In this document: one piece after another, positions 1-64,000 of the stretch
Position numbering within the stretch: the first letter of the stretch is position 1
Layout of the letters: every line of letters begins with the position of its first letter
Source: Methanolobus psychrotolerans
GTDB lineage: Archaea > Halobacteriota > Methanosarcinia > Methanosarcinales > Methanosarcinaceae
Direction of reading: 5' to 3'
Assembly: GCF_002243045.1 (NCBI RefSeq)
Contig: NZ_MBKP01000017.1
Location: 1 to 64,000 of the forward strand
DNA: 64,000 bases
The notes under the pieces: generated by a model
Seen by the model: only the letters and a program-made list of their open reading frames with translations
Databases searched by the model: none
Told to the model about the DNA's origin: nothing
Position numbers and translations under genes: made by a program

Positions 1-121
1 TCTCTTCCAGATGCTTGACACGTTCTTCCAGTTTTTCTATTATCAAAAATAGCTGAGTAACAAGTTCGACGACTGCCTCAGGACCAGCATCATAAACTGC
101 AAGTATTTCTTCCCGTTCTAT
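1..121 (-). CDS. IS66 family transposase, N-terminal fragment (runs off the window)
   Basis: About 40 residues are visible: an EREEILAVYDAGPEAVVELV-type start followed by a heptad-rich helix ending KLEERVKHLEE. This is the typical N-terminus of IS66 TnpC proteins, a leucine-zipper-like helix preceding the DDE catalytic domain. A good ribosome binding site (AGAGGGGAT) lies at 126-134, but the codon at the expected start position (119-121) is ATA, not ATG, and no ATG, GTG or TTG lies in frame between the upstream stop and the conserved region. Either ATA (or the upstream ATT) is used, or the start codon has been lost by a point mutation. Function if intact: DNA transposition. Confidence 0.6.
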   Translation of the reverse strand, partial: MEREEILAVYDAGPEAVVELVTQLFLIIEKLEERVKHLEE

Positions 122-223
122 ACAAATCCCCTCTGATCAATAAAATCTTTTTTCTGAACGTTAAAATGAGGTCATAGTATATTGATTTTTACTTTAGTGC
201 TGGAAGGATGGCTGAATAGTTAC
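1..223 (-). mobile_element. IS66-like insertion sequence, one end only
   Basis: The minus strand starting at 223 reads GTAACTATTCAGCC; IS66-family ends characteristically start with GTAA. About 100 nt inside this end lies the start of an IS66-type transposase frame (1-121). The rest of the element lies beyond the window, so the second terminal repeat and the target duplication cannot be checked. The end at 223 coincides with the stop codon of the neighbouring regulator, which suggests the element landed at its very 3' end. The family assignment is from the protein N-terminus and the GTAA end; the exact boundary is inferred. Confidence 0.6.
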
Positions 224-813
224 ATTTTTTCTATAACTTTTGTATCAATAAAGAAATCATTTATTGTTTTATATTTATTTAGTAGCATATTTATTTTTAT
301 CTGCGGATACTTTTTTACTAGATAATTTTTACAATAAACTGCAGCATCTTGATCAGAAGTAGCTCTACCAACTATAATAGCCATATTTTTATCTCCAAAG
401 CAGTGATAAACATTTTGTAAAACTACACAACCTGAGATAGTAGGAGTTACAACAATATCACCAATTTCAGATGCATATAGCTCTGCTTCCATAACATGCC
501 TTTTTTCAATTTGAAGTAACTGTTCTTCGGTTTCAGCTTCTGCAAGTATAATGAATTCAGTTGACAAACCTATTTTTTTCCAGTTAGGAATAATTGTGTA
601 TTTGTCTATGATATCCTCTTTTTGCATGTTACGTATATGGTAAGCAACCGAATTACCGTCCTTGAAATCCAATATTTTTGCAAGTTCAGCATTTGTAACT
701 TTACTATTCTCCATCAATGTCAATAAAATGAAAGTATCAGTTTCGCTAATATAGGTTGTTTCTGATATTATTGTCGATATTTTCTTATTTTTTTCTATTT
801 TTGCATCTGTCAT
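220..813 (-). CDS. Lrp/AsnC-like winged-helix transcriptional regulator
   Basis: A 197-aa protein if started at the ATG at 811-813; a longer reading from 870 adds an AT-rich, hydrophobic, uncharged leader and is unlikely. Residues ~25-85 form a winged helix-turn-helix with the 'ITNAELAKIL...SVAYHIRNM' pattern of archaeal Lrp/ArsR-type readers; the remainder resembles a ligand-sensing RAM-like domain with alternating beta strands. No amino-acid ligand or target can be named. The last codon (M) and the TAA stop are built from the first bases of the IS66 end at 223, so the native C-terminus may have been longer by a few residues. It faces away from the fpo operon, with 450 bp of apparently gene-free DNA behind it. 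Confidence 0.7.
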   Translation of the reverse strand: MTDAKIEKNKKISTIISETTYISETDTFILLTLMENSKVTNAELAKILDFKDGNSVAYHIRNMQKEDIIDKYTIIPNWKKIGLSTEFIILAEAETEEQLLQIEKRHVMEAELYASEIGDIVVTPTISGCVVLQNVYHCFGDKNMAIIVGRATSDQDAAVYCKNYLVKKYPQIKINMLLNKYKTINDFFIDTKVIEKM

Positions 814-1283
814 TATTATCACGAGAAAATTATTAATTATTATAGAATAGGAGTAATAACATAAGTACAAAGTTAAAAGTCTTTTCTGTTATTCATCTGT
901 TGCTAATTTGACAATTTGAACTTAATCCCAATAATCTATAGAACTCCGACCTTTCGCAGATGTTCTGGGAATTTTGATAATTATCTGGATTGCAACTATT
1001 TACCAACTACGCGTAATAATAGTGTTATACATATAGCAATTATTAGAACTTTTGCTGTAATAAATATACTATATTCCGGGTCAAAGGAAAATATCTGTTT
1101 TTCTCAAGACATCTGCGGAATGTGAGAGAAATCATCATTCAAATAAACTAATAGCAATACAAAACGTGTATATTTCCTTTAAAATAATACATCAATATAT
1201 ATTATAACCATAAAGAAAAATAAGAACAAAGTTACAATACAAGAAAAATCTGATATTAGATTTACATAAAAAAGAAAAGAGCT
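814..1283. other. Gene-poor stretch with a long inverted repeat (955-971 / 1101-1117)
   Basis: No convincing gene is seen. A 69-codon frame at 916-1125 has no family resemblance. A short hydrophobic reading in another plus frame (about 945-1040) could be the remnant of a membrane protein, but stops break it. CGCAGATGT at 955-963 pairs perfectly with ACATCTGCG at 1109-1117. The helix continues through 964-971 with 1101-1108, with one mismatch and two G-T pairs, giving roughly 16 of 17 pairs around a 129-nt loop. The G-T pairs favour a plus-strand RNA. The right part (1130-1280) is AT-rich and featureless. Confidence 0.4.
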
Positions 1284-1301
1284 GACCGGCTAAAGCCGGT
1301 C
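1284..1301 (-). terminator. Terminator of the fpo operon
   Basis: GACCGGC-TAAA-GCCGGTC forms a 7-bp GC-rich hairpin 15 nt beyond the fpoO stop. On the minus strand it is followed by a T-rich run (CTCTTTTCTTTTTT). Position and shape fit the end of the operon. Confidence 0.75.
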
Positions 1302-1315
1302 TTCTATTTTAAAAT

Positions 1316-1678
1316 TTAATGGTGTGCGTGTTCGTCTTCAGCCTTCTGCTTTTCCCATGCTTCATGTGACTCGTTTATTGAGCCAAGGCACTTCTTGCAG
1401 AGCTGTACTGTGTCTTCCTCAGCACCCTTTGAGAATGAAGGTCTGCTGATTGTTACATCGTAAAGCTGTGCAATGTTACCGCAGAATTCACATTTGCCTG
1501 CGGTTCCGCAGCTTGGAGATTCTGCCTGCTTGTCATGGGCCTTCTTTCCTGCATTCAGACAGCCTTCACAAAGACCCTGCCACATGCCATGTGGATAGGA
1601 ATGTGCATACTTTGGCTTGAACACTCTTACAGGAACCACTGTGGGAATAGCAACTCCACAAAGATCACAATCTGCCAT
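1316..1678 (-). CDS. fpoO: F420H2 dehydrogenase subunit FpoO
   Basis: A 120-aa cysteine-rich protein that closes the fpo operon directly after fpoN. It has four CxxC pairs (CDLC near the N-terminus, CEGC, CEFC, CKKC) and a His-rich tail, so it looks like two zinc-ribbon-like or iron-sulphur-binding modules. In Methanosarcina the last gene of this operon is fpoO, a subunit with no bacterial complex I counterpart, proposed to take part in electron input. No membrane segment is present, so it should sit on the cytoplasmic side of the complex. Identity rests on position, size and the cysteine pattern. Confidence 0.85.
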   Translation of the reverse strand: MADCDLCGVAIPTVVPVRVFKPKYAHSYPHGMWQGLCEGCLNAGKKAHDKQAESPSCGTAGKCEFCGNIAQLYDVTISRPSFSKGAEEDTVQLCKKCLGSINESHEAWEKQKAEDEHAHH

Positions 1679-3130
1679 TTAGAAACCTCCGGGAATCAAT
1701 ACTTTTGCAGCTTCCATTGCCCAGTAGACAAATGGTTCAGACCAGAAACCAATTACAAGTACACCAATAACGGCGATTACCATTGCAATGGTGTATGGTA
1801 GTGGTTCTGATATCTTCTCACTGTCAGTTGGAAGGAAGTACATGTATTTGACGATCTTTGCATAGTAGTACAGTGATATTGCACTGTTGAGTATTGCAAT
1901 TACTGCAAGCCACACAAATCCTGCCTGGATGGTTGATGAGAACAGGATGAACTTGCTCATGTAACCTGCTGTGAGCGGGATACCTGCCAGTGCAAATACG
2001 AACACTGTCAGACAGAGAGCAGTTACTGGCATTCTCCTTCCAAGACCCCTGAAGTTGTCAATGTGATCTGGATCATTTGAATCCTTGTTCTCAGATAGTA
2101 CCATGTATGCTACTGCAGCAGTTGCAATGAAAGCTCCAGCCTTCATGAAACCGTGTGACAGTGCATAGAATATACCACCACCAAGTGCCATTGGTGTGAG
2201 TACCACAAATGCCATTGTGATGTAACCTGCCTGTGCAAGTGAGGAGTATGCGAGCATTCTCTTGACACTTGTCTGGTTCAGAGCTACAATGTTACCATAT
2301 GTCATTGTGATGACTGCAAGTATTGCAAAAGCAATCTGCCATTCAGCTTTAAGGGCAATCAGTGCAACTACAAATATCTTGAGAGCTGCTACAATACCCA
2401 TCTTCTTGGAACCGGCTGCAAGCAGTGCAGATACCACAGACGGTGCGCCCTGATATGTGTCAGGTGCCCACATGTGGAATGGTACAAGAGCTATCTTGAA
2501 ACCAAATCCAGCAATCAGGAGAACCACTGCAACAAGTCCCATGGGACTTGATACAAGTAAGCCTGCATTGGCAGCTATTCCCGGAATACTGGTTGTGCCT
2601 GTCGCTCCGTATACATATGATATACCGAGAAGCATAAGGGCTGCTGAAAGTGAGCCTATGATGAAGTACTTCATCGCAGCTTCCAGTGACTTTGGGTTCT
2701 TCTTCTCAAAGCCTGCAAGTGCATAGGTTGCAAGACTTGCAAGTTCAAATGCAACGAACAGTACCATAAGATCGTTTGCAGATGCAACGAACATCATGCC
2801 TATGGTTGCGAATATTCCGAGTGTGAAGAACTCTTCAGTGTGACTGTTGCCTTCTGTGTACTTGATACCAGATATCGTAAAGAGCAATGCAACTACAAGG
2901 AACACTATCTTAAAGAATTGGGACAGGGCATCAATAGATACCGTGTCATTAAACACTGTCGCCTGTGTTCCAAGACTTGAGACTGTGAGGAACAGGGAAA
3001 CAATTACACCAAGGCTTGCCAGGTAACCCAGTATCTTCTTTGAATCTGTCGGAATGAAAAGTCCAATTAGCAATACTGCCAGTCCTGTGATCGCAAGGGT
3101 AATTTCAGGAGCTAATAACATCAAATCCAT
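1679..3130 (-). CDS. fpoN: F420H2 dehydrogenase membrane subunit FpoN (NuoN-like)
   Basis: A 483-aa integral membrane protein with about 14 predicted helices, homologous to NuoN and Mrp-type antiporters. Family landmarks are visible: the glutamate in the AFELASLATYAL helix, the MKYF lysine around residue 150, and the FHMWAPDTYQGAP loop in the middle of the protein. It forms one of the three antiporter-like proton channels of Fpo, which couples F420H2 oxidation with methanophenazine to proton export. It abuts fpoO (1678/1679) and follows fpoM after 3 bp, so translation is probably coupled. Confidence 0.95.
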   Translation of the reverse strand: MDLMLLAPEITLAITGLAVLLIGLFIPTDSKKILGYLASLGVIVSLFLTVSSLGTQATVFNDTVSIDALSQFFKIVFLVVALLFTISGIKYTEGNSHTEEFFTLGIFATIGMMFVASANDLMVLFVAFELASLATYALAGFEKKNPKSLEAAMKYFIIGSLSAALMLLGISYVYGATGTTSIPGIAANAGLLVSSPMGLVAVVLLIAGFGFKIALVPFHMWAPDTYQGAPSVVSALLAAGSKKMGIVAALKIFVVALIALKAEWQIAFAILAVITMTYGNIVALNQTSVKRMLAYSSLAQAGYITMAFVVLTPMALGGGIFYALSHGFMKAGAFIATAAVAYMVLSENKDSNDPDHIDNFRGLGRRMPVTALCLTVFVFALAGIPLTAGYMSKFILFSSTIQAGFVWLAVIAILNSAISLYYYAKIVKYMYFLPTDSEKISEPLPYTIAMVIAVIGVLVIGFWSEPFVYWAMEAAKVLIPGGF

Positions 3131-3133
3131 TCC

Positions 3134-4621
3134 TTAGACCCCCATGACAGCCATAAGGCTGGTTATATGTTCTGAATTCGTCAACATCATATCAAGCACC
3201 GGGCTTGGGTTAAGTCCAAAGTACAGTATGAGGATTACAATGATGCCCATTGAAATAGTCTGATAACTATTGATATCGGCAACTGTACCGAGTTTCTCAT
3301 TGTAGACACCAAACATTGCCCTCTGGAGAGCCCATAGATGATATGCTGCAGTTATCACGATTGCCAGCAATGCAATAATTACGTATGCTGGGAGGCTCAC
3401 AAAGGCTCCTGCAAGTACTGAGACCTCTGCAATAAAACCGCTTAGTCCAGGGAGTCCAAGGGATGCCATGAAAGTCACTACCATGATGACTGCCAGTTTT
3501 GGCATCTTCTGCGCAAGGCCTCCGAGATCGTTGATGATCCTTGTGCCTGTTGCATTATTGATGATCCCGCATGACATGAACATAATGCTCATGATAAGTC
3601 CGTGTGAGAACTGTTGGAACATTGCTCCTGAAACAGAGAGTGATACAATACCAGCTGCACCGAGTGTTACGTAACCCATGTGGCTTACACTGGAATATGC
3701 GACCATTTTCTTGAGATCCTTCTGTGAGAGTGCGAGGAATGCACCATAGAGTATACTTACAGAACCAAGAACTGCCATGATGGTTATCATCAGGTTTGGT
3801 GACGCTGTAAATGGCAGCATTGGCAGCATTATCTTAAAGAGACCGTAACCACCGATCTTAAGCATGACAAAGAGCACACTTCCGGCAGTTGGTGCCTCAG
3901 TGTATGCATCCGGAAGCCATGAATGGAACGGGAAGCTTGGTATCTTGACAATGAAACCGAAGAGAAGTGCAAGGAATATCATATCTTTTGCAATTCCTGA
4001 TTCAATGAACTGGAACTGGGCAATAAGTATTGGTATGTCCAGTGTCGGGGTTCCTGTATTCTCCCATGCTGCAAAGTAAAGTCCGAATATACCGAGCAGC
4101 ATCACAAGAGAAGCCACGTGGGTGTATATGAAGAACTTTATTGAAGCGTGGTGCTTGTTGGGCCCTCCCCATATGCTCACCATGAAGAAGAGCGGTATGA
4201 GAGTAAGTTCCCAGAACACATAGAACAGGAAGAAGTCCAGAGCGGTGAATACACCGATAACTGCACCTTCTGTTGCAAGTATGAGTGCGTAGAACTTGTT
4301 CGGTGATTTTCTGTCATCGTTCCATGTAAAGAGAACGAGTAGTGGAAGTACAATTGCATTGAGAAGTATCAATGGCATTGATATTCCGTCAACACCGAGA
4401 TGGTAGGTTATTCCAAGGGAAGGCACCCACTGTACAAGTTCCTCGAATTGGTTATCAGCAATGCTACTATCAAAGTTAAAGTACATGTATACCGTGAGTA
4501 ACAGTACTGAAACCGTAGCCACAAGGGCAAGTGACCTTGCCTGTTCTTTTGTTTTTGTCAATAATGTAAGTGCTGCAAATATCAGAGGTATAAGCACGAT
4601 CAAAGATAGTATCGGCAACAT
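3134..4621 (-). CDS. fpoM: F420H2 dehydrogenase membrane subunit FpoM (NuoM-like)
   Basis: A 495-aa protein of about 14 helices. It has the NuoM signature glutamate helix (FYVFWELTLIPLFFMV) and the FPFHSWLPDAYTEAPTAGS loop, including the conserved proline/histidine region. It is the second antiporter-like module of Fpo in the cytoplasmic membrane. Its start overlaps the fpoL stop by one base (4621), typical of coupled translation within this operon. Length agrees with NuoM proteins (about 490-510 aa). Nothing unusual was seen. Confidence 0.95.
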   Translation of the reverse strand: MLPILSLIVLIPLIFAALTLLTKTKEQARSLALVATVSVLLLTVYMYFNFDSSIADNQFEELVQWVPSLGITYHLGVDGISMPLILLNAIVLPLLVLFTWNDDRKSPNKFYALILATEGAVIGVFTALDFFLFYVFWELTLIPLFFMVSIWGGPNKHHASIKFFIYTHVASLVMLLGIFGLYFAAWENTGTPTLDIPILIAQFQFIESGIAKDMIFLALLFGFIVKIPSFPFHSWLPDAYTEAPTAGSVLFVMLKIGGYGLFKIMLPMLPFTASPNLMITIMAVLGSVSILYGAFLALSQKDLKKMVAYSSVSHMGYVTLGAAGIVSLSVSGAMFQQFSHGLIMSIMFMSCGIINNATGTRIINDLGGLAQKMPKLAVIMVVTFMASLGLPGLSGFIAEVSVLAGAFVSLPAYVIIALLAIVITAAYHLWALQRAMFGVYNEKLGTVADINSYQTISMGIIVILILYFGLNPSPVLDMMLTNSEHITSLMAVMGV

Positions 4622-6633
4622 CAGAGTACCTCCATTACCACTTTAATGAGTATGACCAGAAGACTTACTCCGGTTATAACAGCCGTGGCGTAGTTCTGTA
4701 CTTTTCCTGTCTGGAACTGACGAAGTGATTCTCCGGCCTCCAGTGTCAGGTCACTCATCCATTTAACTATCCAGTCAAAACCTCTGTCAATGGCACGTCC
4801 TGCAAAGGCAAATCCTTCGTATATGACCTTGACCGAGAAGAAGTTTGTGAATATAGCATTCTGGTAGTACCTGTTATACAGGAGTTTGTAAATTGGATTA
4901 TTCCTTGAAACAAGGCTGTCCATGTTTACAATCTTCAGTCCGTAGACAAGGAAGGCAATCAAGAAACCTGCAAGTGCAACTATCAACGGCATCCATAGTA
5001 TGAGTATTGGCTCATGTCCTGCATGTGAAGCAAGGTGATAGCCACCAATTGATGCAAGCTCAGCGATGTCCATGTGCACAAAGTTGTTCACGAAGGTCTC
5101 GCTGACAAAAGTATTGAACCTCTGTGAAGTTAGACCACCGAAGACAAGTGCAAACACTGCAAGTATTGACAATGGAATTGTCATCGATGCCGGCGATTCG
5201 TGTCCTCCGTAATCCGTACGTGGCTTTCCATAGAATGTCATGAAGAGCAACCTGAAGATATATAGAGATGTAAGCAATGCTGCAGCTATTGAAAGTGCAT
5301 ATGGGATCCATGTGCCGGTCGTTTCTCCGAAAAGGTATGCACTCTCGATGATGGCATCTTTACTGAAGAAACCACTGGTACCTATGGATGTCCCGGGAAT
5401 ACCAATGCCTGCAAGCGCCAGGGATGCAGCTATCATTGTTGCTGCTGTTATTGGCATTACTTTTGCAACACCGCCAAGCTGCCTCATGTCGTGTGTACCT
5501 ACTGCGTGGATCACGCTACCTGCACACAGGAAGAGCAAAGCCTTGAAGAATGCATGGTTGATCAGATGGAAGATCGAAATGCCTACTGCCTCAGCACCGA
5601 TTGCTGCACCGACACCAAGACCAAGCATCATGTAACCGAGCTGACTTATGGTAGAGTATGCAAGTACACGTTTAATGTCATTCATTACTATACCCATTGT
5701 TGCTGCAAAAATTGCAGTGAAAGCACCAAGATAAGCCACTATCATCAGTGAATCCGGAGCTGCGATGAACATCGGGAATGTCCTTGCAACCAGATAGACA
5801 CCGGCCGTAACCATGGTTGCTGCGTGTATTAGAGCTGAAACGGTTGTCGGACCCTCCATTGCATCAGGGAGCCACACATGGAGCGGGAATTGACCTGATT
5901 TACCAACAGCACCACCGAAGAACAGGAGTGTTATTATTGTGATGTGACTGACATCCATTCCAAGAATATTTGCATTCAGTGCTGCAATTTCCGGAATGTG
6001 AGTAAAGATCTCATCGAACCGGAGTATGTAGACACCCTCTGGGATAGTACCGTTGAATATTTTGAAGAGGTCTGAGAACAGGATAACAATTCCTGCAAGG
6101 AACATCACGTCACCGACCCTGGTTGTCAGGAAAGCCTTCTTGGCTGCAGATGCAGCAGATGGCTTTTCATACCAGAAACCGATGAGCAGATAAGAACAGA
6201 CACCCACAAGTTCCCAGCAAATAAAGAGTTGGAGGATGTTGTCTGAAAGGATAAGACCAAGCATTGAAGCTGTAAACAATGCTGTCTCTGCAAAGTATCT
6301 GGATGGTGCCTTGTCATGTGACATGTAGCCTACTGAATAGATGTGGATAAGCAAACTTACAAATGACACCATTGTAAGCATAACTGCTGCCAGAGGATCA
6401 ACAAGGATACCTATGTTGAACATGGAGAACCAGTTATATGACTGATTCACAACTTCTTCAGGATTTGCAAGCAGGTTCAATGTAATTAATAGTGATATCA
6501 CAAATGATGTCGCAATAGCTGCTATTGGAATTATAGCACCGCCTGTTGGCAATTTCTTCCCGAGGAAGAATGTCAGCACAAAGGCTAGTGCAGGCAGGAG
6601 TGGTATTAAGAATGCGAAATCTTCTACTGCCAT
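4621..6633 (-). CDS. fpoL: F420H2 dehydrogenase membrane subunit FpoL (NuoL-like)
   Basis: A 670-aa membrane protein, the largest antiporter-like subunit. The QLFICWELVGVCSYLLIGFW glutamate helix and the FPLHVWLPDAMEGPTTVSAL loop mark NuoL. A C-terminal extension of more than 100 residues contains the amphipathic stretch and last helix that correspond to the lateral arm of NuoL. The start is taken at ATG 6631-6633 because AGGTGG lies just upstream; a GTG nine bases further up falls inside that site. It follows fpoK with a small gap. Role: distal proton channel of Fpo. Confidence 0.95.
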   Translation of the reverse strand: MAVEDFAFLIPLLPALAFVLTFFLGKKLPTGGAIIPIAAIATSFVISLLITLNLLANPEEVVNQSYNWFSMFNIGILVDPLAAVMLTMVSFVSLLIHIYSVGYMSHDKAPSRYFAETALFTASMLGLILSDNILQLFICWELVGVCSYLLIGFWYEKPSAASAAKKAFLTTRVGDVMFLAGIVILFSDLFKIFNGTIPEGVYILRFDEIFTHIPEIAALNANILGMDVSHITIITLLFFGGAVGKSGQFPLHVWLPDAMEGPTTVSALIHAATMVTAGVYLVARTFPMFIAAPDSLMIVAYLGAFTAIFAATMGIVMNDIKRVLAYSTISQLGYMMLGLGVGAAIGAEAVGISIFHLINHAFFKALLFLCAGSVIHAVGTHDMRQLGGVAKVMPITAATMIAASLALAGIGIPGTSIGTSGFFSKDAIIESAYLFGETTGTWIPYALSIAAALLTSLYIFRLLFMTFYGKPRTDYGGHESPASMTIPLSILAVFALVFGGLTSQRFNTFVSETFVNNFVHMDIAELASIGGYHLASHAGHEPILILWMPLIVALAGFLIAFLVYGLKIVNMDSLVSRNNPIYKLLYNRYYQNAIFTNFFSVKVIYEGFAFAGRAIDRGFDWIVKWMSDLTLEAGESLRQFQTGKVQNYATAVITGVSLLVILIKVVMEVL

Positions 6634-6635
6634 TT

Positions 6636-6938
6636 TTACCACCTCAGTATATTAATAGTCTCAAGACTTATCGTATCCTTCATTCTATAGATTGCCATAA
6701 GTATAGCAAAGCCGATTGCTGCCTCACAAGCTGCCAGTGCAATTGAGAACAGTGCAAATACCTGCCCTGTAAGGTCACCGTTGTAGCTTGAAAATGCCAC
6801 AAGGTTGAGGTTGGCTGCGTTTAGCATAAGTTCCACGCACATGAGAATACGAATACCACTACGCTGTGTCATCAGTCCATAGAGACCTATGGAAAAGATA
6901 ATTGCTGCAAGAGCAAGGTAAAAGGCGATTGGTATCAT
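6636..6938 (-). CDS. fpoK: F420H2 dehydrogenase membrane subunit FpoK (NuoK-like)
   Basis: A 100-aa protein with three membrane helices, matching NuoK in size and layout. The buried glutamate is present in helix 2 ([15 protein letters not shown]), and a second acidic residue lies in helix 3 ([12 protein letters not shown]). These residues belong to the proton path at the junction between the quinone/methanophenazine site and the antiporter modules. The gene overlaps the end of fpoJ by 4 bp and is followed by fpoL. Confidence 0.95.
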
Positions 6939-7243
6939 TGAGTATCATCTCCTTTTGCCATGTAGATGGCACCCATCAATGCGGACAACAATACGATAGA
7001 TAATATTTCGAACGGAACCACGAAATCAGTGAATATGAGCAGTCCGATACCCTCAATATTACTCTGGTCTTCCAGATTCTGAGGTAGTTGGTCCAGTGAT
7101 GGCCAGCTTGTAAAAGCAATTGCCACAACCATGACCGAAAGGAACAAAAGTGCAATTATCATTCCAAAGATACGTGGTTTAAGGTAGTTATACACAGATG
7201 TGATAACCTCCATTGCTGTAAATGAGATCTCTTTATTCAGCAT
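6935..7243 (-). CDS. fpoJ: F420H2 dehydrogenase FpoJ, C-terminal half as a separate subunit
   Basis: A 102-aa membrane protein corresponding to the C-terminal part of NuoJ, with helices near residues ~25-48 and ~72-95. In this lineage NuoJ is carried as two adjacent genes. The start at ATG 7241-7243 overlaps the 3' end of the N-terminal half by 11 bp in another frame; AAGGAG about 9 nt upstream supports it, while the TTG at 7252 is not needed. The two readings are in different frames with separate starts and stops, so this is a split gene and not a frameshift error. Confidence 0.88.
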
Positions 7244-7511
7244 CTGTACCAAACTCCTTCTTTGTAAGCATTACAGCGAACAAGATCAATACTCCTATTG
7301 CACCGATGTACACGAGTATCTGGATAACACCAAGGAACTGTGCATTGAGCAGTATATACAGAGCTGCAACAATGAACATTGTAATGATGAGCGCAATGGC
7401 CGCTCTAACTACATCCCTAGCCGTTACCACAAACAGTGCGAACACTATCGATGCAAGAGCCAGAATCGCAAAAACGATCATTTCAATGATTGAACCTATT
7501 GTGGTGTCCAT
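7233..7511 (-). CDS. fpoJ: F420H2 dehydrogenase FpoJ, N-terminal half as a separate subunit
   Basis: A 92-aa protein with three helices that match the N-terminal half of NuoJ. It contains the conserved pi-bulge-region pattern 'VYIGAIGVLILFAVML', which corresponds to the NuoJ third helix next to the proton path. It starts inside the last 16 bp of fpoI and ends inside the first bases of the C-terminal fpoJ gene, showing tight coupling. It works with FpoH, FpoA and FpoK in the membrane arm joint. Confidence 0.9.
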   Translation of the reverse strand: MDTTIGSIIEMIVFAILALASIVFALFVVTARDVVRAAIALIITMFIVAALYILLNAQFLGVIQILVYIGAIGVLILFAVMLTKKEFGTDAE

Positions 7512-7939
7512 CTGCTCACCTCTTCACCTGCTTCTTCTTCAGCATTGATGTCAACTTCCCTTGCCAGCATATCCGGCGTAAAGAGAAGGTCCTCATGGTT
7601 CCAGCGAATAACACCTGTCAGATACACTTTTGTACTTGACAATGCTTCCTTTGGACACTGGTCTATACAAAGACCACAGAATAGACAGTGACCGATATCT
7701 ATTGCAGGGAACCATCTCTGCTTATCACTGCCAGGACTTACACGTGCCCTGACTATCTTAATAGTATTGTTAGGACATGTATTGGCGCATATTCCACAAC
7801 CAATGCATTTGCTTTTATCCAGTTTCTGCAAGCCTCTGAACCTATCTGAAAGTTTTGTGGGTACTTCCGGGCACATTCTTGTTACAGGTGGACCGAAGTA
7901 AATGTTCTTAACTGCCGTAATTATATTTTTAATAACCAT
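7496..7939 (-). CDS. fpoI: F420H2 dehydrogenase iron-sulphur subunit FpoI (NuoI-like)
   Basis: A 147-aa protein when started at ATG 7937-7939, which shares one base with the fpoH stop (TAATG); a longer reading from 7978 would run into fpoH. Two ferredoxin motifs, CIGCGICANTCP and CLFCGLCIDQCP, hold the two [4Fe-4S] clusters equivalent to N6a/N6b. They pass electrons from the input module to FpoB. The C-terminal ~30 residues are acidic. Location: peripheral arm, cytoplasmic side. Confidence 0.95.
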   Translation of the reverse strand: MVIKNIITAVKNIYFGPPVTRMCPEVPTKLSDRFRGLQKLDKSKCIGCGICANTCPNNTIKIVRARVSPGSDKQRWFPAIDIGHCLFCGLCIDQCPKEALSSTKVYLTGVIRWNHEDLLFTPDMLAREVDINAEEEAGEEVSRWTPQ

Positions 7940-8973
7940 TACATCCACACCTCCAGAAGACCCAATCCGATTACCCATCCAAGATTAAGGAGAGCTAATG
8001 GCAGGAGTCTTTTCCAGCTCAGGTCCACGACCTGGTCGATCCTGAACCTTGGAACTGCCCATCTTATCATGATAATTGTAAGAATGACCAATACTACCTT
8101 TCCCAAGAAGAAAGCAGTTGGGAGTATTATACCAAGGATAGTGTTTGCAGTCAGTGCTGCAGGCAAATTCCATCCTCCAAGGAATAACAACACAATAAGC
8201 ATTGAGCCAAGAATAAGGTGGATGTATTCCGCGAAGAAACCAAGACCGAATCTCATACCTGTGTATTCAGTGATCCATCCGGCAATGAGCTCTTCCTCAG
8301 ATTCGTTCTGGTCAAAAGGAAGACGACCCATATCCGCCATGATGGCAATGAAGAATACAATGAATCCGATAGGCTGTTTGATTATGAACCACAGAGGACT
8401 CTGCGCCTGAGCAATCTCTACAATGTTCAGGGAACCGGCCATGATCGCAACACTTACGATACAGATACCCAGAGGAACCTCGTATCCGATCATACGTGCA
8501 AAGTTCCTGAAAGCACCAAGAAGAGAGTACTTGTTATTTGAACTGTATGCGATCATGAAAATACCGATAACAGAAATGGCAGAAACCGCTTCAATATAAA
8601 GGATACTAATATCCATATCAGTTGCCGCAATCGGATAAGTTTCACCGTTGATGATTATCGCACCGAAAGGAATTGCCACAAGCATAAGGAAAACAGATCC
8701 CATCATAAGGATAGGTGCTGATACGAACAGTAATCTGTCAGCGTTCTTCGGGATAATATCCTCTTTCGTGAACAATTTGATAGCATCAGCAACAAGCTGG
8801 AGCAATCCATGAGGACCGGTCCTCATTGGACCATATCTCTGCTGGATGTCAGCAGAAAGTTTACGCTCAAACCATACAGCAGCCATTGCACCGAGGAATA
8901 TGGCACCCATGAGACACAAGCCAAGAATACCCCTTAGAAGCGGGTTGTAAATTATATCTTCTAACTGCATCAT
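7939..8973 (-). CDS. fpoH: F420H2 dehydrogenase membrane subunit FpoH (NuoH-like)
   Basis: A ~344-aa protein with eight helices, homologous to NuoH, the subunit that lines the quinone (here methanophenazine) channel. NuoH hallmarks are visible: AAVWFERKLSADIQQRYGP near the N-terminus, the RTGPHGLLQLVADAIKL loop, and DMGRLPFDQNESEEELIAGW with its acidic cluster. The start is ATG 8971-8973 or ATG 8968-8970, both just after the site AGGTGAT; the second gives better spacing. It overlaps the end of fpoD. Confidence 0.95.
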   Translation of the reverse strand: MMQLEDIIYNPLLRGILGLCLMGAIFLGAMAAVWFERKLSADIQQRYGPMRTGPHGLLQLVADAIKLFTKEDIIPKNADRLLFVSAPILMMGSVFLMLVAIPFGAIIINGETYPIAATDMDISILYIEAVSAISVIGIFMIAYSSNNKYSLLGAFRNFARMIGYEVPLGICIVSVAIMAGSLNIVEIAQAQSPLWFIIKQPIGFIVFFIAIMADMGRLPFDQNESEEELIAGWITEYTGMRFGLGFFAEYIHLILGSMLIVLLFLGGWNLPAALTANTILGIILPTAFFLGKVVLVILTIIMIRWAVPRFRIDQVVDLSWKRLLPLALLNLGWVIGLGLLEVWM

Positions 8974-8975
8974 GA

Positions 8976-10100
8976 TCACCTGTCAACCTCACTGGTACAT
9001 GTGTCCATACTTCCTGCAATAGCTACTATATCAGCAACACTCACACCTTTAAGAAGTGGCGGTAGTGTTTGCAGAGTAGGGTATACAGGTCCTCTCACCT
9101 TCACACGATATGGTTTGTCTGAACCATCAGATACCATATAGAATCCCATTTCACCTCTTGGGGCCTCCACACGGTGGAAAACCTCTCCGGCCGGAATCCT
9201 CATAACAGGTGACCTCTTGCCATACGGAGTACCTTCTGGGAAAAGCGGACCTGATGGAATCTGGTCAAGACACTGCTCAATAATATACATGCTCTCGCGC
9301 ATTTCATCAAGACGTACCTGTATTCTGGCATAGACATCGCCTGCTTTCTGGGTACATACCTTAAAATCCAGATCAGCGTAGACAAGATAAGGTTCATCCT
9401 TGCGAATATCAAAAGCAACGCCTGTTGCCCTGAGAGGTGGTCCCGATACGCCAATGTCCTTTGCAACATCTGCGGTGAGAACACCTACACCTACAGTCCT
9501 TGACTTATAGATAGAATCGGTACTATACAGCTCTTCATATTGATCAATAGCCTTTCTCAGGTTTCCAAAGACATATTTCACATTATCCTTGAATCCTTCA
9601 GGAAGATCATCCTTCACACCACCAAAACGCAGGAAACTGTGAGTGACACGTGCCCCTGTAACGGAATCCATAAGAGTCAACACATCTTCCCTGTCCCTAA
9701 TAGTGTACATGAACATACTCACAAACCCGACAAAGGATGCATATTCCCCCATACCCAGCAGGTGACTCTGTATCCTGGAAAACTCTTCCATTATAACACG
9801 GATGTACTGGGCTCTCTCAGGCACTTCTATACCTGCAAGCTTCTCAACGCAACCGACATATGCCTCTTCATTGGTAAGTGCTTCAAGATAACATATCCTG
9901 TCCACAATGGTTATACCCTGAAGATAGGTCTTGTTTTCTAATATCTTTTCGATCCCTTTGTGGATCCAGCCTATCTCAACCTCGGAGTCCACAACGGTCT
10001 CACCCCTCAATTTCGCATTCAATCGGAATGGTCCTGGCATCATGGGATGTTGTGGGCCAAGGTGTACTATCATTTCAGAAGGTCCAACTGTTTCTTCCAT
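8976..10100 (-). CDS. fpoD: F420H2 dehydrogenase catalytic-core subunit FpoD (NuoD-like)
   Basis: A 374-aa soluble protein of the NuoD/49-kDa family, related to NiFe-hydrogenase large subunits without the metal-binding cysteines. The N-terminal HLGPQHPMMPGPF loop carries the histidines near the acceptor site, and the family ends with ...SMDTCTSEVDR, the conserved C-terminal tail. With FpoB it forms the methanophenazine-reducing site. It is separated from fpoC by 9 bp and runs into fpoH. Confidence 0.95.
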   Translation of the reverse strand: MEETVGPSEMIVHLGPQHPMMPGPFRLNAKLRGETVVDSEVEIGWIHKGIEKILENKTYLQGITIVDRICYLEALTNEEAYVGCVEKLAGIEVPERAQYIRVIMEEFSRIQSHLLGMGEYASFVGFVSMFMYTIRDREDVLTLMDSVTGARVTHSFLRFGGVKDDLPEGFKDNVKYVFGNLRKAIDQYEELYSTDSIYKSRTVGVGVLTADVAKDIGVSGPPLRATGVAFDIRKDEPYLVYADLDFKVCTQKAGDVYARIQVRLDEMRESMYIIEQCLDQIPSGPLFPEGTPYGKRSPVMRIPAGEVFHRVEAPRGEMGFYMVSDGSDKPYRVKVRGPVYPTLQTLPPLLKGVSVADIVAIAGSMDTCTSEVDR

Positions 10101-10109
10101 AATAAATCC

Positions 10110-10586
10110 TCACACCAAATTCTTAGCCGTCTTGTTGGGGAAGCCTTGGTAATCCTTACGCAATGGCCACTCACCGAGCATCTCTATTGGAAGTACAAGA
10201 GGTTTAAGGTCGGGGTGGTTAAGATACTTCACACCAAACAGTTCGTACGTTTCTCTTTCGTACCAGTTCGCATTCCAGTAAACAGGTACTACGGATTCAA
10301 TCACCGGATTTTCTCTTGGAAGGATTGCCTTCATCGTAAGTATGACCGGGTGTTCGTAAGAACCTATAATATATACTACTTCGATCTCATTCCTGCCCGG
10401 ATAATCAACTGCAGATTCACAGCAAAGATGTCCAAAAGACAGGTCTTCCTTGAGGTAGCGGCATACATCCACTACATTGTCAGGCTTCACTTTAGCAACA
10501 GTCCTGATGTCAGATTCAATATCTGCATCATATACTTCTTCCGGGAACTTGCTTGTAAGTGAAGCAATTATAGATTTAGCATTCAT
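10110..10586 (-). CDS. fpoC: F420H2 dehydrogenase subunit FpoC (NuoC-like)
   Basis: A 158-aa soluble protein matching the 30-kDa/NuoC family. The C-terminal signature YERETYELFGVKYLNHPDLK (the ERExxDxxGxxFxxHPDLR family motif) is clear. It stabilises the peripheral arm next to FpoD. It lies between fpoB (9-bp gap) and fpoD (9-bp gap). In many bacteria NuoC and NuoD are fused; here they are separate, as in other Methanosarcinales. Confidence 0.95.
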   Translation of the reverse strand: MNAKSIIASLTSKFPEEVYDADIESDIRTVAKVKPDNVVDVCRYLKEDLSFGHLCCESAVDYPGRNEIEVVYIIGSYEHPVILTMKAILPRENPVIESVVPVYWNANWYERETYELFGVKYLNHPDLKPLVLPIEMLGEWPLRKDYQGFPNKTAKNLV

Positions 10587-10595
10587 CGATCCACC

Positions 10596-11156
10596 TCAAT
10601 AATCCGTACCTCTGTCCTTCTTCGCCTCTATCTTCTTCTGAAGCTCAACAAATCCCTGAATGAGAGCTTCACATCTTGGAGGACATCCTGGAATAAAGAC
10701 ATCTACCGGGAATATCTCATCAACATTCTGGAAAGTACTGTAAGATTCATAGAACGGACCACCACTTATGGCACAATCGCCATAGCATATTACCCACTTT
10801 GGTGCAGGCATCTGATCCCAGATCCTTTTCAATGCAGGCAGATACTTTTTTGTCACATATCCACTGATGATCATGACGTCAGCATGCCTTGGGGAGTTAC
10901 GGGGAATTATACCAAAACGGTCTGTGTCATAGTGAGCCATTCCTGTGGAAAGCAGCTCAACACCACAACAACCCATTGCATTTACCATGAACCATAATGA
11001 ATTCTTACGACCCCAATTAAGGACATCCTGGATCTTTGTTTTCTTAATGATGTCACTAATAGTATTCGTATCGGTAAGCACCATGCCGGGAACGTCATCA
11101 TATCCAACGTTCTGGACTGTAGTTTGTTCGACATTCGTCTGCTCTATTTCATCCAT
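10596..11156 (-). CDS. fpoB: F420H2 dehydrogenase iron-sulphur subunit FpoB (NuoB-like)
   Basis: A 186-aa protein of the NuoB/PSST family that binds the terminal [4Fe-4S] cluster (N2) passing electrons to the acceptor. The expected cysteines are at C63/C64 (MGCCGVELL), C128 (CYGDCAISGG) and C158 (IPGCPPRCEA). The first ~35 residues are a poorly conserved polar extension. Its start overlaps the last 13 bp of fpoA. Confidence 0.96.
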   Translation of the reverse strand: MDEIEQTNVEQTTVQNVGYDDVPGMVLTDTNTISDIIKKTKIQDVLNWGRKNSLWFMVNAMGCCGVELLSTGMAHYDTDRFGIIPRNSPRHADVMIISGYVTKKYLPALKRIWDQMPAPKWVICYGDCAISGGPFYESYSTFQNVDEIFPVDVFIPGCPPRCEALIQGFVELQKKIEAKKDRGTDY

Positions 11157-11536
11157 TTAAGAGCCTCCTTCTTGATTAGGTACACGTAGCCAAACAATAC
11201 AACAAAAATAAAGACTAACATTTCGATGGTTGCTATTTCAGTAATACCATGTCCTTTGAAGATAGTAGCCCATGGATAAAGGAAGAGGACTTCAATATCA
11301 AAGAGAACAAAAGCAATGGCATAAAGGTAGTATCCAACATTGAACTGTATTCTGGCACTTCCTACTGGAAGGGAACCAGCTTCATATGTCGTGTACTTTG
11401 CTGATGATTTACTCCTCGGACTTAATGATTTCACAAGGAACATGGTCAGAGGCGGCATCATAAGCGCCACTATAAGAATGATTGCAACCGGTATGTAACT
11501 ATTGGCTATGTTACTAATATCGATTATTCCTGACAT
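11144..11536 (-). CDS. fpoA: F420H2 dehydrogenase membrane subunit FpoA (NuoA-like), first gene of the operon
   Basis: A 130-aa protein with three helices. The conserved loop 'YEAGSLPVGSARIQFNVGYY' corresponds to the NuoA loop near the acceptor cavity, followed by 'FVLFDIEVLFLYPWA' in helix 2. AGGAG lies 8 nt before the ATG at 11534-11536. As first gene it sets the promoter position; 418 bp without genes lie upstream. F420H2-oxidising FpoF is not in this window, which is usual for Methanosarcina-type fpo operons. Confidence 0.95.
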   Translation of the reverse strand: MSGIIDISNIANSYIPVAIILIVALMMPPLTMFLVKSLSPRSKSSAKYTTYEAGSLPVGSARIQFNVGYYLYAIAFVLFDIEVLFLYPWATIFKGHGITEIATIEMLVFIFVVLFGYVYLIKKEALKWMK

Positions 11537-11953
11537 AAACTATTCTCCTGAAAGTTATAAAGGTAGATAGACTATTCGTATAAAACACCTTCGTGTAAGG
11601 GACTAATACAAATACATCTCAAATACATGTAGATAGATTAACTGTATCTATTGATATATTTTTTAATAGATACTGCTGGCTATTTATTGATAATAATTCA
11701 TCATATTTAAATTGTCTTAATTACGATGCTGAAAGCCTGCAAAGCAGATCAAAAAATAATAGGATAGAAGCAAGGAAAATGTGTGGAATAACGAAATGTA
11801 TTAAAATTCATAGTATACAGAATATCAATTAGCACCAGAAGAAACCTCGGGAAGCTAGTATAAATATCAGCCATATATTTTACCAGCGACATCATGGATA
11901 CGAATATGATACCTGCCTTTAAAAAGAGAAAATTGCACTTACCTAAAAAGGAA
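11537..11953 (-). promoter_or_regulatory. fpo promoter region with a TATA-spanning palindrome (11644-11673)
   Basis: This 417-bp AT-rich stretch has no gene. On the minus strand an archaeal TATA-like sequence (AAAAAATATATC) lies at about 11653-11664. It is bracketed exactly by a perfect inverted repeat: GTATCTATT at 11644-11652 and AATAGATAC at 11665-11673. A further partial copy (AGATAG...TATCTA) lies at about 11630-11651. A second TATA candidate is near 11577-11585 (minus). The arrangement suggests a repressor or activator site on the core promoter of the fpo operon. The bound factor is unknown. Confidence 0.5.
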
Positions 11954-11973
11954 AAAAGCGTTCACACGCTTTT
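11954..11973 (-). terminator. Terminator behind the zinc-ribbon gene
   Basis: The minus strand reads AAAAGCG-TGTGAA-CGCTTTT followed by TTCCTTTTT. It is a 7-bp hairpin with a T-run that overlaps the stop codon of the 11962-12468 gene. Confidence 0.6.
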
Positions 11974-12468
11974 GAGACAGCAATATTTCTTAATAACGGT
12001 GCCACATTCAGAACATGATACAACCATCCAGTCACCCACGTCCCTGCGGGTGTATTTCTCAAATATAGAAGCATTACATGTTGGACACACATAATAATCC
12101 TTGAAATAGTAGTGATAGAAGTGAGGAGTTTCCTCCAGCCATTCAAGGACCTTTTGCATGTGTTCGAAATAGCGCCTTTTGGAAGGATGGTCACTTCCAT
12201 TTTCAAGTGCATCTGAAACACGGGAAATGACGTCTTTTGTATGCTTTTCAGATTTCTTTGATAATTTCTTGTAATCTGAAATATACCGCGTAGTATTATT
12301 GAGATAATTGATGTAGGCAACATGCGCCTTTGGCTCACTTTTCCAGATGGTACGAAGAAAATACTCGCCCATGACATCTTCCATTATATCCGCACAGGTA
12401 GTGCAGATATTATATTCTGCATAGTGTCTGGAGTCCTGCAGTTCCCCGCATATAGCACAAGTTTCCAT
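11962..12468 (-). CDS. Hypothetical protein with zinc-binding motifs at both ends
   Basis: A 168-aa protein. It begins with two CxxC pairs (C4/C7 and C22/C25), then has a long charged helical middle (~45-120), and ends with a second zinc-ribbon-like unit (CPTC and CSECG, separated by ~22 residues). I do not recognise a named family or function. Such architecture is common in archaeal nucleic-acid-binding or scaffold proteins, but nothing here proves that. It lies 15 bp behind the DUF22 gene and probably shares its transcript. A terminator overlaps its 3' end. Confidence 0.7.
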   Translation of the reverse strand: METCAICGELQDSRHYAEYNICTTCADIMEDVMGEYFLRTIWKSEPKAHVAYINYLNNTTRYISDYKKLSKKSEKHTKDVISRVSDALENGSDHPSKRRYFEHMQKVLEWLEETPHFYHYYFKDYYVCPTCNASIFEKYTRRDVGDWMVVSCSECGTVIKKYCCLKSV

Positions 12469-12483
12469 TAGAAATCCCCCTGA

Positions 12484-12903
12484 TCATTTAAAGGTTTGCG
12501 GAGTAAGTGCCTCACGAGTAAACATTATCGGAAAAACATTGAGCACTGCAAGTAGATCTCCCTCATTGACTTTTCCTGTTTCCTGACCCAGCACATATGC
12601 AGCATTTATTATACGCTCACTGTCAACAGGCCTGGCACCTCCCTTTGCACCAACCTTGATCAACGAAACCAGTGCGTGATGGGAAAAAGTACACGGAATG
12701 GCAACCATGTCAGGATCCAGCTGTATATCTTTAACGTTAATCTTTTTGAATTCACCTGCACGAATATCCATATCCTCATCAGCTATCACCATTTCCCATT
12801 TTGCACGGGTAGCAATAGTGAATTCATATGGTGCGGCTTCAACTCTCTTAGAGACCAATTCCCCGTTATTCCTGGAAACAACCTGAATTACTTCTTTCTT
12901 CAT
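12484..12903 (-). CDS. DUF22 domain-containing protein
   Basis: A 139-aa soluble protein resembling the methanogen DUF22 family, recognised by the N-terminal 'VSRNNGELVSKRVEAAPYEF' segment and the later 'GGARPVDSERIINAAYVLG' block. No function is established. It has no cysteines in metal-binding spacing, no signal peptide and no membrane helix. A start at ATG 12901-12903 is supported by AGGTGG just upstream (minus strand). It is the first gene of a likely two-gene unit with the zinc-ribbon protein at 11962. Confidence 0.7.
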   Translation of the reverse strand: MKKEVIQVVSRNNGELVSKRVEAAPYEFTIATRAKWEMVIADEDMDIRAGEFKKINVKDIQLDPDMVAIPCTFSHHALVSLIKVGAKGGARPVDSERIINAAYVLGQETGKVNEGDLLAVLNVFPIMFTREALTPQTFK

Positions 12904-13029
12904 AAGTCCACCTAAAAGTAAACTGATTTTTAACTATAAATAGATTCCTATATTCTTAACGAATAATCATGATATTAGTTCGATGGATTGAATCTGCTAG
13001 ACATAAGAATGCAACCCCATACCCAAGCA

Positions 13030-13479
13030 TCATCTTTTCAGAATAATACAGCTTTTCTCCTTATGGCATTTTGTAGTTAAAATACTCTGAGAATCCTTTA
13101 TACCATCCATATTTCCAAGTACCTGCAACACATTTTCTTTAAGTGAATGGATATCGAAGGTCCTTACTTTCAACAGTATATCATAAGGTTCAAGTAATTC
13201 ATATATTTCCAGCACATCATCGATATTTTTCAGGCGGTTTATTATATTGATCCTTTTGCTTTGTTCAATATTAACCCCGATAAATGTTGTGACATTCAAA
13301 CCAACTTCCGCAGTTTCCACCTTTACCGTAAACTCGCGGATAACACCTGTTTCACGCATTTTCTCTATTCTTTTATGCACCGTAGATGTTGCAAGATCAA
13401 GATCTGTTGCAATTTCAGTGCTGTGCATCCTTGAATTCTTGCAAAGGTATTCTAATATTGCGAGATCAACATCATCCAT
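13030..13479 (-). CDS. Lrp/AsnC family transcriptional regulator
   Basis: A 149-aa protein with the classic two-domain Lrp layout. The N-terminal HTH (residues ~3-60) begins 'DDVDLAILEYLCKNSRMHSTEIA' in the family style, with recognition helix LATSTVHKRIEKM. A RAM-type domain follows (~65-140), with the 'YDILLKVRTFDIHSLKENVLQVL' strand-helix. The C-terminus CHKEKSCIILKR is Cys/Lys-rich and unusual for the family. It is divergent to the ferredoxin/flavoprotein pair at 13680, with 200 bp between, so it could control that unit, itself, or both. Ligand unknown. Confidence 0.85.
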   Translation of the reverse strand: MDDVDLAILEYLCKNSRMHSTEIATDLDLATSTVHKRIEKMRETGVIREFTVKVETAEVGLNVTTFIGVNIEQSKRINIINRLKNIDDVLEIYELLEPYDILLKVRTFDIHSLKENVLQVLGNMDGIKDSQSILTTKCHKEKSCIILKR

Positions 13480-13679
13480 GATAATATAATTATTAGTGGA
13501 TAATAATAAATGTTTCTATAAATGATTCCATTTTAAGTAGTATATGAAAAATATGTGAAACAATATTCAAATAATATTATCAAAAAAATTCCCTTTTTGT
13601 GGAAGATAAAAACAGATAAAGAGTGATAAGACTTTTTATCATTAAAACCCTTATACAATGAAATCCGGTGAATTATACT

Positions 13680-13835
13680 ATGAAAGTGAATAACAACTGT
13701 GTAGGATGCGGTCAATGCGCTGCTTTTTGTAAATTCGGGGCCATTGTAGTGAGAGGAAAAGCAATTATGACCTCCTCCTGTGTAGAGTGCAGATTATGTA
13801 TCGCATACTGTCCGGTTAAAGCAATAGAGGCATAG
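13680..13835 (+). CDS. Small 2[4Fe-4S] ferredoxin
   Basis: A 51-aa protein, short enough to be missed by length filters. Two cluster motifs are present: CVGCGQCAAFC (residues ~6-16) and CVECRLCIAYCP (~34-45). The first lacks the usual proline after the fourth cysteine. GGTGA lies at 13667-13671, 8 nt before the ATG. The TAG stop touches the ATG of the flavoprotein gene (13836), so the two are almost certainly translated together. Expected role: soluble low-potential electron donor or acceptor for that enzyme. Confidence 0.9.
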   Translation: MKVNNNCVGCGQCAAFCKFGAIVVRGKAIMTSSCVECRLCIAYCPVKAIEA

Positions 13836-15119
13836 ATGAAAGCAATAATTATTGGTTCAGGACTTGGGGGGCTTTTAAGCGCAGCTAAACTTTCAAAAGC
13901 AGGATATGAAGTAGAGGTCTTTGAACGTCTTCCGATAATAGGAGGCAGGTTCACGAATCTACCATTTAAAGGATTCCAGTTAAGCACAGGTGCATTACAC
14001 ATGCTTCCACACGGACCTGCCGGACCCCTTGCACAACTTATTGAAGAGATAGGAGCAAATGTAGAAATTGTCCGCAAAAAGCCTATTGCAGTAATAAGAA
14101 TCCCCAGGAAAAAAGGAGATACAGATTATAAGTATGGTTATAAGGACCTCCTCTTTGAAAATTTCAGAACCCCTTTTTCCGTATTTAACCGTATCAAATT
14201 GGTGTATTATGCAATAAGCACACGGAAAAAATCGCCATCTGGTGAATCTTTTGAACAGTGGTGCAAAGCTCATCTTGACCAAGACTGGACCGTCCGCATA
14301 TCAGATTCCTTCTTTGGATGGGCGCTCAGCCTGAAAGCTGCAGACGTTCCTGTCGAAGAAGCATTTGCAATAATCGAGAACCTCTACCACTACGGCGGAC
14401 CAGGAGTACCTATGGGAGGATGCAAAGCCATCACTGACGCGCTTTCAGATATAATACAATCTTCTGGAGGAATAATACACACGTCATCTGAGGTAACAGG
14501 TCTCAAAATAAAAAATGGAACCGTTGAAGGCGTTCTTGTCAATGGAGAATGTTACCTTGCAGACCTAGTAATCAGTGATATCGGGCACACGGCTACAGCT
14601 ACCTTGATAGGCGAAAAAACAGGCATTACTGGGATGGAAGACTATAAGCGTAAATCCAATAACTTGAAACCTTCAGCCGGAATAAAAATATGCATCTCAT
14701 CAGATAAGCCACTCATAGGACATGGAGGTGTACTGCTCACACCTTATGCAAAAAGAGTAAACGGAATTAATGAAGTAACCAATGTTGACCCTAAATTGGC
14801 TCCCGAGGGAAAACATCTTACAATGGCTCACCAATGTGTTCACTGGAAAGATGTAGATAATCTCGAAAAAGAGATAGAACTCGGGCTTGAAGACATCAAA
14901 GACATTTTCGCAGGAAAAGAATATGAAGTACTTCTGATACAATCATATTCAAATGAGTGGCCCGTTAACAGGTCACCATCCGGTGCAGACCTTGACAATA
15001 GAACACCAATACCAAACTTATATGTAGTAGGAGACGGAGCCAAAGGAGAAGGCGGGATAGAAGTGGAAGGGATCGCACTTGGAGTCAAGAAATCTATGCA
15101 GGATATTTTGATGAGATAG
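13836..15119 (+). CDS. FAD-dependent oxidoreductase, phytoene desaturase (CrtI)-like
   Basis: A 427-aa flavoprotein. The N-terminal Rossmann motif (IIGSGLGGLLSAAKLSKAG, ~4-22) is followed by the FERLPIIGGRF motif. The C-terminal FAD signature 'NLYVVGDGAKGEGGIEVEG' sits around 390-408. The overall form is that of COG1233 (phytoene dehydrogenase-like). It is translationally coupled to a ferredoxin and belongs to a cluster that ends with a second ferredoxin-flavoprotein pair (geranylgeranyl reductase), so action on an isoprenoid is plausible. No carotenoid genes are visible nearby. Substrate unknown; true CrtI activity is not implied. Confidence 0.8.
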   Translation: MKAIIIGSGLGGLLSAAKLSKAGYEVEVFERLPIIGGRFTNLPFKGFQLSTGALHMLPHGPAGPLAQLIEEIGANVEIVRKKPIAVIRIPRKKGDTDYKYGYKDLLFENFRTPFSVFNRIKLVYYAISTRKKSPSGESFEQWCKAHLDQDWTVRISDSFFGWALSLKAADVPVEEAFAIIENLYHYGGPGVPMGGCKAITDALSDIIQSSGGIIHTSSEVTGLKIKNGTVEGVLVNGECYLADLVISDIGHTATATLIGEKTGITGMEDYKRKSNNLKPSAGIKICISSDKPLIGHGGVLLTPYAKRVNGINEVTNVDPKLAPEGKHLTMAHQCVHWKDVDNLEKEIELGLEDIKDIFAGKEYEVLLIQSYSNEWPVNRSPSGADLDNRTPIPNLYVVGDGAKGEGGIEVEGIALGVKKSMQDILMR

Positions 15120-15180
15120 CCTCATAAAAAACAGTAATTGAATAAACTTATGTAGTTGCTACTTAATCAGGGAATTAACA

Positions 15181-16167
15181 ATGGATGAATTTGTCACATT
15201 CTGCCGTAATGTATTCATACCTGTCACAAACGTATGCAGGAACAAATGTGCATACTGCACATTCAGGCGTGACCCTGAAGATCCACAAGCACGGCTTATG
15301 AAGATGGAGGAGATCCTCCCTATTCTGGAGCAAGGTCAAAAAGCAGGGTGCACAGAAGTTCTTTTTACTTTTGGCGAATATGCTGAAGAAATACCACTAT
15401 ACAAGGAATGGCTTAATGATATTGGATATTCCAGTACAATTGAGTATATTTGCGAACTCTGCAAAATTGCTATTGACATCGGCCTTTTACCACATACCAA
15501 TGCAGGCATATTGAATTACACCGAACTGGAAAAACTAAAACCTTTAAATGCCAGCATGGGTCTTATGCTTGAAACCACTGCCGATGTTGTTGCACATGAG
15601 GGGTCACCTGGAAAAATACCTTCAAAAAGGATCAAGACGATGCGCTATGCCGGAGAGTTACATATTCCTTTTACAACCGGCATACTGATAGGAATTGGCG
15701 AAACCCTTGACGACAGAATCAATTCCCTGCTGTCTATTGCGGAATTACATGAGGATTACGGACACATACAAGAAGTTATCATACAGAACTTCACACCAAA
15801 ACCTGATACACCTATGGCAGATATGCCTTCACCTACTGAAGAAGAAATGATGCAGACAACACTGATAGCCAGGGAAATACTCCCAAATGAAGTGGCAATC
15901 CAGGTTGCACCGAATCTGATTGACCCTTATCTTCTGATACAGTGTGGTGCCAATGACCTTGGCGGGATTTCCCCGACAACTATAGACTGGATAAACCCTG
16001 AAGCTGAATGGCCAAGTGTAGCAAAACTAAAAGAAATGGTACATGAAGTATCGTTGAAGGAAAGGTTGCCGATATATCCGCAGTACATTCAAAAAGGCTG
16101 GTACAGCGATACTCTAAAAAGTCTTATCAAAGATCTTGCCGATGAGCAGGGCTATCGGAAAATATGA
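15181..16167 (+). CDS. cofG: 7,8-didemethyl-8-hydroxy-5-deazariboflavin synthase, CofG subunit
   Basis: A 328-aa radical SAM enzyme. The [4Fe-4S]/SAM motif CRNKCAYC has cysteines at 19, 23 and 26, close to the N-terminus as in CofG. The 'GANDLGGISPTTIDWINPEAEWP' segment near the C-terminus is a CofG hallmark. With CofH it makes Fo, the deazaflavin chromophore of coenzyme F420, from a ribityl-diaminouracil and tyrosine. The following cofH, cofH and cofC genes confirm the pathway. The 61-bp gap before it has no clear ribosome binding site. Confidence 0.95.
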   Translation: MDEFVTFCRNVFIPVTNVCRNKCAYCTFRRDPEDPQARLMKMEEILPILEQGQKAGCTEVLFTFGEYAEEIPLYKEWLNDIGYSSTIEYICELCKIAIDIGLLPHTNAGILNYTELEKLKPLNASMGLMLETTADVVAHEGSPGKIPSKRIKTMRYAGELHIPFTTGILIGIGETLDDRINSLLSIAELHEDYGHIQEVIIQNFTPKPDTPMADMPSPTEEEMMQTTLIAREILPNEVAIQVAPNLIDPYLLIQCGANDLGGISPTTIDWINPEAEWPSVAKLKEMVHEVSLKERLPIYPQYIQKGWYSDTLKSLIKDLADEQGYRKI

Positions 16168-16220
16168 GTTCTGAGTGGGGCACACCATTTAAATAGAAAA
16201 GATATGTATCGGAGGAAAAT

Positions 16221-17336
16221 ATGAACCCTATTATTCCGGATGACATCATTGAACGTGCCTACGCAGGTAAAACTACAAGGGAAGACGCGCTTTTCCTTTT
16301 AAAGGTGCCGCCTTTCAAACTTTTCGAGTTTGCTGATAGATTGCGCTATGAGACCGTAGGCGATACTGTTACTTACGTAGTCAACCGTAATATAAACTTT
16401 ACAAACCGATGTGTTGGAACATGTGGCTTCTGCGCATTCAAAAATAATAGTGGATATGTACTGGACATTCCGAAAATACTTGAAAAGGTAAAAGAAGCAG
16501 AAAGTCTTGGTGCCACAGAAGTTTGTATTCAGGGAGGATTACTTCCTGAAGTAGACATCAATTTTTACACAGACATAATAAGAGCAGTGAAAACTGAATT
16601 CCCACACATCCATACGCATGCATTCTCCCCCATGGAAGTGTATCATGCTGCAAGGCAGAGTGATATAACGATAGGAGAAGCACTGATGCACCTCAAAGAT
16701 GCAGGGCTTGATACAATGCCAGGAACTGCTGCGGAGATTCTTTCTGACAGGGTGAGGGACATCATCTGCCCCAACAAGCTCAAAACCGACGAATGGGTGG
16801 ATGTCATAACACAGGCTCACAGAGCGGGGATTAACACTACTGCCACCATCATGTATGGACACATTGAAACGATTGAAGAACGTATCGATCACATTATGCT
16901 CATAAGGGAGATACAGAAAAAGACAGGCGGTTTCCTTGAATTTGTCCCATTGACCTTTATGCCCTACAATAACAGAGTAGGCGATGAAATGATAAAGGCT
17001 GGAAGATATGCCACCCCTGGTATAGAAGATTTGCAATTGTATGCCCTTGCACGCATCATACTTAACACCCACATAAAGAATATCCAGGCAAGTTGGGTGA
17101 AGCTTGGGAAGAAACTTGCCCAGGTTGCACTTTACTGCGGGGTCAATGACCTTGGAGGAACCTTGATGGAAGAAAAAATATCCAGCTCAGCAGGTTCTAC
17201 AAATGGTCAATTCATGTCCGCACAGGAATTGGAATGGTTTATCACTTCTTCAGGAAGACAAGCACTTCAAAGAAATACAATATATAAACCAATCATCAAT
17301 ACCAATCCGGCACAGATGAAACTTAGAATTGCCTGA
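16221..17336 (+). CDS. cofH: 5-amino-6-(D-ribitylamino)uracil-tyrosine transferase, CofH (copy 1)
   Basis: A 371-aa radical SAM protein. CVGTCGFC (C64, C68, C71) lies after a ~60-residue N-terminal helical region, as in CofH and menaquinone-type MqnE/MqnC relatives. The 'LGKKLAQVALYCGVNDLGGTLMEE' block near residue 295 is family-typical. It attaches the tyrosine-derived fragment to the ribityl-uracil before CofG closes the ring. GGAGG is placed 6 nt before ATG 16221. The C-terminal 25 residues differ most from copy 2. Confidence 0.93.
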   Translation: MNPIIPDDIIERAYAGKTTREDALFLLKVPPFKLFEFADRLRYETVGDTVTYVVNRNINFTNRCVGTCGFCAFKNNSGYVLDIPKILEKVKEAESLGATEVCIQGGLLPEVDINFYTDIIRAVKTEFPHIHTHAFSPMEVYHAARQSDITIGEALMHLKDAGLDTMPGTAAEILSDRVRDIICPNKLKTDEWVDVITQAHRAGINTTATIMYGHIETIEERIDHIMLIREIQKKTGGFLEFVPLTFMPYNNRVGDEMIKAGRYATPGIEDLQLYALARIILNTHIKNIQASWVKLGKKLAQVALYCGVNDLGGTLMEEKISSSAGSTNGQFMSAQELEWFITSSGRQALQRNTIYKPIINTNPAQMKLRIA

Positions 17337-17343
17337 GGAAATG

Positions 17344-18420
17344 ATGCACCCTACAATCACCGACGATATTATCGAAAGAGCATATAGCGGAGACATCTAC
17401 AAAGAAGATGCAATGACCTTGCTTGATGCAAATCCTTTTGAGCTTTTTTCCCTTGCAAATGACCTGCGCTACGATGCAGTTGGAGACAATGTAACATACG
17501 TAACTAACCGCAACATATACCTCACAAATATGTGTGTAGGAAATTGCGGTTTTTGTGCTTTCAAGGAAAAAGAAGGATATATACTTTCAACTGAAGAGGT
17601 ACTTAAAGAAGTTGAGTGGGCAAATAATTCAGGAGCTGTGGAAGTTTGTGTCCAAGGAGGATATATACCACAACTCACCATGGATTATTATACTGAGCTC
17701 TTTGATGCCATAAAATCCAATTATCCTGCGATGAACATCCATGCTCTTTCGCCTATGGAAGTGTTCTATGCTGCCGGAATGGAAAAGATGCCACTTGAAG
17801 AAGCCTTCAGTATTTTGAAAGAATGTGGTGTAGGCACGCTGACCGGAACATCAGCAGAGATACTTGCAGACCGCGTCAGGAAGATAATCTGTCCGACCAA
17901 ACTGACAAGGCAGCAATGGATAGACACAATTGAAGCTTCACACAACGCCGGTCTTCTGACAAACTCAACCATAATGTACGGACACGTTGAAACGGCAGAG
18001 GAAAGGCTGGACCATATATTCACAATCCGGGAGATACAGCAGCGTACCAACGGCTTTACCGAACTTATCCCCATGCCTTTTATGCCATACAACAACAAGA
18101 TAGGAGAAGAAATGATGCAAAGTGGAAAATTCATGACCACTGGCATCGATGATCTTCGGTTGCATGCCATTTCAAGGATAATATTACACAAGCATATTGA
18201 CAATATACAGGCTGCATGGGTTAAGCTTGGAAAGAAATTGGCACAGGTTGCATTATTCTGCGGCGCTAATGATCTTGGGGGCACTCTTATGGAAGACAAG
18301 ATCACAGTTGCTTCCGGCGGAACAAATGGAGAATATACCCCTGCAAAGGAACTCGAGTGGATGATCCGCCAAACAGGCAGGACACCAAAAATGAGGAATG
18401 CACTTTACGAGGAAATATAA
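17344..18420 (+). CDS. cofH: CofH paralogue (copy 2), tandem with the first
   Basis: A 358-aa protein that aligns end to end with copy 1. The start is set at ATG 17344 because MHPTITDDIIERAY then lines up with copy 1 MNPIIPDDIIERAY; TGAGGAA lies just upstream, and the TTG at 17329 or ATG at 17341 are less likely. It keeps CVGNCGFC (C64, C68, C71) and the LGKKLAQVALFCGANDLGG block. Both copies look intact, so this is either redundancy or a division of labour. Its stop overlaps the cofC start (TAATG). Confidence 0.9.
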   Translation: MHPTITDDIIERAYSGDIYKEDAMTLLDANPFELFSLANDLRYDAVGDNVTYVTNRNIYLTNMCVGNCGFCAFKEKEGYILSTEEVLKEVEWANNSGAVEVCVQGGYIPQLTMDYYTELFDAIKSNYPAMNIHALSPMEVFYAAGMEKMPLEEAFSILKECGVGTLTGTSAEILADRVRKIICPTKLTRQQWIDTIEASHNAGLLTNSTIMYGHVETAEERLDHIFTIREIQQRTNGFTELIPMPFMPYNNKIGEEMMQSGKFMTTGIDDLRLHAISRIILHKHIDNIQAAWVKLGKKLAQVALFCGANDLGGTLMEDKITVASGGTNGEYTPAKELEWMIRQTGRTPKMRNALYEEI

Positions 18421-19055
18421 TGAAAGCATTGATTCCCTATAAAAGGAAAAACGCCAAATCAAGGCTTTCACCTGTACTAACACAAGAGGAACGCGAAAAA
18501 TTCGTAGAACTCATGCTAAAAGATGTGGTCTGCAGTCTTCATGATGCAGGGGTTGAGGACATAGATATACTCACAACCCTTGATAATGGCGTACCATCCG
18601 GCCTGGAGGCAAAAGTAGTACTTAACGAACATGACTTGAATGAAGCCATCAATGAATACCTGAGCCATGAGCAAAAACCAATATTCATAATAATGGCAGA
18701 TCTCCCTCTTGTAAGAGCTGAACATATAAAAGAAATAATCGCAAGGCCTGAAGATGTAGTGATCATCCCGGGAAAAGGAGGAGGAACTAACATCCTATTC
18801 ATAAAGGACCCTTCCAATTTCCACGTCAAATATTATGGCTCCAGTTTCCTTAACCACTGCAATATAGCAAAAGATAGAAAATGCTCGGTGCATATTTATG
18901 ATTCTTTCCTTTTAAGCACCGACATAGACGAACCTCATGACCTCGTTGAAATAATGCTTCATGGACATGGGAATTCCAGGGAGTATGTCATGGAAAGATT
19001 TGACATGAGAACGGGAAAGGCAAGAGCCAGAATCAGTGCTTCCGATGACGCATAA
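18420..19055 (+). CDS. cofC: 2-phospho-L-lactate guanylyltransferase CofC
   Basis: A 211-aa nucleotidyltransferase. The N-terminal 'ALIPYKRKNAKSRLSPVLT' is the CofC sugar-nucleotidyltransferase-like entry motif; 'IIMADLPLV' provides the metal-binding aspartate, and 'IPGKGGGTNILFIKDP' is the family loop. It activates 2-phospholactate with GTP to form the LPPG donor used by CofD to make F420-0. It starts at ATG 18420 inside the TAA of cofH copy 2. CofD and CofE are not in the window. Confidence 0.93.
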   Translation: MKALIPYKRKNAKSRLSPVLTQEEREKFVELMLKDVVCSLHDAGVEDIDILTTLDNGVPSGLEAKVVLNEHDLNEAINEYLSHEQKPIFIIMADLPLVRAEHIKEIIARPEDVVIIPGKGGGTNILFIKDPSNFHVKYYGSSFLNHCNIAKDRKCSVHIYDSFLLSTDIDEPHDLVEIMLHGHGNSREYVMERFDMRTGKARARISASDDA

Positions 19056-19087
19056 GCCACTTATAGTGCTTGTGCTATTAAGGCTTA
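19053..19087 (+). terminator. Hairpin at the end of the cof operon
   Basis: TAAGCC (19053-19058) pairs with GGCTTA (19082-19087), and the interior CTTATAG / CTATTAAG continues the stem around a TGCTTGTG loop. It begins at the cofC stop codon and is followed by a T-rich stretch (TTATTTTAATTTG). It could end the cof transcript or attenuate read-through into the ferredoxin-GGR pair. Confidence 0.45.
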
Positions 19088-19173
19088 CTTAATCATGTTA
19101 TTTTAATTTGCAATTCGAAAGAGATATTTTATTTAAAATATTAAGGGATGAAGTATACAAATAATAGGTGATA

Positions 19174-19350
19174 ATGGTGACTATCAACGTAAACAAATTC
19201 AAATGCGGATATTGTGGTGCATGCGTGGGCGTATGCCCGGCCGGCGCACTTGAATTGGTCGAAACCTGGATAGAAGTCAATGAGACATGTACCTCTTGTG
19301 GCATCTGTGCTAAGATATGCCCGGTTGGAGCTATTGAGGTGAAAAAGTGA
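19174..19350 (+). CDS. Small 2[4Fe-4S] ferredoxin preceding geranylgeranyl reductase
   Basis: A 58-aa protein with [12 protein letters not shown] (~11-22) and [12 protein letters not shown] (~38-49). The start is ATG 19174; AGGTGAT at 19166-19172 is its ribosome binding site, so the in-frame GTG at 19168 is not the start. The stop overlaps the GTG start of the reductase gene. In Methanosarcina acetivorans a ferredoxin encoded next to geranylgeranyl reductase is needed for complete saturation of archaeal lipids, and this gene fits that role. Confidence 0.92.
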
Positions 19351-20561
19351 AGAACGAGTATGATGTAATTGTCATAGGTGCAGGCCCGGCGGGCTCAATA
19401 GCAGCAAAAACAGCTGCATTAAAAGGTCTTGACGTTCTTCTAATAGAGAAAAGACAAGAAATAGGCGATCCTGTGAGGTGTGCGGAGGGTGTCAGTAAGA
19501 TATGGTTAAGAAAACACATAGAACCTGACCACCGCTGGATCTGTGCAGATGTCAAGGGATCACGCATATATTCACCTGATGGCACTATGATCGAAATGGC
19601 AGAAGAGATTGCAGGCGGAGAAGTAGGATATGTCCTTGAACGCAAGCTCTTTGACAGGGCACTTGCCTACGAAAGCGCAAAAGCCGGTGCTGAAGTAATG
19701 GTAAAGACAAGGGCTATGGATCTGATAATGGAAAACGGTTTTGTAAGAGGTGTTAAAGTTATGCACCTTGGAGAAACATACGACATCCGTGCAAAAATCG
19801 TCATCGGTGCGGATGGTGTGGAATCAAAGGTTGGCAGATGGGCAGGCATCGATACATCTCTTAAACCGGCCGATATTGAAACCTGTGCGCAGTATCTTAT
19901 GAGTGGTACAGGAATCGATCAGAACTATTGCTATTTTTACCTTGGAAACGACATAGCACCAGCAGGTTATGTATGGATATTTCCAAAAGGCGAGGATCTT
20001 GCAAATGTCGGAATAGGAATTCTTGGCAGCAAATCCGGAGGAAAGCATGCTGTTGACTACCTGAACGAATTTGTAAAGAAGACCTACCCAAATGCCAGGA
20101 TCCTGGAAATGGATGTTGGTGGAGTGCCGGTAAGTGGTTCCATTGAAAAAACGATTGCAAATGGGCTTATGCTTATAGGAGATGCAGCCAGACAATCCGA
20201 TCCGATCACTGGCGGAGGAATTATTAATGCGATGGAAGCTGGCAAGATTGCAGGAGAAGTCGCGTATAAAGCAATATCCAAAGGTGACGTTTCAACCAAA
20301 GCTCTTCAGGAATATGAAAACAAATGGCGTTCAACAATAGGATATGAGATCGATAACAGCCTTATAGTCAAAGAAACATTTACCAGCTTTACAGATAAAG
20401 AAATAGACTCACTGGCACATTCGCTGGAAGGTGTTAACTTCTCCAGCATGAGCCTTCTTGATCTGCTGTATGCACTTTTCAGGGCAAACAAGAAACTTCT
20501 GTGGGACCTGAGAGTGCTCTTTAAGAATGTAGTTAAGTATGAACTTGACTTTGAACGCTGA
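19347..20561 (+). CDS. Digeranylgeranylglycerophospholipid reductase (geranylgeranyl reductase)
   Basis: A 404-aa flavoprotein of the GGR family. The FAD Rossmann motif [21 protein letters not shown] lies at ~7-27; [12 protein letters not shown] (~41-52) contains the conserved cysteine region. [22 protein letters not shown] near 275-296 is the family signature over the FAD. It hydrogenates the geranylgeranyl chains of archaeal membrane lipids. It starts with GTG overlapping the ferredoxin stop (GTGA). The pairing with ferredoxin is conserved in Methanosarcinales, to my knowledge. Confidence 0.92.
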
Positions 20562-20667
20562 CTGAACACGTTTTGTGTCGGTCACTGTACTTTTTTGTAC
20601 TAATCCATATTTATAGCATAAAACACAACAATATGGAATACATATCATAAACAGTAGATTCCCGTAA

Positions 20668-22122
20668 CTAACGTCTCCAGAATTCCGGCGTTAACATCAC
20701 AATCACTGTGAATACCTCAAGTCTGCCAATCCACATATTTATTATCAGCACCAGTTTCCCGACAAATGGTACGACATCAAAGTTAGCCATAGGACCTACA
20801 AGGCCAAATCCAGGGCCTATGTTACCAAGTGTAGCTATGGAAGCTGTGATCGAGCTTACCAGGTCCAGCCCCATGAGCGAAAGAAGGGCTGTGGATACGG
20901 CAAATATCATGATATAAATAACTACAAAAGACACTATTGCTTGCATCACATCATCTGGAACGGTCTTCTCGTTGAATTTTATTGGTTTAACAGCCCTTGG
21001 ATGCACGGATTTAAACAGGGCACGCTGTGCGTATTTGAGGAGCAAAAGGATCCTTACCACCTTGATACCCCCGGAAGTTGAACCGGCACATCCGCCTACG
21101 AACATGAGTGCAAGCAGGACTATTTTTCCAGAATCCGTCCATAAGTTAAAGTCCACTGTTGCAAATCCAGTACTTGTAGTAATAGAAATAACCTGGAAAA
21201 CAGCATACCTGAAAGAATTAAAAATAGTCTCACCCATATCTTTCCAGAGACTGAAAGTCAGGACCAGCGTTGCAATGGCAATAACAAGTGAATAAAATTT
21301 GAATTCATCATCCTTAAAAAGACTTTTGCGATCTGTGTATAGTGTCCTGTAATGAAGCGCGAAGTTAGCTCCTGCAACAAACATGAAAAAAGTTATTATA
21401 CCCTCTATCAAAGGACTGTCAAATGCAGCTATACTTTGGGAATATGGGGAAAAACCACCGCAAGCCATTGTGGTGAAAGTGTGTGTAACAGCATCATATA
21501 ATGACATTTTAGCAAGTAAAAGAGCAATAACCTCTATTATGGAAATGAACACATACACCATCCATAGTATTTTTGCAGTTTCCCTAATCCTCGGTTTGAT
21601 CTTATCTTCGGTAGGACCGGGAGCTTCTGCTCTGAACAACTGCCTGCCGGCAACACCAAGCTTTGGAAGAATAGCAATAAAGAGCATGATGATGCCCATT
21701 CCTCCGATCCATTGTGTCATACTGCGCCAGAAGAGTATGCTTTGGGAATGAGTTTCTATATCCAGAAGAACAGTAGCTCCAGTCGTCGTAAAACCGGACA
21801 TTGATTCAAAAATTGCGTTAATTGGACTAAAACCATCTAACATGAAAGGAATTGAGCCGAACACAGCGGCTGCAAGCCATCCAAATGCAACAATGGCAAA
21901 TCCTTCCCTTGCTTTCCACTCAGTTGTAGCTTTATATCGATGTGAAAGCAGGATGCCAGTCATACCTGTGATGATAACTGCAGCTAAAAACGGATATAAG
22001 GAATCGCCATAATAGACAGCCACACATAAGGGAACTAGCATTATAGCCCCGAGGAACCTGAGAAGTCCTCCCAGAACATTTAGTATGACACTGTAATTCA
22101 AATACGGCACCCCGATTAGCAT
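20668..22122 (-). CDS. trkH: Potassium uptake channel subunit TrkH
   Basis: A 484-aa membrane protein of the TrkH/KtrB family. Four pore loops with the filter glycines can be seen: FTTTGATVLL, TMACGGFS, TTSTGFATV and TLGNIGPGFG. Function: K+ uptake through the cytoplasmic membrane, gated by the nucleotide-binding TrkA ring. The annotated ATG (22120-22122) directly follows the trkA stop (TGAATG). A TTG at 22099-22101 preceded by a strong GGGGTG site would give a protein 7 residues shorter (MNYSVIL...) and may be the real start. Confidence 0.93.
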   Translation of the reverse strand: MLIGVPYLNYSVILNVLGGLLRFLGAIMLVPLCVAVYYGDSLYPFLAAVIITGMTGILLSHRYKATTEWKAREGFAIVAFGWLAAAVFGSIPFMLDGFSPINAIFESMSGFTTTGATVLLDIETHSQSILFWRSMTQWIGGMGIIMLFIAILPKLGVAGRQLFRAEAPGPTEDKIKPRIRETAKILWMVYVFISIIEVIALLLAKMSLYDAVTHTFTTMACGGFSPYSQSIAAFDSPLIEGIITFFMFVAGANFALHYRTLYTDRKSLFKDDEFKFYSLVIAIATLVLTFSLWKDMGETIFNSFRYAVFQVISITTSTGFATVDFNLWTDSGKIVLLALMFVGGCAGSTSGGIKVVRILLLLKYAQRALFKSVHPRAVKPIKFNEKTVPDDVMQAIVSFVVIYIMIFAVSTALLSLMGLDLVSSITASIATLGNIGPGFGLVGPMANFDVVPFVGKLVLIINMWIGRLEVFTVIVMLTPEFWRR

Positions 22123-23457
22123 TCATTTGAAGAGTTTCTCTACTGCTGCATTTGCAGACTGCAGAGAAAATACTACTACCCGGTCACCTTCCTCTATAAC
22201 ATATTCACCACGTGGAACCACGGTGTTGTCTTTATGGACAACCATACTGACAATTGCACCAGATGGGAACTTCACATTTTTCAGAGGTTTTCCTACTATT
22301 TTTGACTTTTTAGATGCAGTATACTCAATGATCTCGGCCTTTTCACCTTCAATGGTCGTTATAGATTCAACACCATGTCCGAAAGTAAGCTTTAATACCT
22401 CATTGACCGTGGCCTGCCTGGGACTTACGGCACTGTCCACACCGACCATTTCAAAAAGGGAAACATAATCAGATCTGTCTGCTCTTGCTATGACTTTCTT
22501 CACTCCCAACTGTTTGGCAAGCAATGAGCACAAAAGGTTTTTTTCATCGCTATTGGTCACTGATATGACAACGTCCATTTCAGAAACGCCTTCATCCTTT
22601 AAGAGGTTTATATCAGTTCCATCGCCATTGAGGACCAGAACTTCCGGAAGCTCTTCAGCTATAGCTATAGATCGTTCCTTGTCAGATTCTATGATCTTCA
22701 AATCAAATTCACTCTTTGCAACCATTCTTGCAAGATAGAACCCTACGATTCCACCCCCAATTATCATCACTTTACTTCTTTTGCCGGCTTTTTCACCAAA
22801 CAGATCGCGCACTTCTTTCATTGCAGCTGGTTTTCCTATGACAACTATATGGTCATTGCCTTCTATGGTATCCTGACCATGAGGGATTATGACTTCTGCA
22901 TTCCTGAAAAGAGCACTGACGATACAGCAATTTGCAAGGTGAAGCTCCTGCATATGTTTGCCCACAAGAGAATGGTCATCAGGAACTACAAACTCCATCA
23001 TCTCGACTTTACCATCTGCAAAGTATTCCGCATCAATGGCCGAAGGAATCGCAAGTATCTTTGCAACCTCAGATGCAAGAGACAGCTCCGGACATACCAT
23101 TATATCGATACCTATCTGAGGTCGTTTGGCCACAGGCTTATCAATATAATCCGGATTACTCACCCTGGCTACCGTTTTTAATTTATCTTTATCCTTGACA
23201 ACGAGCTTGGAAGCCATGCAGGCAACTATATTAACCTCATCAGAACCCGTCACAGCCACCAACAGACCGGCTCCCTCCAGAAGATCCTGGAGTATAGACA
23301 CATTGGCACCATTCCCATGCACAACATGGACATCAAGCTCATCTACACGCTCGCATGCATCTTCGCTCTGGTCTACGACCACAACATCGTTTGTCTGGTA
23401 AAGAGCCTTAGCGATATGATAGCCAACTTCACCAGCACCAATTATTACGATTTTCAT
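22123..23457 (-). CDS. trkA: Trk potassium transport regulatory subunit TrkA
   Basis: A 444-aa cytoplasmic protein built of two RCK units in tandem. NAD-binding motifs are at the start (IIGAGEVGYHIAKAL) and near residue ~230 (IIGGGIVGFYLARMV); each is followed by a TrkA-C domain (~140-215 and ~365-444). It binds NAD(H) or ATP and gates TrkH. It is the first gene of the trkA-trkH operon; upstream 23458-23634 carries the promoter. Confidence 0.94.
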   Translation of the reverse strand: MKIVIIGAGEVGYHIAKALYQTNDVVVVDQSEDACERVDELDVHVVHGNGANVSILQDLLEGAGLLVAVTGSDEVNIVACMASKLVVKDKDKLKTVARVSNPDYIDKPVAKRPQIGIDIMVCPELSLASEVAKILAIPSAIDAEYFADGKVEMMEFVVPDDHSLVGKHMQELHLANCCIVSALFRNAEVIIPHGQDTIEGNDHIVVIGKPAAMKEVRDLFGEKAGKRSKVMIIGGGIVGFYLARMVAKSEFDLKIIESDKERSIAIAEELPEVLVLNGDGTDINLLKDEGVSEMDVVISVTNSDEKNLLCSLLAKQLGVKKVIARADRSDYVSLFEMVGVDSAVSPRQATVNEVLKLTFGHGVESITTIEGEKAEIIEYTASKKSKIVGKPLKNVKFPSGAIVSMVVHKDNTVVPRGEYVIEEGDRVVVFSLQSANAAVEKLFK

Positions 23458-23634
23458 AATATACCTTCAAAAGGCCATAAATAAGAGATTTAGATGATTA
23501 CTGAAAACAAAATTGCACAATATCCGTACTGATCCCTAAAGATTACCACATATTCGACGAAGTAATATAAATAGCTTCACGAAAAAAGGTTCTCAAAAAA
23601 TAAAATAAAAATAGAATACAATTTAATAGAAAAA

Positions 23635-24792
23635 CTACATTCCAGTCTCAAAAGCACTTTTCATTTTTTCAAAGATACCTTTGCCGCCTTTTGGGCCTTT
23701 CATATCCGACCCCCCTTCAAGTATCTGGAATTTTTTTAGTAGTTCTTTTTGCTCTCCTGTGAGCTTTGTAGGCGTTTTAACAATAATCCTGACAAGCTGA
23801 TCCCCTTGGGAGTTACCATGAAGATGAGGCATTCCCTTACCCTTCAGACGCAGTATAGAATGCGTCTGAGTTCCTGGCTTGATGCTCATTTTTACGTTTC
23901 CATGAAGAGTCGGGACCATTACATCCCCACCTAATGCAGCCATTGAGAAAGATATTGGTTGCTCGTAGAGGATATCATCACCCACCCGCTGGAACTTATC
24001 GTGTGGTTCCACATGGATCACAACATAAAGATCACCTGATGGTGCACCCGGACTTCCTTCCTCACCTTCGCCCCTTATTTTGAGACGAATCCCATTATCA
24101 GCACCTTTAGGAACTTTGACAGATATCTTACGGACCTTTTTTATCTTGCCTGTACCCTTACATGCAGGACATGGATCTTCAATAATCTCGCCTTGCCCAT
24201 GACATGAATTACAAGTAGTCGTGGACATGAACCTTCCAAAAGGAGTATTACGTGCATGCGTTACCTGTCCGGCACCCTGACATGTCGGACATCGCTTTGG
24301 TTTTGTTCCGGCTTTTGCACCAGTACCACCACATGACTCACAATTTTCAGCTCGCGGAACATTGATAGTTGTGTCAACTCCCTGAGCTGCCTGTTCAAGA
24401 GTAACGGTCAAATCATACCGAAGGTCAGAACCTCTTGAGGGACCCTGCCTTCTTTGTCCACCACCAAAACCGCCAAAGCCACCGAATATGCCACCCAGTA
24501 TGTCACCAAGATCTTCAAAGCCGCCAAAGTCTGCGTTCCTGAAGATATCTTCCTGACTATAACGGCCATCAATGCCAGCATGCCCAAACCGATCATACTG
24601 CTCTCTTTTTTCAGTATCAGAAAGAACAGCATACGCTTCGGAGATTTCTTTGAATTTTCCTTCAGCATCCGCTTCCTTGTTCTTGTCAGGATGATATTGC
24701 ATCGCAAGTTTTCTGTAAGCTTTTTTGATCTCGGATTCCGTAGCATCCTTGGATATGCCTAATATTTCATAATAATCGCGTGTTGTGGACAT
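23635..24792 (-). CDS. dnaJ: Chaperone DnaJ (Hsp40)
   Basis: A 385-aa class I DnaJ. The J-domain (1-70) has the HPD tripeptide (MQYHPDKN). A G/F-rich linker follows (~75-120: [13 protein letters not shown]). Four CxxCxGxG zinc repeats ([32 protein letters not shown]) lie at ~150-215, then the C-terminal substrate-binding domain. It delivers unfolded protein to DnaK and stimulates its ATPase. It is 102 bp downstream of dnaK, possibly with its own promoter. Archaeal Hsp70 systems are considered acquired from bacteria. Confidence 0.97.
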
Positions 24793-24894
24793 GGATGATT
24801 CCTGTTGTGCTATGTGTAATTATCAAATTAAAATTAAAGTAGTAAGATACATTACAAATTAAAGTATCTTACCTTGATATTATCCATGTTTTAA

Positions 24895-26748
24895 TTACTT
24901 AGTATCATCGACTACTTCATAATCGGCATCTACAATGGTTTCCTCACCAGAGTCTGCAGATGAACCAGACTCATCAGCAGAAGAGGCCGCAGATGCAGCT
25001 TCTTCCTGAGCCTTCTGGTACATTGCAGCGGATACATCGTAAACAGCAGTCTGAAGTGCTTCTGTCTTTGACTTGATAGCTTCGACATCATCGCTTTCAA
25101 TGGCAGCCTTCAGATCACTGACTGCAGCCTCAACCTTTGACTTCTGCTCAGGTGTGGCTATATCTTCTGCTTCCTTGAGAGTCTTTTCAGCGGCATTCAC
25201 AAGGGAATCAGCTGTGTTCTTAACTTCAACCTCTTCCTTGCGTTTCTTATCCTCTTCAGCATGTATTTCCGCATCCTTGACCATTTTGTCAATTTCTTCA
25301 TCTGAAAGACCGCCTGGCTTCTGGATGGATATGGACTGCTCCTTTCCGGTCCCCTTGTCCTTTGCAGTGACATGCAGGATACCATTGGCATCAATATCAA
25401 ATGTAACTTCAATCTGTGGAATACCCCTTGGTGCAGGAGGAATTCCATCAAGAATGAATCTTCCAAGAGTCTTGTTACCAGATGCTATACCCCTCTCACC
25501 CTGAAGCACATGGATCTCAACGGATGGCTGGCTGTCAGCGGCAGTAGAGAATATCTGACTCTTCTTAGTTGGAATGGTTGTGTTCCTTTCAATGAGAGGT
25601 GTTGATACGCCTCCGAGGGTTTCAATACCAAGAGTCAATGGATTCACATCAAGAAGAAGTACATCATGAACCTCTCCACCAAGTACACCGGCCTGTATTG
25701 CCGCACCAACTGCTACAGCTTCATCCGGATTTATGTTCTTATATGGATCCTTATCGGTTGCCTTCTTCACTGCTTCTGCTACAGCAGGCATCCTTGTGGA
25801 ACCTCCGACAAGAAGTACTCTGTCAAGGTCCTTTGCAGTAAGCTTTGCATCTTTCATTGCCTGATTGACAGATACCATGGTCCTGTCAAGCAGGTCAGAA
25901 GTCATCTTCTCAAACTGTGCCCTTGTGAGATCGATATCAATGTGTTTTGGCTGTCCATTGGCATCTGCAGTAATGAATGGAAGATTGACGTTTGTGGAAG
26001 ATACACCTGAAAGTTCGATCTTTGCTTTTTCAGCAGCATCCTTAAGGCGCTGTAATGCTGCCTTGTCCTTGGAAAGGTCGATACCTTCAGTCTTCTTGAA
26101 CTCCTCAGTAAGGTAGTCTACGATCCTTTGGTCAAAGTCATCTCCACCAAGATGAGTGTCCCCACTTGTTGAAAGAACTTCAAATACTCCACCACCAAGC
26201 TCAAGGATGGATACATCAAAAGTACCGCCTCCAAGGTCGTAGATGAGAATCTTGTGATCTTCCTCGTCCCTATCAAGACCATAGGCAAGAGCCGCTGCGG
26301 TTGGCTCGTTGATAATCCTCATAACTTCAAGGCCGGCAATGGTACCTGCATCCTTTGTAGCTTGCCTCTGTGAATCATTGAAGTATGCAGGAACAGTGAT
26401 TACTGCCTGTGTAATGGTTTCTCCAAGGTAAGCCTCTGCATCTTCTTTCAACTTACGCAGTATCATTGCAGATATCTCCTGAGGAGAATACTCTTTATCA
26501 CTAAGCTTCACGCGATAATTAGACTCTCCCATATGCCTTTTGATAGAGCTTACACTGTTTTCTGCGTTGGTAATAAGCTGCCTTTTGGCAACCTGACCTA
26601 CCAGTTTCTCACCCTTCTTTGAGAAACCAACAACGGAAGGAGTTGTTCTTCCTCCCTCTGCATTCGGAAGAATTGTTGGTTCTCCACCTTCGATAACAGC
26701 CATACAGGAATTTGTAGTTCCCAGATCAATTCCCAATATCTTTCCCAT
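24895..26748 (-). CDS. dnaK: Chaperone DnaK (Hsp70)
   Basis: A 617-aa Hsp70. The ATPase domain (1-~370) shows [27 protein letters not shown] and [11 protein letters not shown]; the substrate domain begins with [14 protein letters not shown] and contains a lid rich in charged residues. The tail ends in [14 protein letters not shown], close to bacterial DnaK C-termini. ATP-dependent folding chaperone working with DnaJ and GrpE, whose genes flank it. The length is typical of Gram-positive-type DnaK, in line with lateral acquisition. Confidence 0.98.
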
Positions 26749-26855
26749 AATATAACCTCTTTTGTGAATTCATTATAATTGCAACTGATAATTGTACTTT
26801 ATTTCTATTGAAGATATCCTTTACAAGGATTAAAGTTCTACAACTGTGTTAAGGA

Positions 26856-27374
26856 TTATTTCTCTGTTTTCTTTGAAACAGTCACCATTGCAGGTCTTAT
26901 CACCTTTGAGTGCAGATAATACCCGGGTTTACATACATCCACCACGACATTATCATCATGCTCCGGATGTTCCACGTGCATCATTGCTTCATGAAGGTAA
27001 GGATCAAATTCAGTACCTTTACACTCTATCTTTTGAAGACCTTCCTTTTCAAGTATTCCGGCAAATTGCTTAAAGACCATCTCAACACCTTTAATGACAG
27101 ATGAGACATCGTCGGTCTGCTTTGCGGATTCAAGTGCACGTTCAAAGTTGTCATATACTTCAAGTAATTCTACGATCATCTGTTCAACTGCAAATTTGCG
27201 ATACTCATCTCTTTCGCGAACACTTCTCTTTCGGAAGTTATCAAATTCTGCAGTCAGGCGCAGAAGTTTATCCCGAAGTTGTGTAGCTTCGTCCTCTGCA
27301 GGAGTGATTTCAACTTTGCCTTCTTCAACTTGGTTAGAGTCTAAATCTTCACAATTCTCTGGTCCATTAGCCAT
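26856..27374 (-). CDS. grpE: Nucleotide exchange factor GrpE
   Basis: A 172-aa protein. An acidic N-terminus (~1-30) leads into the long coiled-coil helix (RDKLLRLTAEFDNFRKRSVRE) and the C-terminal beta domain (ECKGTEFDPYLHEAMMHVEH, then HSKVIRPAMVTVSK). It releases ADP from DnaK. It is first in the grpE-dnaK-dnaJ unit; a TATA-like sequence (ACTTATTTATAGAAC, minus strand) lies at about 27432-27446, and GGAGAT precedes the start. Confidence 0.95.
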   Translation of the reverse strand: MANGPENCEDLDSNQVEEGKVEITPAEDEATQLRDKLLRLTAEFDNFRKRSVRERDEYRKFAVEQMIVELLEVYDNFERALESAKQTDDVSSVIKGVEMVFKQFAGILEKEGLQKIECKGTEFDPYLHEAMMHVEHPEHDDNVVVDVCKPGYYLHSKVIRPAMVTVSKKTEK

Positions 27375-27530
27375 TCTAAATATCTCCGCATATTCTGTGC
27401 GCGGTTATGTGCATTCGAACTAGTGATTGTTTGATGTTCTATAAATAAGTTACGGTAAAATACTCTGTTTTGGAGAGATAAAATCCACAAAAAAGAAATA
27501 AAATCACCATTCAAACAAATCAAAACCTTC

Positions 27531-27941
27531 TCAAAAAGCCCCTTTGAATTTGTGCTGCAAAACACGGATCAGGAACATGCTGGCAATCATACACACTGCA
27601 AGTGCGGAAACGACCTGTTCCCACTCAAGCCCTGTACCACCATCAAGGACATACTTCACACCGCTGAAAAAAGCTGTTGCTGAGAACGTGGCGCTCACCG
27701 CAACTATTGACCCCCCTACAAGAGAACCCATATAATCAGCACCTCGCGATTCAAAAAAGACCGAACCTGCTATGAATATCACTGCAAAGACAAGAAGCAT
27801 TACAGCCATTGGAACCGGAGTTGAACCGGTTTTCGCCATACTCATGAGCCCAATGGCGACACCAACCATGAAAACTGCCATGGTAGTAGAAACTGCCAAT
27901 GCCTGCACAAAAGGGTTTTCAGTATTTACAACCATATTCAT
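27531..27941 (-). CDS. Hypothetical integral membrane protein, four predicted helices
   Basis: A 136-aa protein of unknown function. Hydrophobic segments lie at ~12-35, ~43-62, ~70-92 and ~108-128, separated by short loops. No catalytic or binding motif was recognised. The start is either ATG 27939-27941 or the second ATG two codons on. It lies 156 bp upstream of grpE on the same strand, but separate promoter-like sequences make co-transcription uncertain. It also borders the candidate RNA at 28030 on the other side. Confidence 0.6.
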   Translation of the reverse strand: MNMVVNTENPFVQALAVSTTMAVFMVGVAIGLMSMAKTGSTPVPMAVMLLVFAVIFIAGSVFFESRGADYMGSLVGGSIVAVSATFSATAFFSGVKYVLDGGTGLEWEQVVSALAVCMIASMFLIRVLQHKFKGAF

Positions 27942-28000
27942 CCCAGTCCTTAATCGGCAATCATAGTATATATGTATTGTTAATATATAGATGAGAAGAA

Positions 28001-28170
28001 TATATTTAAAAGAGACTCAACGCTTGCTTAAATACAGATATATTGCAAGGCAAATCCACTCGATGGTTTTGAGAGAAGAGAGCTCAGACACAAACCATCG
28101 TGGAAACTCCACCTACTCAACAAAGAGAGAAACAAAGACCCCAACGTGCACGCACTTTCGATTGAGAATT
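28001..28170 (+). ncRNA. Candidate structured RNA with its own TATA box
   Basis: A TATA-like TATATTTAAA lies at 28001-28010, giving an expected start near 28030. Downstream, CCA (28056-28058) and CGATGGTTT (28061-28069) pair with AAACCATCG (28092-28100) and TGG (28101-28103). Inside this, TGAG (28070-28073) pairs with CTCA (28083-28086), giving a 16-bp hairpin with a 2-nt bulge. A competing hairpin GTGGA-AAC-TCCAC (28100-28112) shares the TGG, so two exclusive folds exist. CTCAA (28116-28120) could pair with TTGAG near 28163. No protein frame fits. The 3' end is unknown; mfnD starts 250 bp further on. Confidence 0.45.
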
Positions 28171-28257
28171 ATTAGCCCCTTAACCCTCATTTAATTCAGT
28201 ATCATTCCTGATATATAACATAATGTCGATGTAAATTAGTACATTATATCAAATTAT

Positions 28258-28283
28258 AATGCCATTATATTTTGAATGGCATT
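28258..28283. repeat. Inverted repeat between the RNA candidate and mfnD
   Basis: AATGCCATT (28258-28266) and AATGGCATT (28275-28283) form a perfect 9-bp stem around ATATTTTG. No T-run follows on either strand, so it is not an obvious terminator; it may be a protein-binding site or part of the leader upstream of mfnD. Confidence 0.5.
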
Positions 28284-28428
28284 GTTCAGTAACATACAGA
28301 TAAGACAATTAAATCCCAATCCGGATTTTTAGCATCGTTTTAAAAAATGACCCATATAAATTAATATTAATCTGTAAAACAGGACATTAATAGTAAAGGA
28401 TATATCAAATAATGCAGTTGCATCCAAC

Positions 28429-29358
28429 ATGAAGATACTGCTTGCAGAATATGCGGTGGGAATAGGACTGAGAGGTACACTGCTACTAGAAGGCAAGGCT
28501 ATGCTTGGCACGCTTGCCGATAGTTTTCATCGTACAGGACATGATGTTACCTACCTCACTGCAGGAAGCAGGCTAAAAAACGGAACTGCCATTGAATCAA
28601 ACGAAGAAACGTTTAAAAACGAACTGGAAGAGGCTGCGAAGCAAAATGAGGCATGTCTTGTAATAGGACCAGATGAACTCCTGGGCGATCTGACAGATAT
28701 AATTGAAAGGAATACGGTCAATCTTGGATGTCCTACAAAGTCTGTACGACTTTGTGCTGATAAATTAATGTGTACACAGGTGCTTGAATCTAATTCCATA
28801 AGTGTTCCAAAAATAGTAAGTGAAGGACATGAAAAAAGGTACGTCATCAAACCGAGGTTTGGATGTGCATCCGAAGGAGTAAAAATGACCCTGCTGGACA
28901 ATATGAGAAAAGAGAAGGAAGAATATATCGCAACTGAGTACATAGAAGGTGAACATCTTAGTGTAAGTATGGTATGCGGACAGCGGACACTTCCACTGAG
29001 CCTGAACAAGCAGCTGATCGAATTAAATAACGATAATGGCGATATTATCTTTGACTATAAAGGTAACCAGGTACCGTACAGGACAGAGTATGAGAACGAA
29101 GTATTTCAGGTTGCAAAAAGAACAGTTGAAACGCTTGGGTGTAATGGGTACGTCGGAATTGACATTGTTTATGGGGACATGCCTTATGTTATTGATGTTA
29201 ACCCCCGCCCTACAACTGCAATCTTTGGCCTGGTAAAGACACTTAAGGAAGAGATTGGAGAACTTCTGCTTATGAATATGTTTGGAAAACTTCCCGACTC
29301 GGTAAGTCTTGAAGGGGAGTGTTCTTTCACCAAAGATGACATTGAGGACATCACATGA
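28429..29358 (+). CDS. mfnD: Tyramine-L-glutamate ligase MfnD (ATP-grasp)
   Basis: A 309-aa ATP-grasp enzyme. The ATP-binding lysine strand is YVIKPRFGCASEGVKM (~142-157), 'ATEYIEGEHLSVSMV' lies in the middle, and the metal-binding end is IDVNPRPTTAIFGL (~262-275). In methanofuran biosynthesis MfnD joins glutamate to tyramine by a gamma-amide bond. The two following genes (mfnF, mfnE) belong to the same pathway, which supports the assignment. The stop overlaps the mfnF start by 4 bp. No ribosome binding site precedes the ATG, so the mRNA may be leaderless or short-leadered. Confidence 0.88.
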   Translation: MKILLAEYAVGIGLRGTLLLEGKAMLGTLADSFHRTGHDVTYLTAGSRLKNGTAIESNEETFKNELEEAAKQNEACLVIGPDELLGDLTDIIERNTVNLGCPTKSVRLCADKLMCTQVLESNSISVPKIVSEGHEKRYVIKPRFGCASEGVKMTLLDNMRKEKEEYIATEYIEGEHLSVSMVCGQRTLPLSLNKQLIELNNDNGDIIFDYKGNQVPYRTEYENEVFQVAKRTVETLGCNGYVGIDIVYGDMPYVIDVNPRPTTAIFGLVKTLKEEIGELLLMNMFGKLPDSVSLEGECSFTKDDIEDIT

Positions 29359-30344
29359 GAATAATCGGAGTCGATATAGGTGGCGCGAATACAAAAATAG
29401 CGTCTGCCGACGGAGAGATCATCGAACTGCATTATATACCGTTGTGGAAAGACACAACATTACCTGCTTCTCTGGAAGATATTGCAGAGGATTTGCAACC
29501 TGATAAAGTCAGTGTAGTCATGACAGGAGAGCTTGCAGATTGTTTTGAGGACAAGCTGCAGGGAATTGATTTTATAATGCGCTCCGTAAATGATGCTTTT
29601 GATTGTGAGGTTAAGTACATTGACAATAGCGGATATTTCTATGGGGATTCAGGAAACCTACGGGACCTTGCTGCCGCAAACTGGGCAGCATCTACCAGAC
29701 TAATTGGTTCGGAAATAGGCGATTGCATTTTTGTAGATGTCGGAAGCACGACCAGTGACATCATCCCCATTAAACATGGAAAACATGTTGCAGGACTTAC
29801 GGATTTTTCAAGGCTTGTTCGAAGCGAACTTTTTTATGCAGGAACACTCAGGACAAACCTTGCATACCTGCTTGAAAAGGTAAAGGTTGCAGATGGGGAT
29901 TGCCATATTGCATCCGAACTGTTCTCAACCAATGCTGACGCATACCTTCTGCTTGGAGATATATCAGAGGATCTGTACACATGCGAAACTGCTGATGGCG
30001 CAGGCAAGAGTAAAACAGATGCAATGAGAAGACTGGCACGCGTTGTATGCGCAGACCTTACGGAGATTTCGGCGGACGAAATATACCACATTGCTCAGCA
30101 GGTAAAGGAAAGACAACTGGATCTGTTGAGCAAATCCATATCAGTGATTGCTGAAAGGAACGGACTTGACAGGATAGTATCTGCCGGCATAGGGGAATTC
30201 CTCATAAAAGATGCAGCAGAAAGACTTGGTTTTGAATGTATTTCTGTTGCCAAAAGATGGGGGCCTGATATTTCAAAGGTATTCCCCGCATATGCTGCAG
30301 CGAAGATACTTGAAGATGAAATAACTGCCTCAAGAAAAGAATAG
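29355..30344 (+). CDS. mfnF: Methanofuran biosynthesis protein MfnF (hydantoinase/oxoprolinase family)
   Basis: A 329-aa protein with an actin-like ATPase fold signature. The first phosphate-binding loop is IIGVDIGGANTKIASADG (~3-20) and the second block is IFVDVGSTTSDIIPI (~124-138). MfnF condenses the aminomethylfuran diphosphate with gamma-glutamyltyramine in methanofuran synthesis. It overlaps mfnD by 4 bp and precedes mfnE by 42 bp. The family was long annotated only as hydantoinase/oxoprolinase-related. Confidence 0.85.
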   Translation: MRIIGVDIGGANTKIASADGEIIELHYIPLWKDTTLPASLEDIAEDLQPDKVSVVMTGELADCFEDKLQGIDFIMRSVNDAFDCEVKYIDNSGYFYGDSGNLRDLAAANWAASTRLIGSEIGDCIFVDVGSTTSDIIPIKHGKHVAGLTDFSRLVRSELFYAGTLRTNLAYLLEKVKVADGDCHIASELFSTNADAYLLLGDISEDLYTCETADGAGKSKTDAMRRLARVVCADLTEISADEIYHIAQQVKERQLDLLSKSISVIAERNGLDRIVSAGIGEFLIKDAAERLGFECISVAKRWGPDISKVFPAYAAAKILEDEITASRKE

Positions 30345-30386
30345 ATACATTGAGATATATATCTAATGAATAGGAGGAAGGTCAGA

Positions 30387-31019
30387 ATGAGGGTGGTTGT
30401 GAAACTTGGCGGAAGTCTTATGAAGAACTCATCTTCCATTATTGACTCCCTGCAAGAGCATTTCGGAAGAAGCAACAGAGGAGATTCGATATTGGTGGTT
30501 CCCGGAGGAGGGATTTTTGCAGATTCCATCCGCACCATTAGTGATAAATGTTCCATTGGAGATGATGCAGCTCACTGGATGGCGATTCTTTCAATGGAAC
30601 AATATGCCTATTACATTATAGATAAGACAGGCATAAACTCGGTTGAAAATATCATTGATATCCCTTGTGGTGTCTCTGTATTGTTGCCTTATAGTATGCT
30701 CAGGCAAAATGACAGGCTGCCACACTCATGGAATGTTACCTCAGATACCATCGGTGCATGGATTGCAAGGGAAACAAAATCACGTTTTGTGAAGGTAACC
30801 GATGTTGACGGAGTTATCGCAGATGACATTATACAAAAATGGATGACTGCCAGGGAGCTTTCAAAGATGGGCATCACATGCATAGACAGCTCACTGCCAG
30901 GATTTCTGATGGAAAACATGATGGACTGTGTCGTTGTCAATGGAATGTATCCCGAGCGAGTCATTGACGCTGTTATCGGAAAAAATGTAATTGGAACTCA
31001 TATCAAGGGGAATATTTAA
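30387..31019 (+). CDS. mfnE: [5-(aminomethyl)furan-3-yl]methyl phosphate kinase MfnE
   Basis: A 210-aa amino-acid-kinase-fold protein. VVKLGGSLMKN (~3-13) is the ATP loop, VVPGGGIFADSIR (~42-54) the second glycine loop, and KVTDVDGVIADD (~132-143) the nucleotide site. It phosphorylates the furan phosphate to the diphosphate used by MfnF. The start is ATG 30387, placed 8 nt after AGGAGGAAG; the ATG at 30366 lies upstream of that site and is not used. Last gene of mfnDFE. Confidence 0.88.
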   Translation: MRVVVKLGGSLMKNSSSIIDSLQEHFGRSNRGDSILVVPGGGIFADSIRTISDKCSIGDDAAHWMAILSMEQYAYYIIDKTGINSVENIIDIPCGVSVLLPYSMLRQNDRLPHSWNVTSDTIGAWIARETKSRFVKVTDVDGVIADDIIQKWMTARELSKMGITCIDSSLPGFLMENMMDCVVVNGMYPERVIDAVIGKNVIGTHIKGNI

Positions 31020-31109
31020 ATTATATACTGCGTATGTACTGAAATCACTGACATGCTGATTTTCAGTATTTATATTAATCACGTATTATTCATCGTAAGG
31101 AGATTCTAA

Positions 31110-31277
31110 ATGGTAAATAAAGTCGAGACTTGTACCACATGCAACAAGAAGCTTGTGGAAAACGGCTATGTGCGCTTCCCATGCCCTGTATGTGGCAATG
31201 AGCTTGGAAGATGTATAAGCTGCAGGCAGCAGAGCAATCCGTATAAATGCCCAAAATGTGGCTTTGTTGGAGCATGA
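31110..31277 (+). CDS. Small zinc-ribbon protein upstream of aEF1B
   Basis: A 55-aa protein below common length cut-offs. It has four CxxC pairs (C8/C11, C25/C28, C35/C38, C47/C50), enough for two zinc ions. It resembles the small archaeal zinc-finger proteins of the HVO_2753 type, which are found next to the aEF1B gene in several archaea; their job is thought to be nucleic-acid or ribosome-related but is not settled. TAAGGAG precedes the ATG, and the stop lies 9 bp before the aEF1B start, so they form one transcript. Confidence 0.85.
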
Positions 31278-31286
31278 GGTGAGTTT

Positions 31287-31556
31287 ATGGGAGAAGTCGC
31301 AGCAACTATTAAGATCATGCCTGTCGGCCTTGAGACAAACCTCGAAGAGCTAAAGGACAATCTGATCGCATCACTTCCAGAGGGCGCAGAGTACGGCACC
31401 CACAAGATAGAACCAGTTGCTTTCGGACTGAAGGCAATCATAATGGTCGTTATTGTCGGCGACCTTGAAGGCGGTACTGAGAGTGTAGAAGAAGCCTTTG
31501 CAGCAGTAGAAGGTGTTGAGAGCGTAACAGTGACAGAAGTTGGAAGACCTGTCTGA
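31287..31556 (+). CDS. ef1b: Translation elongation factor 1-beta (aEF1B)
   Basis: An 89-aa single-domain ferredoxin-like fold protein. 'GEVAATIKIMPVGLETNLEEL' at the N-terminus and 'YGTHKIEPVAFGLKAIIMVV' in the middle are characteristic of archaeal aEF1B. It exchanges GDP for GTP on aEF1A during translation. GAGGTGAGTTT precedes the ATG. The length matches the family (about 88-90 aa). A T-rich run (31561-31592) after the stop probably ends the transcript. Confidence 0.95.
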   Translation: MGEVAATIKIMPVGLETNLEELKDNLIASLPEGAEYGTHKIEPVAFGLKAIIMVVIVGDLEGGTESVEEAFAAVEGVESVTVTEVGRPV

Positions 31557-31610
31557 AACCTCTCTTTTACTTTTCTTTTTTTTATTGTTTTTAAACATTG
31601 TACTTTTCTT

Positions 31611-31682
31611 GGGCTCGTAGATCAGGGGTAGATCGTTACGTTCGCAACGTAAAGGCCGCGGGTTCAAATCCCGCTGAGTCCA
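31611..31682 (+). tRNA. tRNA-Ala (anticodon CGC)
   Basis: A 72-nt cloverleaf. The acceptor GGGCTCG / TGAGTCC includes G3-U70, the alanine identity pair. The D stem is GATC/GATC, the anticodon stem TTACG/CGTAA with loop TTCGCAA (anticodon CGC at 31644-31646), and the T stem GCGGG/CCCGC with loop TTCAAAT. The discriminator is A and CCA is not encoded. There is no intron. Confidence 0.95.
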
Positions 31683-31840
31683 TGATAGTAAGAATTTCTG
31701 TTTTGATCAGTTCCAATTGAACATAAATATGAACATACTTTTCACCAACGACACTATTTTTTCATTATTCAATCATATTGTTAACCTAAAATTCACTACC
31801 AACATCCAGCCCCCCATTACCCTAGTCTGGCAAGCATAGT

Positions 31841-31850
31841 TATTTATATT
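31841..31850 (+). promoter_or_regulatory. TATA box for the structured leader / RGG protein gene
   Basis: TATTTATATT is a good archaeal box A. A start about 25 nt downstream (31870-31873) falls just before the first base of the long-range helix at 31876. Confidence 0.6.
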
Positions 31851-31875
31851 AATGAATCCTTTTCGATTATTGACA

Positions 31876-32142
31876 GTTAACTTACTTGCGGGTTAAGAAA
31901 AGGATTATTCCATTTGGCTACTTCTTTTAGGTTAATTGCTAAGCAAAGAGTGCATCGTATGGATTACGGGATAAGGGTTCCCGTCTCAATGGAAACTGCT
32001 ACAGCATCACAATCAAAGGCATCGCAAGAAAGATTATACTATCGCTTGTATCCTGGTTTGTGGGTTTGTTTCGGCTACAAAAATTGTAGACTCGTAGAAT
32101 CAAATTGAACGAATCGTGCGAAATTCTTAACGCAAAGTTAAC
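31876..32142 (+). ncRNA. Highly structured ~265-nt leader RNA (or independent RNA) before the RGG/zinc-ribbon gene
   Basis: The two ends pair over 19 bp in three blocks: GTTAACTT (31876-31883) with AAGTTAAC (32135-32142), TGC (31887-31889) with GCA (32132-32134), and GTTAAGAA (31892-31899) with TTCTTAAC (32124-32131). The bulges are ACT and GG. Inside are ACGGGA/TCCCGT (31966-31971 / 31979-31984) and CTACAA/TTGTAG (32075-32080 / 32084-32089) hairpins. A 64-codon frame at 31914-32108 has no recognisable homology. The RNA ends 33 nt before the ATG at 32175. No known archaeal RNA motif (SRP, RNase P, tRNA, C/D box) was recognised. Confidence 0.6.
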
Positions 32143-32174
32143 AGGTCAGATAAACAACAAAGGAAATAAAATAA

Positions 32175-32459
32175 ATGAGAGACAATAAAGGCAGCGGTGG
32201 ATTCAGAGGCGGAAACAACAGAAGTGAAGGCAGAAGCGAAGGCGGATTTAGAGGCGGTTCAGGTGGATCCAGAGGCGGTTCAGGTGGATTCAGAGGAGGA
32301 AACGGCGGCGGAAACTTCAGGTCAAGCGGTCCAAGAGAGATGCACAAAGCAGTGTGCTCAGACTGCAAACAGGAAACAGAAGTACCTTTTGTTCCTTCCG
32401 GTGACAGACCTGTGTACTGCAGGGAATGCTTCCAGAAACACAGACCACCAAGATACTAA
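32175..32459 (+). CDS. RGG-rich protein with C-terminal CxxC-x17-CxxC zinc-binding domain
   Basis: A 94-aa basic protein. Residues ~7-50 are a disordered Gly/Arg/Ser region with repeated FRGG/SRGG units; a 21-bp DNA repeat (32250-32270 and 32271-32291) encodes two of them. Residues ~56-94 hold CSDC and CREC separated by 17 residues, a small zinc domain known from Methanosarcina-type archaea. RGG boxes usually bind RNA, so an RNA chaperone-like role is likely but unproven. AAAGGA precedes the ATG, and a strong terminator follows. The long structured leader suggests post-transcriptional control. Confidence 0.85.
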   Translation: MRDNKGSGGFRGGNNRSEGRSEGGFRGGSGGSRGGSGGFRGGNGGGNFRSSGPREMHKAVCSDCKQETEVPFVPSGDRPVYCRECFQKHRPPRY

Positions 32460-32506
32460 ACAATATTAGATCATTTGGTCTGATATAAAACAATAATTCA
32501 AAAAGA

Positions 32507-32542
32507 GGCAAAGTATTTGTATGCTTTGCCAATACCCTTTTT
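32507..32542 (+). terminator. Terminator of the RGG protein gene
   Basis: GGCAAAG (32507-32513) pairs with CTTTGCC (32524-32530), followed by AATACCCTTTTT. A classic hairpin plus T-run. Confidence 0.75.
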
Positions 32543-32560
32543 AAAGATACATATTTTGCA

Positions 32561-32588
32561 CTACATTCAATGTTCTACATTCAATGTT
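32561..32588. repeat. Tandem 14-bp repeat of a palindrome
   Basis: CTACATTCAATGTT occurs twice without a gap (32561-32574, 32575-32588). Each unit contains the palindrome ACATT-C-AATGT. It lies in the gene-free stretch 32543-32757 between two convergent genes. It could be a double binding site or a simple duplication. The rest of that stretch is AT-rich and shows no gene. Confidence 0.5.
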
Positions 32589-32757
32589 ACATTTCTTCAC
32601 ATCTTTTTTTACTCATCACAAAGAAAAAACATGTTAAACACCCATACAAACAACCATATCAAAAAAACAAACATCAGCATCCGATTTCGGTATTCTTTCA
32701 TCAGTTTCATTGATGGTAACAAAGACATGTGATATGGGAATAGAACGAAAAATAAGG

Positions 32758-32781
32758 AAAGAACAACATCATGCGTTCTTT
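32758..32781 (-). terminator. Terminator behind the wHTH regulator
   Basis: AAAGAAC (32758-32764) pairs with GTTCTTT (32775-32781). On the minus strand it is followed by CCTTATTTTTC. It lies 43 bp beyond the stop of the regulator gene. Confidence 0.55.
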
Positions 32782-32823
32782 ATCCATTACCAGATTGTTT
32801 TGTAGTTATCACCCTGATCCCAC

Positions 32824-33588
32824 TTATTCACTATCTTTTAATGGATTCAATGAAGAATAAATGCTTCTGACACCTTCCATGACCTTAAAACCCTTGCCTG
32901 TTATCATATAATCTCCCCTTTCATGCCTCTGGATTATCATGCCTTTCTCAACCAGTTTCTGAAGATGGAATAGCAAGTTACCACCACGAAGACCTGTAAG
33001 ACTTGAAAGAGATGAAAAACTTTTGGTTTCACCTGAAATTGCCTTCAGTATCTCAAAGCGCTTCTGATGACACAGAGGCTCAAGTATATCATCAACTACT
33101 ACTTCCGATGGGAGCTGCCTGAGAACCTGCTTCCTCCCCTTGTTGGTTTCATATATCCTCATAGAACGCATGAGGGTCACCTGTTTTGACATGATATCCG
33201 AGGCCTCAGAAAAACAGATATCACACTTATCGTATGGAACCATTGTCCGAAGATGTTTCAATTCAAGACGATTCTCTTCAATCGATGCTTCTTTTACATG
33301 TTCATTCCTGATAAGACCTGCATTCTTTTGCAATACATTTGACAAGAGAGTTTTACACTCGCCACGCATCTCACATTTTTTCACCATATTCTTTTCAAGG
33401 CTTGTGCCTGCATCTTCCATAAGATGCCGGACAAAGATGTCTGAATAATCAGCCTTCATGTCCCGGACGACTGAATCAAGTTGCTGGTGATTAGTCGAGT
33501 CTATGAACAACCTTATGTCATTGTGAATATCGGAAAGCTTGAGCTTTATATCAGAAAGTTCAGAATCAAAATCATAGTTCTGTTGCAT
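32824..33588 (-). CDS. Winged-helix (ArsR-like) transcriptional regulator with helical N-terminal domain
   Basis: A 254-aa protein starting at ATG 33586-33588; the longer reading from a TTG at 33645 has no ribosome binding site. The N-terminal ~150 residues are predicted helical with scattered cysteines (C91, C97 and others, counted from the longer form), and a CDICF motif lies near the middle. The C-terminal ~90 residues are a winged helix (LCHQKRFEILKAISGETKSF, then GLRGGNLLFHLQKLVEKGMI), typical of methanogen ArsR-like regulators. A TATA-like sequence 30-40 nt upstream suggests a leaderless mRNA. Signal and targets unknown. Confidence 0.75.
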   Translation of the reverse strand: MQQNYDFDSELSDIKLKLSDIHNDIRLFIDSTNHQQLDSVVRDMKADYSDIFVRHLMEDAGTSLEKNMVKKCEMRGECKTLLSNVLQKNAGLIRNEHVKEASIEENRLELKHLRTMVPYDKCDICFSEASDIMSKQVTLMRSMRIYETNKGRKQVLRQLPSEVVVDDILEPLCHQKRFEILKAISGETKSFSSLSSLTGLRGGNLLFHLQKLVEKGMIIQRHERGDYMITGKGFKVMEGVRSIYSSLNPLKDSE

Positions 33589-33786
33589 AGTGAAACATAT
33601 GGAATTATGAATTAAATAGGTTTTCTTATAATACTTAAAGGTCAATGAGATATACTGAACTATAGTTAGTACATTCCAATGCCGATTAAGTATATATCAA
33701 GAACTCTCCTATTAAGTATTGCTGATAAGTCCCCGAGATAAAACAGCATCAAACACCCAAAAAATGTACAAAATGGAGATAAACAT

Positions 33787-34026
33787 ATGAGTATAAAAGA
33801 AGACATACACAGCCAGATAATTAGCGGACTTGCAAATGCAACTTTCCCGATCGAAACACCTGAAAAGCTGCTTGCATCGTTCCCTGCAGGAGCAGAAACC
33901 ACATGTAAATCAGGAGATGTATCAGTAACTGCCGGAGAAGCAGGTACATTGCTTAAGGAAAGTGACTTCCCTTTTAAAAGTGCAAAGGAAGTTGCAGACA
34001 TAATCGTTGAAAGGGCAGGACTTTAA
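33787..34026 (+). CDS. MTH865 family protein
   Basis: A 79-aa small acidic protein. 'TFPIETPEKLLASFPAGAETTCKSGD' and 'GEAGTLLKESDFPFKSAKEVADIIVERAGL' match the MTH865-like family, an EF-hand-like helical fold of unknown function found mainly in methanogens. GGAGAT precedes the ATG. A TATA-like AAGTATATATC at about 33688 gives a leader of roughly 75 nt. A T-rich tract after the stop (34045-34070) should end the transcript. Confidence 0.85.
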   Translation: MSIKEDIHSQIISGLANATFPIETPEKLLASFPAGAETTCKSGDVSVTAGEAGTLLKESDFPFKSAKEVADIIVERAGL

Positions 34027-34166
34027 GCCCTTTTCATCCCTTAATTACTGTTTTATCCTTTTTTAGCACTTTTACGTAAAATAACCCTTGTTCATCTCTT
34101 TTTTATCTGAAAGCAGACCACTCAAAACACTTTATTAGTATTAAGCAGATTCAAAGTGGGGTCAAA

Positions 34167-36206
34167 ATGGCTAGTAATATGGATCTGACATTGTTTACTG
34201 ACATAGAGATTATTTTTGGATTTTCGATACTTATACTTCTACTGTTCCACAGGATCAAGCTATCACCAGTCCTTGGCTTCCTGGTAACTGGAATAATAGC
34301 AGGACCTCATATGCTCGGTATTATTAATGAAGTGGAACAAGTAGAGATACTTGCAGAAATAGGAATAATCCTGTTGCTATTCACAATCGGTGTTGAGATG
34401 TCCATTAAAGAGCTATGGGACATCAAAAGATTCGTACTGGTAGGCGGCGGCCTGCAAGTCATGATCACCACCGCCCTGGTATATTACATTTCCCTTTATG
34501 CAGGGTATAGCCCCAGTACCGCCCTTTTCCTGGGATTCCTGATTTCCCTTAGCAGCACAGCAATCGTGCTTAAACTGCTTCAGGAAAAAGGTGAAATGTA
34601 TACCCCTTACGGCAAGATATCTCTTGGCATACTGATATTCCAGGACATAGTAATAGTACCAATGATACTACTGACACCGATACTTGCAGGTGTGCCTTCC
34701 ACTTCCGGAGACAGTCCTGCCATATTCCTCCTGAAAGGGATTGGCATAGTACTGTTTGTTATCGTGAGCGCAAGATGGATAATGCCTGCACTGCTCTTCA
34801 AAATAGTGAAAACCCGAAACCGGGAACTTTTTCTTTTGACCATTCTATTCACTGTCTTTGGGACAGCATGGCTTACTTCCGAAGCAGGACTGTCGCTGGC
34901 CCTTGGGGCGTTCCTGGCAGGTCTGATTATATCGGAATCAGAGTACAGCCATCAGGCAATCGGAAATATGATGCCTTTCAAGGATGTTTTTATAAGCTTC
35001 TTTTTTGTATCCATTGGAATGCTGATGGATGTCAGTTTCTTCCTGGATAACATCACTATTCTGCTTGTATTGGCAGCAGTGGTCATATTCCTTAAATCTG
35101 CAACTGCCGGACTTGTTACATTCATACTGGGCTATCCACTCAGAACCACACTTATAACCGGAATGGCACTTGCACAGGTGGGAGAGTTCTCATTTATCCT
35201 TTCAAGTTTCGGACGGGAATATGGTCTGCTGGATGACATGCTGTACCAGAGTTTCCTCGCAGTCTCGATAGTTACCATGGCGGCAACACCCTTTGTAATG
35301 ACATCCTCACACCGCATCTCACATGAGATCCTAAAAAGGACTACCAACCGCATACTTATCAACGGCATCTCTTCAAAGAGTATGGAACCGCTAAAAGAAG
35401 AAGAGGACATTCATGACCATCTGATCATCATAGGATACGGCTTTAACGGCAAAACTGTCTCGAACGCTGCAAAGACCGCAGGCATTCCTTATGTGATTAT
35501 TGAAACAAATCCTGAGACCGTGCGCAATGAAAGACAGCACGGGGAAAGAATCCACTATGGGGACGCCACTCACGAGGTAGTACTTAATGCTGCAAATATA
35601 AAATCTGCCAGAGTGCTGATCGTTGGTATCTCGGATTACATCGGAACCAGGACGATAATTCAGGTTGCAAGGAGAATGAATCCCGAATTATATATCATCG
35701 CAAGGACACGGTATATGAATGAGATAGGAATGCTCAGCCAAATGGGAGCAAATGAAATAATTCCAGAAGAATATGAAACATCTGTCGAGATATTCAGCCG
35801 CTTGCTTAAAAAATACCTTGTTCCGGAAGAGGACATTTTTAAGTTCACAAGAGAAATACGTTCAAACGGTTATTCTATGTTGCGCAAGCACTCAATTGAG
35901 GATAGAAAGAGCACATTTAACCTCAAAGATGATCTGCCAGGGGTGGATGTGACATCTTTTAAAATTAAAGAAAACTGTGTCCTTCATGGAAACACCCTGA
36001 TAGAAGCGAATCTAAGGAACATGTACGGTGCAACGGTGCTGGCAATTCGAAGAGGGGAGGAGATAATCGCAAACCCCGGAGGAGATACGCAGTTGTTGTC
36101 AGGTGATCTGTGTATCGTGCTCGGGAAACCGGAGAAGTTATGCCAGCTGAGGATATTCCTGGAAGGGGAGGGAGAGGCAGGTTCATCCCCGACTTGCTCG
36201 CTCTGA
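34167..36206 (+). CDS. CPA2-type cation:proton antiporter with RCK domains (KefB-like)
   Basis: A 679-aa protein. The first ~385 residues form about 12-13 membrane helices of the Na+/H+ exchanger fold, with the 'FLISLSSTAIVLKLL' and 'GLSLALGAFLAGLIISES' helices of the CPA2/Kef family. The cytosolic part has a NAD-binding RCK-N domain (IIGYGFNGKTVSNAAKTAG, ~415-433) and an RCK-C domain (~590-665). The combination suggests K+ or Na+ efflux in exchange for protons under nucleotide or ligand control. GTGGGG lies 6 nt before the ATG. Substrate ion not determinable. Confidence 0.9.
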   Translation: MASNMDLTLFTDIEIIFGFSILILLLFHRIKLSPVLGFLVTGIIAGPHMLGIINEVEQVEILAEIGIILLLFTIGVEMSIKELWDIKRFVLVGGGLQVMITTALVYYISLYAGYSPSTALFLGFLISLSSTAIVLKLLQEKGEMYTPYGKISLGILIFQDIVIVPMILLTPILAGVPSTSGDSPAIFLLKGIGIVLFVIVSARWIMPALLFKIVKTRNRELFLLTILFTVFGTAWLTSEAGLSLALGAFLAGLIISESEYSHQAIGNMMPFKDVFISFFFVSIGMLMDVSFFLDNITILLVLAAVVIFLKSATAGLVTFILGYPLRTTLITGMALAQVGEFSFILSSFGREYGLLDDMLYQSFLAVSIVTMAATPFVMTSSHRISHEILKRTTNRILINGISSKSMEPLKEEEDIHDHLIIIGYGFNGKTVSNAAKTAGIPYVIIETNPETVRNERQHGERIHYGDATHEVVLNAANIKSARVLIVGISDYIGTRTIIQVARRMNPELYIIARTRYMNEIGMLSQMGANEIIPEEYETSVEIFSRLLKKYLVPEEDIFKFTREIRSNGYSMLRKHSIEDRKSTFNLKDDLPGVDVTSFKIKENCVLHGNTLIEANLRNMYGATVLAIRRGEEIIANPGGDTQLLSGDLCIVLGKPEKLCQLRIFLEGEGEAGSSPTCSL

Positions 36207-36277
36207 TCGCAGCAACTCTCCCCCATGGTAAAAAAAATCACATTCTATATCAACAATCCATTTGACTGTTGAGCAAG

Positions 36278-37114
36278 ATGAAATTCGATCGAATACCAAT
36301 TGGAAGATTTTCCCTGATGACGCACCTGACACAGAAAGCTCTCCGCTTCTATGACAAGAAAGGACTTCTTGTACCGGAAGCAAAAGATGCATTCACAGGC
36401 TATCGTTGCTACACGTCTGCCCAGATAGAGAGGGGCATTAAGATACGCACCCTTTCCTGGATGGGATTTTCACTTGATAAGATAGCAACGCTACTGGATG
36501 CACAGGAGCAGGGCGACAGTGCTATTATCAGAGAACTTATGCAGGAAAGATGTGCGCACACAGAGAAAGAGATCCGGAGACTGCAGAAAGTACAACAGGT
36601 CTTGCTCGGACAAAAAGACACATTGGAGTTGTATAGTATGTCAGTATCAGAACCCACGATTAAAGAATTACCACAAATACGTGTATTAAGCAAAAGTGAA
36701 ACCGGAAGTTATGAGGTAACGATTGGAAAACTTATAGGAGAATTATTCGGCTTCATCGAGACAAGGAACAATCCGCGCAGCAACATAAAGATAACAGGCC
36801 CTTGCATGTTCATCTGTCACGATGAGGAATATAGGGAAACAGATGCAGAGATAGAAGTTGCTATTCCAATATCAGGAAGTATTTCCATAGATGACCTTGA
36901 TGTAAACCTTACAACACTTCCTGCTGCCAGGGTGGTCTCAGCCATACATACGGGCCCATATAATGAAGTAGGAGTTGCCTACACCCATCTCTTTGAGTAT
37001 ATGAAGGAACATGGACTGGAACCTGCAGGACCTTCAAGGTCGTTATATATTAATGATCCTGACGAGGTTCCCGAAGAAGAGCTGATGACCGAAGTACAGC
37101 TACCTGTCAGATAA
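36278..37114 (+). CDS. MerR-family regulator with GyrI-like effector domain
   Basis: A 278-aa protein. The N-terminal MerR-like HTH (FDRIPIGRFSLMTHLTQKAL, then RFYDKKGLLVPEAKD and TGYRCYTSAQIERG) spans ~1-75 and is followed by a dimerisation coiled coil (~80-120). The C-terminal ~150 residues are GyrI-like (BmrR/SbmC effector fold), ending with 'GPSRSLYINDPDEVPEEELMTEVQLPV'. Such regulators bind hydrophobic drugs. The start is ATG 36278, not the upstream TTG; a TATA-like TCTATATC about 30 nt before suggests a leaderless mRNA. It lies behind the antiporter gene. Confidence 0.88.
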   Translation: MKFDRIPIGRFSLMTHLTQKALRFYDKKGLLVPEAKDAFTGYRCYTSAQIERGIKIRTLSWMGFSLDKIATLLDAQEQGDSAIIRELMQERCAHTEKEIRRLQKVQQVLLGQKDTLELYSMSVSEPTIKELPQIRVLSKSETGSYEVTIGKLIGELFGFIETRNNPRSNIKITGPCMFICHDEEYRETDAEIEVAIPISGSISIDDLDVNLTTLPAARVVSAIHTGPYNEVGVAYTHLFEYMKEHGLEPAGPSRSLYINDPDEVPEEELMTEVQLPVR

Positions 37115-37125
37115 ACACTGCCCAT

Positions 37126-37281
37126 ATGGAAGGTGAAGAAAGAAAAGTCTACTCAAAAGCAGTACTTTTCCTGAGAGAACGGTTTGTGCGTATCACTGAA
37201 GATGAGAACGCTCAGAAGATCAACACCTACTTCAACAGAAAAAAGATCCAATCCTTGAGGACGTACAACAAAGAAGAATGA
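37126..37281 (+). CDS. Possible small charged protein (51 aa)
   Basis: A short open frame begins 11 bp after the MerR gene stop and encodes a very charged, helical-looking 51-aa peptide (17 Lys/Arg, 11 Asp/Glu). No family is recognised and the ribosome binding site is weak. In its favour are its position directly after a gene on the same strand, a terminator soon after its stop (37313), and codon use similar to its neighbours. It may be real or merely a chance open frame. Confidence 0.4.
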   Translation: MEGEERKVYSKAVLFLRERFVRITEDENAQKINTYFNRKKIQSLRTYNKEE

Positions 37282-37312
37282 TCTTCCTTTACAGTTCTAA
37301 TTACTGAAGAAC

Positions 37313-37336
37313 GGATAATTAATTATACAATTATCC
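37313..37336. terminator. Bidirectional terminator between converging genes
   Basis: GGATAATT-AATTATAC-AATTATCC is an 8-bp hairpin with ACTTTTTGG downstream on the plus strand. It lies between the plus-strand small ORF and the minus-strand DUF1638 gene. Confidence 0.5.
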
Positions 37337-37363
37337 ATTACACTTTTTGGATAACAGTCTTTG

Positions 37364-38158
37364 CTAAGTTATTATGTGAGCCATTAGAACTTCTGCTTTT
37401 AACTGCTGATAACAACGAACCATCAATTCCGGACTGGCCGTCATTTCCACGATATTAAAATCAAAGAGCTTTGCAAACTCCTTTACCTTCGGCTCAAACT
37501 CTTTTTCATAACTCAGTCCCGTATCCATCTTAGCTACATTCTTATAGCCAGCATAATCAAAGACAAACTTTGACAGTTTTATATTATCCGAATCCGGTGT
37601 CATGCCTGCAGACACTACCATTTCACGCCAGTGGGCAGCCCACATGGGTGTCATAAAGAAAGTCCCAACGCCATGAAAACTCTTAAGTTTCTCAAGATAA
37701 GCAGCTCTTCCGCCAAGTACTGCACCAATACAATCATCTATAATATCCCCGTTGTCCTCTTTTAGTATACGGACCGGACACGGAAGGTCTGCAAGTTCTT
37801 TATCTACTTTACCGAGAACATTACCACAGAGACCGTAGAAAAGTAGAATGCCATCTGAATATTCTGACATCTCACGGACTTTATCATAAACAACCTTTTT
37901 GAGATTATCAGGTTTGGCATGCAGAGCCAGTTCAAGCATTTCGACGATTATGGTGAGATTCCCTTTATTCAGGCGCCCTGATATCTCACTTTCCAAAACC
38001 AGATCATATTCAGAACCTGTATCCCTTAGTTTGTCAGTAAGTCCACCACAATCGGCATTATTCACAATCAACAGGCTGTTTATAAGAGAATCTTTTTCGA
38101 TAATATGGATTATTTCATCCTCAAACATCCGACAGGCAATGAAAGTCAGTACCGGCAT
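37364..38158 (-). CDS. DUF1638 domain-containing protein
   Basis: A 264-aa soluble protein matching the DUF1638 family, with 'LLFYGLCGNVLGKV' and 'DCIGAVLGGRAAYLE' in the middle and 'GTFFMTPMWAAHWREMV' after. The family is frequent in methylotrophic methanogens and often sits beside corrinoid methyltransferase genes; none are next to it here. Conserved cysteines (C109, C126, C142 region) could bind metal. Function not established. It is a single gene with its own promoter. Confidence 0.8.
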   Translation of the reverse strand: MPVLTFIACRMFEDEIIHIIEKDSLINSLLIVNNADCGGLTDKLRDTGSEYDLVLESEISGRLNKGNLTIIVEMLELALHAKPDNLKKVVYDKVREMSEYSDGILLFYGLCGNVLGKVDKELADLPCPVRILKEDNGDIIDDCIGAVLGGRAAYLEKLKSFHGVGTFFMTPMWAAHWREMVVSAGMTPDSDNIKLSKFVFDYAGYKNVAKMDTGLSYEKEFEPKVKEFAKLFDFNIVEMTASPELMVRCYQQLKAEVLMAHIIT

Positions 38159-38291
38159 ATTGTAGAACCTCTTGAAAGATATAGAGTATATAGGAGGTGA
38201 ATTAGGATACTATTATAATCTGACGCTTCATAAAGTAAAATATAAACTCTTTTGAGATAATATTAGGTTCAAATATTGAACAGGAGGATAA

Positions 38292-38615
38292 ATGAGCTAT
38301 TTTTATCTGGCATTTGCAATTATGTTCGAAATCTGTGGAACCACATGCATGAAACTGTCCGAAGGATTTACAAAACCACTGCCATCCATATTGATATTTA
38401 TGTTCTATGGCATTAGTTTCATAGCCTTTACCATTGCTCTGAAAAAGATAGATGTGAGCGTTGCCTATGCCATCTGGGCAGGGCTTGGGGTTGCAATGAT
38501 ATCGTTGATAGGACACATCGGATTCAACGAACCGATGCCTCTAGTCAGGATAGCCTCTCTAACACTGATAGCCCTTGGAGTGATTGGACTTCACCTGAGC
38601 ACCAGCGTCAATTAA
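38292..38615 (+). CDS. Small multidrug resistance (SMR) family transporter
   Basis: A 107-aa protein with four helices. The catalytic glutamate in helix 1 is present (AIMFEICGTTCMKLSEGF, E13), as are 'SFIAFTIALKKIDVSVAYAIWAGLG' (helices 2-3) and 'SLTLIALGVIGLHLS' (helix 4). It exports small cationic compounds in exchange for protons, as EmrE or the guanidinium exporter Gdx does; the family split cannot be decided here. CAGGAGGA lies 5-6 nt before the ATG. Single gene. Confidence 0.9.
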   Translation: MSYFYLAFAIMFEICGTTCMKLSEGFTKPLPSILIFMFYGISFIAFTIALKKIDVSVAYAIWAGLGVAMISLIGHIGFNEPMPLVRIASLTLIALGVIGLHLSTSVN

Positions 38616-38751
38616 AATCATTCGTCATATGTAAGGTAAATGAATATTTAGCAAGTTAAACTGTTAAAGAAGCAAAAGAAGGCTTTTATCTACAGTTTTT
38701 ACTAAAAGATCAACTCATACCTTGGGCATCACCAGCATATTTGTATGCCTT

Positions 38752-39543
38752 TCAGGCTCCCCTGAGTATCTCCTTTTTGAACATCCCATACTCATCAAAG
38801 CCCTTATGGATCAAGACAAGAATACCTAAAAGCAGATTCACCATTGTTGTTACGTAAATGGCTAACATGATCGCTATCTGGTATTCTATTGCGACCATAG
38901 GACTTGCACCGGCAAGTATCTGCCCAGTCATCATGCCGGGAATGAAAACGATACCTATTGTAGCCATATTTGCAATAGTGGGTTTCATTGCCACCCTCAT
39001 GCTCCTACGGAGATAGGGGAGAAGTGCCTCGGTCTTTTCGGCTCCCATTGACAAGTTGAAAAGGTAACGGTTCTCGTTTCTCCGAATCTCGGTGCAGAAG
39101 TTTTCCATTCCCACAACATTGGCCCTCAGGGAATTGCCAAGCACCATACCAGCTATGGGAATCAGATAGCGTGCATCAAATAAGTCATTCAGGTTGACGA
39201 TAAACCTGTTGAAATAGAGAAGCATGGAATAATTGGTGACGACCATTGATATGATCAGCATGGGGAATAAATATTTAGTTTTCAGTTCCGCATTCTTCAG
39301 CACGGTATGGGATGCTACAAAGACCATGACAAACACCCAGAGTATGTTCAGCCCTGCACTGTTCAGTTCAAAGAGGAATGTAAGGAACACGCCTACAAAG
39401 GCGAGCTGGAGGATCATCCTGATAACACCTTCAACTGTGGAAGATATCAGCTTCAGCCGGAGATGGTAACTAATAAACACAGGAATGAGCAGTAGCAGGA
39501 ATGAGAAGAGCAGACCCGTCAGGCCGATCTCGTATGTTTCCAT
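38752..39543 (-). CDS. ABC transporter permease, FetB/YbbM family
   Basis: A 263-aa membrane protein with about six to seven helices, of the FetB (UPF0014) family. 'RYLIPIAGMVLGNSLRANVVGMENFCTEI' and 'IANMATIGIVFIPGMMTGQILAG' are family blocks. In E. coli FetAB exports iron and lowers oxidative damage. It overlaps the partner ATPase gene at 39543. A peroxiredoxin and a likely sRNA lie just beyond the ATPase gene, which would fit an iron/oxidative-stress context (inference). Confidence 0.85.
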   Translation of the reverse strand: METYEIGLTGLLFSFLLLLIPVFISYHLRLKLISSTVEGVIRMILQLAFVGVFLTFLFELNSAGLNILWVFVMVFVASHTVLKNAELKTKYLFPMLIISMVVTNYSMLLYFNRFIVNLNDLFDARYLIPIAGMVLGNSLRANVVGMENFCTEIRRNENRYLFNLSMGAEKTEALLPYLRRSMRVAMKPTIANMATIGIVFIPGMMTGQILAGASPMVAIEYQIAIMLAIYVTTMVNLLLGILVLIHKGFDEYGMFKKEILRGA

Positions 39544-40199
39544 CAGTTAGCCTCCGCTGAAAAGTCAATGACCCTGATACCCCCAGTCCCGGCATCACCG
39601 GTGTTCAAATATTCCCACTCCCTATCATGAGATATTGCCAGTACGGTCCATTCTGGATTCCCAAAGAACAAATCCACTACTTTCTTTTTCAGGATACTGT
39701 CAAGTTCTGCTGTGACCTCATCAAGCAGAAAGATATCTTTACATGATAACAAAGCCATAACAAGAGTTATCCTTTGCTTTTCCCCTCCTGAGAGTTTCAT
39801 ATATTCCTTTTTAAGGATTTCGTGAGGCAGGGACAGGTAAGACAACAGTTCATCAAGCTTGTTCCTGTCAAAGACATCCCTGTTAGCCTTGAATGAGAAT
39901 ACTTCATCAAGCAGTTCAGAAACCTGGCCCTCACCAATATCAGTATCCTGAGATACATAGGCTACCCTCTTTCGTAGATCCCATATAGAATCCCTGTCTA
40001 ATAGTACACCGTTAAGGTATATCGTGCCGGAACTCTGCATACCGAATCCCATTATCTGTCTTAAAAGGGTTGATTTACCAACGCCGGACTGTCCTTTTAT
40101 AAGGATTTTATCTCCCCTTCCAACCAATAGGTTAAAATCAGACAGAATTGATTTTCCGCCATATTGGACAGAAAGATTGTGAATATTCAATACTTCCAT
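39543..40199 (-). CDS. ABC transporter ATP-binding protein, FetA-like
   Basis: A 218-aa ATPase. Walker A GQSGVGKST (~37-45), signature LSGGEKQR (~142-149) and Walker B DIFLLDEVTAELD (~160-172) are intact. The Q-loop (YVSQDTDIGEG) is recognisable. It drives the FetB-like permease encoded by the overlapping next gene. It is first in the pair; the promoter lies in 40200-40330 (minus strand). Confidence 0.9.
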   Translation of the reverse strand: MEVLNIHNLSVQYGGKSILSDFNLLVGRGDKILIKGQSGVGKSTLLRQIMGFGMQSSGTIYLNGVLLDRDSIWDLRKRVAYVSQDTDIGEGQVSELLDEVFSFKANRDVFDRNKLDELLSYLSLPHEILKKEYMKLSGGEKQRITLVMALLSCKDIFLLDEVTAELDSILKKKVVDLFFGNPEWTVLAISHDREWEYLNTGDAGTGGIRVIDFSAEAN

Positions 40200-40333
40200 T
40201 TATAGCATTCTCCAGCCGTATACAATAATCAATCCTTGAAAGCATATATAGACATACATTAATCATATAGGTTTTTATGGATTTTGTATATATATGGGAC
40301 TCATGATTATATATAATCAGCTTGTAGTATGCC

Positions 40334-40403
40334 TTGGGTTGGTACAATCAAGAACTTACAACTCTGCCCCCGATTAATAACAACCAACCCAATCTTCTTT
40401 TTT
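40334..40403 (+). ncRNA. Candidate small RNA with promoter, terminal stem and T-run
   Basis: A TATA box (TTATATATA, 40308-40316) is followed 22-25 nt later by TTGGGTTGG (40334-40342). This pairs perfectly with CCAACCCAA (40384-40392), and TCTTCTTTTTTAG follows at once. The unit therefore looks like a ~65-nt transcript whose 5' and 3' ends pair and which ends at a T-run. The 41-nt loop is mostly unpaired and contains the C-rich stretch CTCTGCCCCC (about 40362-40371), a plausible target-binding or ribosome-binding-site-masking segment. It lies between fetA and the peroxiredoxin gene. No protein frame is present. Confidence 0.55.
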
Positions 40404-40475
40404 AGCAGACTCGATTCAGAAGTAGAACTTTCATAGTATAAAGGCTTTAAATGAAAAAAACACATAAGGTATTCT

Positions 40476-40958
40476 ATGAGCAAAAATTCACTAACTGAGG
40501 GACAAAAAGCTCCTGAGTTTTGCCTCCCGGACCAGAATGGAAATGAAGTATGCCTGAAAGATTTTAAAGGCAAGTGGATTGTTCTTTATTTTTATCCCAA
40601 AGATAATACTTCAGGATGTACAAAAGAAGCACAGGACTTTACGGCCCTGAAGGATGCTTTTACTTCAGAGAATGCAGTGATACTTGGATTAAGCAAGGAC
40701 AGCGTCAAATCACATATAAGCTTCATTGAGAAAAAAGAACTTGGTATCACACTTCTCTCTGATGAAGACACAGCTGTTCATAAGAAGTATGATGTGTGGA
40801 GGATGAAGAAAAACTATGGCAAGGAATACATGGGTACTGTCAGGAGTACTTTCCTTATTGATCCTGATGGAATGTTGGTGAAAGTGTGGGACAATGTGAA
40901 GACAAGCGAGCATGCTGAGAAGGTGTTTGAGGTGCTCAGGGAGATAAGGTCAAAGTAA
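40476..40958 (+). CDS. bcp: Peroxiredoxin, BCP/PrxQ family
   Basis: A 160-aa thioredoxin-fold peroxidase. The active-site loop YFYPKDNTSGCTKEAQDF carries the peroxidatic cysteine (C48). The second cysteine five residues later, found in many BCPs, is replaced (Gln), so it is 1-Cys-like or uses C16 or C26 as resolving residue. It reduces hydroperoxides. AAGGTATTCT before the ATG is a fair ribosome binding site. It follows the candidate sRNA by 72 bp. Confidence 0.9.
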   Translation: MSKNSLTEGQKAPEFCLPDQNGNEVCLKDFKGKWIVLYFYPKDNTSGCTKEAQDFTALKDAFTSENAVILGLSKDSVKSHISFIEKKELGITLLSDEDTAVHKKYDVWRMKKNYGKEYMGTVRSTFLIDPDGMLVKVWDNVKTSEHAEKVFEVLREIRSK

Positions 40959-41138
40959 GGATTTTTGGTTTTTTGGTGCGCCTGGAAAATGTGGAAAGTG
41001 CACTATTGGATTTTGGCGAGTGGAATAAAAATAAACGTATTACTCCTGTTGGGTGGGAGATGCGTGGGCTTTGGAGTGAGTTTAACACTATATAAGAGAG
41101 AAGAAGATTCAGAATAATAAAGAAAAGGAAAATAGATA

Positions 41139-41312
41139 TCATATAGGTAGAAGATGCCTGACCTTCGTAAATATGATAATATATCCAAGTGCCAGCATCA
41201 AAAGAGATATTATCCATGCCCACCGGAGGATTCTTCCAAGATTCTCGGGCTGGAGTAGTTTTTGAAAAAAACGGTCGGCCATGTTTGGCCGATCATCTGG
41301 AACATCGTTCAT
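41139..41312 (-). CDS. ahaG: Small membrane protein AhaG at the end of the ATP synthase operon
   Basis: A 57-aa protein, shorter than usual cut-offs. A polar N-terminus (~1-28) is followed by one hydrophobic helix (~31-49, WAWIISLLMLALGYIIIF). It starts 21 bp after the atpD stop on the same strand. In Methanosarcina the A1AO operon is ahaHIKECFABDG, the last gene encoding a small protein not essential for ATPase assembly; size and position match. A T-rich tract at 41110-41138 (minus strand) follows and should end the operon. Confidence 0.75.
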   Translation of the reverse strand: MNDVPDDRPNMADRFFQKLLQPENLGRILRWAWIISLLMLALGYIIIFTKVRHLLPI

Positions 41313-41333
41313 AACAAAAAGAATATCAAAGGA

Positions 41334-41951
41334 CTATCCTTTGATCCTCTTTAATCTGAAGGTGTTTTCCCTTTCCATCTCTTCGAGACGGAGCCTGATG
41401 AAGGTCATTGCTTCCTGAAGTTCCGGTATTACTTTAAATTCGAGAGCATTGACACGTCTTTTAGTCTTCTCGATATCATCAAGAAGCTTTTTCATGGTAG
41501 TCTCAATCTCTGCTGCAAGGATAATCTTTTCGACAAGATGCTCATAGGCATCTGCTGCCTCATCAGTATATGAACTGGTACCAAGAATACCATAACCACG
41601 TTCGTTTATGGACTTCTTTACACTGGATGACTCGATCTTTGGAACGACAACACCCATGATATTGCGACTTTCCAGTTCAATCTCAGGCTTGCTCTTAAGT
41701 GCAAAAGCTGTGGATTTGACGGTAATAGTACCGTCAACAGCATTTGCAATACCTATCTTCCGGGAAGCATCTTCATAGGCGGCATCCAGCTCGGTCCTTA
41801 CATCCTTTGCTTTGTTGAGGATCTCAAAGAACTCAAGGATAAGACCATCCCTTTTCATCTTGAGCAGCTTGTGGCCACCTTGGGAGAGTTGGATCTTCTT
41901 CTTAAGTTCGATAAGTTCGGAACGAGTTGGTTTTACATCTTTTGCGCCCAT
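41334..41951 (-). CDS. atpD: A-type ATP synthase subunit D
   Basis: A 205-aa protein forming a long antiparallel coiled coil, the central rotor shaft. '[31 protein letters not shown]' at the start and '[24 protein letters not shown]' toward the end are family marks. It connects the catalytic head to the rotor. It follows atpB after 18 bp. Confidence 0.95.
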
Positions 41952-41969
41952 GTGGAATCACCTGTATTC

Positions 41970-43349
41970 TCAGTTGCTCTTATGAGCAGGGTGGTACTTA
42001 TCGATATACTTGTTATCGATCCTTGTGAGCAGGGCTTCTGGAAGCTCAGAGAGAATGTCCCATGCAACATTAAGGGTATCTTCAATTGACCTGTCTTCAT
42101 CTCTACCCTGACGGACGAACCTGTCTTCAAAGAGATCAGCGAACTCAAGGATCCTCTGGTCCCTCTCAGACAATGCCTCTTTACCCACAATAGCTACAAG
42201 ACCTCTAAGGTCACGACCTTCTGCATAACCTGCATACATCTGATCAGATACTGCCTTGTGGTCGTCCCTAGTCTTACCTGCACCGATACCTGAGTTCATC
42301 AGACGGGACAGGGACGGGAGTACATTGATAGGTGGGTAGATACCCTTTCTGTGAAGCTCCCTAGATACCACGATCTGTCCTTCAGTGATATATCCTGAAA
42401 GGTCAGGGATAGGGTGAGTTATATCGTCACCAGGCATAGTAAGGATTGAGAACTGTGTTACTGAACCCTTTCTTCCCTTGATTACACCTGCACGCTCATA
42501 GAGTGATGCAAGGTCAGTGTACATGTAACCCGGGTAACCACGCCTTCCTGGTACTTCTTCACGGGCTGCACCCATCTGACGGAGTGCTTCACAGTAGTTT
42601 GTGATATCGGTAAGGATAACGAGTACGTGCATGTCGTGTTCGTATGCAAGATACTCTGCAGCTGTAAGCGCCATCCTTGGTGTGATGAGACGCTCTACAG
42701 CAGGGTCATCTGCAAGGTTAAGGAAAACTACTGCCCTCTCAAGAGCACCGGTCTTCTCAAAGTCCTCCATGAAGTACTGGGCTTCTTCATTTGTGATACC
42801 CATTGCAGCGAATACCACTGCAAAAGGTTCTTCTGAACCGGGAACTTTTGCCTGACGTGCAATCTGAAGTGCAATCTCGTTGTGTGGAAGTCCTGATCCG
42901 GAGAAGATAGGAAGCTTCTGTCCACGAACAAGGGTGTTAGTTCCGTCAATTGTTGAAATACCAGTCTGGATAAAGTCCACCGGTGGCATCCTTGAGTATG
43001 GGTTCATTGATGCACCATTAACATCTACCCTGTCCTCTGGAATGATACGTGGTCCGCCATCCAATGGTTCCCCAGAACCTGAGAGGATACGTCCAAGCAT
43101 GTCTTTTGATACCGGGAGTTTGATTGTCTCACCTGAGAACACTACACCAGATTCCTCATTCAGTCCACCTGTCCCTTCGAACACCTGAACAGCTACAATA
43201 TCAGCGGAGGTATCAAGGACCTGACCCCTCTTTGTTGTACCATCCGGAAGGTTAATGTGAACAAGTTCACCATAACCTACGGGTTCAGTCTTTTCAATGA
43301 ATATCAAAGGTCCTGAAATTTCTGTTATCGTCTTGTATTCCTTGGTCAT
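41970..43349 (-). CDS. atpB: A-type ATP synthase subunit B
   Basis: A 459-aa non-catalytic nucleotide-binding subunit of the A1 head. '[26 protein letters not shown]' replaces a functional Walker A, and '[25 protein letters not shown]' is the family stretch. The start is ATG 43347-43349 ([10 protein letters not shown]), 1 bp after the atpA stop; the longer frame from 43403 lies inside atpA. Confidence 0.96.
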
Positions 43350-43350
43350 T

Positions 43351-45087
43351 TTAGTTGCCTCCAAGTGCTGCAAATTCCCTGTCCATCTTTTCCAGAACAA
43401 CATTCAGTGCACTCTCGAAGTCCTCTTCGAATTTGACCTTAGCAAGCTCATCCTTGGACTCAAGTGAAAGGATGTCTTTCATTGGTATTCCGGCTTCCAG
43501 TGCTGCCTGTGCCATATCACTGTACTTGGAGATTGCTTTCAATAACTTGTACTGCTTATCAAAAGGACAGTATGTATCAACAGGATGGAACGCGTTCTGC
43601 TGAAGGAAGTATTCCCTGAGCATACGGCAGATCTCAAGAACAAGCTGTTGGTCTTCAGGAAGCGCATCAGAACCTACAAGCTGTACGATTTCCTGAAGTT
43701 CGGACTCCTGCTGAAGAAGATCCATTGCATTGTCCCTGAGAGATACCCAGTCAGGTGCAACGTTCTCTGTAAACCATTCAGAAAGGCCCTGGGTGTACAG
43801 ACTGTAACTTGTAAGCCAGTTAATGGATGGGAAGTGTCTCCTCTGTGCAAGTTTGGCGTCCAGCGCCCAGAACACTTTTACAATACGGAGAGTGTTCTGT
43901 GTGACCGGCTCTGAGAAGTCACCACCTGGTGGTGATACTGCACCGATAACTGTGATTGAACCTTCCTCACCTGCGAGTGATTTCACAGCACCTGCCCGCT
44001 CGTAGAACTCTGAGAGCCTTGCAGAGAGGTAGGCAGGGTACCCTTCTTCACCAGGCATTTCTTCAAGCCTTGAGGAGATTTCCCTCATTGCTTCCGCCCA
44101 TCTTGATGTAGAGTCTGCCATGAGTGATACATCGTATCCCATGTCACGGTAATATTCTGCGATTGTGATACCTGTATAAACTGATGCTTCACGAGCAGCC
44201 ACAGGCATATTAGATGTGTTTGCAATAAGAACTGTACGTTCCATGAGTGGACGACCGGTCTTTGGGTCCTGGAGTTCAGGGAACTCATTCAGTACATCAG
44301 CCATTTCGTTCCCACGTTCTCCACATCCGATATAAACTACAATGTCAGTGTCACTCCACTTTGCAAGCTGCTGCTGAGTAACTGTCTTTCCTGAACCAAA
44401 TGGACCAGGAATAGCTGCAGTACCGCCTTTTGCAACAGGGAAGAGACCATCAAGAATCCTCTGACCTGTGATAAGAGGTGTTCTTGGAATGAACTTCTTA
44501 ATTACCGGACGTGGCATTCTTACAGGCCACTTCTGCATCATGGAGATTTCTGTACCGTCAGTCAGGACGCATACGGTTTCATCCACTTTGAATTTGCCGG
44601 ACTTTATTTCTTCTATTGTACCGGAAACCGTTGGAGGAACCATGATCTTATGCTCAATGTTCTCTGTTTCCTGTACAACACCGATAACTTCACCGCCTTT
44701 TACAGAGTCGCCACTTGATACTACTGGCTTGAACTCCCATACCTTGTCACGGTCAAGACCATTAGCAGTGACACCTCTCTCAATAAAGTCTCCCATTTTT
44801 TCCTGGAGTACTTTCAGAGGTCTCTGAATACCATCATAAATACTTTCTAATAAACCTGGACCAAGTTCTACAGAGAGAGACATTCCAGTGTTTACTACAG
44901 GTTCACCCGGTTTGATACCAGATGTATCCTCATATACCTGAACAGTGGCTTTGTCACCTTTAATTCTGATAACTTCGCCCATTAGACCTTCATTTCCAAC
45001 GTGTACCACATCGTACATCTTTGGTTTAATACCTGTAATAGTAACCACAGGTCCGGCCACTCGATAAATTTCACCTTTCATTTCCAC
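43351..45087 (-). CDS. atpA: A-type ATP synthase catalytic subunit A
   Basis: A 578-aa catalytic subunit. Walker A is [13 protein letters not shown] at ~225-237, the catalytic glutamate region is [11 protein letters not shown] (~253-263), and '[34 protein letters not shown]' is conserved. The non-homologous insertion typical of A/V-type A subunits (~110-200) is present. It hydrolyses or makes ATP. Its start overlaps the atpF end by 10 bp. No intein is present. Confidence 0.97.
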
Positions 45088-45377
45088 AGATCTACACCTA
45101 CCGATTGTTTTATTTTTTCCCTTAAGTTCGAACTTTCACCACTACCCCCGAGAGTCACAACAGTTGGCTCAACAGAGTCGTTGATAGTGTTTCTCAACAT
45201 CTCCGGTAGTTTTATCAGATCATCACCGTGCATTACCAGAATGCCGACTTCTCGATCCTCAAGTATTTTCTCTACAGTAGGTTCAAGTTCGCCATCATTA
45301 ACTTCAAATATCTTTTTGATACCGGCCAGCCTGAAACCTGTTACAAACTCGCCGTTTCCGACCACTGCTAATTCCAT
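45078..45377 (-). CDS. atpF: A-type ATP synthase subunit F
   Basis: A 99-aa Rossmann-like subunit of the central stalk. '[20 protein letters not shown]' at the start and '[19 protein letters not shown]' in the middle fit AtpF. It has a regulatory role on subunits D and B. It abuts atpC (45377) and overlaps atpA. Confidence 0.94.
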
Positions 45378-46453
45378 CAGATCACCAACTGTTCCTTGAT
45401 AATATCATCATCGAGGTTGGCGGCTTTGCCACGTACAATTATCCTTAAATTGCTAATCTCATTCTGTTTACTTAGCATGTAGTCCATAATTGGTACAATT
45501 GAGATCGGATAAACATGTGAAAAGCTTGCTGCAGATTTAAGCCTGTGTTTTTTCAGTCGGGTCTCAATATCAATCAATGAAACCATATCTGGACGTACAA
45601 CATCTGCCATTACATCCCAATATGGATTGCTCTCAAGTTCAGATACAAAATCTGCAAAGGAAAGAGGCATCATTTTCTCTATATCCCTGTGCTTTAACCT
45701 GAGTCCGCCATCAATCATCAGATTCATCATTTCAGGATCCGCGATCCCGGATTTCTTCAGGCGGAAAAGTGTGACCAGATTCTTCAGATCAATGCCCATC
45801 CGGATAAATTCCGCAAATAACTTACGATCCTTGGATTTTGATTCTCTGATTGTACCAAACAACCCGGCATAATACATTTTATCAAGCTGATTTTCGATAT
45901 CTGAAAGATTTGTACCATCATAACCCTTCAGTATAGGGTAATATTCTGTATTTGCAAGCTCGGAGATTACTTCTTCATAAGTTCCCTTTGCTGCCAGAGA
46001 TGAAAGGAAAGAATAACTCAGCCTTCCCGCCGCAACAATGGCTTCAAGAATCTCCTCTGTGGAAGCATTACAATATTTACCGCGAAGTAGGGTTTTTATA
46101 TTCCAGATATCATACTTTTTGAGCTTCTCACCTACAAGGAAATTCACATCCCCCTCTGAAATACTAAGCAGTTTTGTGAAGGTTACAGCAAGATTCCTGT
46201 TCAGAGCATGCTCAATAAGATCTACGCCGTCATGTATCCTTGCCAATTCATCGATATCCTCTTTATACTCAGATTCCCCGATGAACCTGGTAATTTCATC
46301 GATGCTCATATTCATGAGCCTAGGATATGTCTCCTTTGGCAGGATCTTACTTTTCATTGCACGTACACGTGCTGTAGTATATGCGTAGTTTGCATGACCC
46401 TTTGACGGGGATTTTTTGGATTTACCAAGCTTAAATTTCTGCAACAGCTGCAT
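45377..46453 (-). CDS. atpC: A-type ATP synthase subunit C
   Basis: A 358-aa subunit (V-type d-like) that seats the central stalk on the membrane rotor ring. The N-terminal '[21 protein letters not shown]' and '[26 protein letters not shown]' blocks, and '[24 protein letters not shown]', are family marks. It shares its last base with the start of atpF. Confidence 0.95.
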
Positions 46454-46460
46454 ATAGAAA

Positions 46461-47012
46461 TCACCCGAATAAGATGTCAGATGTCTGTTTCAACAACCGC
46501 TCATTCACGCTTTTAAGGATGACATCGTAGGTATAATCCAATCTGATAGTACCATCTTCGTTCTCGATGATAACGCCACCAAGACAATTGACATTACCGG
46601 CGTATTTGATCGAAGATAATTTCTTAACCAACTCCTCCGATCCGGCGTTGGAATAAATCCTTGTACCATTTGACTCATAATTAGTTATGAGCTCTTTGAG
46701 GAGTTCTTCGTTTTTCTCGGGAGAAAACGCTGATATGGTTTCTACAGCCTGGATATATACTTTTTCGAGTATTTCCTTGCGTGCATTGAGCAATGTGCGC
46801 TTCACTTCAAGATTTGCACTGGATATTTCTTGCTGCCTTATTTTTCTAATATCATCCTCTGCTTTTGCAAGACGTTCACCCATAATCCGTTTAGCATTCT
46901 GTTTTGCCTCATCCAGAATCAGGGAAACCTCTGCATCTGCATCAGAATCCATTTTGGAAACATCTGCCTTTGCAGCATCTATAATATCTTTTATAACAGT
47001 TTCAAGTCCCAT
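46461..47012 (-). CDS. atpE: A-type ATP synthase subunit E
   Basis: A 183-aa peripheral-stalk subunit: an N-terminal coiled coil (~15-90, Ala/Lys/Glu-rich) and a globular C-terminal domain with 'NVNCLGGVIIENEDGTIRLDYTYD'. The start is ATG 47010-47012 (MGLETVIKD) with AAGGTG upstream; the longer frame to 47057 would overlap atpK. With subunit H it forms the stator connecting A1 to AO. Confidence 0.94.
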   Translation of the reverse strand: MGLETVIKDIIDAAKADVSKMDSDADAEVSLILDEAKQNAKRIMGERLAKAEDDIRKIRQQEISSANLEVKRTLLNARKEILEKVYIQAVETISAFSPEKNEELLKELITNYESNGTRIYSNAGSEELVKKLSSIKYAGNVNCLGGVIIENEDGTIRLDYTYDVILKSVNERLLKQTSDILFG

Positions 47013-47058
47013 GCTCAACACCTTTGGAAAATTTAAGAGCGAAATATGCGCTCTCAAA

Positions 47059-49244
<2,186 letters not shown>

Positions 49245-49252
<8 letters not shown>

Positions 49253-49571
49253 GTGTTGCCCTCTCGAACTCGTTTATTATTAATTTTACAGCCTCATCGA
49301 CCTTGGATGAAGCGGATTTGGCTATAAATGCAGCTTCACTGTTACCATTTTCGATGATTTTTGATTTATCTGAAGCGATAGACTCTTCTGCAGATTTAAT
49401 TGCACTTTGTGCAGATTTCTGTGCATCGACCTCGGCCTGTTTTATGATTTCCCTGGCCTCGGCACGTGCACTGGCGATACGGTCATTCTTTCTTTTGTTA
49501 CCGTCGTCAACCATTTTTCGTGCATTATCTTCTGCATCTTTGATTTCCGACAAGATTTGTTCTTTGGCCAT
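49245..49571 (-). CDS. atpH: A-type ATP synthase subunit H, first gene of the operon
   Basis: A 108-aa, almost wholly coiled-coil protein rich in Ala, Lys, Glu and Asp, the partner of subunit E in the peripheral stalk. The start is ATG 49569-49571 (MAKEQILSE), 7 nt after GAGGA; the ATG at 49581-49583 lies before that site. It leads the operon atpHIKECFABD-ahaG. Confidence 0.92.
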
Positions 49572-49583
49572 GCTAATCCTCAT

Positions 49584-49789
49584 GTGATGAATTGCTAATT
49601 ATCCTGAATAAATCACCACCTCCTATTGCTAACTCACATATAAAGTATTCGGTTTTCCGGATACCAGCAAGCCACAAATGATAATGATTTATCATTAAAA
49701 TGATAGGATTTATACCCCAACCAATATAATAATTGTAGTCATTAGATACGGGTTATCGATTATTTGTAACTGATAACAATTAATATAAA
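49584..49789 (-). promoter_or_regulatory. ATP synthase promoter with Fur-box-like palindrome
   Basis: On the minus strand CTTTATATG (49637-49645) is a TATA candidate about 70 nt before atpH. Some 30 bp upstream of it is a perfect palindrome, AATGATAA-TGAT-TTATCATT (49677-49696), with another ATGATA copy at 49700-49705. The repeated GATAAT/ATGAT units look like a Fur-type box, but no regulator is identified. The palindrome is not followed by a T-run, so it is not a terminator of the gene at 49790. Confidence 0.45.
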
Positions 49790-50980
49790 TTAATGCATAT
49801 GCTTATCAAGTCTAATCGGAAGCTGAGTTCCTTCTGGGATACTCCGGATATATTTACTCCTGAATTCAGGGTTGCGCATCATGCAATATTCTGCAGAACA
49901 TTTGTAGGCTTCATGCCGACCCAGCCGTTCCCAGATTGCAGCAAGTTTTTCTTCACGAATATTCCCGAATGACAGAGGAGTATATGCACAGGGAAGAATA
50001 TCACCACCTGCAGTTGCATGCATCCACCTTCTTCCTGCAAAGCAACCAAACTGATCAGGACCCATGAAATGCGGAAATGCAGTGACCCTTGGACCATCCT
50101 CTTTCTTATTCATTGATTTCTGGAACTTACCAAGGTACTCGACATCCTTTGCAGTTATAACCTCATCCTCATGACCCATCCAGCGACCCACAGCTATAAT
50201 CTCATATATGGACATTTCCTGCATACCCATATCAGTTGCAAAATTGTAGAACTCATCAAGATCATCGATATTATCCGGAGAAACCACAACGAAAAGATCG
50301 GCAAGAATACCAGCATTGGATATAGACTTTATACCATTTACAGTGTCCTTGAAAGCACCATCCCGGCCTCTTACACGATCATGCTCCCTCTCATACGGAC
50401 TGTCCAGACTCATGTGAGCGGCAAAAAGTCCTGCTGCTTTCAAATCCGTTGCCCTTTTCTCATTCAGGCCAAAACCGGATGTGAAACATGTTGCAATTGC
50501 ACGGCTTTTATCCACTTTTGCAACCATTTCCTCAAGGTCTTTACGAAGCATAGTCTCCCCCCCATCAAAGGAGATATGATATGAACCAATATCAATTGCC
50601 TGTTGTATTGTACAGTTAATCTCATCAAATCCCAGTATAGGCTCTGCCACAATGTCAGCTGCACCGCAGTGAATACAATTGTTGGGACACCTCGTAGTTA
50701 TACCAATGGAAAACTGATCAGGAATCCTCTTTTTAAGAATAGCTGAAACCTGTGCACTGATCATCCTGTTGAATACATCACCGGGCATCGGAGGAGTCCA
50801 TGTTGAAAATATAATATTGTCCTCATCTGCATGGATAGGTTTTTCTTCCTGAAAAATCTTGTTGATGCGTTTTATAATAGGTTTTGCAACAGGAGATAAA
50901 GGACCTTCTGCATCAAGGACCACTTTCCCATTTTCAGTGCCTGCATTTACTTTAATTACCGATTTATCGTAAACCCTCAT
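49790..50980 (-). CDS. Radical SAM enzyme with C-terminal auxiliary-cluster cysteines, substrate unknown
   Basis: A 396-aa protein. After a ~90-residue N-terminal domain comes the SAM-cluster motif CPNNCIHC (C98, C102, C105), then 'GSYHISFDGGETMLRKDLEE' (the GGE SAM-binding motif). The C-terminal third has GCFAG, GGDILPCAYTPLSFGNI and KCSAEYC, as in SPASM/twitch domains that bind extra [4Fe-4S] clusters. It is the last gene of ccmE-prenyl synthase-rSAM. I do not know its reaction; placement next to a long-chain prenyl synthase in a cytochrome-containing methanogen makes methanophenazine synthesis a reasonable hypothesis. It is not a good match to AhbC, whose cluster motif lies nearer the N-terminus. 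Confidence 0.8.
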   Translation of the reverse strand: MRVYDKSVIKVNAGTENGKVVLDAEGPLSPVAKPIIKRINKIFQEEKPIHADEDNIIFSTWTPPMPGDVFNRMISAQVSAILKKRIPDQFSIGITTRCPNNCIHCGAADIVAEPILGFDEINCTIQQAIDIGSYHISFDGGETMLRKDLEEMVAKVDKSRAIATCFTSGFGLNEKRATDLKAAGLFAAHMSLDSPYEREHDRVRGRDGAFKDTVNGIKSISNAGILADLFVVVSPDNIDDLDEFYNFATDMGMQEMSIYEIIAVGRWMGHEDEVITAKDVEYLGKFQKSMNKKEDGPRVTAFPHFMGPDQFGCFAGRRWMHATAGGDILPCAYTPLSFGNIREEKLAAIWERLGRHEAYKCSAEYCMMRNPEFRSKYIRSIPEGTQLPIRLDKHMH

Positions 50981-51005
50981 AAAGTCACCTAATAATTTAA
51001 TTATG

Positions 51006-51875
51006 TTAAAAAATATCGTCCGGAAGCATATCGACCGTAATAAGATCAGTTACAATCTCCAGTTTATCCTTTGCATTTGAACTAGGAAACTGAGAAAGGA
51101 TAGCTTTAGCATTCTGTACGCAAAGAAGGACTTGATTTAATGTTTTTTCCACAGCAGCATCATGTCCCATGGCCCTCCTGTATATAAGGGGCAATGTAAC
51201 AGACTCATATGTGGAACTTTTATCTTCAAGCTTGTTAAGATATTCAAGAAGATCATCAACGATCTGATAAGCATTGCCCACATACTCACCAAATAATCTT
51301 AGCTTCAAAGCTATCTCTTCGTCGGCACCAGCAACATATGCACCAATCGCAGCACTCGCAGCAAAAAGAGAGCCGGTTTTCTTACTGATACACTCAAAAT
51401 AATTTCGTTCTCTGAACTCTTCACTTACACTGGAAATGTCAATGGTCTCTCCTTCAGCCATGTACATACCAGCCCTTCCAAATTCATTAACAGCATTATT
51501 GCCATATCCGGAAATTAGGGAAATTGCTTTGGATATTAAAAAATCTCCGCAAAGTATCGCTGCTGGAATACCATATTTTTTATGAGCTGATTCCACACCC
51601 CTGCGCATAAGCCCCCCATCAAGTACATCATCATGTATCAGTGAAGCAGAATGAATAAACTCAATAGCAAGTGCAGCCTTGATACTGCTTTCAGAATTCC
51701 CTCCGCACATTTCCGTACATAATACGAGCATAACGGGCCTGATATTCTTACCACCGGAACTGCATATATGCAGAAGCATCTTCTTCATATGGGAACGGTC
51801 ATCCATAGAGTGGACCATCTCATCTTTAGCATTTCTGATAAGTTGGTATTCTTCCAGATCTTCTATTTCTATCAT
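51006..51875 (-). CDS. Trans-prenyl diphosphate synthase, probably long-chain (C25 or more)
   Basis: A 289-aa all-helical isoprenyl synthase. The first Asp-rich motif is DDVLD (82-86) and the second DDLLE (around 216-220, with Glu where Asp is usual). The fifth residue before the first motif is Ala77 and the fourth Ser78; small residues there usually allow products longer than C20. Methanophenazine has a C25 prenyl chain, and a geranylfarnesyl diphosphate synthase is known from Methanosarcina mazei, so this is the likely function. It lies 12 bp after ccmE and 25 bp before the radical SAM gene. Confidence 0.82.
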   Translation of the reverse strand: MIEIEDLEEYQLIRNAKDEMVHSMDDRSHMKKMLLHICSSGGKNIRPVMLVLCTEMCGGNSESSIKAALAIEFIHSASLIHDDVLDGGLMRRGVESAHKKYGIPAAILCGDFLISKAISLISGYGNNAVNEFGRAGMYMAEGETIDISSVSEEFRERNYFECISKKTGSLFAASAAIGAYVAGADEEIALKLRLFGEYVGNAYQIVDDLLEYLNKLEDKSSTYESVTLPLIYRRAMGHDAAVEKTLNQVLLCVQNAKAILSQFPSSNAKDKLEIVTDLITVDMLPDDIF

Positions 51876-51887
51876 ATATCCATCCGA

Positions 51888-52268
51888 TCATTCTGAGTAC
51901 TTCGAAGGACAGCTCATCACTATCTGGTTCGCTTCAATCACGCCCCCATACACCATTTTACCACCTATGCTAATACTCTGGCCTTCTACGAGATTAACTG
52001 GAAGAGAACCAGTATATTTCACATTCAGTTCAAAAGAGGGTTCTTCAAGATCCTGAAGCACAAAAGAAGTTCCTTCTATAGATATCTCCAGGGTTCCGTT
52101 CTTGACCACGCCCATTGTATTAACATCATGCCCTACATACCGGTCCGAATTTTGTGAAAGTTCCGATATCATAGGATAACCTTGTGAAAGGTCTACATTC
52201 CAGAGACCTACAAAACCAACAATGGCAATGAAAGCAACTGCAAGAATTGTTTTTTGTTTTTTATCCAT
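51888..52268 (-). CDS. ccmE: Cytochrome c maturation protein CcmE-like (CxxxY type)
   Basis: A 126-aa protein with an N-terminal membrane anchor (~8-24, ILAVAFIAIVGFVGLW) and an OB-fold domain outside the membrane (~40-118). At the end is C120-PSK-Y124, the CxxxY haem-binding motif that replaces HxxxY in archaeal and some bacterial CcmE proteins. It carries haem to apocytochrome c. GAGGTG lies 6 nt before the ATG. Other ccm genes are not in the window. The haem biosynthesis operon starts divergently 325 bp away. Confidence 0.88.
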   Translation of the reverse strand: MDKKQKTILAVAFIAIVGFVGLWNVDLSQGYPMISELSQNSDRYVGHDVNTMGVVKNGTLEISIEGTSFVLQDLEEPSFELNVKYTGSLPVNLVEGQSISIGGKMVYGGVIEANQIVMSCPSKYSE

Positions 52269-52592
52269 AAAAGCACCTCAATATGACATCATTTTACCAT
52301 TTCTGGACATTTCCGCAAAAAACCCAATCGGAAACGTAACAGATATATAATGTATGCTGACAGTGTCATCCATGTAATTGCGAATGCAATCTCTAACGCG
52401 CTTATAAAGAATCACCTCTATATCAGGTTTACCTTTGCCGCCATTCGCATTAAGACGAAAACTCGTACAATAAACAAACGCTGCAGACCAATATCTATTG
52501 AAGGACTTTACCTGATAATCAAGTATTAATATGGGTGTGCAGTAGTATAGTTCCATCCTATAAAAAGGTAAACATACGAACAAAAATATCTG
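52269..52592. promoter_or_regulatory. Divergent promoter region between ccmE and ahbD
   Basis: A 324-bp stretch without a convincing gene. On the minus strand a TATA candidate (TTATATAT) at about 52343-52350 would serve ccmE with a ~50-nt leader. On the plus strand CTATAAAAAGG at 52556-52566 would start ahbD transcription a few bases before its ATG (nearly leaderless). Small hairpins (ATTGC-GAAT-GCAAT near 52377) are present. Shared control of haem synthesis and CcmE from here is plausible but unproven. Confidence 0.45.
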
Positions 52593-53648
52593 ATGGTTAA
52601 TATGGTAAAACCTCCAAGACTCATCGCCTGGGAAACAACAGCCGGATGCAACCTTTCCTGCAAGCATTGCAGAGGTTCATCAACTGAGAAAAAACCCGAA
52701 GGCGAACTTACAACTGAAGAAGCACTTCATTTTATAGATGAAATTAAGGAAATCGGAAACCCTATCCTTATACTGAGTGGTGGTGAGCCACTGGTAAGGA
52801 ATGACATATTCGATCTTGCGAAATATGCCACTGAAAAGGGACTCCGTGTAGCTATGGCCACCAACGGAACACTTGTAACATCCCAAATGGCGGAGAAGAT
52901 CAAAAGTGCAGGCATACAAAGAGTCAGTATCAGCCTTGACGGCTCAAGTCCTGAAACCCATGATGATTTCCGTTGCATGCCTGGAGCATTCAAGGGTGCA
53001 ATTTCAGGTATAGAGAACCTGAAAAGTGCAGGAATAAGCTTTCAGATAAATCCTACCATCACAAAACGCACGATTGAAGAAATTCCTGCCATACTTGAAA
53101 TGGCAAAGGATCTCGGTTCTGATGCACTTCACATTTTTCTGCTTGTCCCCACCGGAAGAGGCAAGGAACTGGAAAATGAGGAGATACCACCAGTAGAATA
53201 CGAGAGGATACTCAATTGGTTCTATGACAGACAAAAGGATGCAGGAATCCAGCTCAAAGCAACCTGTGCACCACATTACTTCAGAATAATGCGCCAGAGA
53301 GCAGAAAAAGAAGGCGTTGAGATCAGCGTAAAAACACATGGTTATGAGGCAATGACAAAAGGTTGCCTTGGAGGAACCGGATTTTGTTTTGTTTCAAGTA
53401 CCGGAGATGTTTTTCCATGCGGTTACCTTCCTGTGCTGGCCGGAAACATTAAAGAACAGAGTTTTAAGGATATATGGGAGAACTCTAAGGTATTCAATGA
53501 CCTGCGTGATGTTTCAAAACTAAAAGGAAAATGTGGGAGATGCGAATACAATACAGTATGCGGAGGATGTCGCGCACGAGCCTATGCTGCCACGGGAGAT
53601 TATCTTGAGGAAGAGCCCTACTGTATATACATACCTAAAAAACAGTGA
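52593..53648 (+). CDS. ahbD: Haem b synthase AhbD (radical SAM, alternative haem pathway)
   Basis: A 351-aa radical SAM/SPASM protein. 'PRLIAWETTAGCNLSCKHCRG' holds the SAM cluster (C19, C23, C26), and SGGEPLVRNDIFDLA the SAM-binding GGEP. The C-terminal cysteines (KGCLGGTGFCF, FPCGYL, KCGRCEYNTVCGGC) hold a second cluster. It converts the two propionates of Fe-coproporphyrin III to vinyl groups, giving haem b. The neighbouring ahbA, ahbB and hem genes confirm the pathway. The start is ATG 52593 or ATG 52602; neither has a ribosome binding site, matching a leaderless mRNA. Confidence 0.93.
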   Translation: MVNMVKPPRLIAWETTAGCNLSCKHCRGSSTEKKPEGELTTEEALHFIDEIKEIGNPILILSGGEPLVRNDIFDLAKYATEKGLRVAMATNGTLVTSQMAEKIKSAGIQRVSISLDGSSPETHDDFRCMPGAFKGAISGIENLKSAGISFQINPTITKRTIEEIPAILEMAKDLGSDALHIFLLVPTGRGKELENEEIPPVEYERILNWFYDRQKDAGIQLKATCAPHYFRIMRQRAEKEGVEISVKTHGYEAMTKGCLGGTGFCFVSSTGDVFPCGYLPVLAGNIKEQSFKDIWENSKVFNDLRDVSKLKGKCGRCEYNTVCGGCRARAYAATGDYLEEEPYCIYIPKKQ

Positions 53649-53653
53649 TTTAA

Positions 53654-54109
53654 ATGATATTTCTTGATGAAACAGATAAAAAGATACTCAACACTATACA
53701 ATTTGGTTTTCCCCTTGAAACCAAACCTTTCCAAGAGATGGGGGGTAGACTGGGTATCAGTGAAGACGAAGTCATACAAAGACTTGGAAGATTGCATGAT
53801 AAAGGAGCCATCCGAAAAATAGGACCTATCATCAATCGCAAAGGATTAGGGGGTACAAGCACCCTCATAGCAGTTAAGGTTCCTGATGAAAAAATAGACG
53901 AGGTTGCAGAATATATAAATGCATACCATGAAGTATCCCATAATTACCTTCGCCCTGGAAAATACAATATATGGTTCACAATATCTGCACCCGACAGAGA
54001 AAGAATAAACTGCATACTGAATGAGCTCAACAAGAAGACAGGACTTGATTTCATCGACTTGCCTACAAAGCGACTCTTCAAGATTGGTGTGAAGTTTGAC
54101 ATTCGGTGA
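53654..54109 (+). CDS. ahbA: Siroheme decarboxylase subunit AhbA (Lrp/AsnC-like)
   Basis: A 151-aa protein that looks like an AsnC regulator (HTH ~5-60, RAM ~65-145) but belongs to the NirDGLH/AhbAB enzymes. The haem-binding stretch is 'YHEVSHNYLRPGKYNIWFTI'. With AhbB it removes two acetate carboxyls from siroheme to give 12,18-didecarboxysiroheme. It follows ahbD by 5 bp. The alpha/beta naming follows the gene order known from Methanosarcina barkeri. Confidence 0.88.
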   Translation: MIFLDETDKKILNTIQFGFPLETKPFQEMGGRLGISEDEVIQRLGRLHDKGAIRKIGPIINRKGLGGTSTLIAVKVPDEKIDEVAEYINAYHEVSHNYLRPGKYNIWFTISAPDRERINCILNELNKKTGLDFIDLPTKRLFKIGVKFDIR

Positions 54110-54113
54110 TAAT

Positions 54114-54572
54114 ATGGATGATATCGATGAGAAGATAATAAAGCTTACACAAAATGGAATACCCCTGAAAAGATCACCTTTTGCAGACATCGCCCGGGAA
54201 CTTGGGATCAGTGAGCAGGAAATAATTGATCGCCTTCAAAGAATGAAAGAAAAAGACATCATCCGCAGGTTCGGTGCATCCATTGGACACAGAGATATTG
54301 GAATCGTTGCAAATGCTATGTGCGTCTGGAACGTACCGGAAGAGAGAACCGAAGAAGTTGGGACAATAATGGCAGGGTTTCCAGAGGTGACACACTGCTA
54401 TGAAAGACCAAGAGCACCCGAATGGAACTACAATCTGTTCACAATGGTACACTCATATACAAGAGAAGACTGTGAAAAGATAGCAGCAAGGATAGCTGAA
54501 GCCACAAAAATAAATGATTATAAGCTCTTATTCAGCGACAGGGAATTCAAGAAGACCGGAGTCAAGTTGTAA
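54114..54572 (+). CDS. ahbB: Siroheme decarboxylase subunit AhbB (Lrp/AsnC-like)
   Basis: A 152-aa partner of AhbA with the same two-domain form. The active-site stretch 'VTHCYERPRAPEWNYNLFTM' (~98-117) has the His and Tyr typical of AhbB. The start is ATG 54114, after GGTGAT that overlaps the ahbA stop; a TTG at 54096 lies inside ahbA. It forms the decarboxylase with AhbA. Confidence 0.88.
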   Translation: MDDIDEKIIKLTQNGIPLKRSPFADIARELGISEQEIIDRLQRMKEKDIIRRFGASIGHRDIGIVANAMCVWNVPEERTEEVGTIMAGFPEVTHCYERPRAPEWNYNLFTMVHSYTREDCEKIAARIAEATKINDYKLLFSDREFKKTGVKL

Positions 54573-54632
54573 TCGCAATCTTTAACTAACTTACAGAAAA
54601 AGCACAAGGCAAGCATACCCGGAGAAGGAGAT

Positions 54633-55307
54633 ATGACAAATAAAAACCACTTCCTGCCACTGCTGATAGATATGAGCGATAAAACAGTCGTAATCTTTGG
54701 AAGTGGGTCAGTCGGCGACAGAAAAGCAACCCTGTTCTCAGAATACGCGAAGGTAACAATTGTTAGCCGTAGTTTTTCTGATACTTTTTTTGAGATGGAA
54801 CGGAAAAATGGAGTCAAACTCATCAAGGCAGATGCCGGAAAACTCAGTGATACAGAGATCACCACTATCATTTGTGAAGCTTTTCTTGTAATACCGGCAA
54901 CAAATGACAGAACTGTAAACGAAAGGATAACCAGTCTTTCAAAATCAATAGGAATACTCACAAACGAAGTGGATGCCATTGGAGATGTCACAGTGCCTGC
55001 CGTAATTAAACGGGGCGAACTGACGATCAGCATCTCCACAACCGGATCAAGTCCGGCTTTTTCTAGGTTTACAAGACAGCAGGTTGAAAAAATAATCACC
55101 CCTGAATTTGCAGATATGATAAAGATACAGGATGAAATCAGAACATACTTGAAAAATGAAGTTCCAGATCAGAGAGACAGGAAAGACATATTGTGGAATA
55201 TACTGGAAAGCAAAGAAGTGTGGTCTGCATTGGAAGAATCCTATGAAAAAGGGTTTAAAATAGCACAGGATATAGTAAGAGAGAAAATAAGCAGGAAAGT
55301 CAGATGA
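54633..55307 (+). CDS. sirC: Precorrin-2 dehydrogenase SirC (CysG N-terminal-like)
   Basis: A 224-aa protein. The NAD-binding motif VVIFGSGSVGDRKATLF (~19-35) and 'TNEVDAIGDVTVPAVIKRGELTISISTTGSSPA' are those of the Met8p/CysG-N/SirC family. It oxidises precorrin-2 to sirohydrochlorin, the branch to siroheme and haem (and cobalamin). GGAGAAGGAGAT before the ATG is a strong ribosome binding site. Whether it also inserts iron cannot be told from the sequence. 56 bp precede hemA. Confidence 0.9.
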   Translation: MTNKNHFLPLLIDMSDKTVVIFGSGSVGDRKATLFSEYAKVTIVSRSFSDTFFEMERKNGVKLIKADAGKLSDTEITTIICEAFLVIPATNDRTVNERITSLSKSIGILTNEVDAIGDVTVPAVIKRGELTISISTTGSSPAFSRFTRQQVEKIITPEFADMIKIQDEIRTYLKNEVPDQRDRKDILWNILESKEVWSALEESYEKGFKIAQDIVREKISRKVR

Positions 55308-55362
55308 ACATGTACCATATCCATTGCCATCCGAATTACCATAGTTTGAATATGAGGTGTCC

Positions 55363-56661
55363 ATGACTGAAATAACCAGTATGGTAATCACCCATTCCAA
55401 GGCAACTGTAGAAGAAATCGAGGAAGCATGGGACGGGGACATCGAAAAGATGCTGAAGGACCTGCATTCCAATGAAAGGGTTTGTGAATGTGTTGTATTG
55501 AAAACCTGTAACCGTGTGGAAATATATATTGTATCTCCAAAGGGAAACAGTGTCCTGTTCCAGTTTGCTAAAAGAATGGGACTTTCTTCCAACATTATTG
55601 ATTTTTTTGATCATGAAGAATCAATCATGCACCTGCTGAGGCTTGCATGCGGCCTTGAATCTATGATAATAGGTGAAGACCAGATACTCGGGCAGATTAA
55701 AGATCTGTTTCAGGTTGCAAAGAACATTGGAACAACTGGAAAGATACTTGACACCACCTTCAGCAAAGCTATCCAGGTCGGCAAGCGTGTCAGGACAGAA
55801 ACAGAGATCAACAGGGGAGCACTTTCAATTGCATCAGCTTCTGTTGACCTTGCAGAGGAAACAGTTGGAGACCTTAAAGACAAGATGGTAATGGTCATCG
55901 GTACCGGTGAGATGGGTACACTGGTCACGCGTGCCCTTTCTCACAGGGATATAAAACTTATGTATATTGCAAACCGCACATATGAAACCGCAAAACAGCT
56001 TGCTGATGAGATGGGAGGGCATGCAGTCCACTTTGATCATATCGATGAGAATCTCAGGAAAGCAGATGTAGTCATAAGTGCAACCGGAGCACCGCACTTT
56101 GTTCTGAAATACGAACAGGTCCGAAGTGCGATGAGTTTCAGAAGTAAAGAACTTCTGTTGATCGATATTGCAAACCCAAGAGATATAGACCCTTCAATTG
56201 AGAATATACCCCATGTGACCCTCTATAATATAGATAATCTCAGAGTTATAAATGAAAAGAACCTAGAGATGAGAATGGCCGAGGTCAAAAAGGTCCAGGC
56301 CATAATTGACGAGGAATTCGATCTGTTAATTAAACAGTACAAGAGACAGAAAGCGGATCATCTTGTATCCGAGCTCTACGCGCAGTCATACAAACTTCGT
56401 GTACTGGAAAAAGAGAAGGCTATCACGAAACTGAGTGCATATCACACCATTGGCGAAACAGAGAGTAAAATTATAGAGGATCTTACACACTCGATCGTTA
56501 ATAAGATACTGGCAGAACCCACAAAGGTCCTAAGATATGCAGCAGAAATCGGCGACGATGAACTACTGAACTCAGTTGCCAAGTTATTTAGCATTCAGAG
56601 ATCCGATTTAAATACAAAAGTAAAGGATGGGCAGTTAAAATGTTCCCCGAGCGCAGAATGA
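55363..56661 (+). CDS. hemA: Glutamyl-tRNA reductase HemA
   Basis: A 432-aa enzyme. The catalytic cysteine is in '[15 protein letters not shown]' (around residue 49); '[22 protein letters not shown]'-type segment follows (here [19 protein letters not shown]), and the NADP-binding motif is [18 protein letters not shown] (~182-199). It makes glutamate-1-semialdehyde from Glu-tRNA, the first step of C5-pathway tetrapyrroles. The start is ATG 55363 with GAGGTG upstream (GTG 55357 belongs to that site). The end overlaps hemB by 22 bp. Confidence 0.95.
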
Positions 56662-57614
56662 GAAGACTGAGAAATGGTAAGATAAGAGACTTGGTACGTG
56701 AGACGTCATTGTCTGTAAATGACCTGATACACCCCGTATTTGTCAATGAGACAATCGATTCTGTCCGGGAAGTGGCATCCATGCCCGGTATCTTCAATGT
56801 TCCTGTTGAGATGGTCGCAGACGATGCAAAGGAAGCCGCCGACCTTGGAATACCAGCTATAATCCTCTTTGGAGTACCATCAACAAAAGATGAGAAGGGG
56901 AGCAGTGCCTGGGGTGATGATGATGTCGTACAGCGTGCTGTGCGTGAGATCAAGAACGAACTCGGCAAGGATATGCTGGTGATAACCGATGTATGCCTCT
57001 GCGAGTACACCAGTCACGGACACTGCGGAATGGTTGATTTTGAAACAGAAGAGATATTGAACGACCCAACGCTACCTTTGCTGGGAAAGATTGCTGTAAG
57101 CCATGCAAAAGCCGGTGCAGATATGGTTGCACCTTCTGGAATGATGGACGGCATGATATCCGTAATCCGTAGTTCACTTGATGATAACAATTTTAAGGAC
57201 GTACCTATTATGTCCTATGCTGCAAAGTACTCTTCAGCATTCTACGGACCATTCAGGGATGCAGCAGGCTCCGGTTGCTGTTTTGGTGACAGGTCCACTC
57301 ACCAGATGGACCCTGCCAACTCCAATGAAGCACTCCTGGAAGCAGCCCTTGATATTGAAGAAGGTGCAGACATAATTATGGTCAAACCGGCACTTCCATA
57401 TCTTGACATAATATACCGCCTCAAGACAGAATTTGAGATTCCAATGGCAGCCTACAACGTCAGCGGGGAGTATTCAATGATCAAGGCTGCAGCCCAAAAT
57501 GGATGGCTTGATGAGAAGAAGGTCATGTACGAATCCCTCCTGTCAATCAAACGTGCAGGCGCAGATATGATAATTACCTATTTTGCCAAAGATATGGCAC
57601 ATATGTTAAAATGA
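56640..57614 (+). CDS. hemB: Delta-aminolevulinic acid dehydratase HemB (porphobilinogen synthase)
   Basis: A 324-aa enzyme. [13 protein letters not shown] at the start is the usual HemB N-terminus, supporting ATG 56640 inside hemA. The zinc-type metal loop '[14 protein letters not shown]' (three cysteines, ~118-131) and the Schiff-base lysines ([17 protein letters not shown] and [10 protein letters not shown]) are present. It joins two aminolevulinates to porphobilinogen. Confidence 0.96.
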
Positions 57615-57630
57615 TTACAAGGTGTTTTTT

Positions 57631-58896
57631 ATGTCTTTAGATAAGTCCAGAGAATTATATAATAAAGCAAGAACCCTCCTTCCGGGAGGAGTCAGCAGTC
57701 CGGTGCGAGCCATCAAACCATATCCATTCTACACAGAATCTGCATGTGGTTCAAAGATAACTGACATAGACGGTAATGAGTACATTGATTACTGTCTCGC
57801 ATACGGTCCGAAAATACTTGGACATGCACACCCGCAGATAAAGCAGGCAATAATCTCTCAGCTTGACAAGGGATGGCTGTACGGCACACCAACCGAGCTT
57901 GAGGTCAATCTTGCCGAGAGGATCGCAGGCTTGTACCCAAGTATCGACATGCTCAGGTTCGTATCCACAGGAACCGAAGCCACCATGAGCGCACTGCGCG
58001 CAGCAAGGGGATTCACAGGTAAGAACAAATTCATCAAGATAGAAGGTGGATTCCACGGAGCACACGATTCGGTACTGGTGAAAGCAGGCTCCGGAGCAAC
58101 AACCCTTGGAAAACCTGATTCTCTGGGAATACCAGAGGACTTTACTAAACACACACTTCAGATTCCTTTCAACGATATAGAAGCACTCACAGCCGTTATT
58201 GAAAAGAGCAAGGACGATGTGGCTGCCCTCATCATAGAACCGGTCCTGGGTAATATAGGACCTGTACTTCCTGAAAGTGACTACCTCATGGATGTACGCA
58301 AAGTCACCGAAGAGAATAATGTTGTGCTTATCTTCGATGAAGTTATCACCGGTTTCCGACTTGCAATGGGCGGAGCACAGGAATATTTCGGTGTTACACC
58401 TGACATGACAACCCTTGGAAAGATAATCGGTGGTGGATTGCCTATCGGTGTTTTCGGAGGAAAGAAAGATATCATTGAAATGATAGCGCCCTCAGGCAGC
58501 GTGTATCAGGCAGGAACATTCAGCGGAAGTCCGGCCTCAGTTGCAGCAGGACTTACAGTTCTGGACATACTTGAGAAAGAAGAAGTACACAAGAACCTCA
58601 ATGCGACAGGTGATATGCTGCGCTCCAGATTATCAGAAATAGTGACAGACATGAGGCTTGACTATAATGTTGTCGGCATTGCATCCATGTTCAAGATATT
58701 CTTCGGTGAGAAGCCACTTAACTATCAGGAAGTACTCAAATGTGATAAGGAAGGATACCTGAAGTTCTTCTTCAAGATGCTTGAAAGCGGTGTTTTCCTG
58801 CCGCCATCACAGTTTGAGACAAATTTCATTTCAACTGCACACACTGAAGATGACATTGAGAAGACACTTCTTGCTTACGAAGCAAATCTGAAATGA
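57631..58896 (+). CDS. hemL: Glutamate-1-semialdehyde 2,1-aminomutase HemL
   Basis: A 421-aa PLP enzyme. '[19 protein letters not shown]' is the family start; the PLP lysine is in [18 protein letters not shown] (~262), preceded by [13 protein letters not shown]. It forms 5-aminolevulinate. The start is ATG 57631 with AAGGTG upstream; the GTG at 57622 is part of that region. It lies between hemB (16 bp) and hemC (13 bp). Confidence 0.96.
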
Positions 58897-58909
58897 GCGG
58901 TGGATCCAC

Positions 58910-59842
58910 ATGATAATAGGAACCCGCGGAAGTGCCCTAGCCCTTGCACAGACAGAGACAATTGAGCGCCTTCTGGCAGAACTTGGCGTCAGCACTACCA
59001 GAATGATAATCAAAACATCAGGAGACACCTTTACAGACAGACCATTACACGAGGTTGCCGGTGTTGGCGCATTTGTCAGGGAACTCGATGACAGGATGAT
59101 TGAAGGAGAAATTGACATCTCTGTTCACTCCATGAAAGACCTGCCTACAGTCCGCCCGGAAGAACTATCAACGTCTGCAGTACTGAAACGTGATTCACCT
59201 TACGATGTTCTCCTTACAACAGATGGTTCAAGAATAGATGAGCTGCCTGAAGAAGCTGTACTTGGCACCTCATCCATGCGTCGAAGAGCACAGATACTCA
59301 GATATCGCCCTGACCTTCACGTCCAAGACCTGAGAGGAAATATCAACACCCGGATCAGAAAACTCGAAGAGGGTCTTTATGATGGCATCCTTCTTGCTGA
59401 AGCAGGCCTCCAGAGAATGGGGTGGGAAATGGACGTTGAACGCCTTAATCCACAATTCTTCTGCCCTTCTGCAAATCAGGGAACCATAGCCGTAGTCACC
59501 CCAGCCGGAAGCGCAGCTGAAGAAGCAGTATCCAACCTTGATCATCAGAGAACCAGAATAGAGACTGAGATAGAGCGCATAGTTATCACTGATGTTGAAG
59601 GAGGATGCACAGCACCTATAGGCTCCTTTGCACATTTTATCAATGAAGAGGAGATCAGCATATGTTGTGAAGTGCTGGCACTGGATGGTTCAGAACATGT
59701 CCGTATTGATGAGGTGATCCCGGTCGAGAACTATCAGGACCACGCAAGGATACTTGGCAGAGAACTTGCACTAATGGGCGGCAAGGAACTTGTACAGAGA
59801 GCAGCATGCCAGTTAGGATCAAGAGTATCTGATGAGGCGTAA
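58910..59842 (+). CDS. hemC: Porphobilinogen deaminase HemC (hydroxymethylbilane synthase)
   Basis: A 310-aa enzyme. IIGTRGSALALAQTE at the start, 'SVHSMKDLPT' (~67-76) and 'LGTSSMRRRAQIL' are family marks. The dipyrromethane-carrying cysteine is in EGGCTAPIGSFA (~230-241). It polymerises four porphobilinogens. A hemD gene does not follow; uroporphyrinogen-III synthase and its methyltransferase must lie elsewhere. It is followed by pyrD after 7 bp. Confidence 0.95.
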   Translation: MIIGTRGSALALAQTETIERLLAELGVSTTRMIIKTSGDTFTDRPLHEVAGVGAFVRELDDRMIEGEIDISVHSMKDLPTVRPEELSTSAVLKRDSPYDVLLTTDGSRIDELPEEAVLGTSSMRRRAQILRYRPDLHVQDLRGNINTRIRKLEEGLYDGILLAEAGLQRMGWEMDVERLNPQFFCPSANQGTIAVVTPAGSAAEEAVSNLDHQRTRIETEIERIVITDVEGGCTAPIGSFAHFINEEEISICCEVLALDGSEHVRIDEVIPVENYQDHARILGRELALMGGKELVQRAACQLGSRVSDEA

Positions 59843-59849
59843 GGGTAAT

Positions 59850-60752
59850 ATGATAAAGATAACCGGAATAGAACTCAAAAACCCCACAATACTGGCTGCC
59901 GGAATAATGGGCACTACCGGTGCATCCCTTGTCCGTATTGCAAAGGAAGGAGCAGGTGCAGTAGTCACAAAATCCATTGGCCCGGAGCCAAATGAAGGAC
60001 ACAGGAATCCAAGCATGATAGACCTGGGATACGGTTTTTTGAATGCCATGGGCCTGCCAAATCCTTCATACCCTGCTTTCAGGGATGAACTTGCGTTCGC
60101 TAAAAATAATGCTGATGCCCCGGTCATTGCAAGCATTTTCGGAGGCACTGAAGATGAATTTGTTGATGTTGCCCTGGGACTCATTGACTCAAAACCTGAT
60201 GCTTTTGAATTGAATGTGAGTTGTCCGCATGCATTAGGCTATGGAGCTTCCATTGGAAGCAACCCTGATGCTGTGGAAATCATTACAAAAGCTGTTTGTG
60301 ACGCAGTAGATGTACCCGTATGGGTTAAACTCACACCCAATGTCACAGATATAGTAACGATCGGAGAAGCTGCACAAAGAGGCGGTGCAGATGCTGTTGT
60401 GGCCATCAACACTGTGAAGGGAATGGCAATAGACATAAACAGTGGTTACCCCATACTTGGCAACAGGTTTGGAGGACTTTCCGGCCGGGCTGTTAAACCG
60501 GTTGCGCTAAAATGTGTTTATGACCTGTATACTGCCCTTGATATTCCCATTATTGGCGTTGGGGGAATTTATACCTGGGAAGATGCCATCGAGATGATGA
60601 TGGCAGGTGCCAGCGCAGTGCAGGTAGGATCTGCAGTCCATGAAGGACTGGAAGTTTTCAGTTCCATCACCATAGGAATCGAAAATTTTGTTTCAGAAAA
60701 AGAATACAACGATATAATAGATATCATAGGCATCGCGCATGAGAGGATATAA
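59850..60752 (+). CDS. pyrD: Dihydroorotate dehydrogenase PyrD (class 1B catalytic subunit)
   Basis: A 300-aa FMN-binding TIM barrel. '[19 protein letters not shown]'-type N-terminus (here [20 protein letters not shown]), catalytic loop [16 protein letters not shown] with the active cysteine, '[18 protein letters not shown]' and '[17 protein letters not shown]' are class 1B. It oxidises dihydroorotate in pyrimidine synthesis. The start is ATG 59850, after AAGGGTAAT. It shares its last base with the pyrK start. Its place at the end of a haem operon is unusual. Confidence 0.94.
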
Positions 60753-61531
60753 TGTACCCTACTAATGTCAAAATAACCAGGATCATCAAAGAAACACCAT
60801 CTACCAGGACTTTTATCTTTGACAGGTCATTTGATGATGCAATTGCAGGCCAGTTCGTGATGGTATGGATACATGGTGTGGATGAGATTCCAATGACATT
60901 GTCAAGCAAGAATTCCATCACTGTGCAAAAGGTAGGGGATGCCACTGAAAAACTTTTCATGCATGAGGAAGGGGATAGTCTTGGCATAAGAGGACCTTTC
61001 GGAAAAGGCTTTACCCTGCCAGGCAAGGATGAAAAGATACTCCTGATAGCAGGAGGAGTAGGAGCAGCACCACTTGCACCACTCGCAGAATATGCAGCAT
61101 TGTCAGGTATTCATATGAGTACCATTTTAGGAGCAAGAAATGCTGATGAGCTTCTCTTTTTTGACAGATTCACATCCTGCGGGGAACTACACCTGACAAC
61201 TGATGATGGTTCTGCACACAGGTGTGGATTTGTTACAGACATTCTTGCCGAGATTGATGTAGCAGCCTATGACAGGATATACACATGTGGACCTGAGATG
61301 ATGATGAAGTGCATCTTTGGTATGCTGGAAAAAGAAAACGCCCTTGAGAAGACGGAATTCAGCCTTCACAGGTATTTCAAATGCGGCATCGGTGTTTGCG
61401 GAGCCTGCTGCATGGATAAGAAAGGGCTGCGCGTCTGCAAGGACGGACCCGTGTTCAATGGCCTGCAGCTTATTGACTCGGAATTTGGAAATTATATGAG
61501 AGGACCAAGCGGGAACAGGAAAACATTTTGA
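60752..61531 (+). CDS. pyrK: Dihydroorotate dehydrogenase electron-transfer subunit PyrK
   Basis: A 259-aa protein of the ferredoxin-reductase fold: FAD-binding beta barrel (~1-95), NAD-binding part with '[20 protein letters not shown]' (~95-200), and a C-terminal [2Fe-2S] loop [19 protein letters not shown] (~213-231). It passes electrons from PyrD to NAD+. It overlaps pyrD by one base. The T-rich 61540-61560 probably ends the long operon. Confidence 0.94.
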
Positions 61532-61731
61532 TTATGTAGTTCTTTTCCTTTTTCACTTTTTATCCGCGGTTTTAAGACACTTATTGAAAAGAGAAACATC
61601 ATCCACTCTTAAAAAGAGATAAATGATTATTATTATAAGTATTACTTTTAGTATTATTTCATAATGTTTAAATACATCCTTAAATATAGGAAATGTATCT
61701 ATCAAAATCGGCGTTTAATCGGTGGTACGAT
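61532..61731 (+). promoter_or_regulatory. Spacer with promoter for the PEF-CTERM gene
   Basis: A 200-bp AT-rich spacer. TTTAAATA at 61668-61675 is a TATA candidate for the next gene. No other feature was seen. Confidence 0.4.
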
Positions 61732-62388
61732 ATGAGATACATGAATTTGAAAAATATATTCTTTATAATGCTTGCAGCATTATTTTTGATTGGAACAGCA
61801 TCTGCTGTAACTTCAGTAAATGCAGAGATAATCGAGGATGCGGAATGTGACCTTGATGTATGGACATACGGAAATCCAGCTGTAATAAGCACGTGGGCAT
61901 CATATTTCAGCAGCAGTGTCGTTGGCGGTACATGGACCGATGCTGACGGAAGACTTGCCGTGATCGATGAGAACGGTTACATGCTCATTGACACATTATA
62001 TCCTACAAACTGCTTCTGCATAGTGTTTGCAAGTGACAGTAATGACGGATATGCAAGAGTATACGTAGACGGAATGGTCATATGGGAAGGAGACACCTGG
62101 GATGATGTTGAACTTGGACAGAACATCAATGCACAGAAAATAAGGTCCCTGAAGATCAGCGGACTGGAAAGCACTACTCACACCATTAAGATAGAAAATG
62201 TGGATGTAACAACCCTGAATCAGAACATTCCTAAGAAGTGTACTACATATCCCCACAACGGACATGTAACTGTATACAAATATGGGTACGACTGTCCTGA
62301 AAATGAAATTCCTGAATTCCCGACAATTGCATTGCCTATTGCTGCAATACTCGGCCTTGCTTTCATATTCCGTAAAAAGGAAGAATAA
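61732..62388 (+). CDS. Secreted PEF-CTERM surface protein
   Basis: A 218-aa exported protein. A signal peptide (MNLKNIFFIMLAALFLIGTA within the first ~30 residues, cleavage after an Ala-rich stretch) is followed by a beta-rich domain with cysteine pairs and the sorting signal IPEFPTIALPIAAILGLAFI plus FRKKEE. This is the archaeal PEF-CTERM: the PEF motif, a membrane helix, then a basic end. Such proteins are trimmed by an archaeosortase and attached to lipid at the cell surface. The start is ATG 61732 with CGGTGG upstream; ATG 61741 is also possible. Ligand or function of the ectodomain unknown. Confidence 0.88.
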   Translation: MRYMNLKNIFFIMLAALFLIGTASAVTSVNAEIIEDAECDLDVWTYGNPAVISTWASYFSSSVVGGTWTDADGRLAVIDENGYMLIDTLYPTNCFCIVFASDSNDGYARVYVDGMVIWEGDTWDDVELGQNINAQKIRSLKISGLESTTHTIKIENVDVTTLNQNIPKKCTTYPHNGHVTVYKYGYDCPENEIPEFPTIALPIAAILGLAFIFRKKEE

Positions 62389-62398
62389 ATTATAAAAT

Positions 62399-62415
62399 GA
62401 AGCCCATTGGGCTTC
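62399..62415 (+). terminator. Terminator of the PEF-CTERM gene
   Basis: GAAGCCC-ATT-GGGCTTC, 7-bp hairpin followed by TTACTTTTCG, 10 nt beyond the stop codon. Confidence 0.7.
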
Positions 62416-62505
62416 TTACTTTTCGATTTAATCCCACGTATTGGATAATTGAATCACTTTTATTCGTTAATTGAATAGGATTGAACTAGACCAGAGAAAA
62501 ATAGT

Positions 62506-62745
62506 TTATTGTGCAGAATATTCCTGCACCATGATCTTTGAAGCCATCCCCATACCAAGTGCGTAATCACAACCATTTATGGACACAATAAGAGAACCAT
62601 TGATGCCTCTTTTTACTTTGAGCAGTGTGTTCTCTATAAAGCCCATCGATCTGAGACGGTTAAGCAGGGAGCTACCTGCATTAATAGAAATAATTTTGCT
62701 ATCCTTACCTTCCGGCATCATTGCAAGTGGTATGATCGGAGCCAT
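62506..62745 (-). CDS. feoA: Ferrous iron transport protein A (FeoA)
   Basis: A 79-aa SH3-like protein. 'NRLRSMGFIENTLLKVKRGINGSLIVSINGCDYALGMGMASKIMV' is the FeoA core (RLxxMGxxxG...G....GxxxALxxxxAxxI). It helps the FeoB Fe2+ transporter. No feoB lies downstream (the next gene is the convergent PEF-CTERM gene), so FeoA stands alone here. AGAGGTT precedes the ATG. A DtxR-type palindrome lies 72 bp upstream. Confidence 0.9.
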   Translation of the reverse strand: MAPIIPLAMMPEGKDSKIISINAGSSLLNRLRSMGFIENTLLKVKRGINGSLIVSINGCDYALGMGMASKIMVQEYSAQ

Positions 62746-62816
62746 TTTTTAACCTCTGTCTTTTTGTAGAAAGACGATATATGAGATAACAACTATAATT
62801 CATATTCCAGTAGGAT

Positions 62817-62832
62817 ATTAGGCACACCTAAT
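62817..62832. promoter_or_regulatory. Candidate DtxR/IdeR-type iron-responsive operator
   Basis: ATTAGG-CACA-CCTAAT is a perfect 6-bp inverted repeat in the 219-bp divergent spacer between feoA and the U32 gene. TTAGG/CCTAA half sites are those of DtxR-family metal regulators. The plus-strand TATA for the U32 gene (CTATATATATG, about 62869-62879) lies downstream of it. Assignment is by motif similarity and the feoA neighbour. Confidence 0.5.
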
Positions 62833-62964
62833 ATTACTTGACACTGCAATATAGTGTTTTATCCTATATATATGTTCCCGGGTTTGAATAAAAGTTGCTT
62901 TTTAAACAATTTTACTTGCTTTTCAACACAAGTGATTTAAATCTTAATCAGAATGCATAGAATA

Positions 62965-64000
62965 ATGTCCTTTAATAAAAACAAAAGCAAAATACCGGAA
63001 CTTGTGATGGGTATAAGGAACCTGGCTTCCCTAAAAGCATGCAAACAACATGCAGATGCAGCCTACTTCTCACTTGACAGACTTAGTCTCAGGTCCAGAG
63101 CACAAGAGATAACAATTGAAAAACTTGCCAGTTTTGTTGAAGAGATACATAATAAAGGCATGAAGGGATACTTGGCAGTCAATTCTGTGATATATCCCCA
63201 TAACCTCCATGAACTGGATGAAGTACTTGAGTGCGCTGTTTGTGCAAATGTAGATGCGGTGATAGCCTGGGACCCTGCAACAATAGTAAAAGCTGCTGAA
63301 AAAGACCTGAAAATACACATATCAACCCAGGCAAATGTATCAAACCAGATGACGGCAGAGTTTTATAGGTCACTTGGAGCCAGCCGGGTGGTACTTGCAC
63401 GCGAACTTAATATTGAACAGATTAAAAAGATAAAAGAAGATACAAAAATCGAAATCGAAGTATTTGTACATGGAGCAGTATGCCAGGCCATCTCCGGCAG
63501 ATGTTACCTTTCAGCATATCTTCTTGGAAAATCAGGCAACTGCGGGGAATGCAGCCAGCCATGCCGTTGGGAGTGGTCGCTACATTCGGATAATGGAGCA
63601 GTTGTGGATATTGAAGGCAAGTACCTAATGAGTGCAAAAGACCTCTGTATGATAGAGTATATACCTGAACTTATAGAGGCAGGTGTTGATGCCTTTAAGG
63701 TTGAAGGAAGACTTAGAAATCCCGGATATACTTCCACAGTATCGGAATGTTATCGTCAGGCACTTGACCTTTTCAGGGATGAGATGTATGAGAAAAGTAT
63801 AATTATTCCCCTGAAAGAAAAAATGGCACTTGAATATAACAGAGGTTTTTCAACCGGATTCTATTTTGGATATCCCGGACCTGACGACCTTGCATATGAT
63901 TTTGATATGAATGCTTCACCAATAAAGCGCGAAGCTATAGGAGTGGTGACAAATTACTACCCAAAGATGTCTGCTGCAGCAGTCAAGCTGCTTGAAAATG
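62965..64000 (+). CDS. Peptidase U32 family protein, N-terminal part (runs off the window)
   Basis: At least 345 residues of a U32-family protein. It has the TIM-barrel-like entry 'ELVMGIRNLASLKACKQHAD' and the U32 signature 'IEVFVHGAVCQAISGRCYLS', followed by CGECSQPCRWEW, the cysteines expected to bind an iron-sulphur cluster. Family members include RlhA/TrhP tRNA- or rRNA-hydroxylation proteins and so-called collagenase-like proteases; the cysteine pattern fits the RNA-modifying type better, but this is inference. The C-terminus is beyond the window. A TATA box about 90 nt upstream and no ribosome binding site were seen. Confidence 0.8.
   Translation, partial: MSFNKNKSKIPELVMGIRNLASLKACKQHADAAYFSLDRLSLRSRAQEITIEKLASFVEEIHNKGMKGYLAVNSVIYPHNLHELDEVLECAVCANVDAVIAWDPATIVKAAEKDLKIHISTQANVSNQMTAEFYRSLGASRVVLARELNIEQIKKIKEDTKIEIEVFVHGAVCQAISGRCYLSAYLLGKSGNCGECSQPCRWEWSLHSDNGAVVDIEGKYLMSAKDLCMIEYIPELIEAGVDAFKVEGRLRNPGYTSTVSECYRQALDLFRDEMYEKSIIIPLKEKMALEYNRGFSTGFYFGYPGPDDLAYDFDMNASPIKREAIGVVTNYYPKMSAAAVKLLEN

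Follow-up and report, generated by a model that had tools for sequence, protein, structure and literature searches.

Our analysis revealed a radical SAM enzyme, rSAM-A, that is probably a methanophenazine enzyme and that would, together with its paralogues rSAM-B and rSAM-C, build or modify the redox-active head group of this carrier. Judged from sequence, we give this reading a probability of roughly 0.7. Methanogens with cytochromes use methanophenazine, known since 1998, as a quinone-like electron carrier in the membrane; to our knowledge only the side-chain synthase has been assigned among its enzymes so far. The parts of the reading differ in strength. It is very likely that rSAM-A and rSAM-B act in methanophenazine synthesis, and likely, to a lesser degree, that the head group is what they act on; assembly of the tricyclic ring itself by these enzymes is a tentative proposal. 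rSAM-C probably joins A and B in making or modifying the phenazine head group. In papers of 2018 and 2021 the methanophenazine pathway was called unidentified or not deciphered (PMC6315138, PMC8546582), and PhzF was reported not to be conserved among methanophenazine organisms (PMC5244752). Our searches of open-licence PMC text yielded no paper which tied a radical SAM enzyme to this pathway.

The preliminary description of the window (the whole stretch of 64,000 nucleotides that was analysed, from a host genome of 3.16 Mb) had claimed a tight unit of ccmE, a prenyl synthase and a radical SAM gene. All three open reading frames were recovered on the minus strand, separated by 12 bp (ccmE-GFPS) and 25 bp (GFPS-rSAM-A) according to the ORF coordinates. 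The features of the unit were as follows:

49790..50980, minus strand: rSAM-A, 396 aa; radical SAM enzyme, with a conserved extension at its N-terminus and a twitch/SPASM-like domain at its C-terminus; candidate for the head-group steps of methanophenazine synthesis
51006..51875, minus strand: GFPS, 289 aa; (all-E) geranylfarnesyl-type prenyl diphosphate synthase, predicted maker of the C25 chain
51888..52268, minus strand: ccmE, 126 aa; haem chaperone with a CXXXY motif; operon passenger outside the proposed pathway
50666..50689, minus strand: CX3CX2C motif (C98, C102, C105) of the radical SAM [4Fe-4S] cluster of rSAM-A; invariant in 54 family members
49883..50044, minus strand: auxiliary-cluster cysteines C313, C331 and C366 of rSAM-A (CX12GX4C and a further Cys); unchanged in all 54 family members aligned, with a SPASM Pfam match
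51618..51647, minus strand: GFPS chain-length region, A77 and S78 with the first Asp-rich motif DDVLD; from the translation and the orthologue alignment

A divergent haem pathway was located 5' of ccmE (AhbD at 52593-53648, then AhbA, AhbB and further hem genes), and an A-type ATP synthase operon started 206 bp downstream of the rSAM-A unit. The neighbourhood of MM_0789 with ATP synthase and haem genes was pointed out earlier in Methanohalophilus mahii (PMC3017947). Since GFPS was found immediately 5' of rSAM-A in 85 of the 85 genomes of the phylum sample having both genes (f1, Methanosarcinaceae, and f6, Methanotrichaceae; distances of 5-373 bp by match coordinates), this arrangement is far beyond chance. 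In ANME-2, rSAM-A did not adjoin GFPS in the named loci. All five ANME-2-like genomes of the phylum sample had rSAM-A, and no GFPS match was obtained in these five at 1e-60. The ccmE-GFPS operon was described in M. acetivorans (MA4149; PMC9084895), and the window has the same ccmE-GFPS pair; in the available part of that paper, 'radical SAM' occurred 0 times and neither the radical SAM gene nor the UbiA-GGR-rSAM-B locus (see below) was mentioned. The ccmE-GFPS operon and the side-chain role of GFPS are already published, while the rSAM gene and the results built on it appear to be new.

MM_0789 of M. mazei makes geranylfarnesyl diphosphate for methanophenazine (Ogawa 2010, via PMC3017947 and PMC8546582). 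The window GFPS belongs to the same (all-E) geranylfarnesyl diphosphate synthase family (NF040627) and holds a conserved position beside rSAM-A. It exceeded the Pfam cut-off for polyprenyl_synt, and GFPS_Meth (NF040627) was its best NCBIfam match. However, its score of 333.6 bits was under the curated cut-off of 600, and the C25 product of the window protein is a prediction; orthologues at the same position in g13 (taken as Methanosarcina) exceeded this cut-off in 15 genomes. The Ala/Ser which had been noticed before the first Asp-rich motif was confirmed: A77 and S78 occupy positions -5 and -4 before DDVLD, and A/S was present there in 20 of 20 orthologues. The nearest PDB sequence was 3ipi (290 bits). 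The second Asp-rich motif of GFPS was DDxxE instead of DDxxD, in the window (51006-51875) and in 19 relatives. GFPS was also considered as a phyletic marker and rejected: NF040627 at 1e-60 matched genomes without rSAM-A as well (f9, f14), so the family alone is no marker of methanophenazine.

From its neighbours ccmE and ahb/hem, rSAM-A could be taken for a protein of haem or cytochrome c biogenesis. In 24 named loci the unit began with ccmE, in four named ANME-2a loci ccmE stood directly 5' of rSAM-A, and the best NCBIfam match of rSAM-A was AhbD haem b synthase (TIGR04545). However, this match reached 114.2 bits against a cut-off of 500, and it is the divergent neighbouring gene at 52593-53648, with 596.8 bits, that encodes the true AhbD. 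ccmE itself was over the Pfam cut-off for CcmE (PF03100; 49.1 bits vs 24.6), and its translation contained CPSKY, a form of the CXXXY haem motif which PMC9084895 gives as the archaeal CcmE motif. CcmE was missing in 36 genomes with the rSAM family and present in 37 genomes lacking this family. The CcmE-negative, family-positive genomes included g6 and g8 (gut-clade-like; about 1.3-1.8 Mb, no ccmE, rSAM-A kept) and 21 of the 31 g13 genomes. M. barkeri Fusaro was likewise described as lacking any ccm genes (PMC9084895), and the gut clade conserves energy only via VhtACG-methanophenazine-HdrDE (PMC11362671). Because the two distributions disagree, and because of M. barkeri Fusaro and the gut clade, rSAM-A tracks the carrier and not CcmE. 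With many rSAM-A genomes lacking ccmE and many ccmE genomes lacking rSAM-A, ccmE falls outside the proposed function. The three-gene candidate methanophenazine locus which had been suggested stood in its rSAM-A part, through the phylogenetic profile and the second UbiA-GGR-rSAM-B locus, and fell in its ccmE part. On the family scores and the ccmE distribution we rejected a haem or cytochrome c role of rSAM-A, which is highly improbable.

rSAM-A exceeded the Pfam cut-offs for Radical_SAM (PF04055; 69.6 bits vs 29.5) and SPASM (PF13186; 31.2 bits vs 21.5, residues 313-352). The extra-cluster cysteines reported in the preliminary description held up in the alignment: C313, C331 and C366 were invariant in all 54 aligned family members, as were C98, C102 and C105, and the six were kept in the clades of A, B and C alike. 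The full seven-cysteine SPASM motif for two auxiliary clusters was not found, only C313, C331 and C366 being invariant beyond CX3CX2C; the three fit a single, twitch-like auxiliary cluster. Among the NCBIfam matches listed, rSAM-A was under the curated cut-offs of 25 of 25 families; it scored 96.2 against a cut-off of 381 for PqqE and 73.0 against 325 for MoaA. Its AlphaFold model was confident (pLDDT 89.4, pTM 0.91) and aligned with SkfB (Z 24.3), PqqE, SuiB, BlsE and MoaA over residues ~60-380. rSAM-A resembles these SPASM/twitch enzymes in fold (Z 20-24), in CX3CX2C and in the auxiliary cysteine set. However, it differs from them in its low identity (~15-21%), in scoring below every NCBIfam equivalog cut-off, in an N-terminal region of its own, where P63, P66 and F70 are invariant, and in having only three invariant auxiliary cysteines. 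The N-terminal 86 residues had no PDB match below 1e-3 and gave a low-confidence model (pLDDT 75, pTM 0.54).

Peptides, nucleotides or sugars are the substrates of the closest solved folds, and peptide maturases (SkfB with Z 24.3, PqqE, SuiB) are the closest solved structures. The rSAMs could thus be RiPP-type or protein-modifying maturases, which would act either on a peptide that gives rise to the head group or on a protein working with methanophenazine. There is a precedent in PqqE, which makes a redox cofactor from a peptide. However, the gaps within the two operons (12, 25, 27 and 3 bp) leave no space for a peptide gene, no convincing small ORF was found beside the rSAM-A unit, and the N-terminal part of rSAM-A, in its low-confidence model, had no recognition-domain match. 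We consider a maturase role improbable.

The same genome encodes two close paralogues of rSAM-A, B (42%) and C (35%). In the maximum-likelihood tree A, B and C each formed a well-supported clade, with A sister to B. rSAM-B is the last gene of a unit in which a UbiA prenyltransferase and a geranylgeranyl-reductase-family flavoprotein (GGR) precede it, with gaps of 27 and 3 bp. This order was found in 25 of 29 named B loci, and the UbiA-GGR pair was kept together in ANME-2a/b. In Methanotrichaceae, rSAM-B adjoins hisI instead of UbiA. There, hisI (by eye, phosphoribosyl-AMP cyclohydrolase-like) runs into the start of rSAM-B (L171:4650-6123, L174:8779-10247). In ANME-2c-like genomes (family f4; L195-L197), UbiA-B directly adjoins an ATP-synthase subunit C gene, and an ATP synthase operon also neighbours rSAM-A of the window. 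rSAM-C occupies a third locus apart from the GFPS and UbiA-GGR loci; in the window's genome it lies directly 3' of a KaiC-like ATPase gene (L175:9246-11234).

The UbiA-GGR-rSAM-B locus, which was invisible to the preliminary description, strengthens the case for methanophenazine. In methanophenazine, an ether bond joins a phenazine to a C25 chain in which one isoprene unit is saturated, and its synthesis therefore needs a synthase for C25 chains, a prenyltransferase and a reductase of prenyl groups. UbiA-B was present in 17 of 17 sampled positives, among them G028 which showed only a paralogue match in the rSAM-A search, and in 0 of 8 sampled negatives (menaquinone-type, f9 and f14 genomes). 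The prenyl enzymes at both loci could also mean that rSAM-A and rSAM-B act not on the ring but on the isoprenoid chain or on a membrane lipid, like Tes/GDGT-MAS or hydroxylating enzymes, with UbiA and GGR in lipid synthesis; GDGT-MAS was among the structural neighbours of rSAM-A (Z 18.0). However, core lipid genes are expected to be universal, which does not agree with the absence of UbiA-B from all eight of these negatives. The B-locus UbiA also scored far under the DGGGP synthase cut-offs, and the distribution mirrors the electron carrier and not the lipid type. A role in chain or lipid modification is unlikely.

The distribution of the rSAM family was further compared with that of menaquinone, for which MqnC over its cut-off served as the marker of futalosine synthesis. 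In 186 Methanosarcinales genomes, the rSAM family and MqnC never occurred together (0 genomes); 146 had the family without MqnC, 33 had MqnC without the family and 7 had neither. rSAM-A itself was found in 138 of the 146, and the other eight, mostly incomplete, had paralogues only. The family-negative genomes were f5 genera g25/g26, f2 and one incomplete MAG. We took g25/g26 as Methanoperedens-like (cytochrome c maturation genes present), and a menaquinone pathway was reported for such organisms (PMC5244752). Family-level names of the numbered genomes are inferred, f6 being Methanotrichaceae through loci L094 and L096. The phylogenetic profile proposed in the preliminary description came out as predicted: rSAM-A occurred in Methanosarcinaceae, ANME-2a/b/c and Methanotrichaceae, and was absent from the menaquinone-type families of the same order and from the sampled Methanomicrobiales-like and Methanocellales-like families. 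Methanophenazine in ANME-2 is presumed. Given the GFPS adjacency, the co-occurrence with the carrier and the complete separation from menaquinone, rSAM-A and its sister gene are strong candidates for the ring-building enzymes.

Some single matches called for care. MqnC-like matches under the cut-off in nearly all Methanosarcinaceae were rejected as futalosine enzymes, the window copy at 16272-17291 being CofH of F420 synthesis. This CofH scores 373 bits to MqnC and could pass for a menaquinone gene in loose searches. The single rSAM-B of G252 was not accepted as genuine: its 12.3-kb contig was treated as likely misbinning, which is not proven, and the genome lacks rSAM-A, carries four MCR-like copies and has an MqnC match above the cut-off. 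G074 (L198; f5, g27; 67% complete) was the sole f5 genome with rSAM-A; it has UbiA-GGR-rSAM-B and no MqnC match, and is possibly a case of carrier switch inside a menaquinone-type family.

The profile mostly follows one class and therefore comprises few independent events of gain or loss; as the taxa are not independent, no more than one to three losses may account for the negative genomes of the order. With positives essentially from one class, adjacency and distribution could reflect mere shared ancestry of Methanosarcinia, the rSAM role being unrelated. However, the GFPS linkage lasts across two families, the linkage of the paralogue to UbiA-GGR is a separate one, and within the order precisely the menaquinone families lack these rSAMs. 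Clusters of other family members with GGR and a UbiA-like gene also occur outside the class, and we see very little chance that shared ancestry is the whole explanation. These clusters (f11, f15, f17, f21; L158-L168) bring together three members of the rSAM family, one of them of C-type, proteins resembling GGR, UbiA (divergent) and NMT1 (cytosolic), and another radical SAM protein, whose best match was the PTO1314 family, under cut-off. The genes mostly form one cluster and are split over two places in f15. MqnC was over cut-off in none of the tested genomes of these families, and an MCR match was obtained only in G203 of f15. UbiA-B was absent from G203, which lies outside the class and has other family rSAMs, neither A nor B. 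Though not orthologues of A or B, these clusters support a general link of the rSAM family to prenylated compounds and may encode the synthesis of a prenylated electron carrier that is as yet undescribed. The NMT1-like gene was left out of the proposed methanophenazine pathway because it has no close homologue in methanophenazine genomes.

In the proposed mechanism, GFPS would supply the C25 chain, the B-locus UbiA would attach it, and the B-locus GGR-type flavoenzyme would saturate one isoprene unit. Each rSAM would cleave SAM at the CX3CX2C [4Fe-4S] cluster and abstract hydrogen from, or add a radical to, an aromatic precursor. The auxiliary cluster (C313, C331, C366) may then take up or relay an electron, so that a C-N or C-C bond could be formed oxidatively, or a ring closed, with neither O2 nor the bacterial PhzA-G route. 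Among twitch and SPASM enzymes, an auxiliary cluster often serves as electron acceptor in oxidative coupling. More speculatively, three paralogous twitch-type rSAMs might assemble the phenazine nucleus by an O2-independent route unlike bacterial PhzA-G, and the related three-rSAM clusters (GGR, UbiA-like, NMT1-like) in other archaea might lead to further prenylated carriers. The compact candidate set (GFPS, UbiA-B, GGR-B, rSAM-A, rSAM-B and perhaps rSAM-C) is directly testable in the genetically tractable M. acetivorans. It would serve as a genomic marker of methanophenazine in uncultured archaea, and would point to a phenazine route without the bacterial enzymes. The proposed pathway is similar to lipoquinone pathways, such as that of futalosine menaquinone (MqnA-E, MqnP, GGR-type MenJ), in its head-group radical SAM steps, UbiA-type prenyl transfer and GGR-type chain reduction. 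However, it differs from them in that no MqnC over cut-off was present in rSAM-A genomes and in that the expected product is a phenazine with an ether-linked chain.
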